Assembly (NCBI GenBank): GCA_002831545.1
Contig: CP025095.1
Span: forward strand, 2,418,001-2,482,000
Direction of reading: 5' to 3'
DNA length: 64,000 bases
Origin: Streptococcus suis
GTDB taxonomy: Bacteria > Bacillota > Bacilli > Lactobacillales > Streptococcaceae
Under the pieces are notes generated by a model. That model worked only from the letters and a program-made list of their open reading frames with translations, searched no databases and was not told the DNA's origin. Of this stretch, positions 1 through 64,000 are shown in pieces (position 1 is the stretch's first letter; each line of letters starts with the position of its first letter). The position numbers and the translations under genes are program-made.

Positions 1-883
<883 letters not shown>

Positions 884-946
884 ATCTAAATTCCGAGCTT
901 TTCGCTCGAGTTCAAATATGAAAACTCTCTGTTCCTTTCTTTTTCT

Positions 947-1189
947 TAGTTTTCAGAACATCCTGCATTTAGCACGCATTCAGTTCCTTTCATCATTTGT
1001 TTGACAGGAAGACACAGGTTTCAGCCCGTGTTCAATTCCTTTCGTAGTTTTCAGAACATCCTGCATTTAGCACGCATTCAGTTCCTTTCATCATTTGTTT
1101 GACAGGAAGACACAGGTTTCAGCCCGTGTTCAATTCCTTTCGTAGTTTTCAGAACATCCTGCGTTTAGCACGCATTCAATTCCTTTCAT
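947..1189. repeat. 98-bp tandem repeat, about 2.5 copies, in the rseP-proS spacer
   Basis: Copies begin at 947, 1045 and 1143, each with TAGTTTTCAGAACATCCTG. Periodicity is exactly 98 bp and the copies are nearly identical (one G/A and one A/G change in the partial third copy). Each unit has two related halves. Read on the minus strand, each half contains GAAAGGAA followed by a small hairpin, for example ACACGGG-CTGAAA-CCTGTGT. No open frame runs through it. The repeat, the dyad at 850-883 and nothing else recognisable fill the 807-1204 spacer. Confidence 0.85.
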
Positions 1190-1204
1190 AAATTTCAAAT
1201 TATC

Positions 1205-2464
1205 TTAGAAGAAGACTCTTATAATATCATTCCAAGTGACTACTATCATAAGAACCACCATAACGGCTACACCTGCTAGAGTGATATAAGATTCCGTCTC
1301 TGGTTTGAGTGGTTTTCTGCGAATGGCTTCCAGAATATTCATAACAATCTTACCACCATCCAAGGCTGGAATTGGAATCAAATTGAAGATTCCAAGGTTA
1401 ATGGAGAGCGCAGCCATTAGCCCCAATACAGAAACCAAACCAAATTCAGCCGCTTGAGAACTTACTTTATAAATAGCAACCGGTCCCCCCAACTGCTTAA
1501 CATCAAAGTTTGCAATAAGATTCTTCAAAGCTGTCACAACCCTAAGAGCTGTCGCTCCCGCTTCTTGGAAACCGCCGACAATTTTATCAACGAAACCAGT
1601 TTTCAAAATCGGTGAGATACCAATTCGATAGGCCCCATCTACTTGTTCAGCAGTAACGGAGACATGACGGTTTTTCCCATCATGCTCAACAACCAAATCA
1701 AAGCTTGGGGCTGTTGTTGCATCTGTCGCTGCTTTGCTAATAATCGTTGCAACTTCTGTGTAGCTGTCTGTCGCGTTCCCATTGACCGAAAGAATCTTGT
1801 CCCCTGTGACAACACCTGCAGCCTGCAAAGCACCACCTTCAGTAATACTTACTGCATTGCTTGATGGGTTGGCAACCCCGCCTTGCATGAAGAACAAAAT
1901 AATAAATACTAGAATCCCTAGAATAAAATTATTCATGGGTCCCGCAAAGTTGGTCATCAACCGTCCCCAGACTGTCGCATTTTGATACTGAACATCAAGT
2001 GGAGCAATCCGAACTTCTGTCCCATCTTCCTCTACAATCGTGGCATCGTGATCAACCTTATAGGTCTTGCTTTCTTCCAAGACCAAGCCTGTGATTTCCA
2101 ATTTTTCTTCAAAGTCAAAACTGGTTACATTCATTGGCAAACTGAGACTATCCAGTTGCTTACCAGACAAATTAATCCGCGTCACAACACCAGATTCATT
2201 CAAGCTGAGGCTGGCAGGACTACCTGTCTTAATCTCTGTCTTATCTTCACCCCATCCAGCCATTCGAACATAGCCACCTAGAGGAAGAATACGGATGGTG
2301 TAAAGCGTCCCATCCTTACCCGTATGAGCGAAAATTTTGGGACCCATCCCAATCGCAAATTCCCTCACAAGGATACCAGCTTTCTTGGCAAAGTAGAAAT
2401 GACCAAATTCATGGACAACCACAATCACACCAAATATAAATATAAATGCTAAAATTCCCTTCAT
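1205..2464 (-). CDS. rseP: RIP site-2 zinc metalloprotease (RseP/Eep)
   Basis: Membrane-embedded M50 protease that cuts substrates within the bilayer. In Gram-positive cocci the Eep orthologue processes lipoprotein signal-peptide remnants into pheromones. At 419 aa it is normal length. The zinc motif HEFGH lies in the first transmembrane segment at about residues 18-22. A PDZ domain follows (about 190-280), then the second catalytic region in TM3 ([13 protein letters not shown], about 365-377) and a last TM. It is ten bases downstream of cdsA in the same operon. If the 40-codon ORF at 40059 is a pheromone precursor, this is a plausible processing enzyme in the same genome; that link is inference. 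Confidence 0.95.
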
Positions 2465-2473
2465 AGTACCTCC

Positions 2474-3280
2474 TTAAAATAATCCAAAGAAGTGCATGAT
2501 TGGAAAGACAAAAATCATACCGTCAAAACGATCCAGGATACCACCGTGTCCTGGAATAATTTTTCCAGAATCCTTCACACCAAAATGGCGTTTAATAGCA
2601 CTTTCTACTAAGTCTCCGAATTGTGAGAATATCGAGAAAATCACAACTAACAACAACATCATGCCAAATGAATAGCCCGCCAACAAGGACTTATCGACAA
2701 TCAAGAAAATGATAGCAACTACCACCGCAGAAAGAATACCGCCTACAAAGCCTTCAACCGTTTTATTCGGTGAAACCTTCGGCAATAATTTTCTCCGACC
2801 AATCTGACGACCGATTAAGTAGGCACCAATGTCTGTTGCCCAGACTAAACAGAGGGCAAAGAAGACTTTATTGAGCCCAGCCATACGAGCCAGTATCAAA
2901 CTATGAAAGCCGATACCAACATAGAAACTTGATGCAATTGGAAAGACCACATCTGAATAGTTGTAATGACCGATATTAAAAACCGTCGAACCAAGCAGTA
3001 AAAATACTACAATGGCGTAGGCTGTGTAATTTCCATCCGTCGGTAAAAATGTCAGATAATTCTGGAGCGGAAGAGCCAAGACTAAACTGGCCAACATAGC
3101 TAAGACACCCTCGATAGAATTTGGTGCTAGGCGATGCATTTTAATCAATTCAGCCGTAGCAATGATGGCTAACAGGCCTACAAAAAATTGAAATGCCATC
3201 CCACCAGCCAACAAAAAGGGAATGAAAATAGCTAGAGCAATGCCGCCAAATATCACTCGTTTCTGTAAATCGTTTGTCAT
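2474..3280 (-). CDS. cdsA: phosphatidate cytidylyltransferase
   Basis: Makes CDP-diacylglycerol from CTP and phosphatidic acid, the branch point to phosphatidylglycerol and cardiolipin. The 268-aa integral membrane protein has about eight hydrophobic segments. The C-terminal family signature is visible as SQFGDLVESAIKRHFGVKD followed by KIIPGHGGILDRFD (about residues 213-252), containing the conserved acidic and histidine residues. It starts ten bases after uppS and ends nine before rseP, so it is translated from the same transcript. It ends with the usual hydrophobic tail after the signature. Confidence 0.95.
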   Translation of the reverse strand: MTNDLQKRVIFGGIALAIFIPFLLAGGMAFQFFVGLLAIIATAELIKMHRLAPNSIEGVLAMLASLVLALPLQNYLTFLPTDGNYTAYAIVVFLLLGSTVFNIGHYNYSDVVFPIASSFYVGIGFHSLILARMAGLNKVFFALCLVWATDIGAYLIGRQIGRRKLLPKVSPNKTVEGFVGGILSAVVVAIIFLIVDKSLLAGYSFGMMLLLVVIFSIFSQFGDLVESAIKRHFGVKDSGKIIPGHGGILDRFDGMIFVFPIMHFFGLF

Positions 3281-3289
3281 ACCTTCTCC

Positions 3290-4045
3290 TTATACACCGC
3301 CAAAACGTCTGTGGCGACGGTTGTATTCTTTAATCGCTAATTTAAGTGCTTCTCCATCAAAATCAGGCCACGCAATATCTGTAAAGTACAGCTCGCTGTA
3401 GGCTGTTTGCCACGGCAGGAAGTTGCTAAGACGAAGTTCACCACTTGTACGAATAACTAGATCGGGATCGCGTAACGTTGGTGATAAGGTTCCTGTATAG
3501 AGGTAATCCGCTATTAATTTCTCATCAATATCTCCAGGATTGAACTTGGCATCCAAGACATCTTGCGCAATAGCCTTGACTGCGCGAGTCACCTCATCAC
3601 GACCGCCATAGTTAAGAGCGAAATTGAGAATCAAACCAGTGTTACTCTTTGTCTTTTGTTCGGCTTTATAAAGCGCATTGAGAGTCGGGACAGGAAGTTT
3701 TGAATGGTCACCAATCATCTGAATTTTAACATTATTGGCATGGAGTTCAGGAACATACTTATCATAAAACTCCACAGGTAGATTCATGATAAACTTCACT
3801 TCTTTTTCCGGTCGAGACCAGTTTTCTGTAGAAAAGGCATAGACAGTTAACACCTTTACTCCCAAATCAGAAGCCGTCTTGGTAACCTTTTGAAGTGCAT
3901 CCATACCAGCCTTATGCCCCATAATACGTGGCTGCATCCGCTTTTTCGCCCAACGGCCATTGCCATCCATAATCACAGCGATATGCTTAGGGACTTCAAT
4001 TGCTGTTTCAATGCTTTCTTTCTTTTTAAAATTAAATTTAAACAT
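3290..4045 (-). CDS. uppS: undecaprenyl diphosphate synthase
   Basis: Condenses farnesyl-PP with isopentenyl-PP units into the C55 carrier lipid for peptidoglycan and teichoic acid. At 251 aa it has the cis-prenyltransferase signature HIAVIMDGNGRWAKKR (catalytic Asp in MDGNGRW), then YAFSTENW, and the C-terminal RTSGELRLSNFLPWQ and ELYFTD blocks. I place the start at the ATG at 4045, preceded by AAGGAAAA, and reject an in-frame ATG ten codons upstream because it has no ribosome site. It is the first gene of the operon with cdsA and rseP. Confidence 0.96.
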   Translation of the reverse strand: MFKFNFKKKESIETAIEVPKHIAVIMDGNGRWAKKRMQPRIMGHKAGMDALQKVTKTASDLGVKVLTVYAFSTENWSRPEKEVKFIMNLPVEFYDKYVPELHANNVKIQMIGDHSKLPVPTLNALYKAEQKTKSNTGLILNFALNYGGRDEVTRAVKAIAQDVLDAKFNPGDIDEKLIADYLYTGTLSPTLRDPDLVIRTSGELRLSNFLPWQTAYSELYFTDIAWPDFDGEALKLAIKEYNRRHRRFGGV

Positions 4046-4128
4046 GGTATTTTCCTTATTGTATAATCGTTTCATTATACCATATTTTTACCTAGGATAG
4101 CAAAAATCAGGCAGGGCTAAAACAAGAG

Positions 4129-4152
4129 AAAACCAAGGTTTCCCTCGGTTTT
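4129..4152 (-). terminator. Rho-independent terminator after yajC
   Basis: On the minus strand a 10-bp stem, AAAACCGAGG/CCTTGGTTTT (one mismatch), has a GAAA loop and is followed by a U-rich stretch. It begins a few bases beyond the yajC stop and separates yajC from uppS. Confidence 0.75.
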
Positions 4153-4158
4153 TCATCC

Positions 4159-4482
4159 TTATTCTTCAATTGCAGCTTCTGGAGTTGCTTCTGTCGTTTC
4201 AACTGCCACTTCTTCAACAACTGCAGATGTAGTACCTGAACTTGCTACACGATTACGAATAGCACCACGTTCAAATGTCAAGTAAACACCATCAACATCG
4301 AGAACAACCTTTTTATCATCGATTTCATCGACAATACCAAATAGCCCACCAATGGTCACAATTTCATCACCTTTTTTGATTTGATTTAGTGCTTCTTGAC
4401 GTTGTTTTTGTTGTTTACGTTGCGAATAGAACATAAAACCAATCATGGCAACCATGACAAGCGGCAAAAATAAACCTTCCAT
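4159..4482 (-). CDS. yajC: preprotein translocase accessory subunit YajC
   Basis: Small single-pass membrane protein that associates with SecDF in the Sec system. At 107 aa, one N-terminal TM (LFLPLVMVAMIGFMFYS) is followed by the basic KQQKQRQEALNQIKKGDEIV segment and the family core GDEIVTIGGLFGIVDEI. The tail is acidic and low complexity (Glu, Ala, Thr-rich). Monocistronic here, between a terminator and the purA 3' end. The start ATG has the ribosome site AAGAGGTAAACAA. Confidence 0.92.
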   Translation of the reverse strand: MEGLFLPLVMVAMIGFMFYSQRKQQKQRQEALNQIKKGDEIVTIGGLFGIVDEIDDKKVVLDVDGVYLTFERGAIRNRVASSGTTSAVVEEVAVETTEATPEAAIEE

Positions 4483-4593
4483 TTGTTTACCTCTTTTATT
4501 GTTTGATAAGCATGATTATATCAAATTCTGGACAAGAAAGCAAAGTTCGACCAAACAGAAAAAGACCGAACTCTCGTTCAGCCTTTATCCATC

Positions 4594-6144
<1,551 letters not shown>

Positions 6145-6193
6145 TTACCAACTTCATTTTTTCTTTCAAAACGTAGCAGAAATTTGTATTTGT

Positions 6194-6221
6194 TTTACAA
6201 ACTAGATAAAATTGGTATAAG
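6194..6221 (+). promoter_or_regulatory. probable gshAB promoter
   Basis: TTTACA (6194-6199), a 16-base spacer and TATAAG (6216-6221), 28 bases upstream of the chosen gshAB start. Both boxes are moderate matches. This is the only reasonable sigma-A-like pair close to the start. Confidence 0.4.
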
Positions 6222-6249
6222 ACACTATCAGAAATTGGACGGATTGCTT

Positions 6250-8481
6250 ATGTTACAGAAATTATCCCAAAATAGTCCCATCCTCCAAGCCACCTTTGGT
6301 TTGGAACGGGAATCCTTACGAATAAATAGCGACAACCGCGTGGCTCAGACACCACATCCTGAAAAACTGGGCTCACGCAGTTTTCACCCCTATATTCAGA
6401 CCGATTACAGCGAGCCACAACTAGAACTGATTACACCCGTGGCTCATTCGACCAAGGAAGCACGTCGTTTCCTCGGAGCCATCACAGATGTAGCGGTGCG
6501 GTCTATGGAAAAAACGGAATACCTCTGGCCCCTATCCATGCCACCTGTGATTTCAGAAGAAGAAATCCAAATTGCTCAACTGGAAAGTGACTATGAGTAT
6601 CAGTACCGTGTCGGCTTGGCAGAACGCTATGGTAAGTTGCTCCAGTCTATGTCAGGCATCCACTACAACTTCGAGCTCGGCAAGGACCTGACCCAGCAAC
6701 TCTTTGAAGCCAGCGATTACGACGACCTCATCACCTTCAAAAATGCCCTCTATCTCAAGCTGGCTCAGAATTTCCTACGCTACCGCTGGCTCTTAACTTA
6801 CTTATATGGAGCAAGTAGTTTAGCCGAAAAAGGATTTTTATCCGAGGAAGTCGGTTGCGTTCGTTCCATTCGCAACTCCAAACATGGCTATGTTAATGCC
6901 GAAGACGTTCATATTTCTTTCTCTTCTCTCGAACAATACGTGGCTGACATCGAACAAGCTGTCCAGTCTGGTCAACTATCCGCTGAGAAGGAATTTTACT
7001 CAGCTGTCCGCCTCCGTGGTGCCAAGACTAGCCGTGACTACCTCAGCAAGGGGATTTCTTATTTAGAATTCCGTTCCTTCGACCTTAACCCCTATGACCC
7101 GCTTGCTATTAGTCAGGAAACCCTTGATACAGTCCACCTCTTTATCTTATCTCTTCTTTGGCTAGACCAACTGACAGATGTTGATAACACCCTAGCAAAA
7201 GCAGATAAACTTAACAACCTCATCGCCCTTAGCCACCCCCACACACCTCTACCTAGCGAGGCCGATGCCACGCCAATCTTGACAGCCATGAAAGCCATAG
7301 TTGCCCACTTTGGGCTGGACGACTACTATGGCCAGCTCATTGCACATGTGGAGGCCGCTCTTCAAGACCCACATCTGACCCTTTCCGGAAAAATAGCAGA
7401 GCAGGTTGAAGATGGGTCTCTGGAAAAGTTTGGTCAGCAGCAGGGACAAGTCTTTCATGACTATGCTTGGACAGCCCCTTACGCCCTCAAGGGCTATGAA
7501 AACATGGAACTCTCCACCCAGTTGATTCTCTTTGACGCCATTCAAATGGGCTTGCATGTCGAGATTTTGGATGAAGAAGACCAATTTCTCAAACTCTGGC
7601 ATGGTGACCATGTCGAGTACATCAAAAATGGCAACATGACCTCCAAGGACAATTACGTCATTCCTCTAGCCATGGCCAACAAGGTCGTGACCAAGAAAAT
7701 CTTGGACCAGGCTGGTTTTCCAGTACCTGCGGGAGCTGAATTTGCAAACAAGACAGATGCCCTGCGGTATTACGGACAGGTAGCCAGCTCTGCCATTGTT
7801 GTCAAACCAAAATCTACCAACTTCGGCCTTGGCATCTCTATCTTCCAGGAGCCAGCCAGCCTTGCGGACTATGAAAAAGCCCTGGACATCGCCTTTTCAG
7901 AAGATAGCCATGTGCTCGTGGAGGAGTTCGTAGCGGGAACTGAGTACCGCTTCTTTATCCTTGATGGCAAGTGCGAGGCTGTCCTGCTCCGCGTCGCGGC
8001 CAATGTCGTGGGTGACGGTAGCTCAACCATCCGTGAATTGGTGGACCAAAAAAACCAAGATCCACTGCGAGGGCGTGACCATCGTTCGCCACTTGAAATC
8101 ATCAATCTGGGTGATATCGAACTGCTCATGTTGGAGCAACAGGGCTACACACCTGATACGGTCTTGCCAGAAGGCGTCCAAGCCTTTCTGCGTGGCAATT
8201 CCAATATCTCAACGGGTGGTGACTCCATCGATATGACCGACCAGATGGACGAGTCCTACAAGCAACTGGCTGCCGCTATGGCGACTGCTATGGGAGCTTG
8301 GGCCTGTGGTGTGGACTTGATTATCCCCGACCGCACCAAGCCAGCCAGCAAGGACGAGCCCAACTGCACCTGCATCGAACTCAACTTCAACCCTGCCATG
8401 TACCTGCACACCTACACATACGCAGGACCTGGGCAGAGCATTACACCGAAAATCTTGCGAAAGTTATTTCCTGAACTGTAA
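6250..8481 (+). CDS. gshAB: bifunctional glutamate-cysteine ligase/glutathione synthetase
   Basis: Makes glutathione in two ATP-dependent steps in one polypeptide, supporting oxidative stress defence. At 743 aa it matches the streptococcal fusion size. The N-terminal part (about 1-460) is a proteobacterial-type gamma-glutamylcysteine ligase with [31 protein letters not shown] and [12 protein letters not shown]. The C-terminal part (about 480-743) is an ATP-grasp domain: [46 protein letters not shown] and [10 protein letters not shown]. The start at 6250 (MLQKLSQ) is chosen because conserved sequence begins there; the 22-codon upstream extension overlaps the promoter. The gene is monocistronic. 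Confidence 0.95.
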
Positions 8482-8558
8482 ACTGGCTAGTCATAGTCAG
8501 TTTCTTCTTTCGGTCACTCCCTTTCCCCATTTTCCCCACTTATGCTATAATAATCCTT

Positions 8559-9425
8559 ATGGATAAAATTATTAAAACACTATCAAAAAGCGGGCATTTC
8601 CGTGCCTTTGTGCTAGACAGCACAGAAACCGTGAAAACAGCCCAAGAAAAACACGACACCATGGCGTCGTCCACCGTTGCTCTGGGTCGCACTCTCATTG
8701 CCAATCAGATCTTGGCTGCCAATGAAAAAGGCGACACCAAGATCACCCTAAAAATCTTAGCTAGCGGTGCTGTTGGGGCTATCATCTCCGTTGCCAATAC
8801 CAAAGGTCAGGTCAAGGGCTACATTCAAAATCCTGACTTAGACTACAAACGGACAGCGACTGGCGAAGTCATCGTTGGGCCTCTCGTGGGCAATGGTCAA
8901 TTCCTAGTTATCACAGACTACGGAACAGGTCATCCTTACAACTCCATGACCCCCTTGATTTCTGGTGAAATCGGTGAAGACTTTGCTTACTTCCTGACAG
9001 ACAGCCAGCAGACACCATCTGCGGTGGGACTAAATGTCTTGTTGGACGAGGAAGACAAGGTCAAGGTAGCTGGTGGCTTCTTGCTGCAAGTTCTTCCAGG
9101 TGCGACCGAGGCTGAAATTGCCCGTTTCGAGAAACGCATCCAAGAAATGCCTGCCATTTCAAGCTTGCTGGCTTCTGAAAACCACATGGAAGCTCTGCTA
9201 TCCGCCATTTATGGCGACGACGACTTCAAACGCCTGTCAGAAGAAGAAATCGGTTTTGTCTGCGACTGCTCTAAAGACCGCTTCCTCGATGCTCTAGCCA
9301 GCTTGCCAAAAGCGGACCTGCAAGAGATGAAGGAAGAAGACAAAGGTGTGGACATCACCTGTCAATTCTGCCAGACCCATTACCACTTTGACGAAAACGA
9401 TTTGGAGGAACTCATCAATGGCTAA
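8559..9425 (+). CDS. hslO: redox-regulated chaperone Hsp33
   Basis: Holdase chaperone switched on by oxidation of a zinc-binding tetracysteine centre. The 288-aa protein starts [20 protein letters not shown]. The C-terminal redox switch is visible as CDCSKDRF (CxC) and [10 protein letters not shown] (CxxC), giving all four ligands. TATAAT lies just upstream at about 8543-8548, followed by a short leader. The gene overlaps dus by eight bases, so the two are translationally linked, as in other streptococci. Confidence 0.95.
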
Positions 9426-10422
9426 TCTCAATACCCCTTTTATGATTGGTGATGTAGAAATCCCCAATCGCTGCGTGCTGGCCCCAATGGCTGGCGTGAC
9501 CAACTCGGCCTTCCGTACCATTGCCAAAGAAATGGGCGCTGGCCTAGTCGTTATGGAAATGATTTCTGAAAAAGGCCTTCTCTACAACAACGAGAAGACC
9601 CTCCATATGCTCCATATCGACGACAACGAATACCCTATGTCTATCCAGCTTTTCGGCGGCGATGCCGAAGGACTAAAACGGGCTGCCGACTTCATCCAAA
9701 CCAACACCAAGGCTAATATCGTCGATATTAACATGGGCTGCCCTGTCAACAAGGTCGTTAAAAACGAAGCTGGTGCCAAGTGGCTCAAGGACCCCGACAA
9801 GATTTACCACATCATCAAGGAAGTGACCTCAGTCCTCGACATTCCCTTGACTGTTAAAATGCGGACCGGTTGGAACAATACCGACCTGGCGGTCGAAAAT
9901 GCCCTGGCCGCAGAAAGTGCCGGTGTGTCTGCCCTGGCCATGCACGGACGGACTCGCGAGCAGATGTACACAGGAACGGTTGACCTGGAAACCCTCACCA
10001 AGGTGGCTGGCAGCCTGACCAAGATTCCCTTCATCGCAAACGGCGACATCCGCACTGTAGAAGATGCCCGCCAGCGAATCGAGGAAGTCGGAGCTGATGC
10101 CGTCATGGTCGGACGAACTGCTATGGGCAATCCTTATATCTTCAACCAAATCAACCACTATCTTGAAACAGGAGAAGTCCTGCCCGACCTCTCCTTTGAC
10201 GACAAACTCAATGTCGCCTTTGACCACCTGACCCGATTGACCAATCTCAAAGGCGAATCCATTGCCGTACGTGAATTCCGTGGTCTTGCCCCTCACTACC
10301 TCCGTGGTTCAGCAGGTGCTGCCAAGATCCGTGGAGCCGTTGCCCGAGCAGAGACTATCGAGCAGGTCCAAGAACTCTTTGACCAAGCACGAGAAGCCTA
10401 TCAAGAACGGATTGCTAAATAA
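9418..10422 (+). CDS. dus: tRNA-dihydrouridine synthase, DusB type
   Basis: FMN enzyme that reduces uridines in the tRNA D-loop. The 334-aa protein begins [20 protein letters not shown]. Family blocks are [13 protein letters not shown], the catalytic Cys in [33 protein letters not shown] and [10 protein letters not shown]. An in-frame start at 9346 would lie inside hslO and adds no conserved residues, so the ATG at 9418, overlapping the hslO stop, is used. A bidirectional terminator follows. Confidence 0.95.
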
Positions 10423-10461
10423 GATAAACTGGCAGGTTAAAACTCGCTAACAATGAAACAG

Positions 10462-10506
10462 AAAAACGCATAAAGCCAAGATGATAACTTGATTTTATGC
10501 GTTTTT
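10462..10506. terminator. bidirectional terminator between dus and the nadR-like gene
   Basis: AAAAACGCATAAA (10462-10474) pairs over 13 bp with TTTATGCGTTTTT (10494-10506) around a 19-base loop, with A and T runs on both sides. It sits between convergent genes. Confidence 0.85.
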
Positions 10507-10520
10507 TCTGTATGAGCACA

Positions 10521-11009
10521 TTATTCCTGCTCAGCAAAAAAGTCAACAAAGGCAGGAGCAATGTAATCCTGGTATTGTTGAGGATGTTCACGAATGAGGG
10601 TTGCTGAAATACCAAATTTTCTAGGACTGAAATGCGCTTGATAGCCTCGACTGTGCAGTTCCTGAGCGTATTCTTCCTCAGACACATAGAAAACTGGTAC
10701 TTGATGTTCTGACAAGTCCAACAAAGCAAGCAGGCGTTCTAACCAAAGGTCCCAACCATCTGGATAGGGAGGCAAGTCCGTTTCATCCAGGGCACGAACT
10801 TCGACAAAATCATCACCCTCAAACTGCTCTTGAGCAAATTGAAATCGTTTGATCAGGTCTAAACCTATCCTATCCCCACGATCCCTATCAAAGCCTGAAA
10901 CCACCACACAAACTTGACCACAATCCAACTTTGCTCGTTCAATTAAATCCAAATGTCCCTTGTGCATGGGGGCAAAGGTTCCGAAAACAACAGCTATGGT
11001 TTGATTCAT
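10521..11009 (-). CDS. NadR-like nicotinamide-nucleotide adenylyltransferase domain protein
   Basis: The 162-aa protein is a single nucleotidyltransferase domain. FGTFAPMHKGH near the N-terminus holds the HxGH ATP-binding motif, and ISATLIRE near residue 140 is the second ISxTxxR motif. Sequence throughout resembles the N-terminal half of streptococcal NadR (VVSGFDRDRGDRIGL, YPDGWDLWLERLLA). Full NadR proteins of about 350 aa continue into a ribosylnicotinamide kinase domain. This one stops cleanly after the adenylyltransferase fold and a terminator follows, so it is either a stand-alone paralogue or a shortened gene. The substrate is inferred from the family. Moderate certainty. Confidence 0.7.
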   Translation of the reverse strand: MNQTIAVVFGTFAPMHKGHLDLIERAKLDCGQVCVVVSGFDRDRGDRIGLDLIKRFQFAQEQFEGDDFVEVRALDETDLPPYPDGWDLWLERLLALLDLSEHQVPVFYVSEEEYAQELHSRGYQAHFSPRKFGISATLIREHPQQYQDYIAPAFVDFFAEQE

Positions 11010-11024
11010 AGATTTCCTTTCTAA

Positions 11025-11060
11025 TAGTTAAAGAGGCGAGCAAGCTCACCTCTCCAACTA
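11025..11060. terminator. strong hairpin downstream of clpC
   Basis: TAGTT-aa-AGAGG-c-GAGC, AA loop, GCTC-a-CCTCT-cc-AACTA. It forms three stem blocks. The minus-strand side has only a weak U run (TTTAACTATTAG), so termination or processing at the clpC/nadR-like boundary is a guess. Confidence 0.45.
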
Positions 11061-11127
11061 TTTCATGCGTTTTTCAAAACTGAAGAACAATTCTGCATCT
11101 GGAAAGGATAGCAACAACAAGCACTCC

Positions 11128-13581
11128 TTATCCCTTTACCACATCAAACTTGAGCTCTTCACCCTTGACCCCAACCTTCAAGGTCGAACTAGTAGTCAAG
11201 TCACCACGGAGTAACATTTCTGCCAACGGATCTTCCAATTTGGTTTGTAAGAGCCTACGAAGAGGACGAGCTCCCATTTCTGGGTCATAACCTTGTTTAG
11301 CAAATAACTTAAGGGCTGACGGTTGCAGTTTAAGAGTAATTCCTTTCTCAGCTGTTACAGCCAACAAAGGTTTAATCATGACCTTGACAACATCCTGCAT
11401 ATGAGTTTCCGTTAGGCTATGGAAGACAACTTTCTCGTCAATACGGTTGATAAATTCTGGACGATAGGCTTTTTTCAATTCCTCAAAAATGCGTTTCTCC
11501 ACTTCCTTGTGGTCCTTAGATAAATCAAGGGCACCAAAACCAACTGTCTTATCATCACGAAGGGCTGTTGCTCCAAGGTTTGACGTCATGATAATAATGG
11601 TATTTGAGAAATCAACCTTACGTCCCTTACTGTCCGTCAGAACACCATCATCCAAGACCTGCAAGAGAACATTGAAAATATCTGGATGAGCCTTTTCAAC
11701 CTCATCAAAAAGAAGAACAGAATAAGGTTTGTTACGAACTTTTTCCGTCAATTCGCCACCTTCTTCATAGCCCACGTAGCCTGGAGGCGCTCCATTGAGA
11801 CGGCTGGCCGCAAATTTCTCCATATACTCAGACATATCAAAACGGATAAGAGCAGATTCATCATCAAAGAGAACCTCCGCCAAGGCTTTAGCAAGCTCTG
11901 TCTTACCGACACCAGTCGGTCCCAAGAACATAAAGGAGCCAATCGGTCTGCGACCTGTACGAATCCCTGACTGATTACGACGAATAGCTCTGCTAACTGC
12001 AGAAATAGCTTCTTCCTGCCCAATCACACGCTTGTGCAATTCTGCTTCCAGATTCAGATACTTCTTAGTATCTGATTGGCTAAGCTTGGCTACTGGGATA
12101 CCTGACAAGCGACTAAGTGTTTCTAAAACATCTTCTTCTGTTACTTCAAGGTCATAGTTTTGACTAGCCTCGGCATCTTCTTTCGTTTTAATCAAAAGCT
12201 TGCTGACAGTCTTATATTTTTTATCCATCAAGGCCTTGTCTATGCTCGTCAGTCCTGTTTCCTCAGCCTGCCCTTTCACTCGATTTTGTACCGTTGCACT
12301 GGCTTCATCCAGCAGATCAATGGCAGAATCTGGCAGGTTTTTACTGGTCAAATACCGCTTAGCGTAGGTCACAGCAGTCTCTACAGCTGCTTGTCCAATA
12401 CGGACCCTGTGGTATTTTTCAAAAGTACCTTTTAAACCAGTCAAAATGGCAATACTGTCCTCAACTGTTGGCTCTTCAATCGTCACCTTGGCGAAACGGC
12501 GAACCAAGGCTGCGTCTTTCTCAATATGCTTTTGGTACTCTGTCTGAGTCGTCGCTCCGACCGTACGGAGGGTGCCACGAGCAAGAGCTGGTTTGAGGAT
12601 ATTGGCTGCATCCAAGGTCGAATCAATCCCCGAGCCAGAACCCATAATGGTATGCAACTCATCGATGAAAAGGATGACCTGACCATCTTCCTCGATGTCG
12701 TTGATGATATTATTCATCCGCTCTTCGAAGTCACCGCGGAAACGCGTTCCAGCAATAACGTTCATCAAGTCAAGTTCCAAAACCCGCATCTTAGCCAAGC
12801 TGACAGGGACATCACCTGCAGCAACACGTTGAGCAAGACCCAAAGCAAGCGCAGTTTTTCCGACACCAGCATCACCAACTAGAACTGGATTATTCTTAGT
12901 TTTACGTGATAGAATTTGAATCATCCGTGCAATCTCAGCGTCTCGACCGATGACAGGTTCAATCTTCCCTTCACGCGCCAAAGCTGTCAAATCACGAGTG
13001 TAGTCTTCTAATCCACCACTTTGAGGTGCTGGGGGCATTCCCATCATCTGTCCCATATTGGCAGGTTTGGCTTTGCCACCCTTCATCACACTGCGGATAG
13101 CTTTAAGGTCCTCTTTGGTAAATCCCGCACGTGCCTCCAAGTTTTTACGCAAATCCAAGAAACGAAACTTATCATCTGAGTCTTCAAAACAAAAACCTAC
13201 CTTGTCCAAAATCTGACTAGCTGTTGACCGCTTGTCCAACAACATAGCCATAAACAAATGTTCCGTTCCCAGCTCCTTAGCCTTGACGACTTCTGCAATT
13301 TTCTTGGCAAAACTAGCCGTTTCATCCAAACGTTTAGAAGATGGTAAAATACGAAAACTATCCAACTCTTCACGATAGACCTTGTCGGTCACAACAAAAG
13401 TTGCATGTTCATAGTCAGAAATTGAAATAGGATATTCTGCCAAAACAGCGCCGGCGACTGTATCATGGTTGATAACGAAAGACAAGAGAACATGCCAGGT
13501 TTCCAAGTAATCACAGGCATAACGTTGGGCCACTAACTGGGCATCTTCAAAAACCCGCTGTAAACCAGTTGAAATTTTCAT
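11128..13581 (-). CDS. clpC: ATP-dependent Clp protease ATP-binding subunit ClpC
   Basis: HSP100 unfoldase that feeds ClpP and works with adaptor proteins in protein quality control. At 817 aa it has two N-terminal Clp repeats (about 1-145), AAA module 1 with GDAGVGKTA and FIDELHTIMGSG, a short middle domain, and AAA module 2 with GPTGVGKTE, SEYMEKFAASRLNGAPPGYV and LLFDEVEKAHPD, then arginine-finger and sensor regions near PEFINRID. It lies three bases after ctsR in the classical class III stress operon, under the CtsR operator at 14059. No disruption seen. Confidence 0.96.
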   Translation of the reverse strand: MKISTGLQRVFEDAQLVAQRYACDYLETWHVLLSFVINHDTVAGAVLAEYPISISDYEHATFVVTDKVYREELDSFRILPSSKRLDETASFAKKIAEVVKAKELGTEHLFMAMLLDKRSTASQILDKVGFCFEDSDDKFRFLDLRKNLEARAGFTKEDLKAIRSVMKGGKAKPANMGQMMGMPPAPQSGGLEDYTRDLTALAREGKIEPVIGRDAEIARMIQILSRKTKNNPVLVGDAGVGKTALALGLAQRVAAGDVPVSLAKMRVLELDLMNVIAGTRFRGDFEERMNNIINDIEEDGQVILFIDELHTIMGSGSGIDSTLDAANILKPALARGTLRTVGATTQTEYQKHIEKDAALVRRFAKVTIEEPTVEDSIAILTGLKGTFEKYHRVRIGQAAVETAVTYAKRYLTSKNLPDSAIDLLDEASATVQNRVKGQAEETGLTSIDKALMDKKYKTVSKLLIKTKEDAEASQNYDLEVTEEDVLETLSRLSGIPVAKLSQSDTKKYLNLEAELHKRVIGQEEAISAVSRAIRRNQSGIRTGRRPIGSFMFLGPTGVGKTELAKALAEVLFDDESALIRFDMSEYMEKFAASRLNGAPPGYVGYEEGGELTEKVRNKPYSVLLFDEVEKAHPDIFNVLLQVLDDGVLTDSKGRKVDFSNTIIIMTSNLGATALRDDKTVGFGALDLSKDHKEVEKRIFEELKKAYRPEFINRIDEKVVFHSLTETHMQDVVKVMIKPLLAVTAEKGITLKLQPSALKLFAKQGYDPEMGARPLRRLLQTKLEDPLAEMLLRGDLTTSSTLKVGVKGEELKFDVVKG

Positions 13582-13584
13582 GAA

Positions 13585-14043
13585 TTATTCCTCTTTCCTA
13601 TCTAAACGTCGTAGTATTTGACGCATCATGCGCGCTCGAATAGTACTTGCATCTTTTCCTAATATTTCATCAGATCCTGTAGACAAAAAGAGATTGCCTT
13701 CTCGTTCTGTCATCAATCCTTCATCAAAAAGGAGCTGTAAAATATCCGCATAAACCGTCGCAGACAACTGCTCACCCATATTGTTTAACAAATCATGGAC
13801 CAGTTCGTGCTTATCCGAAAAGGTAATCCGCCCAATTCGGATATAACCACCACCACCACGCTTACTCTCAACAATATAGCCACGGCTAGCTGTAAAACGG
13901 GTTTTAATGACGTAGTTAATCTGACTTGGCACCACTTCAAACCGACTGGCCAACTCACTTCGACGCAACTCAGCTACACTGACTTGGTCCAAGATGGCTT
14001 TAATATGCTCTTCTATATAATCCGATGTATTCTTCATCGCCAT
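13585..14043 (-). CDS. ctsR: transcriptional repressor of class III stress genes CtsR
   Basis: Dimeric winged-helix repressor of clp genes, inactivated by heat. At 152 aa it has the HTH RRSELASRFEVVPSQINYVI and the glycine-rich heat-sensing wing ESKRGGGGYIRIGRI (about residues 57-72). I keep the ATG at 14043, six bases after AGAGGCG; a second in-frame ATG lies two codons later. It is the first gene of ctsR-clpC, with its own operator directly upstream, so it is autoregulated. Confidence 0.95.
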   Translation of the reverse strand: MAMKNTSDYIEEHIKAILDQVSVAELRRSELASRFEVVPSQINYVIKTRFTASRGYIVESKRGGGGYIRIGRITFSDKHELVHDLLNNMGEQLSATVYADILQLLFDEGLMTEREGNLFLSTGSDEILGKDASTIRARMMRQILRRLDRKEE

Positions 14044-14058
14044 AGTATCGCCTCTTTC

Positions 14059-14075
14059 TTTGACTATCTTTGACC
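14059..14075 (-). promoter_or_regulatory. CtsR operator
   Basis: On the minus strand GGTCAAA-GAT-AGTCAAA, a full match to the CtsR heptad direct-repeat consensus (A/GGTCAAANANA/GGTCAAA). It starts directly after the -10 box, so bound CtsR would block transcription initiation of ctsR-clpC. Confidence 0.95.
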
Positions 14076-14104
14076 ATTATACCTTAAAATGACGAATTTT
14101 GAAA
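14076..14104 (-). promoter_or_regulatory. ctsR-clpC promoter
   Basis: Minus strand: -35 TTTCAA (14099-14104), 17-base spacer, perfect -10 TATAAT (14076-14081), abutting the CtsR operator. Confidence 0.8.
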
Positions 14105-14135
14105 GCAAAAGCCTAGCAACTAGCGTAGCAGAATT

Positions 14136-14164
14136 TTGAAATCTGCTCTGCTTTATCCTATAAT
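14136..14164 (+). promoter_or_regulatory. probable promoter of the thioredoxin-like gene
   Basis: TTGAAA (14136-14141), 17-base spacer, TATAAT (14159-14164), pointing right. It is back-to-back with the ctsR promoter. The transcript would have a leader of about 140 bases containing the hairpin at 14194-14220. Confidence 0.6.
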
Positions 14165-14193
14165 AAAAGAAAAAAACAGAAAGGACTAGGGCT

Positions 14194-14220
14194 TCCGTAT
14201 TTAGTTGAACTGAATACGGA
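14194..14220. repeat. hairpin in the leader of the thioredoxin-like gene
   Basis: TCCGTATT-TAGT-TGA-ACTG-AATACGGA, an 8-bp outer stem plus a partly paired inner part. It is followed by GAGAAC...GTTCT, another weak dyad. No U-tract. No known riboswitch recognised. Confidence 0.5.
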
Positions 14221-14313
14221 CTACGGACTAGGCCAAAAAGATAAACGAGAACTAGTCGTCGTTCTGTTTCCTATTTTTTCCGTGTCCGCTTAAGGCCCTT
14301 TAGATCTTATACC

Positions 14314-14652
14314 ATGAACTTTCAAGATTACATTCAAGAGTTTACCAGCATAAACGTGGAGCAAGCACAAAGCATTCTGACCGCCAAAGACGGAGACGTC
14401 CTTTTCATCGGACGTAGCACCTGCCCTTACTGCAACCGCTTTGCACCAAAACTCCACAAGGTCGCGCAAGACAAGCAAGTGACCGTCCACTTCCTCGACT
14501 CCAGCCAAATCAGTCCAGAACTCCAGACCCTTCGCGACCACTACCAAGTTCCTACCGTCCCAGGCCTTCTCGTCGCAAAAGCAAACGGCGTCCAAGTCCG
14601 CTGCGATTCCAGCATGACGGAAGATGAGATTGCGGCTTTTATTGAGAACTAA
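14314..14652 (+). CDS. thioredoxin-like protein
   Basis: 112-aa cytoplasmic thioredoxin-fold protein. The redox motif is CPYC in FIGRSTCPYCNRFAPKL at about residues 34-37, and the cis-proline loop is YQVPTVPGLL. The CPYC motif is more like glutaredoxins than the CGPC of thioredoxins, but size and fold order fit the small thioredoxin-like family found near bacteriocin or stress genes. The partner is unknown. The stop overlaps the start of the next gene (TAATG), so the two are translationally coupled. Confidence 0.75.
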   Translation: MNFQDYIQEFTSINVEQAQSILTAKDGDVLFIGRSTCPYCNRFAPKLHKVAQDKQVTVHFLDSSQISPELQTLRDHYQVPTVPGLLVAKANGVQVRCDSSMTEDEIAAFIEN

Positions 14653-15353
14653 TGCTAGACATTTCCTACCAAGCCAACACCTTCCACATATCTCATCACG
14701 GAAGACCAGTCGGCAGCATCCATACCTACAGCAACCCCTACCACCAGACCAATATCTATTTGCGACTAGATTTGCTCAATTACGATTGCACCATAGCAAA
14801 GCAACTCTTCCAGTCCCTACAGACTTCCTTGGGTGGAAAACCTCTTCAAGTTATGCTCTCCTCTGCAGAGCAGGAAAAAATTCATTTCCTTACCGCAGCT
14901 GGCTTTGTCTGCAAACGAAAATGTTACGAATTTGAAGTGACCAAACAAGATTATCTCAGTCAAACAGGCACTTCCAACTTAAGCATAGTCCGCAAAGGCA
15001 CCGCACCTTATCAAATAGCCTGTCAGCAAATTTTTGACCACTATCAAACAGTCCACCAAGACATCAATCCTTGGACTGCTAGTCAAGAAGAATTCGAGAA
15101 GGACTTACCTGACCTAGTTTATACAGACTCAGAAAATTGTGCCTTCGTAGAAAACAATGAAGTTGCCTACGTATGCGGAAAAGATGAACAAAGCTTTGAT
15201 TCCTTCATCCAAGCAGTTATTTGCCAACTATTTGAACAGTATGAGCAAATTAGCTTTGAGGCCGATGATTGCGATCCTATCGCCATGTGTTTGGCTGACC
15301 AATTCCAACAACCAAACAAGCCTAGTTGGGATACTTATATCTTAGAAAGCTAG
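14652..15353 (+). CDS. GNAT-like hypothetical protein
   Basis: 233-aa soluble protein with no signal or TM. The N-terminal half resembles part of a GNAT acetyltransferase fold: a strand-rich start (YQANTFHISHHGRPVGSIHT), then a helix with LSSAEQEKIHFLTAAGF, like the GFxxxxxxYEFE end of GNAT domains (GFVCKRKCYEFEV). The C-terminal half ends in YILES and could be a second degenerate GNAT domain. I see no clear acetyl-CoA pyrophosphate loop (Q/RxxGxG/A), so activity is doubtful. Coupled to the thioredoxin-like gene and followed by a terminator. Confidence 0.55.
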   Translation: MLDISYQANTFHISHHGRPVGSIHTYSNPYHQTNIYLRLDLLNYDCTIAKQLFQSLQTSLGGKPLQVMLSSAEQEKIHFLTAAGFVCKRKCYEFEVTKQDYLSQTGTSNLSIVRKGTAPYQIACQQIFDHYQTVHQDINPWTASQEEFEKDLPDLVYTDSENCAFVENNEVAYVCGKDEQSFDSFIQAVICQLFEQYEQISFEADDCDPIAMCLADQFQQPNKPSWDTYILES

Positions 15354-15354
15354 C

Positions 15355-15386
15355 AAAAAGCACCGACCACAAGGCCGGTGCTTTTT
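15355..15386 (+). terminator. Rho-independent terminator after the GNAT-like gene
   Basis: AAAAAGCACCG (15355-15365) and CGGTGCTTTTT (15376-15386) form an 11-bp stem with a 10-base loop and U-run, two bases after the stop codon. Confidence 0.9.
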
Positions 15387-15475
15387 AAGGAGATTATGAA
15401 AAATATTTAGGATTGATACTAGTATAACTCACTCAACCTGTTCAGGCATCAGCCTTAAGACCGATTTTTCCAAAA

Positions 15476-15499
15476 AAGAACTCCCTTTCGGAAGTTCTT
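15476..15499 (-). terminator. terminator for the tsf transcript
   Basis: On the minus strand AAGAACTTCC-GAAA-GGGAGTTCTT (one mismatch) followed by TTTT. It ends the rpsB-tsf region after about 180 bases of palindrome-bearing 3' DNA. Confidence 0.75.
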
Positions 15500-15540
15500 G
15501 TGATTTTGGATAGTCTATCAGTTTGCTTTTAGTACTAGGA

Positions 15541-15631
15541 AACGAGCCGTAGGCTGTACTGAAGTACAGCACGGCGAGTTCAAATACTCCAGTGGAGTAT
15601 TTGAAGTTGGAAATATGGAAACGGCGTTTCC
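15541..15631. repeat. three consecutive palindromes downstream of tsf
   Basis: First, GCTGTACT-GA-AGTACAGC (15553-15570), extended by AAC-GCCGT/ACGGC-GTT arms to 15541-15580. Second, CAAATACTCC-AGT-GGAGTATTTG (15581-15603), perfect. Third, GGAAACG-G-CGTTTCC (15617-15631). They fill most of the 15390-15672 spacer. No open frame is convincing there. The style matches the palindromes at 16961-17043 and 56605-56803. Confidence 0.8.
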
Positions 15632-15672
15632 TCATACGTCGAAGTAATAAAAGATAAAATGAAGACTAGCAA

Positions 15673-16713
15673 TTATTTACCGAGAGCTGCTGCCATCGTC
15701 GCTGCAACTTCTGCTTCAAAGTCGTTTGAAGCTTTCTCGATACCTTCACCCACTTCGAAACGAGCAAATTCTATAACTGAAGCGTTCACTGAGTTCAAGT
15801 AAGCTTCAACTGTTTTGCTGTCGTCCATGATGTACACTTGTGCAAGAAGTGTGTAAGCTTGGTCAACTTGAGTGTTGTCGAGCAAGAAACGATCCATTTT
15901 ACCTGGGATGATTTTATCCCAGATTTTTTCTGGTTTGCCTTCTGCTGCCAATTCTGCTTTGATAGCTTCTTCAGCTGCTGCAATCACTTCGTCAGTCAAT
16001 TGAGCTTTTGAACCGTATTTCAACAAAGGCAATGCTGGTTTGTCAACCATTGCACGGCTTTCGTTGTCTTGTTCGATCTTGTGATTGATTTGTGCCAACT
16101 CATCTTTAACGAATTGTTCATCCAATTCAGTGTAAGAAAGAACAGTTGGTTTCATCGCAGCGATGTGCATTGAGATTTGTTTAGCAAGAGTTTCGTCGCC
16201 ACCTTCAACAACTGAGATAACACCGATACGGCCGCCGTTATGTTGGTATGCACCAAATGCTTGAGCATCTGTTTTTTCAACCAAAGCAAAGCGACGGAAT
16301 GAGATTTTCTCACCGATTGTTGCAGTTGCGTTTACGTATGCTTCTTCAAGAGTTTCACCTGAAGGCATAACCAATTTAAGAGCTGCTTCGTTGTCAGCTG
16401 GTTTACCTTCTGCAATTACTTTAGCAGTAGTGTTTACCAATTCAACGAATTGAGCGTTTTTCGCAACGAAGTCTGTTTCAGCGTTAACTTCAACAACTGC
16501 TGCTACGTTACCATCAACGTAAACACCTGTCAAACCTTCAGCTGCTACACGGTCAGCTTTCTTAGCTGCCTTAGCCATACCTTTTTCGCGAAGCAATTCG
16601 ATCGCTTTTTCGATATCACCTTCAGTTTCAACCAATGCTTTTTTAGCGTCCATAACGCCAGCACCTGATTTTTCACGCAATTCTTTAACGAGAGCTGCTG
16701 TAATTTCTGCCAT
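15673..16713 (-). CDS. tsf: translation elongation factor Ts
   Basis: Nucleotide exchange factor for EF-Tu. The 346-aa protein begins [20 protein letters not shown] with the conserved TGAGMMD-like block here as [13 protein letters not shown]. The UBA-like N-domain covers about 1-55. The core has [13 protein letters not shown] (the TDFVA motif contacts EF-Tu) and the C-terminal dimerisation part follows. Length is typical of streptococci, where the protein is longer than in E. coli. It lies downstream of rpsB, separated by 360 bp that include a hairpin just upstream of the tsf ribosome site (AAGGAGAATAGAC). Confidence 0.97.
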
Positions 16714-16743
16714 GTCTATTCTCCTTGTTTGTATTTATAAAAT

Positions 16744-16771
16744 AGAGGAGCGGGCTCAGCCCTGCCCCTCT
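16744..16771 (-). terminator. hairpin between rpsB and tsf (attenuator-like)
   Basis: On the minus strand AGAGGGGCAGGGC-TGA-GCCCGCTCCTCT followed by ATTTTATAA. The GC-rich stem is followed by a short U-run, 30 bases upstream of the tsf start. It could reduce read-through from rpsB into tsf. Confidence 0.6.
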
Positions 16772-16960
16772 AGGATTGTTTTTGTGTCTGATAAATGATG
16801 TAGAATGTACTCGGACTAAAAAGCTAGGATTTAGACAAATCTCCTTGCAGTCCCCAGACTGCTACGTCCATTTTCTAAAATCTAACGCTTTTTTTAACGT
16901 CCTCGTTACTTATTTTATTGTACTCAGGCTAAAATCTTAGTGAAAAAGATAAACTTCCTT

Positions 16961-17043
16961 GTATGCAAGCATACTGCGTCAGTTTCCTATTTTCGCTTTT
17001 GAGTTTTTAGGCTCAAACTTTTACAGTCCACTGGACTGTAAAA
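16961..17043. repeat. palindromes in the rpsB-tsf spacer
   Basis: GTATGC-AA-GCATAC (16961-16974) and TTTTACAGTCCA-C-TGGACTGTAAAA (17019-17043, 12-bp perfect arms). The surrounding spacer also repeats a short motif ending CGTTACTTATTTT, at about 16900 and 17062. The ACAGTCCA/TGGACTGT pair recurs at 56609-56625. Confidence 0.8.
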
Positions 17044-17073
17044 CTCATACAGATTTCTAAACGCCTTCGTTAC

Positions 17074-17850
17074 TTATTTTCCTTCTACAACTTCAACCAA
17101 TTCTTCGATTGATTCTGTAGATGCTGGCTCAGCTGCCAATTCAGCTTCAACTGCTGCTACGCTGTCTTCACCTTGGTTGCCTTCGATGATAGCGTCAGCC
17201 ATTTTAGCTGTGATCAATTTAACAGCGCGGATAGCGTCGTCATTAGCTGGGATGATAACATCAATATCATCTGGATCTGTGTTTGTGTCAACCATCGCTA
17301 CAACTGGGATACCCAATTTTTTAGCTTCTTTAACAGCGATTTGCTCTTTGTGTGGGTCAACAACGAACATTACATCTGGAATGCGTGGCATGTCAGCGAT
17401 ACCGCCCAAGAATTTTTCAAGACGAGCACGTTGTTTGTTCAACAATGCTACTTCTTTCTTAGGAAGCACGTCGAAAGTTCCATCTTCTTCCATACGGTTG
17501 ATTTCTTTCAAACGAGCGATACGTTTTTGGATTGTACCCCAGTTTGTAAGAGTTCCACCCAACCAACGGTGGTTGATGAAGTATTGACCAGCACGGATAG
17601 CTTCGTCTTTAACAGCTTCAGCAGCTTGTTTTTTAGTACCTACGAACAAGATAACTGCGTCGTTTGCTGCAGCGTCACGGATGAATTCGTAAGCTTGGTC
17701 AGCCAATTTTACAGTTTGTTGCAAGTCGATAACGTGGATACCGTTACGCTCTGTGAAGATGTACTTAGCCATCTTAGGATTCCAGCGACGAGTTTGGTGA
17801 CCGAAGTGTACACCAGCCTCAAGAAGTTGTTTCATTGAAATTACTGCCAT
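17074..17850 (-). CDS. rpsB: 30S ribosomal protein S2
   Basis: Small-subunit protein bridging head and body of the 30S. The 258-aa protein begins [27 protein letters not shown] in the usual way. [31 protein letters not shown] and [11 protein letters not shown] are family blocks. It has the usual acidic C-terminal tail. The start at 17850 has the strong site AAAAAGGAG; an in-frame extension of 25 codons upstream is leader. Confidence 0.97.
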
Positions 17851-17966
17851 GAGTATTTCTCCTTTTTGTTTTTTCTCCTCTCTCAGACTTCGACTTGCAG
17901 CCCAACCTTTCGGCAACAAGACCACAATTGGTCCGAGATGAGTATTTGTTGCACAGCAACTCTATT

Positions 17967-17995
17967 AGTATATCAGAATACCTGTATATTTTCAA
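17967..17995 (-). promoter_or_regulatory. rpsB promoter
   Basis: Minus strand: TTGAAA (17990-17995), 17-base spacer, TATACT (17967-17972). A leader of about 110 bases follows, with GTTGCTGTGCAAC and GGACCAATTGTGGTC dyads that could mediate r-protein feedback. No named leader family is claimed. Confidence 0.75.
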
Positions 17996-18099
17996 GTAAG
18001 ATAGCAGAGAAATTCATGAAAATTGCCTTGGCTAAATTCCCAAAGTAAGTTCCAGTCTAACCCCAAAATTAGAAATGGGGCTGATACGAAAATTTCCAC

Positions 18100-18128
18100 T
18101 TGACCAATTTCACTATTTAAGGTACAAT
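18100..18128 (+). promoter_or_regulatory. tRNA-Cys promoter
   Basis: TTGACC (18100-18105), 17-base spacer, TACAAT (18123-18128), with the tRNA starting 12 bases after the -10 box. Confidence 0.8.
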
Positions 18129-18140
18129 ATTCTTTGTTAT

Positions 18141-18211
18141 GGCGGTATAGCCAAGTGGTAAGGCACGGCTCTGCAAAAGCTTGATCGTCGGTTCAAATCC
18201 GTCTACCGCCT
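18141..18211 (+). tRNA. tRNA-Cys (GCA)
   Basis: A 71-nt cloverleaf. The acceptor arms GGCGGTA and TACCGCC pair fully with discriminator U. The anticodon loop CTGCAAA reads GCA. The T-arm has GGTTCAAATCC. CCA is not encoded. It is followed directly by a bidirectional terminator shared with sspA. Confidence 0.97.
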
Positions 18212-18222
18212 TTTAATATTCT

Positions 18223-18252
18223 AAAAAACCTAGGAATCTTCCTAGGTTTTTT
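18223..18252. terminator. bidirectional terminator between tRNA-Cys and sspA
   Basis: AAAAAACCTAGGAA (18223-18236), TC, TTCCTAGGTTTTTT (18239-18252): a perfect 14-bp stem with A/T tails usable in both directions. Confidence 0.92.
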
Positions 18253-18253
18253 A

Positions 18254-21200
18254 CTATTCTTTTCGCTTCAGATTTCCGAGGGCCATAGCTCCACCAAATA
18301 GACCTAACAAAGCACTTATAAAGACACTTCCAAGGCTATCCCCAGTTTGAGGCAGTTTCCCACTAGTATCCGCCGCTAGTGCACCTGTCTCTCCTCTTCC
18401 GCTTCTTTCAAAGAATTCTCTGTGAGGTACGGACACTTCTATTCTCTCGTCAGAAATTCCTAGTGCCTCCTCATGTTTTGTAAGTCTCCCCAAATGCTCC
18501 ACACCATCTTCTCTTGTATCGCCAGTTAACAGCGCGATTTCAGTGGATCCTGTTTGCGGAGCAAGTGAATTCTCTTCTTTTGGCATTGGTACATGCGCTT
18601 CCGATTTCGGAACAGGAATGCTTGGGGCTTGATCCTTATCTGATTGCTCCACATGAAGGTCTTTTTCAGGAACCTGCTCAGATACTTCCTTGTCATTTAA
18701 CCGTACCTTATATTTCTTCACAACAGCATTTCCAAAACTGTCACTCAAATCAAGTTTGACTGTATCCCCGTCTTTCAGACTATGTAGCTCATAGCGAAAG
18801 GATTTTTCATTATTTCCATACTGCCTCCAGAAGCCTCCTCGAGCTACAAAATCTTCGTTGATCTTCAAGGACCAATAAATTCCATTATCCTTGGCGCTTC
18901 CGGTAAGTGTCAAGTGCCCATCAGCATCTGCCAGGAGAACTCCTGCATACTGATTTTCCTCGTCTTCATCTTCTTCACTATCCACTACCTGTCTTTCCAA
19001 TGGTAGCACCTCATTTTCCAGCTGTAAAACAGGATTTTCTGTATCAACCAACATCTGATATTTCTTCGTGTAAGTCAACTCATCCGCCTCATTGTACACA
19101 CTTATATCCACAACATTTCCCTCTTCAATCAGAGTAACTGGATAGGTCAACTTGCCATCCTCAAAATAGCGTTTTTCACCACCATTGATGCGCACAGAAT
19201 GAGCTTGATCCGTTTCTGCTTCTATTTCAAATGTAAATAGATAAGTCCCATCTTCTTGCTTTTTGAAGTCGACCAACTCGCTATCTAGCTCACGACCAAG
19301 ACTTTCTTTATTGAAACGAATCGGGTCAATCAACCAGTTATTAACAGTAATCGGAACTTCTGTTTCCTCCTCCTCATCCAGACTCTCTGGACTTGTATTG
19401 ATACGAAGGTCCTTTAATTTATCGCCCTTCTCATCTACCGCAGTTAACATGATGGCTCTAGGAAAATCAGATTTAAAGAAGTCTTGCTCAAAACTGCCGT
19501 CTTCTTTTACATCTATGAATTTCAGCTCTCCCTTACCAATGTCTAGATTGGAATAGTAAAGTTTGATGTTCTTAGGAAGACTAACATTATCACTCACTTT
19601 CCCCTTCAATGTAAAACGCCCGTTTTTACCAATCTGGATAACCTCTTCATCCTCTTCATCTTTTTCAATATCAATATCAAGATCAATCGTCGGCTTTTCA
19701 TTATCCACCAAATAATTCAAGGTTTTAGTGTAAATAAGCTTGCCGTCTTTATCTTTCAAGATTAATTCAAAACTATGACGTCCATCTGATTGCTCTGGAA
19801 TCTGGAGAGATAGTTGACCATTCTCAAGAGAGTAATTCACAGCCTGAGCATCCAAGTTAGCCTGCACATCGGAAACTTGCGCTGAGACGTTCGCTTTAAT
19901 TTCTACAGTTTTCTTACTGCGAGTTGCCATCAAATCTTCCAAATTTTTAAACTGGATTACAGGCGCCACCAAGTCTTTTTCAACAGCAACCACATTACCC
20001 GCTATATCCATCACCTCAACACGGAGATGATTTTTAGCATCGAGTGGCAATTCCACTTCTTTGAGATGGTAATGTAGTTGACCTGAATCATCTACAACCT
20101 TTTCAACAAGAAGATTTTCTCCATTTAGATTAGCTCGAACCTCCCAAACTTTATTATTATCCTTGGCTGTAACGACTAGTTCTCTATGGCTGGTTAGACG
20201 ATTGGTATCAATCGCGACAATTTCTGGCTTTTGATTATCAATTTTGACTGGCAGATAGGTATACTGATAGGCCCCATTTTCTTTATTTTTTACCCGCAAT
20301 CTGAAGAAATATTGTCCTTCTGGTGCTGGTATGTTTTCATCCTGACTTGCATCGTACAGTTTTCCATCCCAGCGGTGCAATTCTATCGGGGTACGAAACT
20401 TGGAATACTCCGAAAGACTTTCAAAATAATCTACATAGCGAATGCGAGATAGCATGGTTCCTGTGTCAATCCGCCTTAGAACAGGAGCATCTTCTGTAGC
20501 CTCTTTTACAATATCCAAGTCATAGTTGGTAATATCCCTCAGTAGCGCAAATCGAACAAAGGCATTTCCAATCTGACTGTCCGAATGCTGGTTTTGAATT
20601 GCGATATTTTCTGGATTGAGAGGCGATTGATTATCTTGAATCTTTTCACGCCCAAGTTCAATATAGCGCCCAGACTTGTTGTATTTATAGCTAGATAAAA
20701 CTGAGGTCAGTTTCAATTTAGAACTGTTTTCCCAAGCCGGTGCATCAACAATCCTTTCTTTTGACCAATCACCAACAAAGCCAAAATAAGGAATGCTGAT
20801 GTCAGACTGCCCCTCCGTCAATGATTTGAAGTAAATGTACCCTTCTGCAAACTGGTCCTTCGCTTCTCCTGCATCCAGTCTCAGGCGAATGGTTTTCTTC
20901 TCTTTCGGACCTAGTTGAATGGATTGCTCAGAAAGATGAAGACTCGATCCCTTGATTTCTGTCGCATGAATCTCTTTAACTACTTTTCCAGAACGTCCTA
21001 TTCTATCAACAGGAACATCTTGACTAGTCAATACTTTCCCTGCTGAAATAGCAAAGCTTCTTTGTTGGTTTCCCAGATTTTCCAAGGTCACCTCAAATTC
21101 TGTCTCACGCCCGATTTCTTTTAATTCCACCCCTCCTTTTAGACGGTGGTGAAGAATCACGTCTGTTTCAAAGGCTCTATCGATCTGCAACAGACCAGCA

Positions 21201-23338
21201 CCTTGTTGTCTCGGAGAATTTTCCAAAGCATTCCCAGATGAATCTAGAACATCAACCAAAGGGGTAGCAGTATTCATCAAAATGATTCTCAGCAAATCCA
21301 TCCTAGTCATGCCTTCTGGTGGTGTCATTTGGCGAATCCGTGGCAATAAAAGTGCACTGGCACCCGCCACAATTGGCGAAGCCATCGAAGTCCCTGACAT
21401 GGAGCCATAACGATTGTCATTCAAGGTTGCATAAACATCCTCTCCCGGCGCCACAATCTCTGGTTTCAATTCTAAGTTGACCGTCGGTCCCCAGCTAGAA
21501 AATCCTGATACAGTCGGCACTTCAATCAATTTCTTCATTCCAATTGTAGGTTTAAGAACCAAACCTACCTTGTCTTGCGATTGGTTGGCCACTTCCAATA
21601 ATCGCCTTCCATCTTCCCCACTAAGACTGATTCCCCAGATAGAGGAATAGGAAAGCAAAGTCTTATCATCTACCAATAACTGATGGGTCTTATAATAATC
21701 CTTGTTCCATCCCTGATCAGTGTTTACCACAACAAGTCCAACAACATCCTTGAATTTCAAATTACGAACGGCATCTTTCAAGTCAAACTTATCTTTTTTG
21801 ATAATCGCTACTTTACCAGCCAAATCAAGTCCCTGCACTTCTTCCCAGCGACCATTTCCAGCATCTACAAATTCATATTTTCCCTCTGGAAGCGTTGTAT
21901 AGCCAATAGGATAGTAACCAAAAGACTGTCCATTCAGCATAAATTCTCGTTGAACAAGATGGGTATTTCTCGCCGAACCAACCGCGATAACTGCGGGAGT
22001 CGCTGCCACACCAACTGTTGTTGCCGTATCCACAGCTCCTAAGGCATTATTTGTATGCAAGTCAAAGGAGGTGTCTGAGGAGGAGGCACCAGCATTACCA
22101 ATAGCTGCTGTAATGATAATCCCCTTTTCTGCTGCCCTCTTAGCAATCGTGTAGTAAGCATTCCCTGGCAGCCCGCTATCATAATAACCAACGCTCAAAC
22201 TAATGACATCTGCCCCGTGTTTGATAGCATCTTCAATAGCAGCATAGGCCGCATCCTCCGTCTCAGCCTTATAATTTTTAGGGTCATTTGAAAAAATCTT
22301 GTAGACTAGTAGTTGTGCATTGGGGGCAATCCCGTCAATTCCCTGTTTAGACGCAACTTCTTCATCTGTTGCATTTCCAGCCAGGGTTCCTGCAATATGC
22401 ATACCATGTGGTTCGTGGGTATCATCGTAGAGATTATCGTTACCAGATACATAATTATAGCCATGGGGAACTTTCAGTGTGTATGTTCCCGTCGTAGATG
22501 GAGTAATTTCCTTGATTTTAGGGACGACACCTTCATCCAACCTCATGTCTTTGTGCTTAATATCCAAACCAGAGTCAATGACAGCAATCACCATTCCGCG
22601 ACCATCTGTCTGGTATTTAGAACTTGCTTTTAAGGCACCAACCAGCTGTTTAGCAGTATGAAGAGTCGGTCGGATACGGCGACTCTCTTCTAAAGAGGTT
22701 AATTCGGTAATTGCCTTCACATCAGACAAACTTTCTTTCCCCACCTCTACAGATGCTCCCGTTAAAACCTCCTTATATTCATGAACAATTTTAACACCAT
22801 CAATTTTCTTTAATTTATCCAATACAAGATTTCGGTTCTCGTCGGAAAATTGTAAAATATAGCGCCCTCTTGTCACCTCTTCTGGCTCAAGCTGTGATTC
22901 CTGCGGGCTTGTTTGAGGAGCACTGGTTTCTTTTACGTTAAAGTCTTCTTTTTCCCTTGACTCATCTGTTGTCTTACCAGCTGTAGTTTTTATCTCGGTC
23001 GCAGCTCGATCTGTGAGAAGACCTGATTCTTCACCCGCCTCTGTATCTACAACTTCTTCGACCCCTCCCTCTTCAGCAACTGGTTCATCCACCTGATCCA
23101 TGTTAACTGGCTCATCTGATAATGGTCCATCTTCTTTTTTCTCTGCCACAGAATCTGGCCTACTATCCATATCCGTTGCGACCGCAACCGTAGACTCCAA
23201 TCCTTCTCCACTAGTATCTGCTTGAACCATCGGAATACCTGTGATAAAAAATCCTATTGATACCGATGCCACACCGACACTTAACTTCTTGATACTAAAG
23301 CGTTGTTTATTCTCAATCTGAGACCACTTCTGTTTCAT
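18254..23338 (-). CDS. sspA: cell-wall-anchored subtilisin-like serine protease (SspA-like)
   Basis: Surface protease of 1,694 aa, matching the size and architecture of S. suis SspA, a virulence-associated protease. The signal peptide is of YSIRK-like type (RFSIKKLSVGVASVSIGFF, about 13-31) and ends near VQADT. An acidic pro-region follows to about 155. The S8 catalytic domain has Asp255 (IAVIDSGLD), His311 (HGMHIAG), oxyanion Asn414 (IGNAG) and Ser651 (GTSMASP), with an inserted protease-associated-like domain at about 470-600. Fn3-like C5-peptidase domains and repeated beta-sandwich modules follow. The end is LPQTG (1662-1666), a hydrophobic stretch and LKRKE, for sortase anchoring. The promoter carries a palindrome described separately. 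Confidence 0.92.
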   Translation of the reverse strand: MKQKWSQIENKQRFSIKKLSVGVASVSIGFFITGIPMVQADTSGEGLESTVAVATDMDSRPDSVAEKKEDGPLSDEPVNMDQVDEPVAEEGGVEEVVDTEAGEESGLLTDRAATEIKTTAGKTTDESREKEDFNVKETSAPQTSPQESQLEPEEVTRGRYILQFSDENRNLVLDKLKKIDGVKIVHEYKEVLTGASVEVGKESLSDVKAITELTSLEESRRIRPTLHTAKQLVGALKASSKYQTDGRGMVIAVIDSGLDIKHKDMRLDEGVVPKIKEITPSTTGTYTLKVPHGYNYVSGNDNLYDDTHEPHGMHIAGTLAGNATDEEVASKQGIDGIAPNAQLLVYKIFSNDPKNYKAETEDAAYAAIEDAIKHGADVISLSVGYYDSGLPGNAYYTIAKRAAEKGIIITAAIGNAGASSSDTSFDLHTNNALGAVDTATTVGVAATPAVIAVGSARNTHLVQREFMLNGQSFGYYPIGYTTLPEGKYEFVDAGNGRWEEVQGLDLAGKVAIIKKDKFDLKDAVRNLKFKDVVGLVVVNTDQGWNKDYYKTHQLLVDDKTLLSYSSIWGISLSGEDGRRLLEVANQSQDKVGLVLKPTIGMKKLIEVPTVSGFSSWGPTVNLELKPEIVAPGEDVYATLNDNRYGSMSGTSMASPIVAGASALLLPRIRQMTPPEGMTRMDLLRIILMNTATPLVDVLDSSGNALENSPRQQGAGLLQIDRAFETDVILHHRLKGGVELKEIGRETEFEVTLENLGNQQRSFAISAGKVLTSQDVPVDRIGRSGKVVKEIHATEIKGSSLHLSEQSIQLGPKEKKTIRLRLDAGEAKDQFAEGYIYFKSLTEGQSDISIPYFGFVGDWSKERIVDAPAWENSSKLKLTSVLSSYKYNKSGRYIELGREKIQDNQSPLNPENIAIQNQHSDSQIGNAFVRFALLRDITNYDLDIVKEATEDAPVLRRIDTGTMLSRIRYVDYFESLSEYSKFRTPIELHRWDGKLYDASQDENIPAPEGQYFFRLRVKNKENGAYQYTYLPVKIDNQKPEIVAIDTNRLTSHRELVVTAKDNNKVWEVRANLNGENLLVEKVVDDSGQLHYHLKEVELPLDAKNHLRVEVMDIAGNVVAVEKDLVAPVIQFKNLEDLMATRSKKTVEIKANVSAQVSDVQANLDAQAVNYSLENGQLSLQIPEQSDGRHSFELILKDKDGKLIYTKTLNYLVDNEKPTIDLDIDIEKDEEDEEVIQIGKNGRFTLKGKVSDNVSLPKNIKLYYSNLDIGKGELKFIDVKEDGSFEQDFFKSDFPRAIMLTAVDEKGDKLKDLRINTSPESLDEEEETEVPITVNNWLIDPIRFNKESLGRELDSELVDFKKQEDGTYLFTFEIEAETDQAHSVRINGGEKRYFEDGKLTYPVTLIEEGNVVDISVYNEADELTYTKKYQMLVDTENPVLQLENEVLPLERQVVDSEEDEDEENQYAGVLLADADGHLTLTGSAKDNGIYWSLKINEDFVARGGFWRQYGNNEKSFRYELHSLKDGDTVKLDLSDSFGNAVVKKYKVRLNDKEVSEQVPEKDLHVEQSDKDQAPSIPVPKSEAHVPMPKEENSLAPQTGSTEIALLTGDTREDGVEHLGRLTKHEEALGISDERIEVSVPHREFFERSGRGETGALAADTSGKLPQTGDSLGSVFISALLGLFGGAMALGNLKRKE

Positions 23339-23373
23339 AAAACCTCCGTTTTTAAGATTAATTAATTTATAAG

Positions 23374-23387
23374 TTAGGTATACCTAA
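23374..23387. promoter_or_regulatory. DtxR/MntR-like palindromic operator at the sspA promoter
   Basis: TTAGGTATACCTAA, a perfect 14-bp palindrome that begins at the -10 box edge on the transcribed side. The TTAGG/CCTAA half-sites resemble operators of DtxR/MntR-family metal-dependent repressors. Regulator identity is inference. Confidence 0.55.
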
Positions 23388-23415
23388 TTCTATAAAATTT
23401 TTAAATCTTTGGCAA
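23387..23415 (-). promoter_or_regulatory. sspA promoter
   Basis: Minus strand: TTGCCA (23410-23415), 17-base spacer, TAGAAT (23387-23392). The palindrome at 23374-23387 overlaps the last base of the -10 box. The start codon follows after ACGGAGGTTTT. Confidence 0.7.
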
Positions 23416-23449
23416 GTTTTTTTTGAATTTGCGCCCTCAAAAACAAGAA

Positions 23450-23473
23450 AAAGCACAGGTCTCCCTGCGCTTT
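23450..23473 (-). terminator. nusG terminator
   Basis: On the minus strand AAAGCGCAGG-GAGA-CCTGTGCTTT followed by TTCTTGTTTTT, ten bases after the nusG stop (one G-U pair). Confidence 0.85.
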
Positions 23474-23482
23474 AACAACTTA

Positions 23483-24022
23483 TTACAACTCAGCAATCTG
23501 GCTCAAATTAACTTCAGCAATGGTATCATTACCAAACATAGAGATAACCATCTTAACCTTGTTGTTGTCGATTTCTGTAATTTTACCTGTGTAGTCTGTG
23601 AAGGCACCGTCAATGATACGAACTGTATCGCCAACTTTGACATCAATATCAAATTCTTGAACGGTTTGTCCCATAGACACCAAGATTTGACGGATTTCTT
23701 CTTCCAAAAGTGGCGTTGGTTTTGAACGGTTACCGTGTGAACCTACGAAACCTGTAACGTTTGGTGTGTTACGAACGACAAACCAAGCCTCATCTGTCAT
23801 AACCATCTCTACCAATACATAACCTGGGAAACGGTTTTCTTCTACTTCCTTGACTTCACCGTTTTTCTCAACTTGAACAGTCTGTGTTGGGATTTCTACA
23901 CGAAGAATGTTTTCTAACATGTTATAGGTGTGGGCACGTTGGAGCAAGTTTTCCTTGACCTTGTTCTCATATCCTGAATAGGTTTGTAAAACAAACCAGC
24001 CTTTATCAAAACTATCGTACAT
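23483..24022 (-). CDS. nusG: transcription termination/antitermination factor NusG
   Basis: Binds RNA polymerase and modulates pausing. At 179 aa it has the NGN domain (GWFVLQTYSGYENKVKENLL, then FPGYVLVEMVMTDEAWFVVRNTPNVTGFVG) and a C-terminal KOW domain (VGDTVRIIDGAFTDYTGKI). The start at 24022 (MYDSFDKG) is chosen for AAAGGAAG seven bases upstream; ten upstream codons in frame are leader. Gene order nusG-secE-rpmG-pbp2A is the streptococcal one. Confidence 0.96.
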   Translation of the reverse strand: MYDSFDKGWFVLQTYSGYENKVKENLLQRAHTYNMLENILRVEIPTQTVQVEKNGEVKEVEENRFPGYVLVEMVMTDEAWFVVRNTPNVTGFVGSHGNRSKPTPLLEEEIRQILVSMGQTVQEFDIDVKVGDTVRIIDGAFTDYTGKITEIDNNKVKMVISMFGNDTIAEVNLSQIAEL

Positions 24023-24063
24023 TTTAACTTCCTTTCTTTGGAAACACTGCATTTTTTAGACGC

Positions 24064-24084
24064 TAAAAAAAGCCCGAAGGCTTT
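24064..24084 (-). terminator. hairpin terminator in the secE-nusG spacer
   Basis: On the minus strand AAAGCC-TTCG-GGCTTT followed by TTTTAGC. It lies just downstream of the nusG promoter -10 box, so it ends the secE transcript and may also attenuate nusG. Confidence 0.65.
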
Positions 24085-24095
24085 CGCTTTTCTTT

Positions 24096-24125
24096 ATTAT
24101 ATCACTTCCATTTTACAAATGGCAA
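24096..24125 (-). promoter_or_regulatory. nusG promoter
   Basis: Minus strand: TTGCCA (24120-24125), 18-base spacer, perfect TATAAT (24096-24101). Confidence 0.6.
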
Positions 24126-24132
24126 GTATTTT

Positions 24133-24309
24133 CTAGAAAAGATTGATCAAGCTCATGATTCCTCGTGACAAAATCAAGTCAAAGAGGTAAACCACTGCTA
24201 CGAAAAAGGCAGTATATTCCACTACAGACACGAAATCCGTCCAGCTCTGCTTACGAGTTGGCCAAGACGTATCTTTTAAAATGCGGATAATGTCTTTGAT
24301 AAATTTCAT
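24133..24309 (-). CDS. secE: preprotein translocase subunit SecE
   Basis: Essential clamp subunit of the SecYEG channel. Gram-positive short form of 58 aa: amphipathic helix MKFIKDIIRILKDTSWPTRK with the conserved W-P-T/S-R/K motif, then one TM (VVEYTAFFVAVVYLFDLI) and a short tail. It lies nine bases after rpmG. The gene is short and easily missed. The position between rpmG and nusG confirms it. Confidence 0.95.
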   Translation of the reverse strand: MKFIKDIIRILKDTSWPTRKQSWTDFVSVVEYTAFFVAVVYLFDLILSRGIMSLINLF

Positions 24310-24318
24310 GCGCGACTC

Positions 24319-24471
24319 CTATCTGGTTTCCTTGTGAACAGTGTATTGTCCACAGTGTTTACAAAATTTATTTACTTCTAACCGTGTTGGCTTGGGATTG
24401 CTCGAAAGGCTGATTGAATAGTTTCGAGAACCACAAACAGTACAGGCTAGGCTTGCTTTTTTTAGTGCCAT
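24319..24471 (-). CDS. rpmG: 50S ribosomal protein L33
   Basis: 50-aa large-subunit protein of the zinc-binding (C+) type: CTVCGSRNY and FCKHCGQY give the CxxC...CxxC zinc ligands. Start [13 protein letters not shown]. The ribosome site AGGGCTT is modest. Neighbours pbp2A upstream and secE downstream are as in other streptococci. Confidence 0.94.
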
Positions 24472-24504
24472 AAAGCCCTCCATCCTTTTCATTCTACCAT
24501 GTTT

Positions 24505-26745
24505 TTATGGATTTGACAACTCTCCAAACCAAGACGTAATGTTATCCCACAAGGTCTTTGCTCGCTCTGGCAACTGTGCATCAATCAAGTTTTGCTTAGT
24601 CTGCTCAATCAAGTTTCGCGCCTGGTCAGAAATCTCCTGCACCTGCTTTTGATTGATTCCAAATTCAGACTGTGTTACGGACTCTTCAGCAACCTCTACA
24701 ATTCCATTTTGAACATAGGCATTCTCTACATCAAACTGTGTCCCAGCTGTGTAAGGCAAGATCGAATTAGCAACCGTTTGAAAGACGGCCGGTGCCATCC
24801 AGTAGCCACTGCTATCAATGTAATGATTCTCATCCGTCTGTTCAAAACCAACCCATTGACTGATAACCAAATCAGGTGTATAAGCAATATACCACTGGTC
24901 ATTAACAAGATTTACATCAAAACTTGTTTCGGTTGTTCCCGTTTTTCCTGCAAGATAGTAATTCGTCGCATCTGCAGATACACCTAAACCATTCGTATAG
25001 GTCCCAAGCATCATAGAGGTCATTTTATCTGCAACCGAGCGGTCAATTACTTTTGTACTTGTCTCGCGATGCTGAGCCAATACCTTTCCACTCGCTGTTT
25101 CAATACGTGTAATTAGATGAGCATCCTTCATTACACCATCATTCGCAAAAGCACTATAGGCCTGAGCCATTTGCAAGGGGTTCGTTTCCACACCTGATCC
25201 GATTGACGCACCAAGTACCTTTTCAACATTTTCCATATCAAGACCAAACTTTTGACCAAATTCAAAAGCTTTGTCAATCCCAAAGGTATTTACAATATAT
25301 GCAACTGGCAGATTGTAAGATAAAGCTAAAGCTTGGTACATTGGAATGGTATCCGAAGTTGAATAGTCATAGTTGTGTAAGGTATAATCCCCATAGGTTT
25401 CTGTATGGTTATCCAATGGTGTATCAATTGCCCAACCCGCTGCTACCGCTGGCGCATAGGCAACAAGGGGCTTAATAGTTGAACCGGGACTACGCTTAGC
25501 TTGGGTCGCAAAGTTGAATGTTCGAAACACAGCATCTTCCGAACTATTCACGCGCCCAACCAAGGCTCGAACCCCGCCAGTTGCAGGATCCAAAGCTACA
25601 CTTGCAGCTTGAGCCGAGGTTCCATCATAACTTGAAGTCGGGAACATAGTTTCATCATTGAAGATAACCTGCATACTCGCTTGAGAATTTTGGTCCATTT
25701 CGGTATATATTCGATAGCCGTTATTGATGATATCTGATTCCTTCAAACCATACCGATCAATAGCCTCTGCAATCACAGCGTCAAAATAGGACGGATAAGA
25801 ATAGTTACTCTGTTTCCCAGAATAGGTATCTGCCAATTGACTGGCCAAATCCACCTGAAAACCTGCATCTGCTGTCGCCTGATCAATAACTCCAGCATCC
25901 ACCATGGCCTGCAAGACCGTATTGCGACGATTGGTCGCATTTTCAAGTGAATAATAAGGGTTGTAAATTTCCGGCCCCTTCAACATCCCTGCCAATACGG
26001 CTGATTGCTCAATCGATAAATCGCTGGCTGGAATACCGAAATATTTTTGACTGGCATCTTCTACTCCCCATACCCCATTACCAAAATAGGCATTGTTGAG
26101 GTACATGGTCAATATTTCTTGCTTGCTGTATTTTTTATTGATTTCAAGGGCAAGGAAATATTCTCTAGCCTTACGACTAATGGTTTGTTCCTGGGTCAAG
26201 AAGGCATTTTTTGCCAACTGCTGAGTAATGGTGGATCCCCCGCCTGAACGCCCCAAAGTCAAAACAGCCAAGATCGTCCGTTGGTAGTTGATCCCTGAAT
26301 TTTTATAAAAACTCCTATCTTCTGTCGCGATAACGGCATTTTCCAAATTGTCCGAAATAGCGTCCAATTCGACATAGGTCCCTTTTTGTCCCGACAAGGT
26401 TCCGGCTTCCGCCCCGTCCTTATCATAGATAATGGTTGTAGCCTTCAAGGCCTCCTGTAAATCACCAACATTAGCTGTTTTTGCTAGGAAGAAGAGGTAG
26501 CCACCAACTGTCAACACCATAAGCCCGACCAAAATCATCAAAATCTTAGTCAACTGGTAACGACGCCAAAATTTGCGGACGGGTTCCGGTATGCGAGATT
26601 TTTTCTTCGGCTTATCTAACGACTTACCACTCCCTCGTCGACTGCGACGGGAAGGTCCCTCTTGTCCAGACTGAACTGGTCTATCCATTGTTTCTTTTTC
26701 ATCTAATCCCTTTATCTGGATGGTTTCTTGTAAATCTTGGTCCAT
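24505..26745 (-). CDS. pbp2A: penicillin-binding protein 2A (bifunctional class A PBP)
   Basis: Peptidoglycan glycosyltransferase and transpeptidase. 746 aa: a basic cytoplasmic tail (1-65), one TM (about 68-90), a GT51 domain with ATEDRSFYKNSGIN and GGSTITQQLAKNAFL, then the transpeptidase with catalytic SxxK in SPGSTIKP, SxN in ALSYNLPVAY and KTGT in AGKTGTTETSF. The start is the second of two adjacent ATGs (26745), which sits at better distance from AAGGAAGA than 26748. The genomic place beside rpmG-secE-nusG matches pneumococcal pbp2a. No mosaic signature can be judged from one sequence. Confidence 0.94.
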   Translation of the reverse strand: MDQDLQETIQIKGLDEKETMDRPVQSGQEGPSRRSRRGSGKSLDKPKKKSRIPEPVRKFWRRYQLTKILMILVGLMVLTVGGYLFFLAKTANVGDLQEALKATTIIYDKDGAEAGTLSGQKGTYVELDAISDNLENAVIATEDRSFYKNSGINYQRTILAVLTLGRSGGGSTITQQLAKNAFLTQEQTISRKAREYFLALEINKKYSKQEILTMYLNNAYFGNGVWGVEDASQKYFGIPASDLSIEQSAVLAGMLKGPEIYNPYYSLENATNRRNTVLQAMVDAGVIDQATADAGFQVDLASQLADTYSGKQSNYSYPSYFDAVIAEAIDRYGLKESDIINNGYRIYTEMDQNSQASMQVIFNDETMFPTSSYDGTSAQAASVALDPATGGVRALVGRVNSSEDAVFRTFNFATQAKRSPGSTIKPLVAYAPAVAAGWAIDTPLDNHTETYGDYTLHNYDYSTSDTIPMYQALALSYNLPVAYIVNTFGIDKAFEFGQKFGLDMENVEKVLGASIGSGVETNPLQMAQAYSAFANDGVMKDAHLITRIETASGKVLAQHRETSTKVIDRSVADKMTSMMLGTYTNGLGVSADATNYYLAGKTGTTETSFDVNLVNDQWYIAYTPDLVISQWVGFEQTDENHYIDSSGYWMAPAVFQTVANSILPYTAGTQFDVENAYVQNGIVEVAEESVTQSEFGINQKQVQEISDQARNLIEQTKQNLIDAQLPERAKTLWDNITSWFGELSNP

Positions 26746-26904
26746 CATCTCTTCCTTTCTGTTTGAATTTTTTCCATTATACTACATTTTGCACATTTCC
26801 TTAAGAAAAAGCCCCTCTTGACACTTGTGACAGCTGAGAGAGGAGAGAAATTTTCTCAAAAATATGATAAAATAGGGTCATTCTGAACAAAAAAGAGGAT
26901 TCCC

Positions 26905-27873
26905 ATGACACAAGTATATGACATTACTATCATCGGTGGCGGACCAGTCGGTCTCTTCGCCGCCTTCTACGCTCATCTCCGTCAAGCCAAGGTCAAAATC
27001 ATTGACTCCCTGCCCCAACTGGGTGGCCAGCCCGCCATTCTCTATCCTGAAAAAGCTATTTTAGACATCCCAGCCTTTCCAAGTCTGACCGGACAGGAAT
27101 TGACCGACAACCTCCTTGCCCAACTGGCTCCATTTGACACCACAATCTGCCTCAATGAAACCCTGACTGCTATCGAGCCTGGAGAAACCATTACCCTAAC
27201 AACCAACAAGGGAAACCACCAAACCAAGACCCTGATTATCGCTATGGGTGGCGGGGCCTTCAAGCCTCGTCCGTTGGAGATTGACGGTGCCGACAGCTTT
27301 GACAACGTCCACTACCACGTGTCTAATATCCAGCAGTATGCCGACCAGGACATCGTCGTCTTGGGTGGCGGTGACTCTGCGGTCGATTGGTCCCTGGCCT
27401 TTGAAAAAATCGCCAAAACCACCCAGATCGTCCACCGTCGTGACAACTTCCGAGCCCTCGAGCACAGCGTGGAAGAGCTCAAGCAGTCCAGCGTCAGCAT
27501 CCACACACCTTTTGTTCCTAAAGGGCTCTCTGGGGAAAATGGCAGAGCTTCTAGCATTCATTTTGACAAGGTTAAGAGCGGGGACAAGCTCAGCCTGTCT
27601 TTCGACCACCTCTTTGTCAACTACGGTTTCAAATCATCTGTCGGTACGCTGAAAGAATGGGGATTGGAACTCAATCGCCACCGCATCGTCGTCAACAGCA
27701 AGCAAGAAACCTCTGTCACTGGTATCTATGCTATCGGTGACTGTTGCTTCTATGAAGGCAAGGTTGACCTGATTGCGACTGGACTAGGCGAAGCCCCAAC
27801 CGCAGTCAACAATGCCATGAACTACCTCAATCCAAATGAAAAAGTGCAACCCAAGCACTCGACCAGCCTATAA
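26905..27873 (+). CDS. ferredoxin/flavodoxin-NADP+ reductase, thioredoxin-reductase-like type
   Basis: 322-aa FAD and NAD(P)H enzyme. FAD-binding TIIGGGPVGLFAAFYA at the N-terminus, FAD loop LPQLGGQPAILYPEK, NAD(P)-binding VVLGGGDSAVDWSLAF, and the C-terminal FAD motif GIYAIGDCCFYEGK. It lacks the CxxC redox pair of true thioredoxin reductase between the two nucleotide domains. This places it with the YumC-type FNR2 family and not with TrxB. It is one base upstream of the pseudouridine synthase gene, so they form a bicistron. Confidence 0.88.
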   Translation: MTQVYDITIIGGGPVGLFAAFYAHLRQAKVKIIDSLPQLGGQPAILYPEKAILDIPAFPSLTGQELTDNLLAQLAPFDTTICLNETLTAIEPGETITLTTNKGNHQTKTLIIAMGGGAFKPRPLEIDGADSFDNVHYHVSNIQQYADQDIVVLGGGDSAVDWSLAFEKIAKTTQIVHRRDNFRALEHSVEELKQSSVSIHTPFVPKGLSGENGRASSIHFDKVKSGDKLSLSFDHLFVNYGFKSSVGTLKEWGLELNRHRIVVNSKQETSVTGIYAIGDCCFYEGKVDLIATGLGEAPTAVNNAMNYLNPNEKVQPKHSTSL

Positions 27874-27874
27874 G

Positions 27875-28753
27875 ATGAAAATTGATATTCGCATTCCCCA
27901 AGCCTTTCCGCAGCTGACTGTCAAGAAAGTCTTGGAAGATTATTTTCTCATTCCCAGAAAAATCCGCCACTTCCTCCGTACCAAGAAGCATGTCCGTGTC
28001 AACGGCGAGCTGATTAACTGGCAGAGCCCGATTACAGCAGGCGACTTGTTAGAATTGACCTTTGACCAGGAAGATTATCCTGAAAAAAGCATTCCTCTGG
28101 GACAAGCGGACTTGGTGGAGGAACTCTATCAAGATGAGCATTTGATTATCGTCAACAAGCCCGAAGGCATGAAAACCCACGGCAATGAGCCGACGGAAAT
28201 CGCCCTGCTCAACCATGTATCCGCCTATGTCGGTCAGATCTGCTATGTGGTCCACAGGCTGGATATGGAAACCAGCGGAGCCATTCTCTTTGCCAAAAAT
28301 CCCTTTATCCTGCCCATTCTCAATCGGCTTTTGGAGGACAAGGTCATCTACCGTGACTACCTGGCCCTCTGCCAAGGGCAGCTAAGAAAGACAGACTGGA
28401 CTATCACTGATAAAATCGGACGGGACCGACACGACCGCAGAAAGCGGGTGGTCGACAACCGCAAGGGACAGGGAGCTTTGACCCAGGTCCGCCTCTTGAA
28501 GCCCCTTGGCAAAAATAGTCTCGTTTCCTGTCGCCTTCAGACAGGGCGGACACATCAGATTCGGGTCCACCTAGCCCACCATGGTCATGCCCTAATTGGT
28601 GACCCGCTTTACAGTCGAGTCGCTGCCCCCCGCCTCATGCTCCACGCCCAAAAACTCAGCCTGACCCACCCGCTGACACTCGAAAAAATCAGCGTGGAAG
28701 CACGGTCGGAGAGTTTTGAAAAGGTCTTGAAAAAAAGCGTAACCGCCCAATAA
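27875..28753 (+). CDS. RluD-family pseudouridine synthase, 3' end altered by IS66
   Basis: Converts uridine to pseudouridine in rRNA or tRNA. 292 aa: an S4-like N-terminal part (IPRKIRHFLRTKKHVRVNGE), catalytic Asp in VVHRLDMETSGAILFAK, then YLALCQG and LQTGRTHQIRVHLAHHGHALIGDPLY. The IS66 element begins inside codon-aligned sequence. The last four sense codons (VTAQ) and the stop are IS DNA. In the uninterrupted gene KKS would be followed by AAT TAA (now at 30976), so only one native residue is replaced and activity is likely kept. The start is the ATG at 27875, one base after the previous stop. Confidence 0.9.
   Translation: MKIDIRIPQAFPQLTVKKVLEDYFLIPRKIRHFLRTKKHVRVNGELINWQSPITAGDLLELTFDQEDYPEKSIPLGQADLVEELYQDEHLIIVNKPEGMKTHGNEPTEIALLNHVSAYVGQICYVVHRLDMETSGAILFAKNPFILPILNRLLEDKVIYRDYLALCQGQLRKTDWTITDKIGRDRHDRRKRVVDNRKGQGALTQVRLLKPLGKNSLVSCRLQTGRTHQIRVHLAHHGHALIGDPLYSRVAAPRLMLHAQKLSLTHPLTLEKISVEARSESFEKVLKKSVTAQ
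28731..28738. repeat. left target-site duplication of IS66
   Basis: AAAAAAGC, identical to 30968-30975. Eight bases is the normal IS66 duplication. It shows this copy inserted by transposition at this place. Confidence 0.95.
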
Positions 28754-28765
28754 CAAGGTATATTG

Positions 28766-28802
28766 AAAAGGTTCCAAAGTCCTGTCGACTCTGGAACCTT
28801 TT
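28766..28802. terminator. terminator inside the IS66 left end
   Basis: AAAAGGTTCCA (28766-28776) pairs with TGGAACCTTTT (28792-28802), U/A runs on both sides. It serves tnpC on the minus strand and the pseudouridine synthase gene on the plus strand, replacing the host terminator now displaced to 30991. Confidence 0.88.
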
Positions 28803-28803
28803 T

Positions 28804-30316
28804 CTATTTGCACTTTTCTTGAATATTTTCAGCCCATGGTAAATAAGCCTCCAGAACTTCTTTTTTTGCGAGCGTCTCTTCGTTAGGTAAGTGTTCTAGA
28901 AGATAGGTCATATATTTCTCTGCATCAAGACCGTGTCGTTTAGCAGTTTCTAAAAGACTCAAAATGATAGCTGTCGACTTGGCCCCCTCAAAGCTTTGAG
29001 AGAACAGCCAATTTTTACGTCCCATCACCAAGGTCTTCATAGCCCTCTCAGCCATATTGTTGGACAGGACTAAATCGCCATCCGAGAGAACGGTTCGGAA
29101 GGTGGTTTCGTATTTGAGGCTATACTCTATTGCAGTGCCCAATTTGGAACCTGGCAAGACAGCCTGATTGCGACACCAATCAAAGAACTCGTCCATCAAG
29201 GGAGCCAACTCTGTCTGCCGTTTATGCAGCCGCTCCTCAGTAGACAAGTCAGTCCAGTCATTCTCCAAGGCAAACAGGCGGTCGCAATAGGCTAAGCCCT
29301 TGGCTCCTAAAGAAGTCTTGTCTGTCTTCTTAGGAGTCGCCTCAAAGAATTTTCTTCTGACATGAGCCCAACAGCCAACCAGCTGAGCCTTGTCTAACTG
29401 CCGATAGGCTGACCACATGTCACAATGTACATAGCCCGCATAGTCCCCAAGAACTTCCTCCACAACCAAGCCACTCCGTCGTTTGTCATGATGATAGAGG
29501 GTGATGCCCTTTTTCTCATGCTTCCCAGACAAGAAAGTCCAGTAGAAGGTCAACTGGCTATCATTTTCTAAGACCTTGTAGGAGGTTTCATCCGCATGGA
29601 GAATAGGCTGCTCCAACAATTTCTCGTGCAACAGGTTATAAATCGGTTCGAAATAATACTGACTAGACTTGATGTGCCAATTGGCTATTTCCTTGCGACT
29701 GATGGGCAGACCGAGCTTGTTCCAATCCTCTTCCTGACGGTAATTGGGCACCTTCAGATTGAACTTCTGGTGAATGGTGTGGGCAATGATAGAGGCTGAA
29801 CCCAAGCTGTGTGCCAAAGGTGCCTTAGGAATGGGAGCCTTGATAATCTTATCGCTCAGATTCTTCTGACTACATGCCTGACACTTGTATGCGTGTTGAA
29901 CATGGTCAATCCGCTTTAATTGTGCAGGAATGAAGACCAACTCTTGTCGTTGAACAGTTGAACCAATCTCCTTTAATTGACCATGACAGTCTGGACAGGT
30001 ACAATCTTCGCCTTGCAATTCGTGATGCACTATCTCTGGAGTGAATTGGCTGAAAATAGCCTGACGAACTCCCTTAGCTTTCTTGCGTTTATAGGTAATC
30101 GTTTCTGTTTCAACTGGGTAAGTCAGCTTCTTCTTCAGGGAGAATTTCCTCCCCAAACAAGCTCAGCTGACCGGGTTGATACACAACCTTCTCTGATGAT
30201 TTTCCGTAGAGTTTCTGTCTCAGATACTCAATCTGTTCACGAAGGAGGCTCAACTCGTTGGTCATGATTTCAATGGTTTTTGTTAGACTTTCAATCACTT
30301 TATCTTGTGACTCCAT
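28804..30316 (-). pseudogene. tnpC: IS66 transposase tnpC, frameshifted
   Basis: The DDE transposase is split. The N-terminal piece (30110-30316, 68 codons) has the coiled-coil SLTKTIEIMTNELSLLREQI and runs to SLFGEEILPEEEADLPS before a stop. The rest (28804 to about 30120) continues in the +1 frame from VETETITYKRKKAKG and includes the zinc-finger-like CTCPDCHG...CQACSQK, then the DDE region (LHADETSYKV, HCDMWSAYR, NNMAERAMK). One extra C in CTTACCCAGTTG explains the shift, since CTTACCAGTTG would read DLPVET in one frame. Together about 500 codons, the usual IS66 length. A programmed shift is less likely. Confidence 0.85.
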
Positions 30317-30367
30317 GGACTTACCTCCTTCTTTTTATCTCATTATACACAAAGAAAAGCCATGATT

Positions 30368-30718
30368 TCAATAGAAATCACGACTTTTTGAAAGATTTAT
30401 TTTTGGATTGATAGAAAATCCTTTCATGAGCCAGTCCACCTGCTCGGAAGTTAGAGCCTTGACCTCTTCTTCATTGTTTGGCCAGGTCAATTTTCCATTC
30501 TCAAAACGTTTATACAATAACCAAAATCCTTGTCCGTCCCAGTAAAGAGCTTTGAATCGGTCTTTTCGACCTCCGCAGAAGAGATAGACCTGACCTGAAA
30601 AGGGATCCAGATTGAATTGACTTTTGACAAGGTAGGCGAGAGAATCAATCCCTTGACGCATGTCCGTTTTACCGCAAACCAAGTAGACTTGACCTAAATC
30701 ACTGAGTCGGATGGTCAT
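30368..30718 (-). CDS. tnpB: IS66 accessory protein TnpB
   Basis: 116-aa IS66 Orf2. It has the family blocks VYLVCGKTDMRQGIDSLAYL and VYLFCGGRKDRFKALYWDG, then GFWLLYKRFENGKLTWP. It is required with TnpA and TnpC for IS66 transposition; its mechanism is unclear. It overlaps the end of tnpA by 20 bases and lies 51 bases upstream of the tnpC start. Intact. Confidence 0.95.
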   Translation of the reverse strand: MTIRLSDLGQVYLVCGKTDMRQGIDSLAYLVKSQFNLDPFSGQVYLFCGGRKDRFKALYWDGQGFWLLYKRFENGKLTWPNNEEEVKALTSEQVDWLMKGFSINPKINLSKSRDFY

Positions 30719-30884
30719 AGTGCAGTACCTTATCCAAGATTGTTTCTAATATTTTTTGGTTGATAGAGTGAAAGAATGTGACTTCCACTTTTCCGAGACG
30801 AATTTTCATCAGAATATCATTTCTGCCTTTCTTCTCAAAGCGGCGAGATAGGGGAATAGTCAATGGGACGATGGGGTGTGACAT
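30699..30884 (-). CDS. tnpA: IS66 accessory protein TnpA (short form)
   Basis: 61-aa basic protein starting MSHPIVPLTIPLSRRFEKKG. The start at 30884 follows GGAGGATTTATT. A longer reading frame from 30977 begins outside the IS and is rejected. Position as first gene, overlap with tnpB and basic character fit IS66 TnpA, a possible DNA-binding accessory factor. Similarity is by context more than by motif. Confidence 0.8.
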   Translation of the reverse strand: MSHPIVPLTIPLSRRFEKKGRNDILMKIRLGKVEVTFFHSINQKILETILDKVLHYDHPTQ

Positions 30885-30944
30885 AATAAATCCTCCAGTT
30901 TTGTTTTTTATAACAGTATACAGGAGGAGGGAGTGATTAGATAG

Positions 30945-30967
30945 ATACCTTGTTATTGGGCGGTTAC
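30945..30967. repeat. right inverted repeat of IS66
   Basis: 23 bp, perfect complement of 28739-28761, ending in GGTTAC. The right target duplication AAAAAAGC follows at 30968-30975. Confidence 0.95.
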
Positions 30968-30990
30968 AAAAAAGCAATTAAGGAAACCAA

Positions 30991-31027
30991 AAAACCTCCA
31001 AGAGTTAGACAAAACTTTGGAGGTTTT
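30991..31027 (+). terminator. displaced native terminator of the pseudouridine synthase gene
   Basis: AAAACCTCCAA (30991-31001) and TTGGAGGTTTT (31017-31027), 11-bp stem. It follows the orphaned native end AAT TAA at 30976-30981, so it was the gene's terminator before IS66 arrived. It can also act on the minus strand for the bacteriocin operon. Confidence 0.8.
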
Positions 31028-31080
31028 ATTGTTCCTTTTTTATCGGATGAAGCATTTTAAGCAAAACAATTATCTCAACC

Positions 31081-31983
31081 TTAAAGGATTTGACGGTTGC
31101 TTATCAATAACTTGCGTGACTTAATCTCATCATACTCCCGATTCAAACAGCATTCAAAATTGTAGCGTAACCAACTTGTATAACAGAAAAAATCTAGTTG
31201 ATTGATGACGATCAGTTGCTTTCTAATCTGTTCGACCTTTTCTAAACTACCTTGATGATTGCTAATAGATAGTTCATACAGAAGTAGCTCTACCAAGCCT
31301 GTACACAAAATAACATTCTTGGTATCTACAACTCTTTCCAGAATCGGTTCAACTAAATCACTGTCAATTAAACAGCAGCATTGGTGAATCGCATCGTAAA
31401 GAAGAAGGCACATCAAATCAGAGTAATCCAGCCCTGATTGTTGTAGTCGTTTCGTCATACTTTGATGCAAATAAGGTTCAACTGAAGTTTCTCTTTTCCA
31501 CCTATACTGGTTGAATACTGGTTCTATGGCATTAAAAGTCAAATGAGTGATGTCCACTATATTCCACAAAAACAGGCTTGTAAACAATATAGATAGAACA
31601 GGCTTATTCAAAATAAGTGTTAGGAAAATCAACAGTAAGAGAAGAAAACTGATTTTCGATCCATATTTTAAACTATCTGTTGACAACGTTTTACGATGGA
31701 AGGAAAAATAAGGCGAGAATCTCACGTTTATTGTTTCTCCTCTGATAAAAATAAAAGGGAAGATCGTAATAATCCGCTCTCTCTTGTACACATCTCTACA
31801 TGCGAATAGCAGGTCTAGAAGGATTTTTACCAGCAGCAAGACTAAAAACGTCAGAGCCATAACTGCTATAAAATCAAAGGGTGCCGCTAGACTGAATGAC
31901 AGCTTATTCATCAGCAAATATAGCTCCAACCACAGTCCATACATAGAAAGAAAGAGTAAACCTCTACTAATTCTAGGCGTCAT
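31081..31983 (-). CDS. membrane protein of the bacteriocin locus, last gene
   Basis: 300 aa, function not recognised. Hydrophobic segments at about 8-27, 36-62, 108-125 and 127-145, then a soluble C-terminal half of about 150 residues with a run of cysteines (HQCCCLID). The layout (TM pairs followed by a helical soluble tail) is similar to the 314-aa protein at 33708 in the same locus, so the two may be distant paralogues. It ends the cluster facing the displaced terminator. Possible roles in immunity, export or maturation are guesses. Strongly AT-rich like its neighbours. Confidence 0.7.
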   Translation of the reverse strand: MTPRISRGLLFLSMYGLWLELYLLMNKLSFSLAAPFDFIAVMALTFLVLLLVKILLDLLFACRDVYKRERIITIFPFIFIRGETINVRFSPYFSFHRKTLSTDSLKYGSKISFLLLLLIFLTLILNKPVLSILFTSLFLWNIVDITHLTFNAIEPVFNQYRWKRETSVEPYLHQSMTKRLQQSGLDYSDLMCLLLYDAIHQCCCLIDSDLVEPILERVVDTKNVILCTGLVELLLYELSISNHQGSLEKVEQIRKQLIVINQLDFFCYTSWLRYNFECCLNREYDEIKSRKLLISNRQIL

Positions 31984-32030
31984 ATCCGTTATCCTTTCAT
32001 CACAGGTCGATCTCCATAAAATATTCGCAA

Positions 32031-32303
32031 CTACGGTTCGTTTGTATGTTTTCTCCGAGAAGCCAGTCTGGAATAGACGAAACTTCCCAAATAGATAATC
32101 ACAATAGAGCCTGTAATCAAGCCAAGAATCGCATTGAAATCTTCTGCATTAGGCAGAACCGTCACAAGTAAGCAAACCAGAAAAGCAACTGTGGCATTCA
32201 ACTCTTCCTGTTTCTTGGAATAGAGATAGAGTTGGTGTAGCACAAGCACATTTAGCGATAGGATAACAAATAATAGATAGATTGGCATTCGTTTTCTCCT
32301 CAT
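32031..32303 (-). CDS. small membrane protein of the bacteriocin locus
   Basis: 90 aa, not recognised. Two to three TMs (IYLLFVILSLNVLVLHQLYL, then TVAFLVCLLVTVLP and GLITGSIVIIYLGSFVY) and a basic C-terminal RLASRRKHTNEP tail. The ATG overlaps the preceding stop (ATGA), so it is translationally coupled to the 61-aa ORF. A methionine five codons later is an alternative start. Small basic membrane proteins in such clusters are often immunity proteins; that is inference. Confidence 0.65.
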   Translation of the reverse strand: MRRKRMPIYLLFVILSLNVLVLHQLYLYSKKQEELNATVAFLVCLLVTVLPNAEDFNAILGLITGSIVIIYLGSFVYSRLASRRKHTNEP

Positions 32304-32485
32304 ATAAAGCTATTTTTCTTCTTTCGTTTCAACAGTTGCATAAGGGCAAGGTTGAAAAATACGACGTAAATCACCAATTCAAGCCTTCCGATATCGGACA
32401 AGCCCAATCGGTAGAGAAAGACTGCCATCAGTATCACTACCAGAATCACGTAGCTTATCTTTCTCCAAAATTTTATTTTTGCCAT
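32300..32485 (-). CDS. small membrane protein, coupled to the 90-aa ORF
   Basis: 61 aa with basic ends (MAKIKFWRK... and LLKRKKKNSFI) and two predicted TMs (ISYVILVVILMAVFLYRLGL and LELVIYVVFFNLALMQL). Ribosome site GGAGGTGCT. Size and topology resemble immunity or PlnX-type small proteins, but no family can be named. It overlaps the next ORF by four bases. Confidence 0.65.
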   Translation of the reverse strand: MAKIKFWRKISYVILVVILMAVFLYRLGLSDIGRLELVIYVVFFNLALMQLLKRKKKNSFI

Positions 32486-32519
32486 AGCACCTCCAAGAAC
32501 AAGAGTCTAAACTGTCGCA

Positions 32520-33266
32520 TTACGAATCTGGAAAATCTTGTCCTTTACCAGCAATGAGTTGCCTACTTAGCCTGTATTCCCTCTGTTTTAATAAGGGAAT
32601 CAGGAAATTGGAAAAAGCTAGAACCCCTACATACAGAGTCAAATGAGAACCCGTCCATAGTAGACAAAATAAGCCTATATATACCAACTGTTCCAGAAGA
32701 ATCAAGCCAACCAAGTAGTTGAGTAGCAGACTCCCTCTAACCAGCTCAACCAGTTTAACCCTTGCGTAGCAGTCAACTAGATATTTCACAACCAATAGAA
32801 AAATCAGAAACAAAGTTGGGACAAAACTCTGGACCAATAGACTGACTAGCATAAGGCCATAACTGATTTTTGTCAGGCTTGATAACTGACCATTTTTGTC
32901 AATTTTTGATTCGAAAGCCTGAACATGTCTCAATTCTTCTTGTAAATCGCTAGGCGATTCCTTAGCTAAGAAGAAACAAATCAAGCACTGCAATACAGCT
33001 ACAGAAAACACGATTCCTAATCTTAGATAGAAAGCCAATTCCCCAAAACTGAGGCACAAGCTCAAAAGGAGGAAGGAATTGACCGTTAACAACAGGCGAA
33101 GCTGTTTCGATTTTGTGTAATAAATCGGTACTGTTGACAGGATATATACAAAAGTCAGACCAGCTAAGACTAAGCCTGATATTTCTAACAGCAGAGTAGA
33201 AAAGGCTCCTAAAATAAGTATCAGAACGATCAACAGAATTTGTAGAATAGTTATTTTTTGAATCAT
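32520..33266 (-). CDS. polytopic membrane protein of the bacteriocin locus
   Basis: 248 aa, not recognised. About seven hydrophobic segments (including ITILQILLIVLILILGAFST, FLLLSLCLSFGELAFY, LRLGIVFSVAVLQCLICFF, LTLYVGVLAFSNFLIPLL). No CPBP/Abi protease motif (EExxxR), no ATPase. A charged cytoplasmic loop lies at about 102-128. Starts two bases after the 28-codon ORF at 33268, so the two are coupled. Confidence 0.65.
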   Translation of the reverse strand: MIQKITILQILLIVLILILGAFSTLLLEISGLVLAGLTFVYILSTVPIYYTKSKQLRLLLTVNSFLLLSLCLSFGELAFYLRLGIVFSVAVLQCLICFFLAKESPSDLQEELRHVQAFESKIDKNGQLSSLTKISYGLMLVSLLVQSFVPTLFLIFLLVVKYLVDCYARVKLVELVRGSLLLNYLVGLILLEQLVYIGLFCLLWTGSHLTLYVGVLAFSNFLIPLLKQREYRLSRQLIAGKGQDFPDS

Positions 33267-33267
33267 C

Positions 33268-33354
33268 TTACTGCCCTATCCCTATAATCTCTTGAAGACA
33301 CCGATTTTTTTCAACTACTCTTTCAATAAAATGATCTAGCAATCCCATTTCCAT
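33268..33354 (-). CDS. 28-codon ORF with strong ribosome site
   Basis: Starts MEMGLLDHFIERVVEK and ends IIGIGQ. It is preceded by AAAAGGAGAGCCT, one of the best ribosome sites in the locus, and its stop is one base from the next ATG. Amphipathic, no signal peptide, no glycine-pair leader. It could be a short peptide product, a coupling leader or a chance ORF. The ribosome site and coupling favour translation. Confidence 0.5.
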   Translation of the reverse strand: MEMGLLDHFIERVVEKNRCLQEIIGIGQ

Positions 33355-33476
33355 AGGCTCTCCTTTTCTCTATGACGTTACAATAAACGAATAGCTTATC
33401 TCTCTGTTAAATACACAACTGCATCAACAGCTACTGCACTAGCAATTACAGCAAGCGTCCTTTCTACAAGTGTATA

Positions 33477-33659
33477 TCATTTTTTCCACATCAATTTCGC
33501 ATAGAACATCGTGGCTAGAATCAAAAGAAAGAAGAGAATATTTATCCCTATAATCCATTGTTTTACCTCTTCGCTCACATGATCATAAGCTAAAAATGTA
33601 AATGATGAGAGAAGCAGACAGCCAAAAAAGACAAGTACAAAGATTTTTTCAATTTTCAT
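33477..33659 (-). CDS. small two-TM membrane protein
   Basis: 60 aa: MKIEKIFVLVFFGCLLLSSF as TM1, then WIIGINILFFLLILATMFYA as TM2, ending KLMWKK. Small, basic-ended, in a bacteriocin locus: immunity-like. Oddity: after its TGA the same frame stays open for 26 more codons (33396-33476), reading an Ala/Val-rich stretch (LAVIASAVAVDAVVYL). This suggests either an older longer gene or a remnant of another ORF. Confidence 0.6.
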   Translation of the reverse strand: MKIEKIFVLVFFGCLLLSSFTFLAYDHVSEEVKQWIIGINILFFLLILATMFYAKLMWKK

Positions 33660-33707
33660 CGTTTCATTACCTCACAACGTGGAAGAGCCTGGATAGAAAA
33701 GCAATTC

Positions 33708-34652
33708 TCATTTCAATACATCCAAAATAATTGGAATCTCCGAAACAGCCAAGGATAGATCCAACTTATTCTCAAGTTCGATGTTCCTATATATTTCATC
33801 TACCAGCAAATAATAATACGGACGCTCCCCAGTCCACGAATCCAGTATCTTTTTATAAATCCTATATTCTTCCTTATTTTCCCTCTGCATGTATAGATTT
33901 ATCTTGATGGTATCTAAGAAACTATAGTGTTCCCTACTATTTTCTATGTTTTCAAAATAAGACTTTTCCAAACTTTCTATCGCTTCAACTTCTTCCCGGT
34001 TCAACCTACTTTTTATCAAAATCAGGTAACAAAGCAACTGATAAACCAAGTCCTTGTTACCAAGAACGCTCTCATCCCAAAATTCTTTCAGATGAATTTG
34101 ATCTTCTTTTCTGACTAAAGCTGTCAGAATTCTTGATTTGTACCGATAAAAATTTCGATACTCCTTCAAAAAAAATCCAGTGTGAAAGAAAGTTAGGAGG
34201 GAAAATGGAAGTAACGGGAGTAAACTTCCCCTAAAATCTAGAAGATGGACACCTAAAATAAATAGGAGGGACTGAAAAGTAAAAAATATGGTTGTATAAA
34301 CTTGAAAATATCCCCTATATTTCGTAGAACCTCTGTCTTCTAAATAAATGGCAGGAGAAAGACCGAAAAATTGTAAGAACAAGAAACAGGGTATATGTAC
34401 ATTATCAAAAGATAAATAGGTGCAGAAATAGCTATAAATAATCTTCTGGTTTGTCAAAAATGAAGCCAGCATAAAAGATAAGGTAGAAATGAGTTGGTTG
34501 ATAAATAAAAAGATTGGCGTACCAACTAGAAAAAACACCAGAGTAAATAATAACAAACCATCCCCATATCTGCCGATAAAAATCGGCGGAATACAAACAA
34601 GAGAGAATATCAGTACTCCTACTAATAGCACGAAATAATGCCGCAGTTTCAT
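33708..34652 (-). CDS. membrane protein of the bacteriocin locus
   Basis: 314 aa, function unknown. Hydrophobic segments at about 5-25, 32-65, 88-104, 118-138 and 143-162, then a soluble helical C-terminal half (about 170-314). No zinc-protease HExxH, no nucleotide-binding motif. Topology echoes the 300-aa product at 31081. Coupled to a 17-codon ORF just upstream. Candidate accessory, immunity or transport factor; unresolved. Confidence 0.65.
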   Translation of the reverse strand: MKLRHYFVLLVGVLIFSLVCIPPIFIGRYGDGLLLFTLVFFLVGTPIFLFINQLISTLSFMLASFLTNQKIIYSYFCTYLSFDNVHIPCFLFLQFFGLSPAIYLEDRGSTKYRGYFQVYTTIFFTFQSLLFILGVHLLDFRGSLLPLLPFSLLTFFHTGFFLKEYRNFYRYKSRILTALVRKEDQIHLKEFWDESVLGNKDLVYQLLCYLILIKSRLNREEVEAIESLEKSYFENIENSREHYSFLDTIKINLYMQRENKEEYRIYKKILDSWTGERPYYYLLVDEIYRNIELENKLDLSLAVSEIPIILDVLK

Positions 34653-34656
34653 CTTC

Positions 34657-34710
34657 TTAATTCCATTCTAAATGTTTGATATCATTATGGGCAATAACGA
34701 GGCTAAACAT
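34657..34710 (-). CDS. 17-codon ORF preceding the 314-aa membrane protein
   Basis: MFSLVIAHNDIKHLEWN with the ribosome site GCGAGGTGAGACAA. Its stop lies four bases before the next ATG. The ribosome-site bases CGAGG can pair with CCTCG inside the ORF, so it may act as a leader peptide or translation switch. Only the ribosome site supports it. Confidence 0.35.
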   Translation of the reverse strand: MFSLVIAHNDIKHLEWN

Positions 34711-34746
34711 TTGTCTCACCTCGCTAAACTGTCTAATTTACAATCA

Positions 34747-35058
34747 TCAATAAAACAGACGCCAGCCGTAAAGTGCAGCCCCCAATCCAACAGCTGCTAC
34801 CAACCCAGCTATTCCAGTTATCGCAAGAACTGTAGTAGAAATCGAGGCAACTTTAGCCATTAAAACAGGGTAGCTTGCTACAATTACTTGACCAGCATAA
34901 TTGGTCAATCCCGACTCTCTTAACGCAAATCTCAAGGCAGCAGTTCTTGCCCACAGACCCTGAATATTTTTTCTGAAATTATTCCAATCACCCCCGTCAA
35001 GATACATCATTTCTTCTTGTTCAAGAGCCACATAATTATTTGGTAGTACTAATTCCAT
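34747..35058 (-). CDS. class II bacteriocin precursor 2 (double-glycine leader)
   Basis: 103 aa. A 23-residue leader ends EEMMYLDGG, cut after Gly-Gly by a C39 peptidase such as the one at 37823. The mature part is about 80 residues, beginning DWNNFRKNIQGLW and ending ALYGWRLFY. It has a charged amphipathic N-terminal half and a hydrophobic Gly/Ala-rich C-terminal half (ITGIAGLVAAVGLGAALYG) with small-residue repeats. No cysteine, so not a lantibiotic. The leader is 20/23 identical to precursor 1, while the mature parts differ, as in two-peptide bacteriocins or in paired independent ones. It is longer than most class IIb peptides. Confidence 0.85.
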   Translation of the reverse strand: MELVLPNNYVALEQEEMMYLDGGDWNNFRKNIQGLWARTAALRFALRESGLTNYAGQVIVASYPVLMAKVASISTTVLAITGIAGLVAAVGLGAALYGWRLFY

Positions 35059-35250
35059 AAAAATTCTCCTTTAAAAATCATGGTTAGACGCAATCCTCTA
35101 ACTGGATATAATCAACGTTTCTCATTCTTTACCTAGATAGCAGAAGGACCTTTCATCTACACTGTTGGGATTTATCTACTGTAAAGATGTAAAACCATTA
35201 TTGTTTAAAACTCAACAAGTCTAGAATCCAATCCAAATAGGTTTCTTTAA
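34995..35250. repeat. direct repeat copy B: leader, upstream region and HlyD tail
   Basis: About 255 bases nearly identical to 35758-36014 (copy A). It covers the leader-coding region, the ribosome site AAAGGAGAATTTTT, the untranslated upstream region and the last codons of the HlyD-type gene. It shows that the precursor cassette was duplicated with its upstream DNA. Confidence 0.9.
35198..35245 (-). pseudogene. remnant of the HlyD-type gene 3' end
   Basis: Reads ETYLDWILDLLSFKQ and a stop, one residue different from the end of the intact 35963-37366 product (ETYLDWILELLSFKQ). The frame continues upstream for about 17 codons of unrelated sequence before a stop. No start, so not a gene. Confidence 0.85.
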
Positions 35251-35333
35251 TATTTTTTATAAAGATAGTACCATTAGATTTATCTTCATAAATAAATTAT
35301 TGACAAATAATGTTACAACCTTTTAATACAAAG

Positions 35334-35507
35334 CTATTTTACTTTTATCAATAAGTAATAAGAAATTAGCATACAAATTTGTGCTAATGTAACAATAAGT
35401 GCAACCCCCGATAACTGATTAAACTCATTTTGCGAAAAATATATTGTACCGCATAACAAAAGAACAATACTGCCTTCTATGAATAAGAACAAAGGTAAAT
35501 ATTTCAT
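35334..35507 (-). CDS. 57-aa two-TM protein, candidate immunity protein
   Basis: MKYLPLFLFIEGSIVLLLCG forms TM1 and GVALIVTLAQICMLISYYLL TM2, ending IKVK. It starts six bases after precursor 1 with ribosome site GGGAAG. A small basic-ended membrane protein immediately downstream of a bacteriocin precursor is the classical place of an immunity gene. No family match is claimed. Confidence 0.65.
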   Translation of the reverse strand: MKYLPLFLFIEGSIVLLLCGTIYFSQNEFNQLSGVALIVTLAQICMLISYYLLIKVK

Positions 35508-35513
35508 AAATGA

Positions 35514-35822
35514 TTACTTCCCAGTTACTTTTGCATAGAAAGCGTTTTCAAATCCGGTCATAAAAATACCTCCCCAAACATTTCCAACAACTAGTGCCAC
35601 CGCCCGAACTTGCCATTTGATTTTTTGATATTGCGAATTTCTTAACCCTGCATAGTATACTCTAGTACCTGCAGCTAAGCCAGCTCCATAAGCTGCTCCA
35701 CCCGCAGCTACGGCAGCTGATATTATCCCTAATACAGTAGCTGTGGCTATTTCACCCCCATCAAGGTACATCATTTCTTCTTCTTCAAGAACTACATAAT
35801 TATTCGGCATTACTAATTCCAT
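35514..35822 (-). CDS. class II bacteriocin precursor 1 (double-glycine leader)
   Basis: 102 aa. The leader of 23 residues begins MELVMPNNYVVLEEEEMMY and ends LDGG. The mature part, about 79 residues, starts EIATATVLGIISAAVAAGGA with GxxxG-like spacing (GAAYGAGLAAG) and continues to a basic amphipathic stretch (QYQKIKWQVRAVALVVG). No cysteines. The leader sequence and the neighbouring C39 exporter define the class; the target spectrum is unknown. Ribosome site AAAGGAGAATTTTT. Followed at once by the 57-aa immunity candidate. Confidence 0.85.
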   Translation of the reverse strand: MELVMPNNYVVLEEEEMMYLDGGEIATATVLGIISAAVAAGGAAYGAGLAAGTRVYYAGLRNSQYQKIKWQVRAVALVVGNVWGGIFMTGFENAFYAKVTGK

Positions 35823-36014
35823 AAAAATTCTCCTTTAAAAAATCATAGTTAGACACAATCCTCTAACTGGATATAATCAACGTTTCTCATTCTTTACCTA
35901 GATAGCAGAAGGACCTTTCATCCATACTGTTGGAATTTATCTACTGTAAAGATGTAAAACCACTATTGTTTAAAACTCAACAATTCTAGAATCCAATCCA
36001 AATAGGTTTCATTA
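35758..36014. repeat. direct repeat copy A
   Basis: The partner of 34995-35250, here with the intact HlyD-type gene end. Differences are scattered single bases. Confidence 0.9.
35847..35868. promoter_or_regulatory. hairpin upstream of the precursor 1 ribosome site
   Basis: AGTTAGA-CACAATCC-TCTAACT, 7-bp perfect stem, conserved with one change in copy B (35083-35104). It lies about 25 bases upstream of the start and could be an operator or a translation-control hairpin. Confidence 0.45.
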
Positions 36015-37366
36015 TCATAAACGATACGAGCCTCCACTGGCATATCTTTTTGTAAAACTACAATTTCTTCATCTTTTTTTAGAGTCAATTCTTCAAGAGC
36101 AACAACCACCTTGTAAAGACTAACATTACCATTCTGAGTTTCCTGAGTAATCGTTCCAGAGTCAATCTGAGTTACAGCACCCTTTAAGGTACCAAATTTC
36201 TGACTGTTTACACCCGTAATAGCTATGTCTACCTCTGCACCAACAGCAACACGGGAAATATCTGTCGCAAGAACAAAAGCTTCTATATAGGCTTCTCTAT
36301 CACTACCAGCAATTTCAGCAATAGTCTGGTTTTGTTGGACAGACATACCTTGCTTGAGCGGAGTAACATAATGTAGGGTTCCATCACTAGAGGCAGAAAC
36401 AGTTAGCCCTCTATCCTGACCTATGGAAATCCCTAAATTGGCTTCTAACTCTGTTATGCTTTTATTATTGGCCGCCCTTGCTGTACCTAACTCACTGATT
36501 AACTGAGCATAGGTGTTGTAAGCTTGAGAAGTAGGGTCGTTGTAAGAACGCTCCATCTCCCTAATACTAGACTGTAAGGACTCTATTTCCGTCCCCTTTC
36601 CTTGTATAGAAGAAGTGGTCGTTTCAATTTTTGTTTTGACTTCTGATATTTTTGTATTTAGTTGCTCCAGCTGAATGCTATTAGAAGAAGTGTCAGCGGA
36701 TGATGAACTGGTCTCACTATCGGAATTCGTTTCTGCTGTCTCTTGAACAGAGAGAGTTGCTAATTCTGCCTCTAGATTAGCAAGTTGCGATTGGTAACTA
36801 GACAAGTCCGTTTCTAATTGACTTTTCTCCGCCACTAATTTATTCAACTTAGTGTACTCTTCCTGCAACTTAGCATATTGACTACCATCATTATAGTTTT
36901 CTGAGCTAAGTTGAGATAGATAATATTCTACCTTCCCGTAATACTCCTGCTCTTCACCTGAATTTGCCATATAATTAACTTTTTCATTCAGAGACTGTTC
37001 ATACTTTTGAAAGAGACTCTCTTTAGCTTTGAGCTTGTCCAATTGTTTAGTTAAAGATTCAGTCTGAAGTCCTTCTTGTCCACTAGATAGAGAAAGAATA
37101 ACCTCACCAGCTTTTACACTATCCCCTTCCTTTTTATGAAGTGTCACAATCTTCCCATTGCTCAGAGCAGATACATACTCTGTTCCTGTTATCACGGAAG
37201 TCCCCCTAGCTTTGACTATGTAATTTTTAGGCAAATAGGCAGATACTGCAAAAGCTATAATCAAAGTAGCTAGTGTACTAAAGATTAGGATAAACGCGTA
37301 GGCTGGAGGACGCTTATCGAAGAAGATTCTAGAATAACGAAGTTCAGATTTGTTATATAGTTTCAT
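35963..37366 (-). CDS. HlyD/ComB-type bacteriocin export accessory protein
   Basis: 467 aa. A single N-terminal TM (YAFILIFSTLATLIIAFAVS, about 23-42), then a barrel-lipoyl segment (GTEYVSALSNGKIVTLHKKEGDSVKAGEVI), a long coiled coil (about 100-300) with a Ser-rich linker (SDSETSSSSADTSSNS), and the second half of the lipoyl/barrel (SDGTLHYVTPLKQGMSVQ). This is the MesE/ComB architecture that couples C39 exporters to the cell surface. It starts with a four-base ATGA overlap with the 155-aa gene. Its 3' end is duplicated at 35198-35245. Confidence 0.88.
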   Translation of the reverse strand: MKLYNKSELRYSRIFFDKRPPAYAFILIFSTLATLIIAFAVSAYLPKNYIVKARGTSVITGTEYVSALSNGKIVTLHKKEGDSVKAGEVILSLSSGQEGLQTESLTKQLDKLKAKESLFQKYEQSLNEKVNYMANSGEEQEYYGKVEYYLSQLSSENYNDGSQYAKLQEEYTKLNKLVAEKSQLETDLSSYQSQLANLEAELATLSVQETAETNSDSETSSSSADTSSNSIQLEQLNTKISEVKTKIETTTSSIQGKGTEIESLQSSIREMERSYNDPTSQAYNTYAQLISELGTARAANNKSITELEANLGISIGQDRGLTVSASSDGTLHYVTPLKQGMSVQQNQTIAEIAGSDREAYIEAFVLATDISRVAVGAEVDIAITGVNSQKFGTLKGAVTQIDSGTITQETQNGNVSLYKVVVALEELTLKKDEEIVVLQKDMPVEARIVYDNETYLDWILELLSFKQ

Positions 37367-37830
37367 AAGCTAATAATCGGTCTAAAAATATCCACCGTCA
37401 TGGTTTCATTATTTGTATTGACATAGACGGTGTAAATAATGCCATTTGTTTCCAAATCATTTTCATAGAAATGTAAATCTAGTTTAGAATATGCATATTG
37501 CAAATACTCTGGACTATCTTCAAATCGTACATAGACACAATGTGGACAAACAATTTCTTCATAAACAGTATAAAACTTATCATACTGGCGAAAATCATGA
37601 GCTTGGACATACAAATCATAGTCTACAGTAATAGTCCCATCTTCATGAAGAATAGTTCCACTATTTTTTACAATCAAAGGGCCAAACATTTGCACTTTCA
37701 GTAATTGTAAGTGCTGATAAAACTTATCTATTTCTTGTTCCAAGTCTTCAAACTGAAGGCTACTTAGCTTCTTACAAATCACTTTTTTCAAAACTAATTT
37801 CTTGTTTTCTAATACTTCTAACTTACTCAT
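37363..37830 (-). CDS. 155-aa protein between exporter and HlyD gene, effector-binding-like
   Basis: Soluble, no signal or TM. Starts MSKLEVLENKKLVLKKVICK (site GAGGTGG; ten upstream in-frame codons rejected). The strand-rich body, with paired segments YEEIVCPHCVYVRFEDSPE and GIIYTVYVNTNNETMTVDIF, suggests a GyrI-like/effector-binding fold, but no family is certain. It contains CPHC, which could bind metal or be a redox pair. Overlaps both neighbours, so it is tightly built into the export operon. A role in immunity, maturation or export control is open. Confidence 0.6.
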   Translation of the reverse strand: MSKLEVLENKKLVLKKVICKKLSSLQFEDLEQEIDKFYQHLQLLKVQMFGPLIVKNSGTILHEDGTITVDYDLYVQAHDFRQYDKFYTVYEEIVCPHCVYVRFEDSPEYLQYAYSKLDLHFYENDLETNGIIYTVYVNTNNETMTVDIFRPIISL

Positions 37831-40042
37831 ATACCACCTCTTCTGACCAGCTAGTAGCAACTGTTTTTTCTTGCTTATCTAGTTGAATGCTTTGTAAACC
37901 AACCATTGTTGCATAGCGGCCACCCAACTTCATCAACTCATCATGCGTCCCATATTCTGCAATTTTCCCGTCTTCCAAAAAACAGATTTTATCACAACGT
38001 AGAATCGTTGATAATCTGTGGGCCACTACAACTGTCGTCTTGCCAATAATTTTTTCAAATATTAAATTTTGGATAATCTGTTCACTAAAGGAATCTAGAT
38101 TGGAAGTTGCTTCATCAAAAATATAAAGATCTGCTTTACTAAGAAGAGCTCGGGCAATAGCAAGACGTTGTTTTTCTCCTCCTGAGAAATTCTGGCCACC
38201 TTCTTCAACAAAAGAACCATATCGGTTTTGTAATTTTTGAATTGTATCATGAATCCCTACTATTCGGCATACACGTATCATATCCTCATAGCTAGCTTCT
38301 GGATTTCCTATCTTTAAATTATCAATTATAGTCCCTGAAAAGAGCTCGACTGTTTGAGGGATATAAGCTATTTTTTTCCGTAATTCTCCATAATCCAAAT
38401 CCCCTAAGTCATACTCACCAAACTTTATTTGACCTTCAATAGGCTGAATGAAATGAAGAAGAAGTCGTACAAGAGTACTCTTTCCTGCTCCGCTTTCACC
38501 TACAAAAGCGATTTTTTCACCTTGGTTGATAGTCAAACTAAAATCGCGAATAATAGGGGGTCTAGACCCATATGCAAAGGTAACATTTTTGAAAGCAATA
38601 TCTTCCAATAGCGAAAAATTATAGATACTATTCCCTACTTGACTATCTTCGCGCTCAACATCCATCAATTCTTGAAGTCGGCTAACAGCAACCTGAACTT
38701 CCTGAAAAGTAAGTTGGAGACCAACCAAATTCTGAACAGGCTCAGTAAAATACTGACTCAAGGTCTGAAAAACAAGAAGATCACCAATTGTCATCTTGTT
38801 ATCAATAATAAATAAGGCACCTACTCCCATAAAAATCAAATTCCCTAGAGTTCCAGCTATAGAAGAAATTGTAGATTGAATATTTTGTAAAACACCTTCT
38901 TTATAGCCAATTTCTAAGGTGTGAACAAAATTCTCTTCCAATTTATCCAAACGTTGTCGTTCATCATGCTGTGATTTTATGGTATCTATGTTACGAATAG
39001 ATTCTATCAATTGCGAATTAAGCATAGAGTTTGCTTCCATCTGCTCATTATTAATCTTCTTATAAGGTTTCTTGAAGCAATAAATTAACACGATATTCAC
39101 AATCACCATCATAACCAATATTAGAAATAAAGTGGGGTTGAGGTGCCATAAAACAAAGGCACTTATCAGTGATAGGCTAATATCCATAACTAACGAAATA
39201 GAAACCGAGGTAAAAACATTCTTTATCGTCATGGCATCTTGAAACCGTGTCAAGACATCACCCACCCTTCTGCTACCGAAAAAACTATAAGGTAGGTGAA
39301 TAATATGGTCATAATAGCCCAGGAGCACAGGAATATCAATTTTTCTTGATAGGAAGAGCAAAATATGTTGCCTAAAAGCAGATAAGAGACTCTGCACTAA
39401 AGAAACGATGCCAAAAACAATCAAGAATAAGTATAAGCTGTTCTTTAATCCAAAGGGAATAATCTCATCCATAATAACTTTGGAAAAAAGACTAGACAAA
39501 ATACCAACGATACTTAGCAAGAATGATGCTAAGATGATTGTCCCCACAAGTCCTTTCTGTGTTAATATCAGAGCTGAAAATAAGTCAAATAGTCCTTTGC
39601 CTTTCATGTTTCCTTTTTCAAACTCGCTATTTGGAACCATGAAAATGGCTATTCCTTGATAAACTTCCTCAAGTTCTGTAATTGAAAGCATATCCAGTCC
39701 TTTTGCTGGATCAGCTACCAAATAATTACCATCTTTCTTTATCTTATGAATCACTATAAAATGATTCTGCCCCAGACTATTCCGTATTTGTAGTATAGCT
39801 GGAAAGCTAATATCTCCAGTTAAGTCATCCAAGGATACTCGAACTGCCTTTACGGTAAAATTTAACTTTTCAAGACCAGAAACAATTCCGTGAACGGTCG
39901 TTCCATACATATCTGTTCCAATAATTTCCCGAATTTTCATTATTGAAAGTTCTTTTTTATAGGTCAATAATACAGTGGAGACAACAGCTGCTGCACAATC
40001 TGACTGGTCATGTTGCAAAGTGCAAGCATATTTTTTAAACAT
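37823..40042 (-). CDS. bacteriocin ABC exporter with C39 peptidase domain
   Basis: 739-aa fusion that cuts the double-glycine leader and exports the peptide. The N-terminal C39 peptidase has the catalytic Cys in QHDQSDCAAAVV, His in NHFIVIHKI and Asp in VADPAKG (about 1-150). The six-TM ABC domain follows (about 165-450). The ATPase has Walker A GESGAGKST, signature FSGGEKQRLAIARALL, Walker B LYIFDEATSNLD and the H-loop AHRLST. Intact. It follows the 40-codon ORF after 16 bases with site GGGCGGAG. The two precursors downstream are the expected substrates. Confidence 0.95.
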   Translation of the reverse strand: MFKKYACTLQHDQSDCAAAVVSTVLLTYKKELSIMKIREIIGTDMYGTTVHGIVSGLEKLNFTVKAVRVSLDDLTGDISFPAILQIRNSLGQNHFIVIHKIKKDGNYLVADPAKGLDMLSITELEEVYQGIAIFMVPNSEFEKGNMKGKGLFDLFSALILTQKGLVGTIILASFLLSIVGILSSLFSKVIMDEIIPFGLKNSLYLFLIVFGIVSLVQSLLSAFRQHILLFLSRKIDIPVLLGYYDHIIHLPYSFFGSRRVGDVLTRFQDAMTIKNVFTSVSISLVMDISLSLISAFVLWHLNPTLFLILVMMVIVNIVLIYCFKKPYKKINNEQMEANSMLNSQLIESIRNIDTIKSQHDERQRLDKLEENFVHTLEIGYKEGVLQNIQSTISSIAGTLGNLIFMGVGALFIIDNKMTIGDLLVFQTLSQYFTEPVQNLVGLQLTFQEVQVAVSRLQELMDVEREDSQVGNSIYNFSLLEDIAFKNVTFAYGSRPPIIRDFSLTINQGEKIAFVGESGAGKSTLVRLLLHFIQPIEGQIKFGEYDLGDLDYGELRKKIAYIPQTVELFSGTIIDNLKIGNPEASYEDMIRVCRIVGIHDTIQKLQNRYGSFVEEGGQNFSGGEKQRLAIARALLSKADLYIFDEATSNLDSFSEQIIQNLIFEKIIGKTTVVVAHRLSTILRCDKICFLEDGKIAEYGTHDELMKLGGRYATMVGLQSIQLDKQEKTVATSWSEEVVYE

Positions 40043-40058
40043 ATATACTCCGCCCTAA

Positions 40059-40181
40059 CTATTTTGCATAGATAAATATTTCTTCTCTATCTACACCAAA
40101 AACTCTCGGCAATTGTGGAACTCTAATTAAAATAACCGCTAGTAATCCCACCACCAAAACACTCTTAACTATTCTTTTCAT
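40059..40181 (-). CDS. 40-codon secreted-peptide-like ORF, possible signal peptide of the regulator
   Basis: Basic N-terminus MKRIVK, hydrophobic core SVLVVGLLAVILI, then a 21-residue tail RVPQLPRVFGVDREEIFIYA and Lys. Ribosome site GAAAGGGG. It is the first gene after the strong promoter at 40205 and lies downstream of, and in the same orientation as, a PlcR-like regulator. This is the layout of plcR-papR, where PapR is a secreted, re-imported signalling peptide. It does not look like a bacteriocin (no GG leader). A membrane-inserted small protein is the alternative. Confidence 0.55.
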   Translation of the reverse strand: MKRIVKSVLVVGLLAVILIRVPQLPRVFGVDREEIFIYAK

Positions 40182-40204
40182 TTTGTAACCCCTTTCTTTT
40201 CTAT

Positions 40205-40233
40205 AGTATAACCGTTTCGTTACCTATTGTCAA
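40205..40233 (-). promoter_or_regulatory. strong promoter of the bacteriocin operon
   Basis: Minus strand: perfect -35 TTGACA (40228-40233), 17-base spacer, -10 TATACT (40205-40210). The spacer contains GGTAACG-AAA-CGGTTA, a loose dyad that could be a regulator site. Confidence 0.85.
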
Positions 40234-40289
40234 TGTTTTTTGATATTTTTCTAACAAAATTTATTATTGTTATATTTTTGATATAAAAA

Positions 40290-40315
40290 GAAGCCTGCCC
40301 CTCTGGAGCAAGCTC
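40290..40315 (-). terminator. terminator of the PlcR-like regulator gene
   Basis: On the minus strand GAGCTTGCTCC-AGA-GGGGCAGGCTTC with one bulge and G-U pairs, then TTTTTAT. It overlaps the stop codon and separates regulator and operon transcripts. Confidence 0.8.
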
Positions 40316-41183
40316 AATCTGTATAGGTTTCTTTGAGGTATTTTTCTATTTTCAAAGCAATAGCATCAATGCCTGCTAACTCGTAAAGAAGTCGTGATAG
40401 TTCATAGCGTTTTTTGACCAGTTGCTTATCCGCAAAGTCTTCTGTCACATTTCCTAAGTCACAATAAAAATCTGCCAAGAAATGGATAGGATAGATTGAC
40501 TTGAATTCCTCAATGCAGGCTGTAACCAGCTCAATTCCCTTTTCCAACTGATTTGTCAACCATAGGTAGCGGATGTAGTTGGACTGAATACTGAAGTAAG
40601 CATCTATATCCACCAATAAATCCAACTTATTTTTATCAATCTTTTCGATTACCTCACTATAGAATTGCTCTGCCTCAGCATTCTTCTCATCTCGAATCAA
40701 TAGAATCAATAAACTATTGTACAGATAGAGGTAGCCTCTCCTATTCTCCCCAACTCGTTCCAGCAACTCCCTCAATTTCTGAATAGCATCTTCTCGCCTT
40801 GCTTCCAAATTCTCTGCTAAAACAGCCTCCACCCATTCCAAATAAACTTGGTCTGGAAAGGTCAGATGAGATAGGGTGCCCTTTTCCCTTTCATATAGAA
40901 AGCCCAAAGCCTCATAATCTCTTTGCATAAGACAGTTTTTGGCAAGTTTTCTAAAGTGTTTCAGGTCAGAGACAATTTCGCTTTCCTCTTCATCAAAAAA
41001 ATAGTCCATTCTGACTTGGAGTTTTTTAGCAAGGGCATGAAGCAAGTCTGCACCAGGCATGTAGGTTCCCTTCTCAATCCGGCTAATCTGCCCCTGATCA
41101 CAGACCCCTTCTGCCAACTCCTTCTGCGACCAACCCAATTCTTTTCTTCTATTTTTTAACCTTGTTGCTAGTAGAACTTTCAT
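40314..41183 (-). CDS. PlcR/TprA-like peptide-sensing transcriptional regulator (RRNPP superfamily)
   Basis: 289 aa. An N-terminal XRE helix-turn-helix (RLKNRRKELGWSQKELAEGV, then DQGQISRIEKGTYMPGADLL) is followed by an all-helical C-terminal region of tetratricopeptide-like repeats (about 70-289). The HTH core CDQGQISRIEKG resembles PlcR. Such proteins bind short imported peptides through the repeats and then activate or derepress promoters. Placed directly upstream of the 40-codon ORF and bacteriocin operon, it is the natural controller. It is not ComR-like. Peptide specificity is inference. Confidence 0.8.
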   Translation of the reverse strand: MKVLLATRLKNRRKELGWSQKELAEGVCDQGQISRIEKGTYMPGADLLHALAKKLQVRMDYFFDEEESEIVSDLKHFRKLAKNCLMQRDYEALGFLYEREKGTLSHLTFPDQVYLEWVEAVLAENLEARREDAIQKLRELLERVGENRRGYLYLYNSLLILLIRDEKNAEAEQFYSEVIEKIDKNKLDLLVDIDAYFSIQSNYIRYLWLTNQLEKGIELVTACIEEFKSIYPIHFLADFYCDLGNVTEDFADKQLVKKRYELSRLLYELAGIDAIALKIEKYLKETYTD

Positions 41184-41246
41184 ATCAACCTCTCAGAATC
41201 CAATCTATATTTATTATAACAGGTTAAGCCCTAGCAGACAAACAAC

Positions 41247-41272
41247 AAAAAACCTCTCATCAAGAGAGGCTT
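41247..41272 (-). terminator. purR terminator
   Basis: On the minus strand CCTCTC-TTGAT-GAGAGG flanked by AAG and TTTTTTGTTGTTTG, right after the purR stop. Confidence 0.85.
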
Positions 41273-41277
41273 AACGA

Positions 41278-42090
41278 TTAATCAAAAATATTTCCCAACT
41301 CTACATCGACTCGGTTTTCCTTGACATTGATGTCGGTCACAGCGAGTAGAGACTTGTAGTTAGCTACGCTACGGTCCCCTTTTTGGTTTTCTGCAAAGAC
41401 AGCCACGCCTACCAAGGTTGAGTCAAACTCAGACAAGAGGCTAATCATACCATTGATGGTGCCACCATTTTTCAAGAAGTCATCGACGATTAAGACACGG
41501 CTTCCTGCCTTCAAACTACGCTTAGACAGGAACATCTTTTCGATACGGTCGCTAGATCCTGACACATAGTTGACAGAAACGGTTGAACCTTCTGTGATTT
41601 TCAAATCACGACGCACAATAACAAACGGTACATTAAGGACATTGGCAACAGCATTGGCCAAAGGGACCCCCTTAGTCGCAACTGTCATGACCGCATCAAT
41701 CTTTTCTTCCTTAAAAGCATTAGCAATAATACGGCCAACATTTTTCAAAATATGCGGTGTAGACAGCAAGTCAGATGAATAGATATAACCGCCTGGCAAG
41801 ATACGATTACTTTCGGCCATCTGATCACGAAGGGCCTGTGCAATTTCGACAGACTCTGCCTTAGAGATTGATGGAGTAAAAACAACTCCTCCACTGGCAC
41901 CAGTAATGGTTTCAATATGCCCGATAGAGCTTTCCTCAAAAGCCTTTTTAATGATGGCAATATCCTCTGAGATAGATGACTTGGCAGATTCATACTTTTC
42001 CGCAAAGGTATTCAAACTAGTTAATTCATAAGGGTGGTTGATGAGGTAATTGGAAATGACAACCATACGCTCACTTCTTCTTAATTTCAT
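41278..42090 (-). CDS. purR: purine operon repressor/regulator PurR
   Basis: Gram-positive PurR, which binds PurBoxes and senses PRPP. 270 aa: an N-terminal winged helix (MKLRRSERMVVISNYLINHP), then a phosphoribosyltransferase-like domain with the PRPP motif VLIVDDFLKNGGTINGM (about 197-213) and ASGGVVFTP. It is alone in its transcript between terminators. A possible target in this window is the purA promoter. Confidence 0.95.
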   Translation of the reverse strand: MKLRRSERMVVISNYLINHPYELTSLNTFAEKYESAKSSISEDIAIIKKAFEESSIGHIETITGASGGVVFTPSISKAESVEIAQALRDQMAESNRILPGGYIYSSDLLSTPHILKNVGRIIANAFKEEKIDAVMTVATKGVPLANAVANVLNVPFVIVRRDLKITEGSTVSVNYVSGSSDRIEKMFLSKRSLKAGSRVLIVDDFLKNGGTINGMISLLSEFDSTLVGVAVFAENQKGDRSVANYKSLLAVTDINVKENRVDVELGNIFD

Positions 42091-42136
42091 ATTGTTCTCC
42101 TTTTTGGCTTTTTCCTATTATAGCACATAAAAACAC

Positions 42137-42174
42137 AAAAAGCGAACCTTTTTTCTTGAAAAAGTTCGCTTTTT
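42137..42174. terminator. bidirectional terminator between the phosphotransferase gene and purR
   Basis: AAAAAGCGAAC (42137-42147) and GTTCGCTTTTT (42164-42174) with inner CTTTTT/AAAAA pairing, giving a nearly continuous 16-bp stem. Confidence 0.85.
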
Positions 42175-42179
42175 CGTAT

Positions 42180-43058
42180 TTAGCTATAAACTTGTAGATA
42201 CCACGTTGGAATCCAGCGAGTAAAGTCCGCATACCATTCTGAGATGGTGGCCGCCTGTTCCTGCATCAAGGGGATTTGGAGGGGATCTACGCGCTCTGCC
42301 CAAGAAAGAGCGCCTAGACTATTTACTGTTACATAAAGAGCCATGAGTCTCCAAAATTCCTCTGGAATAGCGCCTTCAAAATAGGCATCTACCTGACCAC
42401 GCGCAAAGGCTGGAGACAAATCTGCCGTGAAAATCAAACGGTTGAATTCTTCCCAGGGGTCTCCTATGTCGTAGCGATCAAAGTCTAATATTTTCAGTTT
42501 CCCATCCGCACCCAGTAGGAAGTTACCTGTGTGAAAATCTCCATGATGGTAGGCAATTGGTCTTCCTGCCAGCAAGTGACGGTTGGCTTGAACAAAGTCT
42601 ATCATAGCAGAACCATTTGGGTAGGAATGACTAGCTGCTTGGTAGGCAGCTAATTTATTATCAATCTTAGCCTGATAAAAACTGTTCCAGTCCCGTTGAC
42701 TTTGGTCAATCGGTAGGGCATGCAAGGTTCGCAAAAACTGCCCTGACTGACAGCCCAAATCATATAAGACAGAATCAGATAGGCTAGAAGCCACTTCATT
42801 CATATCCTGACCTTCCATCCATTCATAAAGGGTGTAGACTGACTCCTCATCCGCCCAAAAACTTAGTGGCTCTGCCACAGGCAAGTCTTGTCCAAACAAG
42901 CTTTGAACCAATCGAAATTCTGCTTGCTTAGCCTCATAGGATGTCTGCTCTACTATTCTCATAAGACAAAAGCGACCGTCATCGAGCCGGACCTTGAACT
43001 TTTGGTCCGTGGACCAGCCTTTTGTGAGAGGCTCACGTGATAAAACCTTAACTGCCAT
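42180..43058 (-). CDS. aminoglycoside phosphotransferase-family kinase
   Basis: 292-aa protein-kinase-like small-molecule kinase. The catalytic loop is AYHHGDFHTGNFLLG (Brenner motif HGDxHxxN, about 170-184) and the metal-binding DFD motif is ILDFDRYDIGDPWEEF. The substrate is unknown. Families with this core phosphorylate choline, fructosamine, homoserine or antibiotics, and resistance should not be assumed. The start shares its first base with the stop of yhaM (TGATG), so it is translationally coupled. Confidence 0.85.
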   Translation of the reverse strand: MAVKVLSREPLTKGWSTDQKFKVRLDDGRFCLMRIVEQTSYEAKQAEFRLVQSLFGQDLPVAEPLSFWADEESVYTLYEWMEGQDMNEVASSLSDSVLYDLGCQSGQFLRTLHALPIDQSQRDWNSFYQAKIDNKLAAYQAASHSYPNGSAMIDFVQANRHLLAGRPIAYHHGDFHTGNFLLGADGKLKILDFDRYDIGDPWEEFNRLIFTADLSPAFARGQVDAYFEGAIPEEFWRLMALYVTVNSLGALSWAERVDPLQIPLMQEQAATISEWYADFTRWIPTWYLQVYS

Positions 43059-43999
43059 CAGTCGATATTGGGCTTATAAAAGGCACGGTTGTCCATAGCA
43101 AAGATGCGACTAGTCATCTCGCCTGGTCCGACCTTGTCCAAGGCCGTCAACAACATCATCATTTCGGCATCGATGTTGTCAATCATGTGGAGGATTTCTG
43201 CCTCCATAATCTGTGGACGGACAGGGCTACCATACTCCAAGAGGCCGTGGTGGCTGAGGATAACGTGGCGCAGAACAGTCACTTCTTCCTTGCTATCGTC
43301 AATGCCCAATTCCACCAAGACCTTGGTAATCTCTTCATCAATCAAGGAAATGTGCCCAATCAGATTGCCACGTACAGTGTAGCCTGTGTTATCAGGTCCT
43401 GTCAGTTCGATAACCTTGGCTAGGTCATGCAGCATAATCCCTGCAAAGAGCAGGCTCTTGTTGAGCTGAGGATAAATATCACCGATAGCATCCGCCAAAC
43501 GTACCATGGTCGCCGTGTGGAAGGACAATCCTGAGTAGAAGGCATGGTGATTGGTCTTGGCTGCTGGATAGGAATAGAATTCCTTGTCGTACTTGCTGTA
43601 GAGAGCACGGACAATCCGCTGCCAAGTGGCATTTTCAATGCGGAAAATCATCTGGCTCAGATATTCCTTGGTGTCCTTGACATCAACAGGAGGTTTTTCC
43701 TTAAAATCTGCAGGATCATTCGGCTCGCCAGCTTTTGGCAAACGCAGAACCAATTGATTGACTTGGGGGGTATTATTGTAAACTTCACGGCGACCCTGCA
43801 TGTGAACAACTGTCCCAGCAGTAAAATCCTTGATTTTCCCTGGTTGGGCATCCCAGACCTTGCCTTCAATCTCGCCCGTATCATCTTGGAAGGTCAGAGC
43901 TAGGTAGTCTTTGCCAGCTCGTGTTTGACGGACTTCAGCGGTCTTAATCAGATAGAACCCTTCGAAGAATTCATCTTTTTTCATTTGGTTAATTTTCAT
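43058..43999 (-). CDS. yhaM: 3'-5' exoribonuclease YhaM/Cbf1
   Basis: 313 aa. An N-terminal OB-fold (KDYLALTFQDDTGEIEGKVW) binds single strands, followed by a metal-dependent HD domain: NHHAFYSGLSFHT, GIMLHDLAKV and LRHVILSHHGLLEYGSP. In streptococci it is annotated CMP-binding factor 1 and acts in RNA turnover. The start at 43999 has site GAGGAAGATA and overlaps the rmuC end by 11 bases. Confidence 0.93.
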   Translation of the reverse strand: MKINQMKKDEFFEGFYLIKTAEVRQTRAGKDYLALTFQDDTGEIEGKVWDAQPGKIKDFTAGTVVHMQGRREVYNNTPQVNQLVLRLPKAGEPNDPADFKEKPPVDVKDTKEYLSQMIFRIENATWQRIVRALYSKYDKEFYSYPAAKTNHHAFYSGLSFHTATMVRLADAIGDIYPQLNKSLLFAGIMLHDLAKVIELTGPDNTGYTVRGNLIGHISLIDEEITKVLVELGIDDSKEEVTVLRHVILSHHGLLEYGSPVRPQIMEAEILHMIDNIDAEMMMLLTALDKVGPGEMTSRIFAMDNRAFYKPNID

Positions 44000-45227
44000 T
44001 ATCTTCCTCATCTAATGGGGACAGGCTAAGCAGCCCCTTGGTTTGGTCATCTTCGTACAGGTCAATGGTACGAAGACTACGCTCGATAGCGTTGGTGCGA
44101 GTGGTTAGGAGTTTGTCAATATTGCTGCTGGCTTGATTGAGTTGTTTCTGAGCCTTAAGCAAGAGGTCAGAAAACTTGCCAAATTCCAGCTTGACATTGC
44201 CCAAGACCTTGGAAATATCATCGGCCGACCGTTGAATGTTAAGGGTCTTAAAACCGACGGATAGGGAATTGAGCAAGGCAGACAGGGTGGTCGGTCCTGC
44301 TACCACGATATTTTCCTGACGGCGAAGCTCATCAAAGAAAATGGGATTGCGGACCACTTCCGAATACAGCCCTTCGGTTGGCAAGAACAAGACGCCAAAG
44401 TTGGTGGTTTCAGGCGGATTGAGGTACTTGCTCTGAATGTCCTTGGCAAAACGTTTGATAGCTGCTAGGAGATTTTTGCGATGGAGGTCAATCTGGTCCT
44501 TGTCCCCACTTTCGTAGGCATCTTCCAAGCGGTAGTAATCCGCCAGCGGAAACTTGGAATCGATTGGCAAGTAGATATAGTCTCCCTCGGTCCGTCCTGG
44601 TAGCTTGACCGCATACTCCACACGCTCACTAGAGCCTGAAACTGTGGCAAACTCTCGCTCATATTGGCTAGGTGTCAAAATATCCTCGATAATCTGTCCC
44701 AGCTGCAATTCACCCATGATGCCACGGGTTTTAGTACCAGACAGAACCTTGTTCAGACTGCCCACATCACGCGCTACCGTCTGCATTTCGCCCAGACCAC
44801 GATTGACCGATTCCAATTGCTTGGACACCGTTTCAAAGGAGGCTTGTAGGCGGGTTTGCAGGGTTTTCTCCAGCTTTTCCTCAACCGTCTGCCGCATTTC
44901 TTCTAGGCGTTTTTCATTAGACTCCTGAATGGCCTGCAAGCGACGGTCAGTGGCATCTCGCGTTTCCAAGTGGCTCTTATTCAGCTCTTGGCGAATGTCG
45001 GTTAGCTGTTGGTAAAGCTCCGTGCGGAGTCTTTCCACCTCCTGATGAATGGCTTGCTGCTGTTTGAGGGTAGCATTTTCTAGTTGATAGCTGAGCTGAT
45101 CAGACAAGTTGTCTGCTGTATCTTCGGCTTGATCTTGCAAAAGCAGGGCCAAGCTCTGCCATTTTCCATAAAGAAAAACCAAGGCCACCAAGACCAGTAT
45201 CAGCAAAATAAGTAATACAATATCCAT
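43989..45227 (-). CDS. rmuC: DNA recombination protein RmuC
   Basis: 412 aa. N-terminal TM (VLLILLILVLVALVFLYG), long coiled coil (about 35-150, with RLQAIQESNEKRLEEMRQTV), then the RmuC nuclease-like domain with GIMGELQLGQIIEDIL, YIYLPIDSKFPLADYYRLED and GVLFLPTEGLYSEV. The family limits inversions and is thought to be nuclease-related; biochemical proof is limited. Ends overlapping yhaM. Confidence 0.93.
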   Translation of the reverse strand: MDIVLLILLILVLVALVFLYGKWQSLALLLQDQAEDTADNLSDQLSYQLENATLKQQQAIHQEVERLRTELYQQLTDIRQELNKSHLETRDATDRRLQAIQESNEKRLEEMRQTVEEKLEKTLQTRLQASFETVSKQLESVNRGLGEMQTVARDVGSLNKVLSGTKTRGIMGELQLGQIIEDILTPSQYEREFATVSGSSERVEYAVKLPGRTEGDYIYLPIDSKFPLADYYRLEDAYESGDKDQIDLHRKNLLAAIKRFAKDIQSKYLNPPETTNFGVLFLPTEGLYSEVVRNPIFFDELRRQENIVVAGPTTLSALLNSLSVGFKTLNIQRSADDISKVLGNVKLEFGKFSDLLLKAQKQLNQASSNIDKLLTTRTNAIERSLRTIDLYEDDQTKGLLSLSPLDEEDNEN

Positions 45228-45860
45228 CTAATCCTTGTCCTTACTGTAGATCAGGACCACGTAACCCTGATCCAGTTGAATGTCTATGTCTCTATCTATA
45301 AATTCGTTAGAAGCATAGCATTTTTTGAAAAAATAATTGCTGGCATCCAACGGGTACTTGGCATGACGAATGGTCAGGCGACTCTGGTCCGACGGCATAA
45401 AGGAAATGTACTTCATACCAGCAATCGGTGACAAACGGTGCTGACCTGCAGGTCGAAATCGGACGATGTTCTGACTGTCCACCAATTCAATCTGCTCCAT
45501 ATAGGCAGCCAAGTCCGGCTCAGCAGCCAGAAAGAGATTGCTCATCATGTGGTCCATGCGACCACCCAAGGCTCCGTATATGCGAACCTGGGCCTGCGGA
45601 TAGGCCTTGAAGATTTCCTTTAAAGCCAGCTCCAAGTCGGTATCGTCTTTTTCGGCAGGAGCTTGCAAAAAACGCTCTGCTAGATCCTTTATCCGCCCTA
45701 ATTCTTCAGGTGTCACCGAGTCAAAATCACCGATAGCCCAGTCAAGAGGCAGGGAATGGTCCAGAAGACGAAGAGAGCCTGCATCTACCCCCACATAGAG
45801 GTCGGCAGGCTCAGGAAGGCGGTCAAAGGAACCGCCTGCAATAACAGCAATCTTAAACAT
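45228..45860 (-). CDS. thiN: thiamine pyrophosphokinase
   Basis: Transfers pyrophosphate from ATP to thiamine, giving TPP. 210 aa, with the family features GVDAGSLRLLD, WAIGDFDSV, the acidic EKDDTDLELALK and YGALGGRMDHMMSN, then the beta-rich C-terminal thiamine site. It overlaps the end of rpe by eight bases and abuts rmuC (stop to ATG without gap). Confidence 0.94.
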   Translation of the reverse strand: MFKIAVIAGGSFDRLPEPADLYVGVDAGSLRLLDHSLPLDWAIGDFDSVTPEELGRIKDLAERFLQAPAEKDDTDLELALKEIFKAYPQAQVRIYGALGGRMDHMMSNLFLAAEPDLAAYMEQIELVDSQNIVRFRPAGQHRLSPIAGMKYISFMPSDQSRLTIRHAKYPLDASNYFFKKCYASNEFIDRDIDIQLDQGYVVLIYSKDKD

Positions 45861-46512
45861 GTAGGGCAGTTCTCAATTTGGCAACGTTGGCATCCAAGTC
45901 TCCTTTGAAGAGATAGGAACCAGCCACAAAGACATTGGCACCCGCATTTTTGGCTGAATGAATGGTCTTGTCGTCAATCCCGCCGTCTACTTCGATGTCA
46001 AAGTTCAAGCTCTTGGCTTCACGCATTTTAACCAAATCCGCAATCTTCTCAGCCACTTCTGGAATGTAGGCTTGTCCACCAAAACCTGGGTTGACCGTCA
46101 TGAGCAGAACCTGATCCACCAAGTTGAGCACAGGCTCAATGGTTACAAGCGGCGTGCCTGGATTGATGACAACACCCACCTTCATACCAGCTGCACGAAT
46201 TTTTTGCAGTGTTCCATGCAGGTGAACCGTTGCTTCTGCATGAATGGTTAAAATATCTGCACCCGCACGGGCGAAGCCTTCGATATGATTTTCAGGATTG
46301 GACACCATAAGATGGCAATCAAAAACCAGCTTGCTATGAGGACGCATGGCCGCAACCACATCCGCCCCAAAGCTGATATTTGGCACAAAGTGACCATCCA
46401 TGACATCAATGTGCACATACTCCACACCTGTCTTTTCTAGACGCTTGAGCTCTTTTTCAAAATTTGCATAATCTGCCGCCAAAATAGACGGCGCAATCTT
46501 ATAATGTGACAT
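45853..46512 (-). CDS. rpe: ribulose-phosphate 3-epimerase
   Basis: Interconverts ribulose-5-P and xylulose-5-P in the pentose phosphate pathway. The 219-aa TIM barrel has PSILAADYANFEKEL, VHIDVMDGHFVPNISFG (metal ligands), FDCHLMVSNPE, MTVNPGFGGQAYIP and VDGGIDDKT with catalytic Asp. Between rsgA and thiN, as in other streptococci. Confidence 0.96.
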   Translation of the reverse strand: MSHYKIAPSILAADYANFEKELKRLEKTGVEYVHIDVMDGHFVPNISFGADVVAAMRPHSKLVFDCHLMVSNPENHIEGFARAGADILTIHAEATVHLHGTLQKIRAAGMKVGVVINPGTPLVTIEPVLNLVDQVLLMTVNPGFGGQAYIPEVAEKIADLVKMREAKSLNFDIEVDGGIDDKTIHSAKNAGANVFVAGSYLFKGDLDANVAKLRTALHV

Positions 46513-46526
46513 AGAGTACCAACTTT

Positions 46527-47402
46527 CTATTTGAATTTCTTACTAACCTTTGTATAGGTTTCACGCTGATTTTGGATTTCGCTGAGGAATTGGAGGTAAT
46601 TATCAAAGCGGCTTTGGGAAATGGCAGAGCTGGCAACAGCTTCCTTGACCGCACAATCCGGCTCATGGGTATGGGTACAGGTCCGAAACTTGCACCCCCG
46701 GCTGCTTTCCGCAATCTCTGGGAAACAATCTGTCAGAGCCTCAGCCTCCTTGACTTCATAGTCTAGGGATGAAAAACCGGGCGTATCCGCAATTTTCCCA
46801 CCGAAGACATTGTAGAAGCTGACCGCACGAGTGGTATGGCGCCCACGCCCCAGACTATCTGAGATCGCCCCTGTTTCCAAGGCTAATTCTGGTGCAATGC
46901 GATTGAGGAGAGTCGACTTGCCAACCCCTGTCTGCCCCATAAAGACCGTCACCTTATCCTGCAATAATGGAGTCAATTCCTCCAAATGATAGACAAATGG
47001 ATAGCCAATTTTCTCATAGATAGCCTTAAAGTCATCCATTTCTGTCCTGTCTTCTACCAAATCCATCTTAGAGATGTAAATAACCGGGTCCATGTCCTTT
47101 TGTTCCAAAAGCACTAGGAAACGATCCAGTAGATTGGCATTAAAATCAGGTTCCTTGGCCGACATGATAACCACCGCCTGATCGATATTGACAATTGGAG
47201 GTCGAACCAAACTATTCTTTCTCTCGTGGATTTTTAAAATATAGCCTTCTGAGTTTTCCTCCGCAGAAAAGTCCACAAAATCACCCACGTAGGGCGTTTG
47301 ACCTTTCTTACGAAAATTTCCTCTGGCTCTGGTTTGATAAATCTGTCCATCCGCCTCGACATAGTAAAAACCTGCCAAGGCCTTGATAATTCTTCCTTGC
47401 AA
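46527..47402 (-). CDS. rsgA: ribosome small-subunit-dependent GTPase RsgA
   Basis: Late 30S maturation GTPase, circularly permuted. 291 aa: OB domain (about 1-70), G4 ISKMDLV before G1 [12 protein letters not shown] and G3 DTPGFSSL, then the zinc-binding [14 protein letters not shown]. First gene of the rsgA-rpe-thiN-rmuC-yhaM-aph operon. In pneumococcus rsmA lies immediately upstream; here 14 kb of other DNA intervenes. Confidence 0.96.
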
Positions 47403-47517
47403 TGAAGACTCCTTTGTGTGTACTTGTTCCTATTATACCAAATTTCCTAGGAAAAAGGGAGTAAAGCCAAGTCCTGCACAGCTAGTATTTTCTTGCCAAT
47501 GGAAATATGTGCACTAG

Positions 47518-47540
47518 AAAAGCCCTCAAACGAGAGCTTT
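47518..47540 (-). terminator. terminator of the LPKTG surface-protein gene
   Basis: On the minus strand AAAGCTCTC-GTTT-GAGGGCTTTT (one G-U pair), then CTAG. It lies about 20 bases after the stop. Confidence 0.75.
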
Positions 47541-47559
47541 CTTGGGATACATAGATGGA

Positions 47560-48813
47560 CTAGTCTCTTTTGCGTGATGTGGCAGCTAATCCTAGACCTG
47601 AAAGACCGGACAAGACGCCCCCTAAGACTAGGAGCATAGAGCTGCTATCACCTGTTTTTGGCAAGGTTTTGGCAACAGGTTGTGATACTTCCTCTGGTTT
47701 AACAGCAGGAGTGCTTAGAGCGGACTTGTCTACCGTTTTCTTATCTGTTGGTGTCACTGCTTGAACCTTGTCAGCTGTCTGGTCAGTTAAGGACGAGGCA
47801 TCTGTTAGCTGTTCAACTGGTTTGTCTGTCGGAGTGTCAACTGGAACTTCAGCTGGAGTTTCAACTGGTTGCTCAACTGGAACTTCAGCAGGTTTTTCAA
47901 CGGGTTGTTCAACTGGCTGGTCAGCTGGTTGTTCGGTTGGTTGTTCAGCTGGCTGGTCGGCTGGTTGTTCAGTTGGTTGTTCAGCTGGCTGGTCAGCTGG
48001 TTTGTCTGTTGGAGTTTCCGCAGGTTTTTCAGTTGGTTGTTCAACTGGCTGTTCGGCTGGTTGTTCAACTGGTTGTTCAGTTGGTTGTTCAGTTGGTTGT
48101 TCGACTGGGGTTTCTGGAGCGGCGTCCTTAATCATCCAGAATTGAACCCATGCAAAACCAGCAGAGTTTAGTTGCTTTAAGGCATTATCATAGGTAAGTT
48201 CATAGGTTGGACTAGTGTATTGGTCCAACTTGTATCCATCAACTTTGGGTGTTTCTACCGTCTTTGTTTCTCCCGGGTTGATGGTAACATAGTAATGAGA
48301 TAATGGACCATCAACTTCTGAAATTGCACCTATTAGTACCGAAATTGGTTTTTCAACTGGCTGGTCAGCTGGGGTTGCAACTGGTTGTTCAGTTGGTTGT
48401 TCAGTTGGAGTGTCAACTGGTTTGTCGACTGGAGCATAGATCAAGATGACGTCCACAAACCTACTGCCAACAGTATCTTCATATCGAGCGCTTGGGCTAC
48501 CCTGAAGTAATCTCTCTCCATTTCTATTGGAAAGGAGGTATTTACCTTCATAAACATACCCATCAACCGCCGGAACTACTATGGATCTACTCTCTCCAGG
48601 ACTAACCCAAAACTCCTCCAGGTCAAATGCAGCAAACACCAATTCGCCATTAAAGTAATATCCCGCATGAACGGCAACTCTTGACTGTATCTCCTCCGCA
48701 TGAACAACTGTGGAGTTGTTCACCAAATTGCCACCCACCTGAGCAACCACACCACTCAAAACAAGGGTTGAAGTAAGAGCAAGGCCCCATTTAGCAAATT
48801 TTTTTACCTGCAT
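47560..48813 (-). CDS. LPKTG-anchored surface protein with Pro/Gln/Glu repeats
   Basis: 417 aa. Signal peptide (WGLALTSTLVLSGVVAQVGG, cut near VVHAEE), then module 1 (about 45-130) and module 2 (about 158-230). The modules share a pattern around SPGESRSIVVPAVDGY and NPGETKTVETPKVDGY, MucBP-like in style. A wall-spanning region of tandem PTEQPVEQPAEQP units follows (about 234-330), then LPKTG, a hydrophobic stretch and KRD. The ligand is unknown. Possibly phase-varied by the adjacent recombinase system. It lies in the accessory block between rsgA and rsmA. Confidence 0.88.
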   Translation of the reverse strand: MQVKKFAKWGLALTSTLVLSGVVAQVGGNLVNNSTVVHAEEIQSRVAVHAGYYFNGELVFAAFDLEEFWVSPGESRSIVVPAVDGYVYEGKYLLSNRNGERLLQGSPSARYEDTVGSRFVDVILIYAPVDKPVDTPTEQPTEQPVATPADQPVEKPISVLIGAISEVDGPLSHYYVTINPGETKTVETPKVDGYKLDQYTSPTYELTYDNALKQLNSAGFAWVQFWMIKDAAPETPVEQPTEQPTEQPVEQPAEQPVEQPTEKPAETPTDKPADQPAEQPTEQPADQPAEQPTEQPADQPVEQPVEKPAEVPVEQPVETPAEVPVDTPTDKPVEQLTDASSLTDQTADKVQAVTPTDKKTVDKSALSTPAVKPEEVSQPVAKTLPKTGDSSSMLLVLGGVLSGLSGLGLAATSRKRD

Positions 48814-48854
48814 TCTATTTTCCCAAGGTCTTATCGACCTTTCCTTTCTTTTTC

Positions 48855-48879
48855 ACCTTATAATCCCCTGCTACAATAG
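48855..48879. repeat. left member of an inverted repeat pair around the recombinase gene
   Basis: ACCTTATAATCCCCTGCTACAATAG; its complement is matched imperfectly at 49744-49772, with CCCC-Y-GCTACAATAG conserved. It may mark the border of a small mobile cassette. Confidence 0.5.
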
Positions 48880-48890
48880 GGTTTGTACCT

Positions 48891-48918
48891 GTTTTAGTTA
48901 AGGGTCGTTAACTAAAAC
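48891..48918 (+). promoter_or_regulatory. 28-bp recombinase site 1
   Basis: GTTTTAGTTAA-GGGTCG-TTAACTAAAAC, an imperfect palindrome with 11-bp arms. It equals site 2 (49008-49035), read in reverse, at 22 of 28 positions, including the centre GGTCGTT. This has the form expected of a serine recombinase crossover site. Confidence 0.6.
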
Positions 48919-48932
48919 ATAGAAAAATCAAA

Positions 48933-48980
48933 AAAATGCCAACTTGATAAGGCTTGAAAAGCCCGTCAAATCAGCATTTT
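48933..48980 (-). terminator. terminator between the two recombinase sites
   Basis: Interrupted stem: AAAATGC/GCATTTT, TTGA/TCAA, GGCTT/AAGCC. On the minus strand it ends GGCATTTTTTT, so in this orientation it stops transcription coming from the recombinase gene toward the surface-protein gene. Confidence 0.75.
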
Positions 48981-49007
48981 GAATATTTTCTATTGATAAC
49001 TTTGATT

Positions 49008-49035
49008 GTTTTAGCAAACGACCGTCTGCTAAAAC
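49008..49035 (-). promoter_or_regulatory. 28-bp recombinase site 2 (inverted to site 1)
   Basis: GTTTTAGCA-AACGACCGTC-TGCTAAAAC. The minus-strand reading aligns with site 1, so the pair is in inverted orientation, about 117 bp centre to centre. Confidence 0.6.
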
Positions 49036-49047
49036 AAATGTATTCGC

Positions 49048-49725
49048 CTACAGTCTATCATCTTCTCCTGTTTCTGTCAAAGAATTATGTGCTTTTTGAC
49101 GACGAAATGGGATATTATTTCGTTTTAAGACCTGATAGATGGTCGCTGTTGAAATATTCAACTGGTTGACCATGTCTCGGATAGTTGTTTCTTCTGCCAC
49201 ATAGCTCTGAATCACTTGTTTTTCTTTTGATTTTGATATACCCTTATTGCCCAATTTTACACCACGTTCTCTGGCTTTACGTAGACCATCTTTGGTGCGG
49301 TCAGAAATGGCTTGTAGTTCCCATTCTGCCACATAGCCTAACATGAGGCAGAAGAATCGACCTGTTAGCGAGTCTGTTTCGATTTGTTCGTGGATGGATT
49401 GCAGGCGGATATGGTGGCTGGTCAAGTCTGAGATGATAGCAGACAGATGGAGCATCTTTCTGGTTAGGCGGTCTAGCTTATAGACTACAAAAGTGGTCTC
49501 TATACCGCTTTCAGCACAGGCTTTGGCTAGCCTGATAGCTTTTTGAAGTTGTGGGCGGTCTTGATGACCTCCCGATTCCTTTTCCATGTAGAGTCTGTCA
49601 CAGAAGTGTAGGGCTTCTTTTTGCACTTCTAGCCCCAGTTCTTGCCGATTATCCCTCGAGCTCACACGAGCGTAGCCAATGACAACAGAGCCTTTTTCTT
49701 GGTATTGCTTGATGATTCTCTTCAT
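49048..49725 (-). CDS. serine recombinase (resolvase/invertase family)
   Basis: 225 aa. The catalytic domain has the nucleophile in GYARVSSRDNRQ (about 17-28), EKESGGHQDRPQLQKAI, and VVYKLDRLTRKMLHL with the conserved D-R-L-x-R. The E-helix RFFCLMLGYVAEWELQAISD follows, then RTKDGLRKARERGVKLG. The C-terminal HTH is IRDMVNQLNISTATIYQVLK. Size fits DNA invertases and Tn3-type resolvases; large serine integrases are excluded. Two 28-bp inverted sites lie just past its 3' end. Start at 49725 with site AAGGAGGAAAA. Confidence 0.92.
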   Translation of the reverse strand: MKRIIKQYQEKGSVVIGYARVSSRDNRQELGLEVQKEALHFCDRLYMEKESGGHQDRPQLQKAIRLAKACAESGIETTFVVYKLDRLTRKMLHLSAIISDLTSHHIRLQSIHEQIETDSLTGRFFCLMLGYVAEWELQAISDRTKDGLRKARERGVKLGNKGISKSKEKQVIQSYVAEETTIRDMVNQLNISTATIYQVLKRNNIPFRRQKAHNSLTETGEDDRL

Positions 49726-49743
49726 ATTTTCCTCCTTGTTCTA

Positions 49744-49772
49744 CTATTGTAGCGGGGGTTGGTATAAAAGGT
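49744..49772. repeat. right member of the inverted repeat pair around the recombinase gene
   Basis: CTATTGTAGCGGGGG, then TTGGTATAAAAGGT, complementary in order to 48855-48879. It lies 18 bases upstream of the recombinase start. Confidence 0.5.
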
Positions 49773-49855
49773 CTGATGAACATGTGATCATGGTTTGATA
49801 ATCATTCCATTTTCCCCTAGCCAAGTCAAGAAAAAAATAGTATAATAAAAAACAA

Positions 49856-49937
49856 GCGGAGGTGGTGGAACGGCAGACACGCATGCTTCAGGCGCATGTG
49901 CCCATCGGGTGTGAGGGTTCAAATCCCTTCCTCCGCA
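49856..49937 (+). tRNA. tRNA-Leu (CAG)
   Basis: 82 nt with a long variable arm (TGCCCATCGGGTGTG). Acceptor GCGGAGG/CCTCCGC, discriminator A. Anticodon stem CATGC/GCATG and loop TTCAGGC read CAG. T-arm GGGTTCAAATCCC. CCA not encoded. A -10 TATAAT lies at 49841-49846. Confidence 0.96.
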
Positions 49938-49950
49938 TGATAAACGAAAA

Positions 49951-49979
49951 ACCCCAAGTCAGAGTTGATGACTTGGGGT
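49951..49979. terminator. terminator after tRNA-Leu, copy 1 of a duplicated 29-mer
   Basis: ACCCCAAGTCA-GAGTTGA-TGACTTGGGGT, 11-bp perfect stem. It recurs with one loop difference at 50713-50741, on the other side of the toxin-antitoxin genes. Confidence 0.85.
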
Positions 49980-50009
49980 GATACTTTATGCTAATTATTT
50001 GGCTTCAAA

Positions 50010-50351
50010 TCATTTAAGTAATGTTATCCAGTTTTGCTTTGAATGCAAGATACGGGCTACAAAAACCTGATAGCCCTCTATGAAATAAAAAACGAGATAA
50101 TGTTCTATCGGCATATAACGGTAGGGCTTTCCATCGGCAGTTAGGTTGCCAAATCCTCTGCTAGATACCAAGGGACAGACTTCAGGGAATAGCTCTAATA
50201 TTTCCAAAGCCTTCAATATCAAATCAATTTTGCTAGCCGCTGCTTGTTGGCTGTAAAAATTGATCAGAATGTAATCATATATAGCCTGCAAATCCTGTTT
50301 GGCTCTATCAGAAATAACAAGCTCATATTTTTTCTTATCAGTCAAGACCAA
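50010..50351 (-). CDS. RelE/ParE-family toxin
   Basis: 113-aa toxin of a type II module. Typical RelE/ParE fold elements: KYELVISDRAKQDLQAIYDYI at the start, then PVCPLVSSRG-like central loop (here EVCPLVSSRGFGN), KPYRYMPIEHYLVFYFI and VFVARILHSKQNW at the end. The conserved Arg and His near the C-terminus (RILHSKQNW) match ribosome-dependent RNase relatives, though ParE-type gyrase action cannot be excluded. It overlaps the antitoxin gene by 14 bases. Confidence 0.88.
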   Translation of the reverse strand: MVLTDKKKYELVISDRAKQDLQAIYDYILINFYSQQAAASKIDLILKALEILELFPEVCPLVSSRGFGNLTADGKPYRYMPIEHYLVFYFIEGYQVFVARILHSKQNWITLLK

Positions 50352-50631
50352 ATTCCTTTCTGACAGCCACGAGAGAACTTGTCTTACCTGCTAGAATATC
50401 CTGATGCCCTAACAAGATTTCTTTCTTTAACTCTTCAAAAGCAATCTTGTTGCTATCCTCCCTACTGTCTTTTGTGACAAATTCTTGGGCATCAATAGTA
50501 CCTGTCGCAATTTTTCTCAAGGTCGCATTCAGCACATCTGAAACTGTCATGCTTTCTCCTGCTAATAGCTCCTTTGTTTGCTGATAATAAAATGAATCTG
50601 CCCTAAAGTTTACCTGTTGTGTTGCTCCCAT
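50338..50631 (-). CDS. RelB/DinJ-family antitoxin
   Basis: 97 aa. N-terminal ribbon-helix-helix (QQVNFRADSFYYQQTKELLA, then MTVSDVLNATLRKIATG) binds DNA; the C-terminal part neutralises the toxin. The start is the ATG at 50631, nine bases after AAAGGAG; a TTG three codons earlier is possible but too near the site. Upstream TGTAT-N13-ATACA may be the autoregulatory operator. Confidence 0.85.
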   Translation of the reverse strand: MGATQQVNFRADSFYYQQTKELLAGESMTVSDVLNATLRKIATGTIDAQEFVTKDSREDSNKIAFEELKKEILLGHQDILAGKTSSLVAVRKEFGLD

Positions 50632-50712
50632 TATTCCCAACTCCTTTGTATAGACGTTTTGTACATACAGTTTACCCCTTTTTCAGAAGTTGGTCAAGAT
50701 ATTCGCTAAATA

Positions 50713-50741
50713 ACCCCAAGTCAAAGTTGATGACTTGGGGT
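50713..50741. repeat. copy 2 of the duplicated 29-mer terminator
   Basis: ACCCCAAGTCA-AAGTTGA-TGACTTGGGGT. It is in direct orientation with 49951-49979. The two copies bracket about 730 bp holding only the toxin-antitoxin operon. It also ends the ABC transporter transcript from the right. Confidence 0.85.
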
Positions 50742-50746
50742 CATTT

Positions 50747-52339
50747 TTATATCTTCTCACGCAATTTCCCATCACGCATTTCCAAAATCACATCAAACAT
50801 GTCAAGGATGGCAGAGTCTGATTCATGCAAGATAGTAATGATAAGTTTGTCCTCCAGCTGCAAGAGCTTGGTCAAAACCTGCTTAGTCAGGGCAGGGTCT
50901 AAATGAGCGGTCGGTTCATCCAAGAGCAAGATCTCCTTACCACTCATCAAGGCACGGAGCAGGCACAGGACATTTTTCTCGCCTCCACTCAAGAGACTAG
51001 GATTACTTGCGGTCATCAATGTGTCCTGTAAACTCGCTGGCAAGCTCCTTAACAAGCCAAGCATGACATCTCTTCCCTTCTCATAGGTTCCAAAAACAGA
51101 CACATTGCTTTCAAAATCAGTATGGTAAAGATTCTCAAACTGGCTGAGATAGAAGGCGGTAGCTGCTTCCATTTCATGCAAAACATCGTTTTCCAGATAG
51201 GAAACACTTCCTTTGTCCAGAGCCAGTTCTCCTGCCAACACTCGTAAAAAAGTGGATTTTCCGCTGGCTGACGGACCAATGATGGCATACTTTTTCTCCT
51301 TATCAAACCGATAGGAAAAATCTGCTACCGCTAATTCTCCCACATGATAGGCCACGTCCCTGACTTCTAAAGCTGTCACATTGGGATAGCTTGGCACTTG
51401 CTCAGACAAGACCTGACCAGCAAGATAACCTTCTAAATTGGCGACCGTTTCCTTGGTCGAATGGATATAATTGACATCCAAGAGGATATATTTCATAGGA
51501 TAGATGAAATTTTCAACATAGCTAAAGGTTGCAATGGCAGCACCGATGGTCAACTCTTTTTGCAGCAAGAGATAGCCGACCAAGCCAAAAGCCGTTAATT
51601 GCACCAAAAACATGGAGAAGCCATTGACGACATTCGCCAGGGTCTTGAATTGCCCAAAGCGAAAACGGGCCTGTTCGCTTTCTTCTACTGACCGATGGTG
51701 GACACGGCTGATGGAACCGAAGGTTTCACTATTAACGCGGTTCTTAGCAGAAAAGAGGTCAGTCACCACCTGAAAATAGCCTTCCAAACTCTGTAAAAAT
51801 GCCCGCTGACGCTGAGAAAGAGGACCCGAAATCCACTTGGGAATGAAAACCGCCAAGGCAGATGACAAAATAATGCCTACCGCAACCAGCGGATGAACAA
51901 AAAGAAAGAGGGAAACCGCATAGATGAACATGCTCAAACTAGAGCGGATAATGTCCATGAGGGGACTCAGGTAACTCTCCTCAATGGTTTCCAAATCGTT
52001 GTCAAAAATGGACAGATAGGCAGAGACATTCTTCTCTGAAAATTTGGCTAAAGGCTGTGATAACAAGCTGTTTGCCAGACCTTTTTTAGCCGTGACATAG
52101 AACCCCTGAGACACCTTCCACTCATAAACCTGGGAAATGTACTGAAAGACTGAATTGGCAATGATGGTCAAAGCGTAGGCCAACAAGAGCCAGACAAGTC
52201 CTGTCCAGCCCATCTGAAAAATATGGTCAAAAAGATACTTATTTAACTCAGGCAAAGCGACATTGGCCAAACTATATAAGATATGGAAAATCAACTGAAT
52301 GGCAATAACAGACCTCAATTGATAGATGATTTTTTTCAT
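50747..52339 (-). CDS. ABC exporter subunit B (fused permease-ATPase)
   Basis: 530 aa. Six-TM exporter domain (about 1-300), then ATPase with Walker A GPSASGKST, signature LLSGGEKNVLCLLRAL, Walker B ILLLDEPTAHLD and a His-switch at TILHESDSA. The start at 52339 has TAGGAGGAGTT; ten upstream codons are rejected. Forms a two-gene unit with 52373-53950, so probably a heterodimer. The substrate is unknown: a peptide or a drug. Gene pairs next to Rgg-like regulators often export peptides, which is inference. Confidence 0.88.
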   Translation of the reverse strand: MKKIIYQLRSVIAIQLIFHILYSLANVALPELNKYLFDHIFQMGWTGLVWLLLAYALTIIANSVFQYISQVYEWKVSQGFYVTAKKGLANSLLSQPLAKFSEKNVSAYLSIFDNDLETIEESYLSPLMDIIRSSLSMFIYAVSLFLFVHPLVAVGIILSSALAVFIPKWISGPLSQRQRAFLQSLEGYFQVVTDLFSAKNRVNSETFGSISRVHHRSVEESEQARFRFGQFKTLANVVNGFSMFLVQLTAFGLVGYLLLQKELTIGAAIATFSYVENFIYPMKYILLDVNYIHSTKETVANLEGYLAGQVLSEQVPSYPNVTALEVRDVAYHVGELAVADFSYRFDKEKKYAIIGPSASGKSTFLRVLAGELALDKGSVSYLENDVLHEMEAATAFYLSQFENLYHTDFESNVSVFGTYEKGRDVMLGLLRSLPASLQDTLMTASNPSLLSGGEKNVLCLLRALMSGKEILLLDEPTAHLDPALTKQVLTKLLQLEDKLIITILHESDSAILDMFDVILEMRDGKLREKI

Positions 52340-52372
52340 AACTCCTCCTAGATAGGAACAATCTGACAAAAA

Positions 52373-53950
52373 TTAATTGCTCTCCCCAATCCGTACCACC
52401 CCATCATAACGGCTAAGAACCTCATCAGATACACGGTGGGAAATATGAATGAGCGTCTTATCAGCTAGAGAGGTAAGGTAGGCTTCAATCACTGCATAGG
52501 TTTCCTGATCCAAGGCAGACAGACTTTCATCCAGCAACAAGACATCCTTATCTTGCAGCAAGGCACGAATCAAGAGTAGGCGCTGCTTTTGTCCGCCAGA
52601 CAGTCCGCTATCATCACTAATTTCCTCGCTCAAAGAAGCATAACTTGGGAAACGACTATCAAGGTTCATGGTCTTAATGAGAAACATCAGCCTATCTTCT
52701 GAAACCTCCCGTCCCATGGTCAAGTTGTAAAGAACCGTATCATGGAAAAGGGTTCCCTCTTGTGGCAGATAGGCAATCTTGTCTTGAATGGCTTGGTAGG
52801 ACAAGTCTGATAGAGAGGTTTTATCAAAGTAAATATCCCCTGCTTGCAGTTGGCTATTCTTGGTCAAAATAAGAGCCAAGGAAGATTTGCCAGAACCACT
52901 TTCCCCAAGAATTAAATACTTCTTGCCACGCTCAAACCTTACGGTCAGGTCTTCAAAGACCTGCTTCTCACCGATGGCATAACTAGCCTTGACCAGTTGA
53001 ATACTCTGGAAAGCTGAAGCTAGTTCCTGCCCCTTCGTTTCTTGACCCCAAGTAGATAGCTCAAACTCTTGCTTCAATTTCTTAACGGCATGCCTATCCA
53101 AAAAGGCTGCCGCAATGCTATTTATGGGATCCACCAACTGCTCTGAAATGGTCAGAATAGCTGTCAAGCCACCGATGGTCAAGGCACCAGAAAAGACTTG
53201 AAAACCACCGATAAAGATAATCGAAAGCGTGGTCAGATAAAAGACCAAACCGACTAAGAGCCGCATGGTTACTGTCGTTCGATTGGCCTGATTGACCTTG
53301 TCATTGACTGCTTGATAGCGATCATTCAGTCCAGCTAAAACTTGCTGTCTTTGGCGGCTATTTTTCACTTGCAAATAACCCAGAAAGACATCTGAAACCC
53401 TTGTATTATAGACCTGCTGACTGTCCGAAATCGCCTCCTGATTGAGCCTTCTCCGTTTTTTAAACAAATAGGGAATCACAACTGGCAAGAATGAGATCAG
53501 AATCAAGAAAATAGCTGTCAGACCATCCAAGCTAAGAAGGGCCAAACTGGCAATGCCAAAGGTACAAGCACCTTGAAAAATCGTAAAGAAAGCGTCGTAA
53601 TAATCTTCTTTCACCGTCTCCAAATCATTATTGAGCTGAGAAATATAGGCTCCTGCCCCCTGCTCAACAAACTGCCTAAAAGGTAAATCAAACATTTTCC
53701 CAATAAAGGTCGCCTGCAATTGGAAACCTACTTGATTGAGATAGCTGACATTGGCAATCTGACGAATGTATTCAAAGATCAGCATGACAAGGACAGTTAG
53801 CCCCATCAGCACAAAATAAGACACAAAGGCTTGTCTATCTCCAGCCGCAATAGCATCAATAATGTAGCGATATTGGTACAGAAAGCCAACATTGAGCAGG
53901 GCTACTGCAAAAATACAAGTTAAGGTTAGCCAAAAATTCCTCTTTTTCAT
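52373..53950 (-). CDS. ABC exporter subunit A (fused permease-ATPase)
   Basis: 525 aa. Six TMs (start MKKRNFWLTLTCIFAVALL), then ATPase with GESGSGKSS, LSGGQKQRLLLIRALL, VLLLDESLSALD and HISHRVS. The start at 53950 follows GGAGGGGAA; a 17-codon upstream extension overlaps the promoter region. Both subunits keep the catalytic Glu, so both sites may hydrolyse ATP. No peptidase domain. Downstream of the Rgg-like gene in the same direction. Confidence 0.88.
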   Translation of the reverse strand: MKKRNFWLTLTCIFAVALLNVGFLYQYRYIIDAIAAGDRQAFVSYFVLMGLTVLVMLIFEYIRQIANVSYLNQVGFQLQATFIGKMFDLPFRQFVEQGAGAYISQLNNDLETVKEDYYDAFFTIFQGACTFGIASLALLSLDGLTAIFLILISFLPVVIPYLFKKRRRLNQEAISDSQQVYNTRVSDVFLGYLQVKNSRQRQQVLAGLNDRYQAVNDKVNQANRTTVTMRLLVGLVFYLTTLSIIFIGGFQVFSGALTIGGLTAILTISEQLVDPINSIAAAFLDRHAVKKLKQEFELSTWGQETKGQELASAFQSIQLVKASYAIGEKQVFEDLTVRFERGKKYLILGESGSGKSSLALILTKNSQLQAGDIYFDKTSLSDLSYQAIQDKIAYLPQEGTLFHDTVLYNLTMGREVSEDRLMFLIKTMNLDSRFPSYASLSEEISDDSGLSGGQKQRLLLIRALLQDKDVLLLDESLSALDQETYAVIEAYLTSLADKTLIHISHRVSDEVLSRYDGVVRIGESN

Positions 53951-54005
53951 TTCCCCTCCATCGTTTGATAGATTTCTAAGCAAACATTTGGTCGCTTTCA
54001 TCTAT

Positions 54006-54044
54006 ATTATAGAATAGGAATTGGAGACGATTTTATTCGTCCCC
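54006..54044 (-). promoter_or_regulatory. activator-type promoter of the ABC exporter pair
   Basis: Minus strand: perfect -10 TATAAT (54006-54011) without a matching -35 box. Instead a palindrome GGGGACGA-ATAAAA-TCGTCTCC (54023-54044) sits where an activator would bind. This suggests control by the adjacent Rgg-like protein, by inference. Confidence 0.5.
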
Positions 54045-54053
54045 TATATGCAA

Positions 54054-54920
54054 CTATTTCTCGTTCGCTATTTTTTCAAGTATCGTTTCATACCAATCTG
54101 CTATATTCTGGCTATCGACCGCTCGTAAAAGTCCGATACACTTTCTCATCTCCAAAATAGCATTGGCACTTCCTGTTTTTCGATAATCATAAAAAGCCTT
54201 ACCAAATTTAAATAAAATCCGTTCAAAAATTTCCGTTTCATCGAAAAACAGACCTTTGATGGTCTTTTCAAGAAAGATTGCGTCGGCAAGTTCCTTATGT
54301 TGAACGCTGACGAGATAGGCACTAAGTAAAATTTGAGAAACTGCCAATCGATGTAGTTTCATTTCACGATAAAACTGTGTACGACCAACTAGTTCCCTGC
54401 AAAAAAGCATCATAGTCTGGTGTTCTAATTCATCCATGGTATTGGCAAATAGCAAGAGCTCGTAATAACTCCAGTTGTCCACTTGAAATAAGTAATCCGT
54501 TAAAAAGGCTGTATCTTCTTTCGAAACAACTACTGTCTTATCTAAGTCGCTCAGTTTATACGCGATTAAAATAGCATTCAACCGATGAAACTCCCTACGA
54601 GAATCTCTTTCTGCTTTTGCTAATTGTTCAGACAAGATTTTCTTTATGGTTACAACATCTCTGATATAGATGGATTGTTTTAGTTGTTCCAAAATTCTAG
54701 TCAGCTCATCTTTTTTGAAATCCTGACTGGCATACACGAACTCGTCCACATCCACATTCATTTCTGCCAGCACACCAAATAATTTACTAACAGTAATGTC
54801 GGATTCCCCATTTTCAAACCGAGAAAGTTGAGAAGTAGAAATATGTCCCTTGGCGACCTCCGCCAAACTCTTCCCCTTTCCCTCTCTTATCAATTTTAAT
54901 GTCCTACCAAAACGATTCAT
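54054..54920 (-). CDS. Rgg/GadR/MutR-family transcriptional regulator
   Basis: 288 aa: N-terminal HTH (FGRTLKLIREGKGKSLAEVA, then HISTSQLSRFENGESDITVS) and a helical-repeat C-terminal domain of about 210 residues. Rgg proteins often respond to short hydrophobic peptides (SHP) from nearby ORFs. I searched both strands of the flanks (54002-54053 and 54921-55033) and found no convincing SHP gene. Its likely target is the exporter pair downstream. Confidence 0.85.
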   Translation of the reverse strand: MNRFGRTLKLIREGKGKSLAEVAKGHISTSQLSRFENGESDITVSKLFGVLAEMNVDVDEFVYASQDFKKDELTRILEQLKQSIYIRDVVTIKKILSEQLAKAERDSRREFHRLNAILIAYKLSDLDKTVVVSKEDTAFLTDYLFQVDNWSYYELLLFANTMDELEHQTMMLFCRELVGRTQFYREMKLHRLAVSQILLSAYLVSVQHKELADAIFLEKTIKGLFFDETEIFERILFKFGKAFYDYRKTGSANAILEMRKCIGLLRAVDSQNIADWYETILEKIANEK

Positions 54921-55033
54921 GCTTCACCTCTACACTCACGATTAAAAAATCATTTGTAAACATAATTATTATACCACAACTTCCCATGTTTGTGTGTGTT
55001 TTCACATAAAGAAAAAGAAGCTAGGCATAAAGT

Positions 55034-56541
55034 CCAATGTCATTAAGTTAAGCATTTAAACAATTAAAGGAACTATTCCCGTCCGAGCAATTGATGACCA
55101 AACGGGAATAGTTTTTGTATTTAGGGCGCACAAAAAGGATGTTTTTTAACCCAATTTTTCAACTATTATGTTACTCTATAAGTGAAGCTTACAGGTGCCT
55201 TGCTTTTTATCTTTCTTTGGAACGTTCGATTGGGTCGGATGATGGATAAATGTTTGGCAATGTAGGTTTCTAATTGGAAGGAAGTGAGTTTGTTTCTAAG
55301 AAATTTTCGACAGGCATAAACAGCGTCTGAAAAACAAATTTTATAAGCCTGTTTTAACTTTGATGTTTTAATAGCAACGTGTGAGGTTAGCCATTTACAA
55401 ACATTAAAATTGATAAAGCGAGCGTAGATTTCTTGGAGAATCCCTTCCTTCTTTTTTGCATGAAAATGAGTCAGACCGATACTGTATTTTAGGTCACGAA
55501 AACTGGTCTCTATGCCCCATCTGTAGGCATAGAGCTCTTTTAATTTTTCTGGAGAATAATCGGTGTTTGTCACCAAAGTTTCAAAGAAACCTGGCTTGAT
55601 TTCGAGACGCACCATTCGAAAATGAAGTTCGTAAAACTGAACTGGGTCGCTTTTTCGGCTAGAGCTTGGTAGAAAGTCAAAGGATGTGTGATTAGGTAAA
55701 CAGCGATAGTGATTAGGAAAATTTTGATACTGTTGCTTCATCTCATTGGTCTGTTTCCGACAGATGTTTAGGTCAAATTTTTCATCAAAACAAGGGGTGT
55801 CAGGGAGGTTAAATCCTGATTTCATAGAATGATTCCCGTCACGAATACGAATAATATAGGACCAATTTCTTTCTTGGCAGTGAGCCATGACATTGTAGGA
55901 TTCATACCCCCTATCCATTATTACCAGAGCTTGTTTGAAAGAAGAGTTCTTCATCATATCAATAAAAGCCGCACGTTCATCAACCTCTCGATTATCTTGG
56001 ATCCGTAAATCATGATACATCTCTTGTTCGAGATTGTAGAGAGCATTAATATGAATGAGATTGTAAGGAGTGTGGTGTGGTCCAGTTTGAAAAGAGGTCG
56101 TTTTATCAAAACGATTTCTTGGTAGAATCACATCACTGCCATCAACAGCCAGGATAGGGAGATTATCAGAGATTGGAATTTTAGAAGTAATATCCCTAAA
56201 AAGTGTTTTAAAAGCTTGGTGTTTAATCTGATACCGTCGTTGAACAAAGGCAGATTGAGAGACAGGCAAATCTAAATCAAGTAGCTCTTTGGCTAAGGTA
56301 TTACCACCCATGGTCAGTATGGCTTGAATCATGGTTTTCATCGTTAGCTGACTTTGCCGACTAAAATCTTTTTCAGGATGAAGCACAAACTGATTGGCAC
56401 TAGAAACGATGTCGTTAATACTATCAAGTAAATGAGCTTTAATCTGATCTAGCATGACTTTTCCCCTTTTATTTTTAGTGTACCATAGAAAAAACTAACC
56501 TACCACAAAACGTGATAGGTTAGTTAACTTAATGACATTGG
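55034..56541 (-). mobile_element. IS4-family insertion sequence, about 1.5 kb
   Basis: 18-bp inverted ends CCAATGTCATTAAGTTAA (55034-55051) and the complement (56524-56541). One transposase gene. Flanks GGCATAAAG and GGCAAAAAG could be an imperfect target duplication, but the boundaries do not fit symmetrically, so none is claimed. It lies upstream of the Rgg gene in the accessory block. Confidence 0.88.
55166..56455 (-). CDS. IS4-family transposase
   Basis: 429-aa DDE transposase. First Asp in LAVDGSDVILPR, second in VIMDRGYESYN, and the IS4 YREK signature in YAYRWGIETSFRDLK (Y-2-R-3-E-6-K). Length is complete and no frameshift or stop was seen, so the element may be active. Confidence 0.92.
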   Translation of the reverse strand: MLDQIKAHLLDSINDIVSSANQFVLHPEKDFSRQSQLTMKTMIQAILTMGGNTLAKELLDLDLPVSQSAFVQRRYQIKHQAFKTLFRDITSKIPISDNLPILAVDGSDVILPRNRFDKTTSFQTGPHHTPYNLIHINALYNLEQEMYHDLRIQDNREVDERAAFIDMMKNSSFKQALVIMDRGYESYNVMAHCQERNWSYIIRIRDGNHSMKSGFNLPDTPCFDEKFDLNICRKQTNEMKQQYQNFPNHYRCLPNHTSFDFLPSSSRKSDPVQFYELHFRMVRLEIKPGFFETLVTNTDYSPEKLKELYAYRWGIETSFRDLKYSIGLTHFHAKKKEGILQEIYARFINFNVCKWLTSHVAIKTSKLKQAYKICFSDAVYACRKFLRNKLTSFQLETYIAKHLSIIRPNRTFQRKIKSKAPVSFTYRVT

Positions 56542-56604
56542 GCAAAAAGCCCCACCTCGCTTCCCAGGGTTCGTGTCAACATCTCAGCGCAGTGGTTGAT
56601 TGGG

Positions 56605-56803
56605 TTTAACAGTCCAGTGGACTGTTAAAGGTTGGAGATAGTATTTGCGAAGCAAATCTCAGCAATTCGCATTTTACACTCCAAATCTGGCCTATACGAC
56701 TGATGCGAATAGAGTTCGATTCATCTCCAACCTCAAACTGTCTCCCAGACAGTTTGAGCTGTGCAGGGGTGGGAGTGAAACAGTCTGGGAATAGACTGTT
56801 TCA
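56605..56803. repeat. cluster of four perfect palindromes
   Basis: TTTAACAGTCCA-G-TGGACTGTTAAA (56605-56629), ATTTGC-GAA-GCAAAT (56643-56657), CTCAAACTGTCT-CCC-AGACAGTTTGAG (56732-56758) and TGAAACAGTCT-GGGAAT-AGACTGTTTCA (56776-56803). The 56542-56877 spacer has no good ORF. GGGAGTG at about 56770 can also pair with CACTCCC at about 56866. It may serve as the 3' end of the LtaS-like transcript. It shares ACAGTCCA/TGGACTGT with 17019-17043. Confidence 0.8.
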
Positions 56804-56877
56804 GCTCAACAACTGGAAATAAGGACTTGTTGACGAACTCTTTATTGACCAGTCGAGTTCTTTCCCACTCCCTATTT

Positions 56878-59322
56878 TTATTCTGTCGTTTCAGTCGCTA
56901 CTTTGAAAAAATCTTTGTATTTCAAAAGGTAGCCTTTTCCTGTGGATAGGTCATATTGGACCAGTTTGAGTTCTTCTGCAACTTTCGCATCCCGCTCAGC
57001 CTGTCCTACTCGGTCCTTATGAAGTACTTCTGTCAAGAGGGCATAGTAAGGACTGACCTTGTTATTGGTCGTCTCCAGCATCAGTGCATTCATGTCGCTA
57101 GAATTGACCAAATCATAATGGTAGTCTTCCGTTTCAAAATTACTCCACACGAAATAATCTGTCTTGTACTGCGCGCTTGGGTCCGTCACGAAGGCAGACT
57201 CTGGATACAAACCTGGTAGGTGGTCACCGTAAAAAACAACTGTCACTTTCTTATCCAAGGTCTTAAGCTGGTCTAGAAAATCTCTGGTTGCCTGATCCGT
57301 AAAGGACAGCAAACGAACATAGCTATTGAGGTTTTCATTTTCCTCAGCCGTGAAGCCTTCACCCGAAGCTGTAATACTTGCAGGCTCAGCAGAGTTCCAC
57401 TGCACATGGTTTTGCATGGTAATGGCAGAAACGAATGTATTCGTTCCTGAACGTACCTGCTCCAAAATCAAGTCATAGGTCTTCTTGTCACTGACAAAAT
57501 TCCCCTGATAATCCTCAGCCGTCACAGTAAGAGGATACTTGGCACTATTGAGAGTGTAGAATTGCTCAATCCCCAGCTGCTTATAGATAGAATTACGATT
57601 GTAACTAGTATCGAAGTAGGGGTGAATAGCCACACGGCTATCTGCAGGGTAGAGGTCGCTGATACTTGGCAACTTCTTCATATTTGGCGCCACATCCAGA
57701 TAGACTGACGAAATAGAAGAATTATAATTGTAAAATGGCAAACCACTATAAACCTGAAACTCGATATTGGCAGTCCCACCACCATAGTGGTCGCTCTTCA
57801 TCAAACCACTGGTAGTCTGACTCATGATGTACTCAATATTTGGAAGGACATTTTGACTTAGGGTCACACCGGGAATCCGACGCGGGTCAGCCAAACTCTC
57901 ACTAAGAATGTAGATAACCGTCTGGTCAGTCAATTGACCTGTCCGTTCTGCATTGATTTCCTCAGCCAAGGCGGTATACTTCTTCACAATAGCCTTCATG
58001 GTCTTCTCAGAGTAATTCTCAGGCATTTCCATACTGGTCTTGCTGAGTTGCTGCAACCAGAGGAATGAAAGAGTGCGATAACGAGCCACAAAGGCGTAGC
58101 CCTTCCAGTCTACGTTCCGCCAGTTATTAACCTGAGAAAGAATAGGAATCCAGCCAGCAATCTTATGGTCTTTTTCATTGCGAATAGCCCAACCCATCCC
58201 TAAAATTAGGGATACGATGACTGAAACTCCTGCCAGCCTTTTCCAGATAGAAGCGACAATCCTTCCTTGGAAGTACTTCTTGTGAATACGTCGGTAGATA
58301 AACACAAGGAGGACTATAAAGACGAGCGATACCAAGACAACACGTAGACTGATAAAGCTGAGAATCATCCCCAAGTTCCCGACCCATTTGAAATCATTGG
58401 GGGTCAATGGCTCCGAACGGTAGCGGAATTTGAGAAAATTGGCCGTAACCAAAATGACGTTTAGACTAGCAATCACGGCAACAGATAAGATTTGGCGATT
58501 GATAACTAGGCTAATGATGACATTGAGGAAAAAGAGGCAGGCAATTTGGAAGACAATAGCCCCTGGAAAGAGGTGGCGTGTGAAATAAGAACCCGTTCCG
58601 CCAGCCATAGAAGCCTGATAACCGATATGCGACAACATAGCCAGAGCCAGACTGATAAAGAGCATACTGTGAACGTTGGTCCGATTGGCCTTAAACTCTA
58701 CAAATGCCTTATGAAGATAGCGAAGAAAAATGTAAGTTCCTATAAAATGAATAGGTGCAAACAAGGGTGTCTGACTAAAGAACTCTACATAAGAGCCTTT
58801 CTCAACCAAACTCTCATAATGGCTATCTTTCCAGTAAGATATGGCGAGAGGACTGAGCGAGAGTAAGCTGGTCAAGAGCAAATAGCCATCTGGTACCAAG
58901 TGATTGGCTGACCACTGGCTTAATTTTTCTCGAATTCTCGTCTTCTTCCGCCACAAAAATGCCAATAATACAGGAAGAGCCAACATCAATAGAAGTTCAA
59001 ATTGAAAGAGATTATTACGGAAAATATTCCAGGGTTGATACTTCTTGGCATTGAGCCGATAGACCAGGTTGACAAGATATAGAAAACCTAGAAAATAGCC
59101 GACATACTTGGCAAAGGTTTTGGTCTTGATAAACTGTTCGTACTTATTCAGCAGGACCAAGATATAAAAAGTAAAAATAAGATAGGCAAGCAAGGGCAGA
59201 GGAATAAACCAGAGCGGAAAAGATACACCGCTTAACAAAAGGGCCCGCCCCATCGCCAGCAAAACGGTCATAATCATAACTAGAATAAATTGCTTGCTTG
59301 CCTTGGGATTGATTTGTTTCAT
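56878..59322 (-). CDS. LtaS-like alkaline-phosphatase-superfamily membrane enzyme
   Basis: 814 aa, larger than LtaS (about 650-700). The N-terminal half (about 1-400) is polytopic with around ten TMs. The extracellular sulfatase-fold domain follows, with VIYILSESLADPR (metal-binding Glu), HYGGGTANIEFQVYSG (nucleophile Thr in GTANIEF) and VVFYGDHLPGLYP (Asp-His metal ligands). It likely transfers phosphoglycerol or phosphoethanolamine to a cell-surface glycan; the acceptor is unknown. Twelve bases after the 576-aa membrane protein gene, so a two-gene envelope operon. Confidence 0.85.
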   Translation of the reverse strand: MKQINPKASKQFILVMIMTVLLAMGRALLLSGVSFPLWFIPLPLLAYLIFTFYILVLLNKYEQFIKTKTFAKYVGYFLGFLYLVNLVYRLNAKKYQPWNIFRNNLFQFELLLMLALPVLLAFLWRKKTRIREKLSQWSANHLVPDGYLLLTSLLSLSPLAISYWKDSHYESLVEKGSYVEFFSQTPLFAPIHFIGTYIFLRYLHKAFVEFKANRTNVHSMLFISLALAMLSHIGYQASMAGGTGSYFTRHLFPGAIVFQIACLFFLNVIISLVINRQILSVAVIASLNVILVTANFLKFRYRSEPLTPNDFKWVGNLGMILSFISLRVVLVSLVFIVLLVFIYRRIHKKYFQGRIVASIWKRLAGVSVIVSLILGMGWAIRNEKDHKIAGWIPILSQVNNWRNVDWKGYAFVARYRTLSFLWLQQLSKTSMEMPENYSEKTMKAIVKKYTALAEEINAERTGQLTDQTVIYILSESLADPRRIPGVTLSQNVLPNIEYIMSQTTSGLMKSDHYGGGTANIEFQVYSGLPFYNYNSSISSVYLDVAPNMKKLPSISDLYPADSRVAIHPYFDTSYNRNSIYKQLGIEQFYTLNSAKYPLTVTAEDYQGNFVSDKKTYDLILEQVRSGTNTFVSAITMQNHVQWNSAEPASITASGEGFTAEENENLNSYVRLLSFTDQATRDFLDQLKTLDKKVTVVFYGDHLPGLYPESAFVTDPSAQYKTDYFVWSNFETEDYHYDLVNSSDMNALMLETTNNKVSPYYALLTEVLHKDRVGQAERDAKVAEELKLVQYDLSTGKGYLLKYKDFFKVATETTE

Positions 59323-59334
59323 AACATTTCTCTC

Positions 59335-61065
59335 TTAGGAAAGGGTTGATTTTCGGTAAATAAAGCCGTAGTACATCGACCAGACTAGCCATCCAGTCAA
59401 GCTAATCACGATAACAGGCAGTAACCACCACTGTTGCTTGTAGGATAGGACAAGGGTATTCTGCCCTTTTTTGCTGGTAACCGTTGGCACACCGATTTCG
59501 GAAAGTTCCACATCCTCTCTATCTAAAACGGTGTCATTCAAAATAAGCTGACTATCTTGGTAAACAATAACTGGTACCGCAGTTTCTTCTGCTTCTGACG
59601 CCGTCCAAGTCACCACCAGCTGATTACCATCAACTTCTTTGGTAAATTCTTGATTTGGTAAAATCACTTGGTCACGGTAAGTGTAGTAAGTATTATCCGA
59701 CTCCTCATTGGTCAGATGTCCAGTCTTTTCTGATAAATCTGGCACATAGTCAGGCGTGGATTTCTGAGCAATGTGGATAAATTCACCCAAGTCTTTGGAA
59801 TGGAAAGAAGCCCGTAACTCTTCCGTCGTCCCGTACAAGGTCGTATGAATTCGTTTTTGCAGGAAGGTATCGCTATAGTAATGCCCATTGATTTCCTTAT
59901 AACTCTGATTCCAGAGGAAACCAACCGAAACAAGCAAAGAAATAACAGTCAAACCAGAAAAGATTTTCTGCATTTTTTCTGACAAGCCTGAAACCTGTAC
60001 CCCCACAACTGCCAACAACAAGGCATTGGCATATAGGAAGAAGCGGAAAGGAAATTGAATCAATTCGACAAGTGTAATTCCTTTTCCTGCAAACAACTGC
60101 CAAGGGAAGAGGTTGGTTGACAAGATTAAAAATACTGCGTAGGTCAAAGCAAGACCACCCAGAACCAGCGATTGTTTCTTCCAATTTTTCACCAAGAAAT
60201 AGAGATAGATTCCAAAGAAAATTGGCAATGGATATGGATAGTAGAGAAAGGCCGTTTTGAGCCATGTTACGGTATTGAGGACAAATTTCTTGTTAACAAA
60301 TGGTGGTACCAAAGTGTTGGTCGCGTTGATATAAATAAGCGGCAACCAGATGTTAATGGTCAGAAGTAAAAAAATTCCTACCGATAGAGCTACTTGCCCA
60401 ATAATCTTCATTTTTTGGTCTGATTTCCACCAACCAATAAGGAAGAGTACACCATAGGCAATGACCAAGAACAAGGTCGATAGCATGTGAACCTGCAACA
60501 TGAGCCCTACCGCTCCTGCCATGAGGAATATCGGTACTTTTTTAGTCTGTAGGAAACGGACTGCAGGGATTAAACAAAGCGGAAAGAGAGCCACTCCCCA
60601 GCTGGTAAATCCTTGGGTCGCCCACCAATACTGAATGGAGTAGGTCGTCACAAAGAAGAGAGACAAGAGAATAGAATGAGTATATTTGACCTTGACCTCA
60701 CGCATGAGGAGATAGAGAGAGGTGGCACTCAGAGTTCCCAAGAGAAGATTGGATAAAATCTGATAGCGGAACCAGGTCCCACTCAAGAGTACCAAGGCGC
60801 CCTGTAGATAGGCAAAATAAGGCCCATAGAGAGCATTAACAATCCGTCCTGACTGCTGGTAACCATACAAACTGATAATATAGGAGAAATTGCCCTCCTT
60901 CATCTGCATAGCCGCATCATAGAAACGATTGTAGTGGAAAATCAAGTCCGCACCTGTCACCATTCCCTTGGTTAGCAAGTGGGGAACCAATAATAATAAA
61001 GAAAAGCCCACAAATAGGCCCAGGGCTACTAAATGGGGATGCTTTTTCAGCATAGTTTTTAACAT
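59335..61065 (-). CDS. large polytopic membrane protein, YfhO/GT-C-like
   Basis: 576 aa with about 12 TMs, one extracellular loop near the start (GADLIFHYNRFYDAAMQMKE), and a C-terminal extracellular beta-rich domain (about 430-550) before a last TM (WLLPVIVISLTGWLVWSMYY). The acidic D near TM1-2 and general layout recall GT-C glycosyltransferases and PTPS-related membrane proteins, but no catalytic motif is certain. The start at 61065 has site GAAGG; a 27-codon upstream reading is rejected because it overlaps the attenuator. Pairs with the LtaS-like gene. Confidence 0.75.
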   Translation of the reverse strand: MLKTMLKKHPHLVALGLFVGFSLLLLVPHLLTKGMVTGADLIFHYNRFYDAAMQMKEGNFSYIISLYGYQQSGRIVNALYGPYFAYLQGALVLLSGTWFRYQILSNLLLGTLSATSLYLLMREVKVKYTHSILLSLFFVTTYSIQYWWATQGFTSWGVALFPLCLIPAVRFLQTKKVPIFLMAGAVGLMLQVHMLSTLFLVIAYGVLFLIGWWKSDQKMKIIGQVALSVGIFLLLTINIWLPLIYINATNTLVPPFVNKKFVLNTVTWLKTAFLYYPYPLPIFFGIYLYFLVKNWKKQSLVLGGLALTYAVFLILSTNLFPWQLFAGKGITLVELIQFPFRFFLYANALLLAVVGVQVSGLSEKMQKIFSGLTVISLLVSVGFLWNQSYKEINGHYYSDTFLQKRIHTTLYGTTEELRASFHSKDLGEFIHIAQKSTPDYVPDLSEKTGHLTNEESDNTYYTYRDQVILPNQEFTKEVDGNQLVVTWTASEAEETAVPVIVYQDSQLILNDTVLDREDVELSEIGVPTVTSKKGQNTLVLSYKQQWWLLPVIVISLTGWLVWSMYYGFIYRKSTLS

Positions 61066-61078
61066 ATAGATACCTTCA

Positions 61079-61193
61079 TAAAAAAAGAGGGAAACCCTCT
61101 CTTGTTTTTGTAAATATTCTGCCAATTTGCAGACAATATTTTTCAAAAGTTAGTCACATTTCAGTATAGCAAGCTTTCCACCCACTGTCAACG
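61079..61193 (-). promoter_or_regulatory. promoter and attenuator-like leader of the envelope operon
   Basis: Minus strand: perfect TTGACA (61188-61193), 17-base spacer, TATACT (61165-61170). The roughly 90-base leader has a first hairpin (AAATATT-G-TCTGC/GCAGA-ATATTT) and a second, AGAGGG-TTT-CCCTCT followed by seven U, ending at 61079 just before the ribosome site. A terminator between promoter and start codon means transcription attenuation is likely. The ligand or factor is unknown. Confidence 0.7.
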
Positions 61194-61231
61194 AACAAGG
61201 CAAACAGAAAAAAATTTTCCATTAAAATAAA

Positions 61232-61261
61232 TATTGATTGCGGATTCCTCCACAATCAATA
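61232..61261 (-). terminator. rsmA terminator
   Basis: On the minus strand TATTGATTG-t-GGA-GGAA-TCC-g-CAATCAATA, followed by TTTATTTTAA, five bases after the rsmA stop. Confidence 0.85.
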
Positions 61262-61266
61262 CCTAC

Positions 61267-62139
61267 TTATAAACCAACTTCTTGGAGGCTATCAGACAAA
61301 CGTGCGAAGTCAGCCATAGAAAGTGCTTCTCCACGGACACTGGCTTCCAGCTCTGCCATGCCAAGTGCCTGCGTCAGCTTGTCCTTGACCTCGTCGGACT
61401 TGCCAAAATGGTTGGTCAGGTTATTCCACAGGGTCTTGCGGCGGTGCACAAAGCTGGCCTTGGACACTCGGAAGAAGAAATCTTCGTCCTTGACACTCAC
61501 CAGGGGTTGCTCGCGGCGGACCATTTTAAGAATGGCGGAATCCACGTTTGGTGCGGGAACAAATACGGTGCGAGGAACGATGAAGGCCACCTTGGCAGTC
61601 ATGTAGTACTGGACCGCAATGGACAGGCTACCGTAAGCCTTGGTGTTTGGCTCGGCAGAAATACGGTCGGCCACCTCTCGCTGCATCATGACCACGAACT
61701 CGCTGAAAGGAATCTTGCTCTCAATCAGGTGCATGAGGATAGGGGTGGTGATGTAGTAGGGCAGGTTGGCCACGACCTTGATAGGCAGGTCAGGATTTTT
61801 GAAATTCTGAATCTGGGTCTGCAGGTCGGTCTTCAAGATATCTTGGTTGACCACGGTCACATTGTCAAAGCGACCCAAGGTATCCGCCAAAATCGGAATC
61901 AAGCGATCATCAATCTCAAAGGCCATGACTTCGGCGGCATTTTCCGCCAAAAACTCGGTCAAGGCCCCGATTCCAGGCCCGATTTCGATGACATTGACAT
62001 TCTGGTCAATCTCTGCCGTGTCCACAATCTTCTGTAAAATATTGGTATCGGTCAAAAAGTTCTGACCGAAGGATTTCTTAAAGGTAAACCCGTGGCGTTC
62101 AAGGACGGCCCGAGTAACGTTTTTGTCTGCGATTCTCAT
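61267..62139 (-). CDS. rsmA: 16S rRNA dimethyladenosine transferase (KsgA)
   Basis: Dimethylates two adjacent adenines near the 3' end of 16S rRNA. The 290-aa Rossmann methyltransferase has [14 protein letters not shown]-binding [15 protein letters not shown], and the catalytic motif [10 protein letters not shown]. The C-terminal RNA-binding part has [16 protein letters not shown]. No sign of the Erm resistance type. It starts 11 bases after the adenine methyltransferase gene, which is unusual company: in other streptococci rnmV is upstream. Confidence 0.96.
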
Positions 62140-62150
62140 GTGTGTTCTTT

Positions 62151-63005
62151 CTATGAATTTTGTAAATTCAACAACTCTCCTAATCTACCTTTGTCAATAT
62201 TTTTTGAGAAAAACATAAATTCCGTCCCCTTAGATTTATTGGCAACTGAATAATTAAGAGAATATTCTATATTATCAAAATCTGAGTATAATTCTTTTAT
62301 CTCTGGACATAAATCATATGTGAGAATCCATTTTTTTTCTCTCATATGTGATGTTATAACTTCTTTTAAATCTACATGATTTTGATGAGAATAAAAATTA
62401 GTATATAGTGCCGAACCTTTGACATAATATGGTGGGTCAAAAAATGTTAGAGAATCTTTTGTTTTAGAAATTGACAACTTAATAAATTTCTCTGCATCCA
62501 TATTATATAATCTAATTTGAGATCTATGACTAGCAATTAACCTTATTTTTTTAATCAACGACTCCTTATTAAACCTACAATCCAATTTATATACTCCAGA
62601 TTGCTCTTTTCCACCAATAACACCTGCTTTTAAAATTCCTGAGCGATTCGTTCTATTTAAAAATAAGGTGGAAAAACCTAACTTTAACAAATCATCAATC
62701 TCTTTTTTTTGGACTTCGCGTTGCTTTTCCCATTCACTTATAGTGACACTTGTTTTCTCAATCATGTCAATTAATTCATCCGTATAATTTAATACAGAAT
62801 ACCAAAATGCATAAATAGCCTTGTCATAATCATTAACCATTATTTTCCTTACATCACCATTTATAAGTAATTTTAATGCTACACCGGCTCCCCCCATATA
62901 AGGTTCTATATATGTTCTACATTGATTTACCGCCACTAGCTCTTTAATATATTCGTAAACTTGAGTTTTCCCTCCAGGATACCTCAACGGAGTGTAGGTT
63001 ATCAT
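62151..63005 (-). CDS. D12-class DNA adenine-N6 methyltransferase
   Basis: 284 aa. SAM-binding motif [13 protein letters not shown] at the N-terminus, the second [13 protein letters not shown], target region (about 70-170) and the catalytic DPPYY ([18 protein letters not shown]). This is the Dam-like, alpha class, and probably acts on a short recognition sequence that cannot be read from the protein. Very AT-rich, unlike rsmA, hence probably acquired. It follows the ATPase gene by 14 bases with site GGAGGTAAATA. Together they look like a methylase-linked defence module. Confidence 0.9.
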
Positions 63006-63019
63006 TATTTACCTCCATT

Positions 63020-64000
63020 TTATTCAATCGTTGGAAATCCATTTTCTTTCAATATTTGATTCATTTTTTTCAAAAACTCCAACTTGAAATTATCAAATAT
63101 TTCTTTATTTTCTTTTATTAATAATCGTCTATATTTGTTAATCGTCCGACCATCTACTGAATTGTACCATTTTTTACACACGTCAGACTTATTATCTCTA
63201 TAATTTCTAATATTAATCCCACAATCAATCATCGATTGTTTAAATTGCTCCTTTGTCTTGGATACTTCTTTAAAAAAGCTATCATCAGATTCTTTCTCTA
63301 GGATATAATTGACAATTTCTTTCTCAAAAGCAAAATTAGATTCTCTAATCGTAGGTATTTTTAGTATTTTATCAAAATTCCTATTGTTCAATTTTTTGTT
63401 ATCTACATCACCATCAAATACAATCATTGACATCGAATCTTTTAATAATGCCGTTGCTTCTGTCGCTAATTTCTCTAAAAAAGGCCAACTGTTCCCATCT
63501 TTTGAAGGTGATAAATTAGCTTGAAACTCACATTTCCTAGCTAATTCGGTTCCTATAATTGCTTTAATTAAACCTACTGCTACATCATCTTCACATAATA
63601 CTTTTATTTTTGTTAGATTACCCTTTTCTTCATTTTCTGTCAAAGTTAGCTCTCTTTTAGCATTTTTATACGAAGGGTTATGCCAAATCTCTAATCCTTT
63701 TTCATATGCTAATGTAATAAAATTAACCGCTATCTCATTTCTTTCAATTTCATGAGTCTTTTTCATGACTTCATCAATCAGGAATAATGAATGGGTATTG
63801 ATAATTATCTGTACATTGTAATCTTTAGACCATTTATGTAAAAAATTAAACAGATTCAACTGAGAAATCGGATGTAAACTGGCTTCAAATTCATCAATCG
63901 ATATCAGTCCTGTTAAGATTTTATTGTGTCCTCGATTAATATTTTCATCATATAATCGCATATAAGAAACTAAAATATTAACTATAGTACCTAAATTATC
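63020..64000 (-). CDS. OLD-like ATPase with TOPRIM-like domain, C-terminal part (runs off window)
   Basis: Open to the right edge, so the N-terminus with Walker A is outside. The visible part has an ABC-type Walker B and D-loop region ISIDEFEASLHP, and the switch-like INTHSLFLIDEV. It is followed (about residues 120-200 of the visible part) by a TOPRIM-like pattern: KVLCEDDVAVGLIKAI (Glu) and MIVFDGDVDNKKL (DxD). This ATPase-then-TOPRIM order is that of OLD-family nucleases and of GajA. A helical C-terminal tail ends GFPTIE. Very low GC. Operon with the adenine methyltransferase. No named defence system is claimed. Confidence 0.75.
   Translation of the reverse strand, partial: DNLGTIVNILVSYMRLYDENINRGHNKILTGLISIDEFEASLHPISQLNLFNFLHKWSKDYNVQIIINTHSLFLIDEVMKKTHEIERNEIAVNFITLAYEKGLEIWHNPSYKNAKRELTLTENEEKGNLTKIKVLCEDDVAVGLIKAIIGTELARKCEFQANLSPSKDGNSWPFLEKLATEATALLKDSMSMIVFDGDVDNKKLNNRNFDKILKIPTIRESNFAFEKEIVNYILEKESDDSFFKEVSKTKEQFKQSMIDCGINIRNYRDNKSDVCKKWYNSVDGRTINKYRRLLIKENKEIFDNFKLEFLKKMNQILKENGFPTIE

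Follow-up and report, generated by a model that had tools for sequence, protein, structure and literature searches.

A probable TprA-type peptide pheromone system ahead of a bacteriocin operon in Streptococcus suis

Does the 40-codon open reading frame (ORF) between a PlcR-like regulator gene and a bacteriocin operon of Streptococcus suis encode the regulator's peptide signal, and to which family would such a pair belong? We analyzed the locus in a 64,000-nucleotide stretch of S. suis contig CP025095.1 (positions 2,418,001 to 2,482,000; the window). A first-pass annotation had proposed a regulator-peptide pair mirroring plcR-papR, and the tandem order of the genes, the profile and fold matches of the regulator, its groove residues and the comparative neighbourhoods agree, so that a PlcR/PapR-like pair heading the bacteriocin operon is well supported. 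The features are listed in the table.

Table 1. Features of the regulator-peptide locus and the bacteriocin operon, in order of transcription (window coordinates)
Feature	Coordinates	Strand	Evidence
Promoter-like site of the regulator, TTGTCT-17-TATAAT with TG	41213..41241	minus	Consensus scan only
PlcR/TprA-like regulator, 289 aa	40314..41183	minus	ORF, Pfam, PlcR profile match, AlphaFold2 model, Foldseek, VIA-align
Intrinsic terminator-like stem-loop, 11 pairs, from the regulator stop codon onward	40291..40315	minus	
Promoter of peptide gene and operon, TTGACA-17-TATACT	40205..40233	minus	Consensus scan; hexamers kept
Peptide precursor gene, 40 codons, MKRIVKSVLVVGLLAVILIRVPQLPRVFGVDREEIFIYAK	40059..40181	minus	
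Predicted mature signal region, VDREEIFIYAK	40062..40094	minus	Inferred from position of LDVGKAD in PhrA (alignment; excerpt of PMC5436883)
C39-peptidase bacteriocin ABC transporter, 739 aa	37823..40042	minus	TIGR01193, 555.9 bits (cut-off 523.85); Pfam
165-aa operon protein (operon marker)	37363..37860	minus	No Pfam or NCBIfam match at E 0.1
HlyD-type secretion accessory protein	35963..37366	minus	HlyD_3, 58.1 bits (cut-off 22.2)
Bacteriocin-like peptide 1, double-glycine leader (MELVMPNNYVVLEEEEMMYLDGG)	35514..35822	minus	ORF and leader
57-aa hydrophobic protein, possible immunity	35334..35507	minus	Position and composition only
Bacteriocin-like peptide 2, same leader type	34747..35058	minus	Leader recurs in related operons
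314-aa membrane protein, possible immunity	33708..34652	minus	Kept in a strain without the preceding genes

The two bacteriocin-like peptides share the leader MELV(M/L)PNNYV.LE.EEMMYLDGG. Peptide 1 gave sub-cut-off matches to Bacteriocin_IIc and to the lactobin/cerein family (class II), and peptide 2 matched no class II bacteriocin family in Pfam or NCBIfam, even below the cut-offs. At the far end of the bacteriocin region lie, by eye, the transposase-type ORFs of an IS66-like element (28804-30718), and positions 47560-48813 encode a surface protein that by eye carries an LPKTG anchor and a long EQP.EQP repeat stretch.

The regulator has an XRE helix-turn-helix (HTH) domain (residues ~5-62) followed by a TPR-type domain (~67-289). 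Its N-terminus matched the Pfam family HTH_3 (PF01381) with 52.3 bits against a cut-off of 23, and a profile comparison aligned it with PlcR along the full length (E 2.4e-22). Among 15 solved sequences matched at E <=0.001, PlcR was the only full-length match and the others were HTH-sized; neither Rgg nor ComR showed a full-length sequence relation in this set, and Rgg2 and ComR were weaker fold matches of the regulator model in Foldseek and VIA-align. PlcR was the closest solved relative by profile and by Foldseek (PDB 3u3w, 2qfc), and the C-terminal TPR domain is predicted from the AlphaFold2 model to have the PlcR fold. The initial call of a PlcR-like XRE/TPR regulator therefore held, and comparison with PlcR, TprA and Rgg, which had been advised, placed the protein in the PlcR/TprA family. 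In PlcR, the groove asparagines N159 and N201 hold the peptide backbone; N156 and N202 of the regulator align with them. For ComR, this role of such an asparagine is stated for N208 (excerpt of PMC5131891). The best named match of the regulator is from S. suis (97% identity), and two named S. suis contigs carry it at 94-95%. A PlcR homologue with absence in avirulent strains is mentioned in an excerpt of PMC3118785 and may or may not be the window regulator.

The 40-codon ORF, whose ATG is preceded by AAAGGGG, encodes a basic start, a hydrophobic core and a 21-residue tail. The tail had been described as polar and proved mixed in composition (RVPQLPRVFGVDREEIFIYAK), whereas start, core and length were as annotated. 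With its stop codon 16 nt before the transporter start (40042), the ORF is the first gene of the bacteriocin operon, as had been claimed. By analogy with PhrA, trimming would probably yield VDREEIFIYAK or a peptide much like it. Compared with the tail core G-[IVF]-[DN]-[PT]-G, the window tail keeps G-V-D and then carries R-E in place of P-G. A precursor HMM built from 23 precursors, all outside the window clade, gave the window peptide a score of 15.2. This score was reached or exceeded by 14 of 611 small hydrophobic ORFs from the loci, all 14 beside such regulators; 13 have the tail and one is frame-broken, and most are rows of the model read from another start or close kin of these. The remaining 597 ORFs scored at most 12.9 (a PhrA), the best unrelated one 12.4. 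Shuffles of window residues 21-40 scored equally or better in 330 of 2000 trials, so that the signal part and the layout account for most of the score. The first-pass annotation had seen in the unfamiliar tail a possible new signalling pair. We rejected a novel peptide class, since precursors built alike and ending in GxD-like tails accompany relatives of the regulator (GIDPG, GIDTG and GLDVGKAD tails in other clades); by sequence comparison, the window pair is instead a divergent member of the streptococcal TprA family.

Between regulator and peptide gene, the annotated terminator and TTGACA-17-TATACT promoter were both recovered on the minus strand. Over 1.5 kb there were 2 terminator-like stems, where shuffled sequence gave 0.6 on average. 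The promoter matches the consensus at 11 of 12 positions, and its -35 and -10 hexamers are both kept at loci L002, L003 and L004. Within 32000-40300 only one other site, on the opposite strand, reaches 11/12; the total of 31 promoter-like sites in this region is not above chance (27.0). No RNA element of an Rfam family was found at gathering score in 32000-43000. Competence control was considered and rejected: the ComX-box pattern, scanned over the 64 kb at <=2 mismatches, matched at 16 sites where 10.1 are expected by chance, and no match fell at the 40205 promoter. The consensus of the PlcR box is TATGNANNNNTNCATA, and it was present in none of 26 promoters (170 nt each, two S. suis alleles among them); in these two alleles we found no well-kept operator. 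The palindrome ATAC-N5-7-GTAT is present in six of the 26 promoters (shuffle mean 0.19, maximum 3), all in a related clade, at -103 to -109 from the peptide start and upstream of the -35 hexamer, and is a candidate operator of about PlcR-box size. Its loci are four with DPGPAN tails (L026, L042, L048, L050) and two solo loci (L034, L037), where a start had to be assumed to count the distance; at about this position the window shows only a weak counterpart, and L003 shows none. Both S. suis alleles have a candidate inverted repeat, GTAAC-N6-GTTAT, between their -35 and -10 hexamers; it is not conserved in G180, the closest non-suis relative.

Taken together, we consider it very probable that a peptide pheromone system of the TprA (PlcR-family) type is encoded here and acts as a positive loop on the bacteriocin operon. 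By analogy with known pairs, we infer export, trimming, import and binding of the peptide: the N-terminal signal would export the 40-residue precursor, and trimming would leave a C-terminal peptide which, at high density, would re-enter through the oligopeptide permease and bind the TPR groove of the neighbouring regulator. Binding would alter the hold of the regulator on the 40205-40233 promoter, which would turn on the pheromone gene and the bacteriocin operon together. The sign of this regulation is the least sure part. Since the promoter comes close to consensus, we slightly favour release of repression, the mode described for TprA/PhrA. That the regulator is instead a PlcR-type activator as in Bacillus, the peptide being needed for transcription, is a sizeable possibility to which we lean a little less: the closest solved relative is PlcR, the tandem order is that of plcR-papR and the palindrome of the related clade lies upstream of -35, but TprA, the streptococcal relative that has been studied, is a repressor, and its peptide lifts the repression (excerpts of PMC6753895 and PMC7595303), and a promoter matching consensus at 11 of 12 positions also argues against an activator.

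If the ORF encodes the signal, how regularly does such a gene accompany the regulator? Relatives of the regulator at E 1e-10 occur in 109 of 284 genomes of the genus. Precursors were filtered as small hydrophobic proteins with G/E/S, then a hydrophobic residue, then D/N/E in the tail. In a tree of 78 regulator rows (a subset of all matches, mostly the best ones), 46 have such a precursor beside the regulator, 41 downstream in tandem and five divergent; the five divergent ones end GLD(V/L)GKAD, the canonical TprA/PhrA arrangement. With a fixed motif wide enough for the window tail, an ORF was found in 40 of 77 downstream segments against 1 of 1454 control segments, rows that are not independent because several are near-identical. 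Labelled rows within a clade share a tail type, and the window clade (five rows) has support 100 and joins the GIDTG clade at support 93, a grouping that carries a long-branch warning. The first-pass annotation had put forward the co-occurrence of peptide ORF and regulator for checking; it holds in these 46 rows. The other 32 rows, which by the filters used have no adjacent precursor, count against a signalling role. Among the 32 are a deletion in strain YS161, the decayed slot of G180, a frame-broken copy (L089), one regulator with its peptide ~2 kb away (G075, L080) and one followed by just 229 nt of sequence (L047). One regulator clade (L034, L037, L038, L040) is without precursor by these filters; L034 and L037 keep the family promoter layout, and a gene of another kind comes next. 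A co-change of tail and groove was considered at position 160, which is I in the window clade; the GIDTG clade likewise has I there, and close proteins differ at it, so that no co-change can be claimed. Elsewhere, regulator-peptide pairs head a lactococcin-972 operon (L041), lantibiotic dehydratase clusters (L042, L085) and a RamC/LanC-type enzyme gene (L049), all by Pfam, and by eye only, similar operons at L046, L052 and L061; three of ten neighbour proteins, including a small protein of L061 that is lactococcin-like by eye, had no Pfam match at E 0.001. The window genome (G000) also has a second PlcR-like regulator with a tandem precursor, MKRIVTMICLLLAIVMVIFPVKRTVTRTSDGFDPGVINIMKK, at G000:C1:1919582-1920439 (L095), followed by what by eye are a 111-aa protein and an ABC ATPase; this pair is a possible cross-talk partner.

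The peptide varies between alleles, with changes clustered in part of its tail. Six further protein clusters of the 40-codon ORF (85-93% identity, two named S. suis by their sources) make seven alleles with the window's, one of which is also the allele of the S. suis YS56 contig. The alleles, which are few, differ at positions 6, 8, 11, 15, 20, 25, 33-36 and 39, and GVDR (29-32) is invariant; the tail variants of the S. suis copies are DREEIFIYAK, DREEIFIYTK, DREDIYIYTK, DRGERYIYTK and DREERVIYTK. Window and YS56 peptides are separated by four codon changes, a small number, synonymous at 12 and non-synonymous at 34, 36 and 39. Strain YS161 (L004/L031) carries a natural deletion that begins at peptide-gene codon 4 and extends as far as the second bacteriocin gene, and retains the regulator, the 314-aa gene and later genes, a gene content as in an immunity-only strain; the loss of most of the peptide gene there is a point against signalling. 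We think it very unlikely that the regulator's ligand is encoded elsewhere, for example by the second PlcR-like pair (tail GFDPGVINIMKK), and that the local ORF is idle. The presence of that pair in G000, the cross-talk of PhrA2 on TprA (excerpt of PMC5436883) and the existence of regulators without adjacent precursor would fit a distant ligand, but the seven alleles of the local ORF, with changes clustered at tail positions 33-36 and 39, speak against it, a weak point because the protein database shows only open frames.

The same operon in other genomes bears on the role of the ORF more directly. The 165-aa marker is present in 10 of the 284 genomes: G000, G252 and G256 carry window-type operons (with one stop within the marker match of G256), G155 has a broken remnant, and the others are G180, G234, G014, G109, G220 and G222. 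Transporter identity is 79-86% across the six non-suis copies compared, and identity to the window regulator is 62-63% in G180, 42% in G234, G014, G109 and G220, and 33% in G222. A precursor of the TprA-family kind stands between regulator and transporter in seven of nine operons (the G155 remnant left out). In G234, G014 and G109 it is a GIDTG precursor, 270-412 nt before the transporter, a gap that counts against the reading and leaves shared transcription there only possible. A GIDTG precursor also follows the regulator in G220, and there another cluster, lactococcin-like by eye, precedes the transporter. G222 has a divergent, canonical-type TprA (54-57% identity to the PhrA-linked clade), with a precursor ending SGVDVGKAD 28 nt before the transporter. 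G180 keeps regulator and operon, but only a remnant is left in its precursor slot, without the start codon and with part of the hydrophobic core deleted; such decay in the closest non-suis relative is a further point against. The regulator of P0010 (named S. ruminantium; 62% identity to the window's) has 7 departures in 58 conserved columns, the highest count among 37 rows, all in the TPR part and including N156D and D238A, which in this one lineage would fit relaxed selection on the peptide groove after signal loss; most other precursor-less regulators retain N156 and N202. A small membrane protein or bacteriocin accessory that is no signal (e.g. immunity protein or exporter helper) is very unlikely, for its place as first gene, 16 nt before the transporter, and strong hydrophobic core would suit it, but PhrA-type or GIDTG-type precursors lie ahead of the same operon elsewhere and accompany the regulator family ahead of lactococcin 972 and lanthipeptide enzyme operons.

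The TprA-type pheromone pair proposed here has known counterparts. Excerpts of PMC12445099 report tandem PapR/TprA-like pairs in S. thermophilus and, for the JIM8232 pair, detection of a C-terminal peptide in concentrated supernatant. These salivarius-group pairs share with the window a PlcR-family regulator and the precursor layout; their precursor has 45 aa and a GIDPGPAN-type tail, whereas the window tail is GVDREEIFIYAK, the window regulator belongs to another clade (37-42% identity to rows with DPGPAN tails), and the window has a bacteriocin operon with a C39 transporter. With S. pneumoniae TprA/PhrA it shares a PlcR-family regulator, a precursor (export being predicted here) with a GxD tail (excerpts of PMC5436883, PMC6753895, PMC7595303) and an adjoining antimicrobial-peptide operon, control of which we propose by analogy. 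In contrast to the tandem arrangement and tail of the window, phrA is divergent from tprA, its heptapeptide is LDVGKAD and its operon is of the lantibiotic rather than the C39-transporter type (same excerpts); the window regulator shares 34-36% identity with TprA/PhrA-type rows. PlcR/PapR of the Bacillus cereus group (PDB 3u3w, 2qfc) resembles the pair in fold, groove asparagines and tandem order, and differs in its PlcR box, for which we found no counterpart, in its LPFEF tail and in governing a virulence regulon instead of a bacteriocin operon. PlcR-type regulators beside bacteriocin clusters are described in pneumococcus (excerpt of PMC6120550). Among the matches listed, titles and abstract beginnings held no description of this S. 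suis locus; an S. suis quorum-sensing review (PMC9782415) names neither TprA nor RRNPP nor Rgg in its main text and has PlcR solely in the title of a reference.

This operon is preceded by at least two TprA-family cassettes that clearly differ, the tandem window/GIDTG group and the divergent canonical-type cassette of G222 with GVDVGKAD; the window and GIDTG cassettes, with their two tails, may have diverged in place. We give an even chance to the view that regulator and pheromone gene form an exchangeable cassette ahead of one conserved bacteriocin operon, with S. suis tails splitting into private signals. In pneumococcus, the mirror image is reported, bacteriocin clusters being exchanged beside a conserved TprA (excerpt of PMC6120550), and G222 could equally be read as a cluster exchange beside TprA. 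Different cassettes and tail variants would mean the same weapon wired to different private signals. The locus offers candidates for the pheromone, the receptor and the promoter that would control bacteriocins in the pig-associated S. suis, and its greatest promise lies in the change of cassette ahead of one bacteriocin operon. If the cassette reading is true, private signals would set who triggers whose bacteriocin, and the genomes (intact pair, changed tail, other cassette, decayed signal) would form a natural series for peptide discrimination by PlcR-type receptors.
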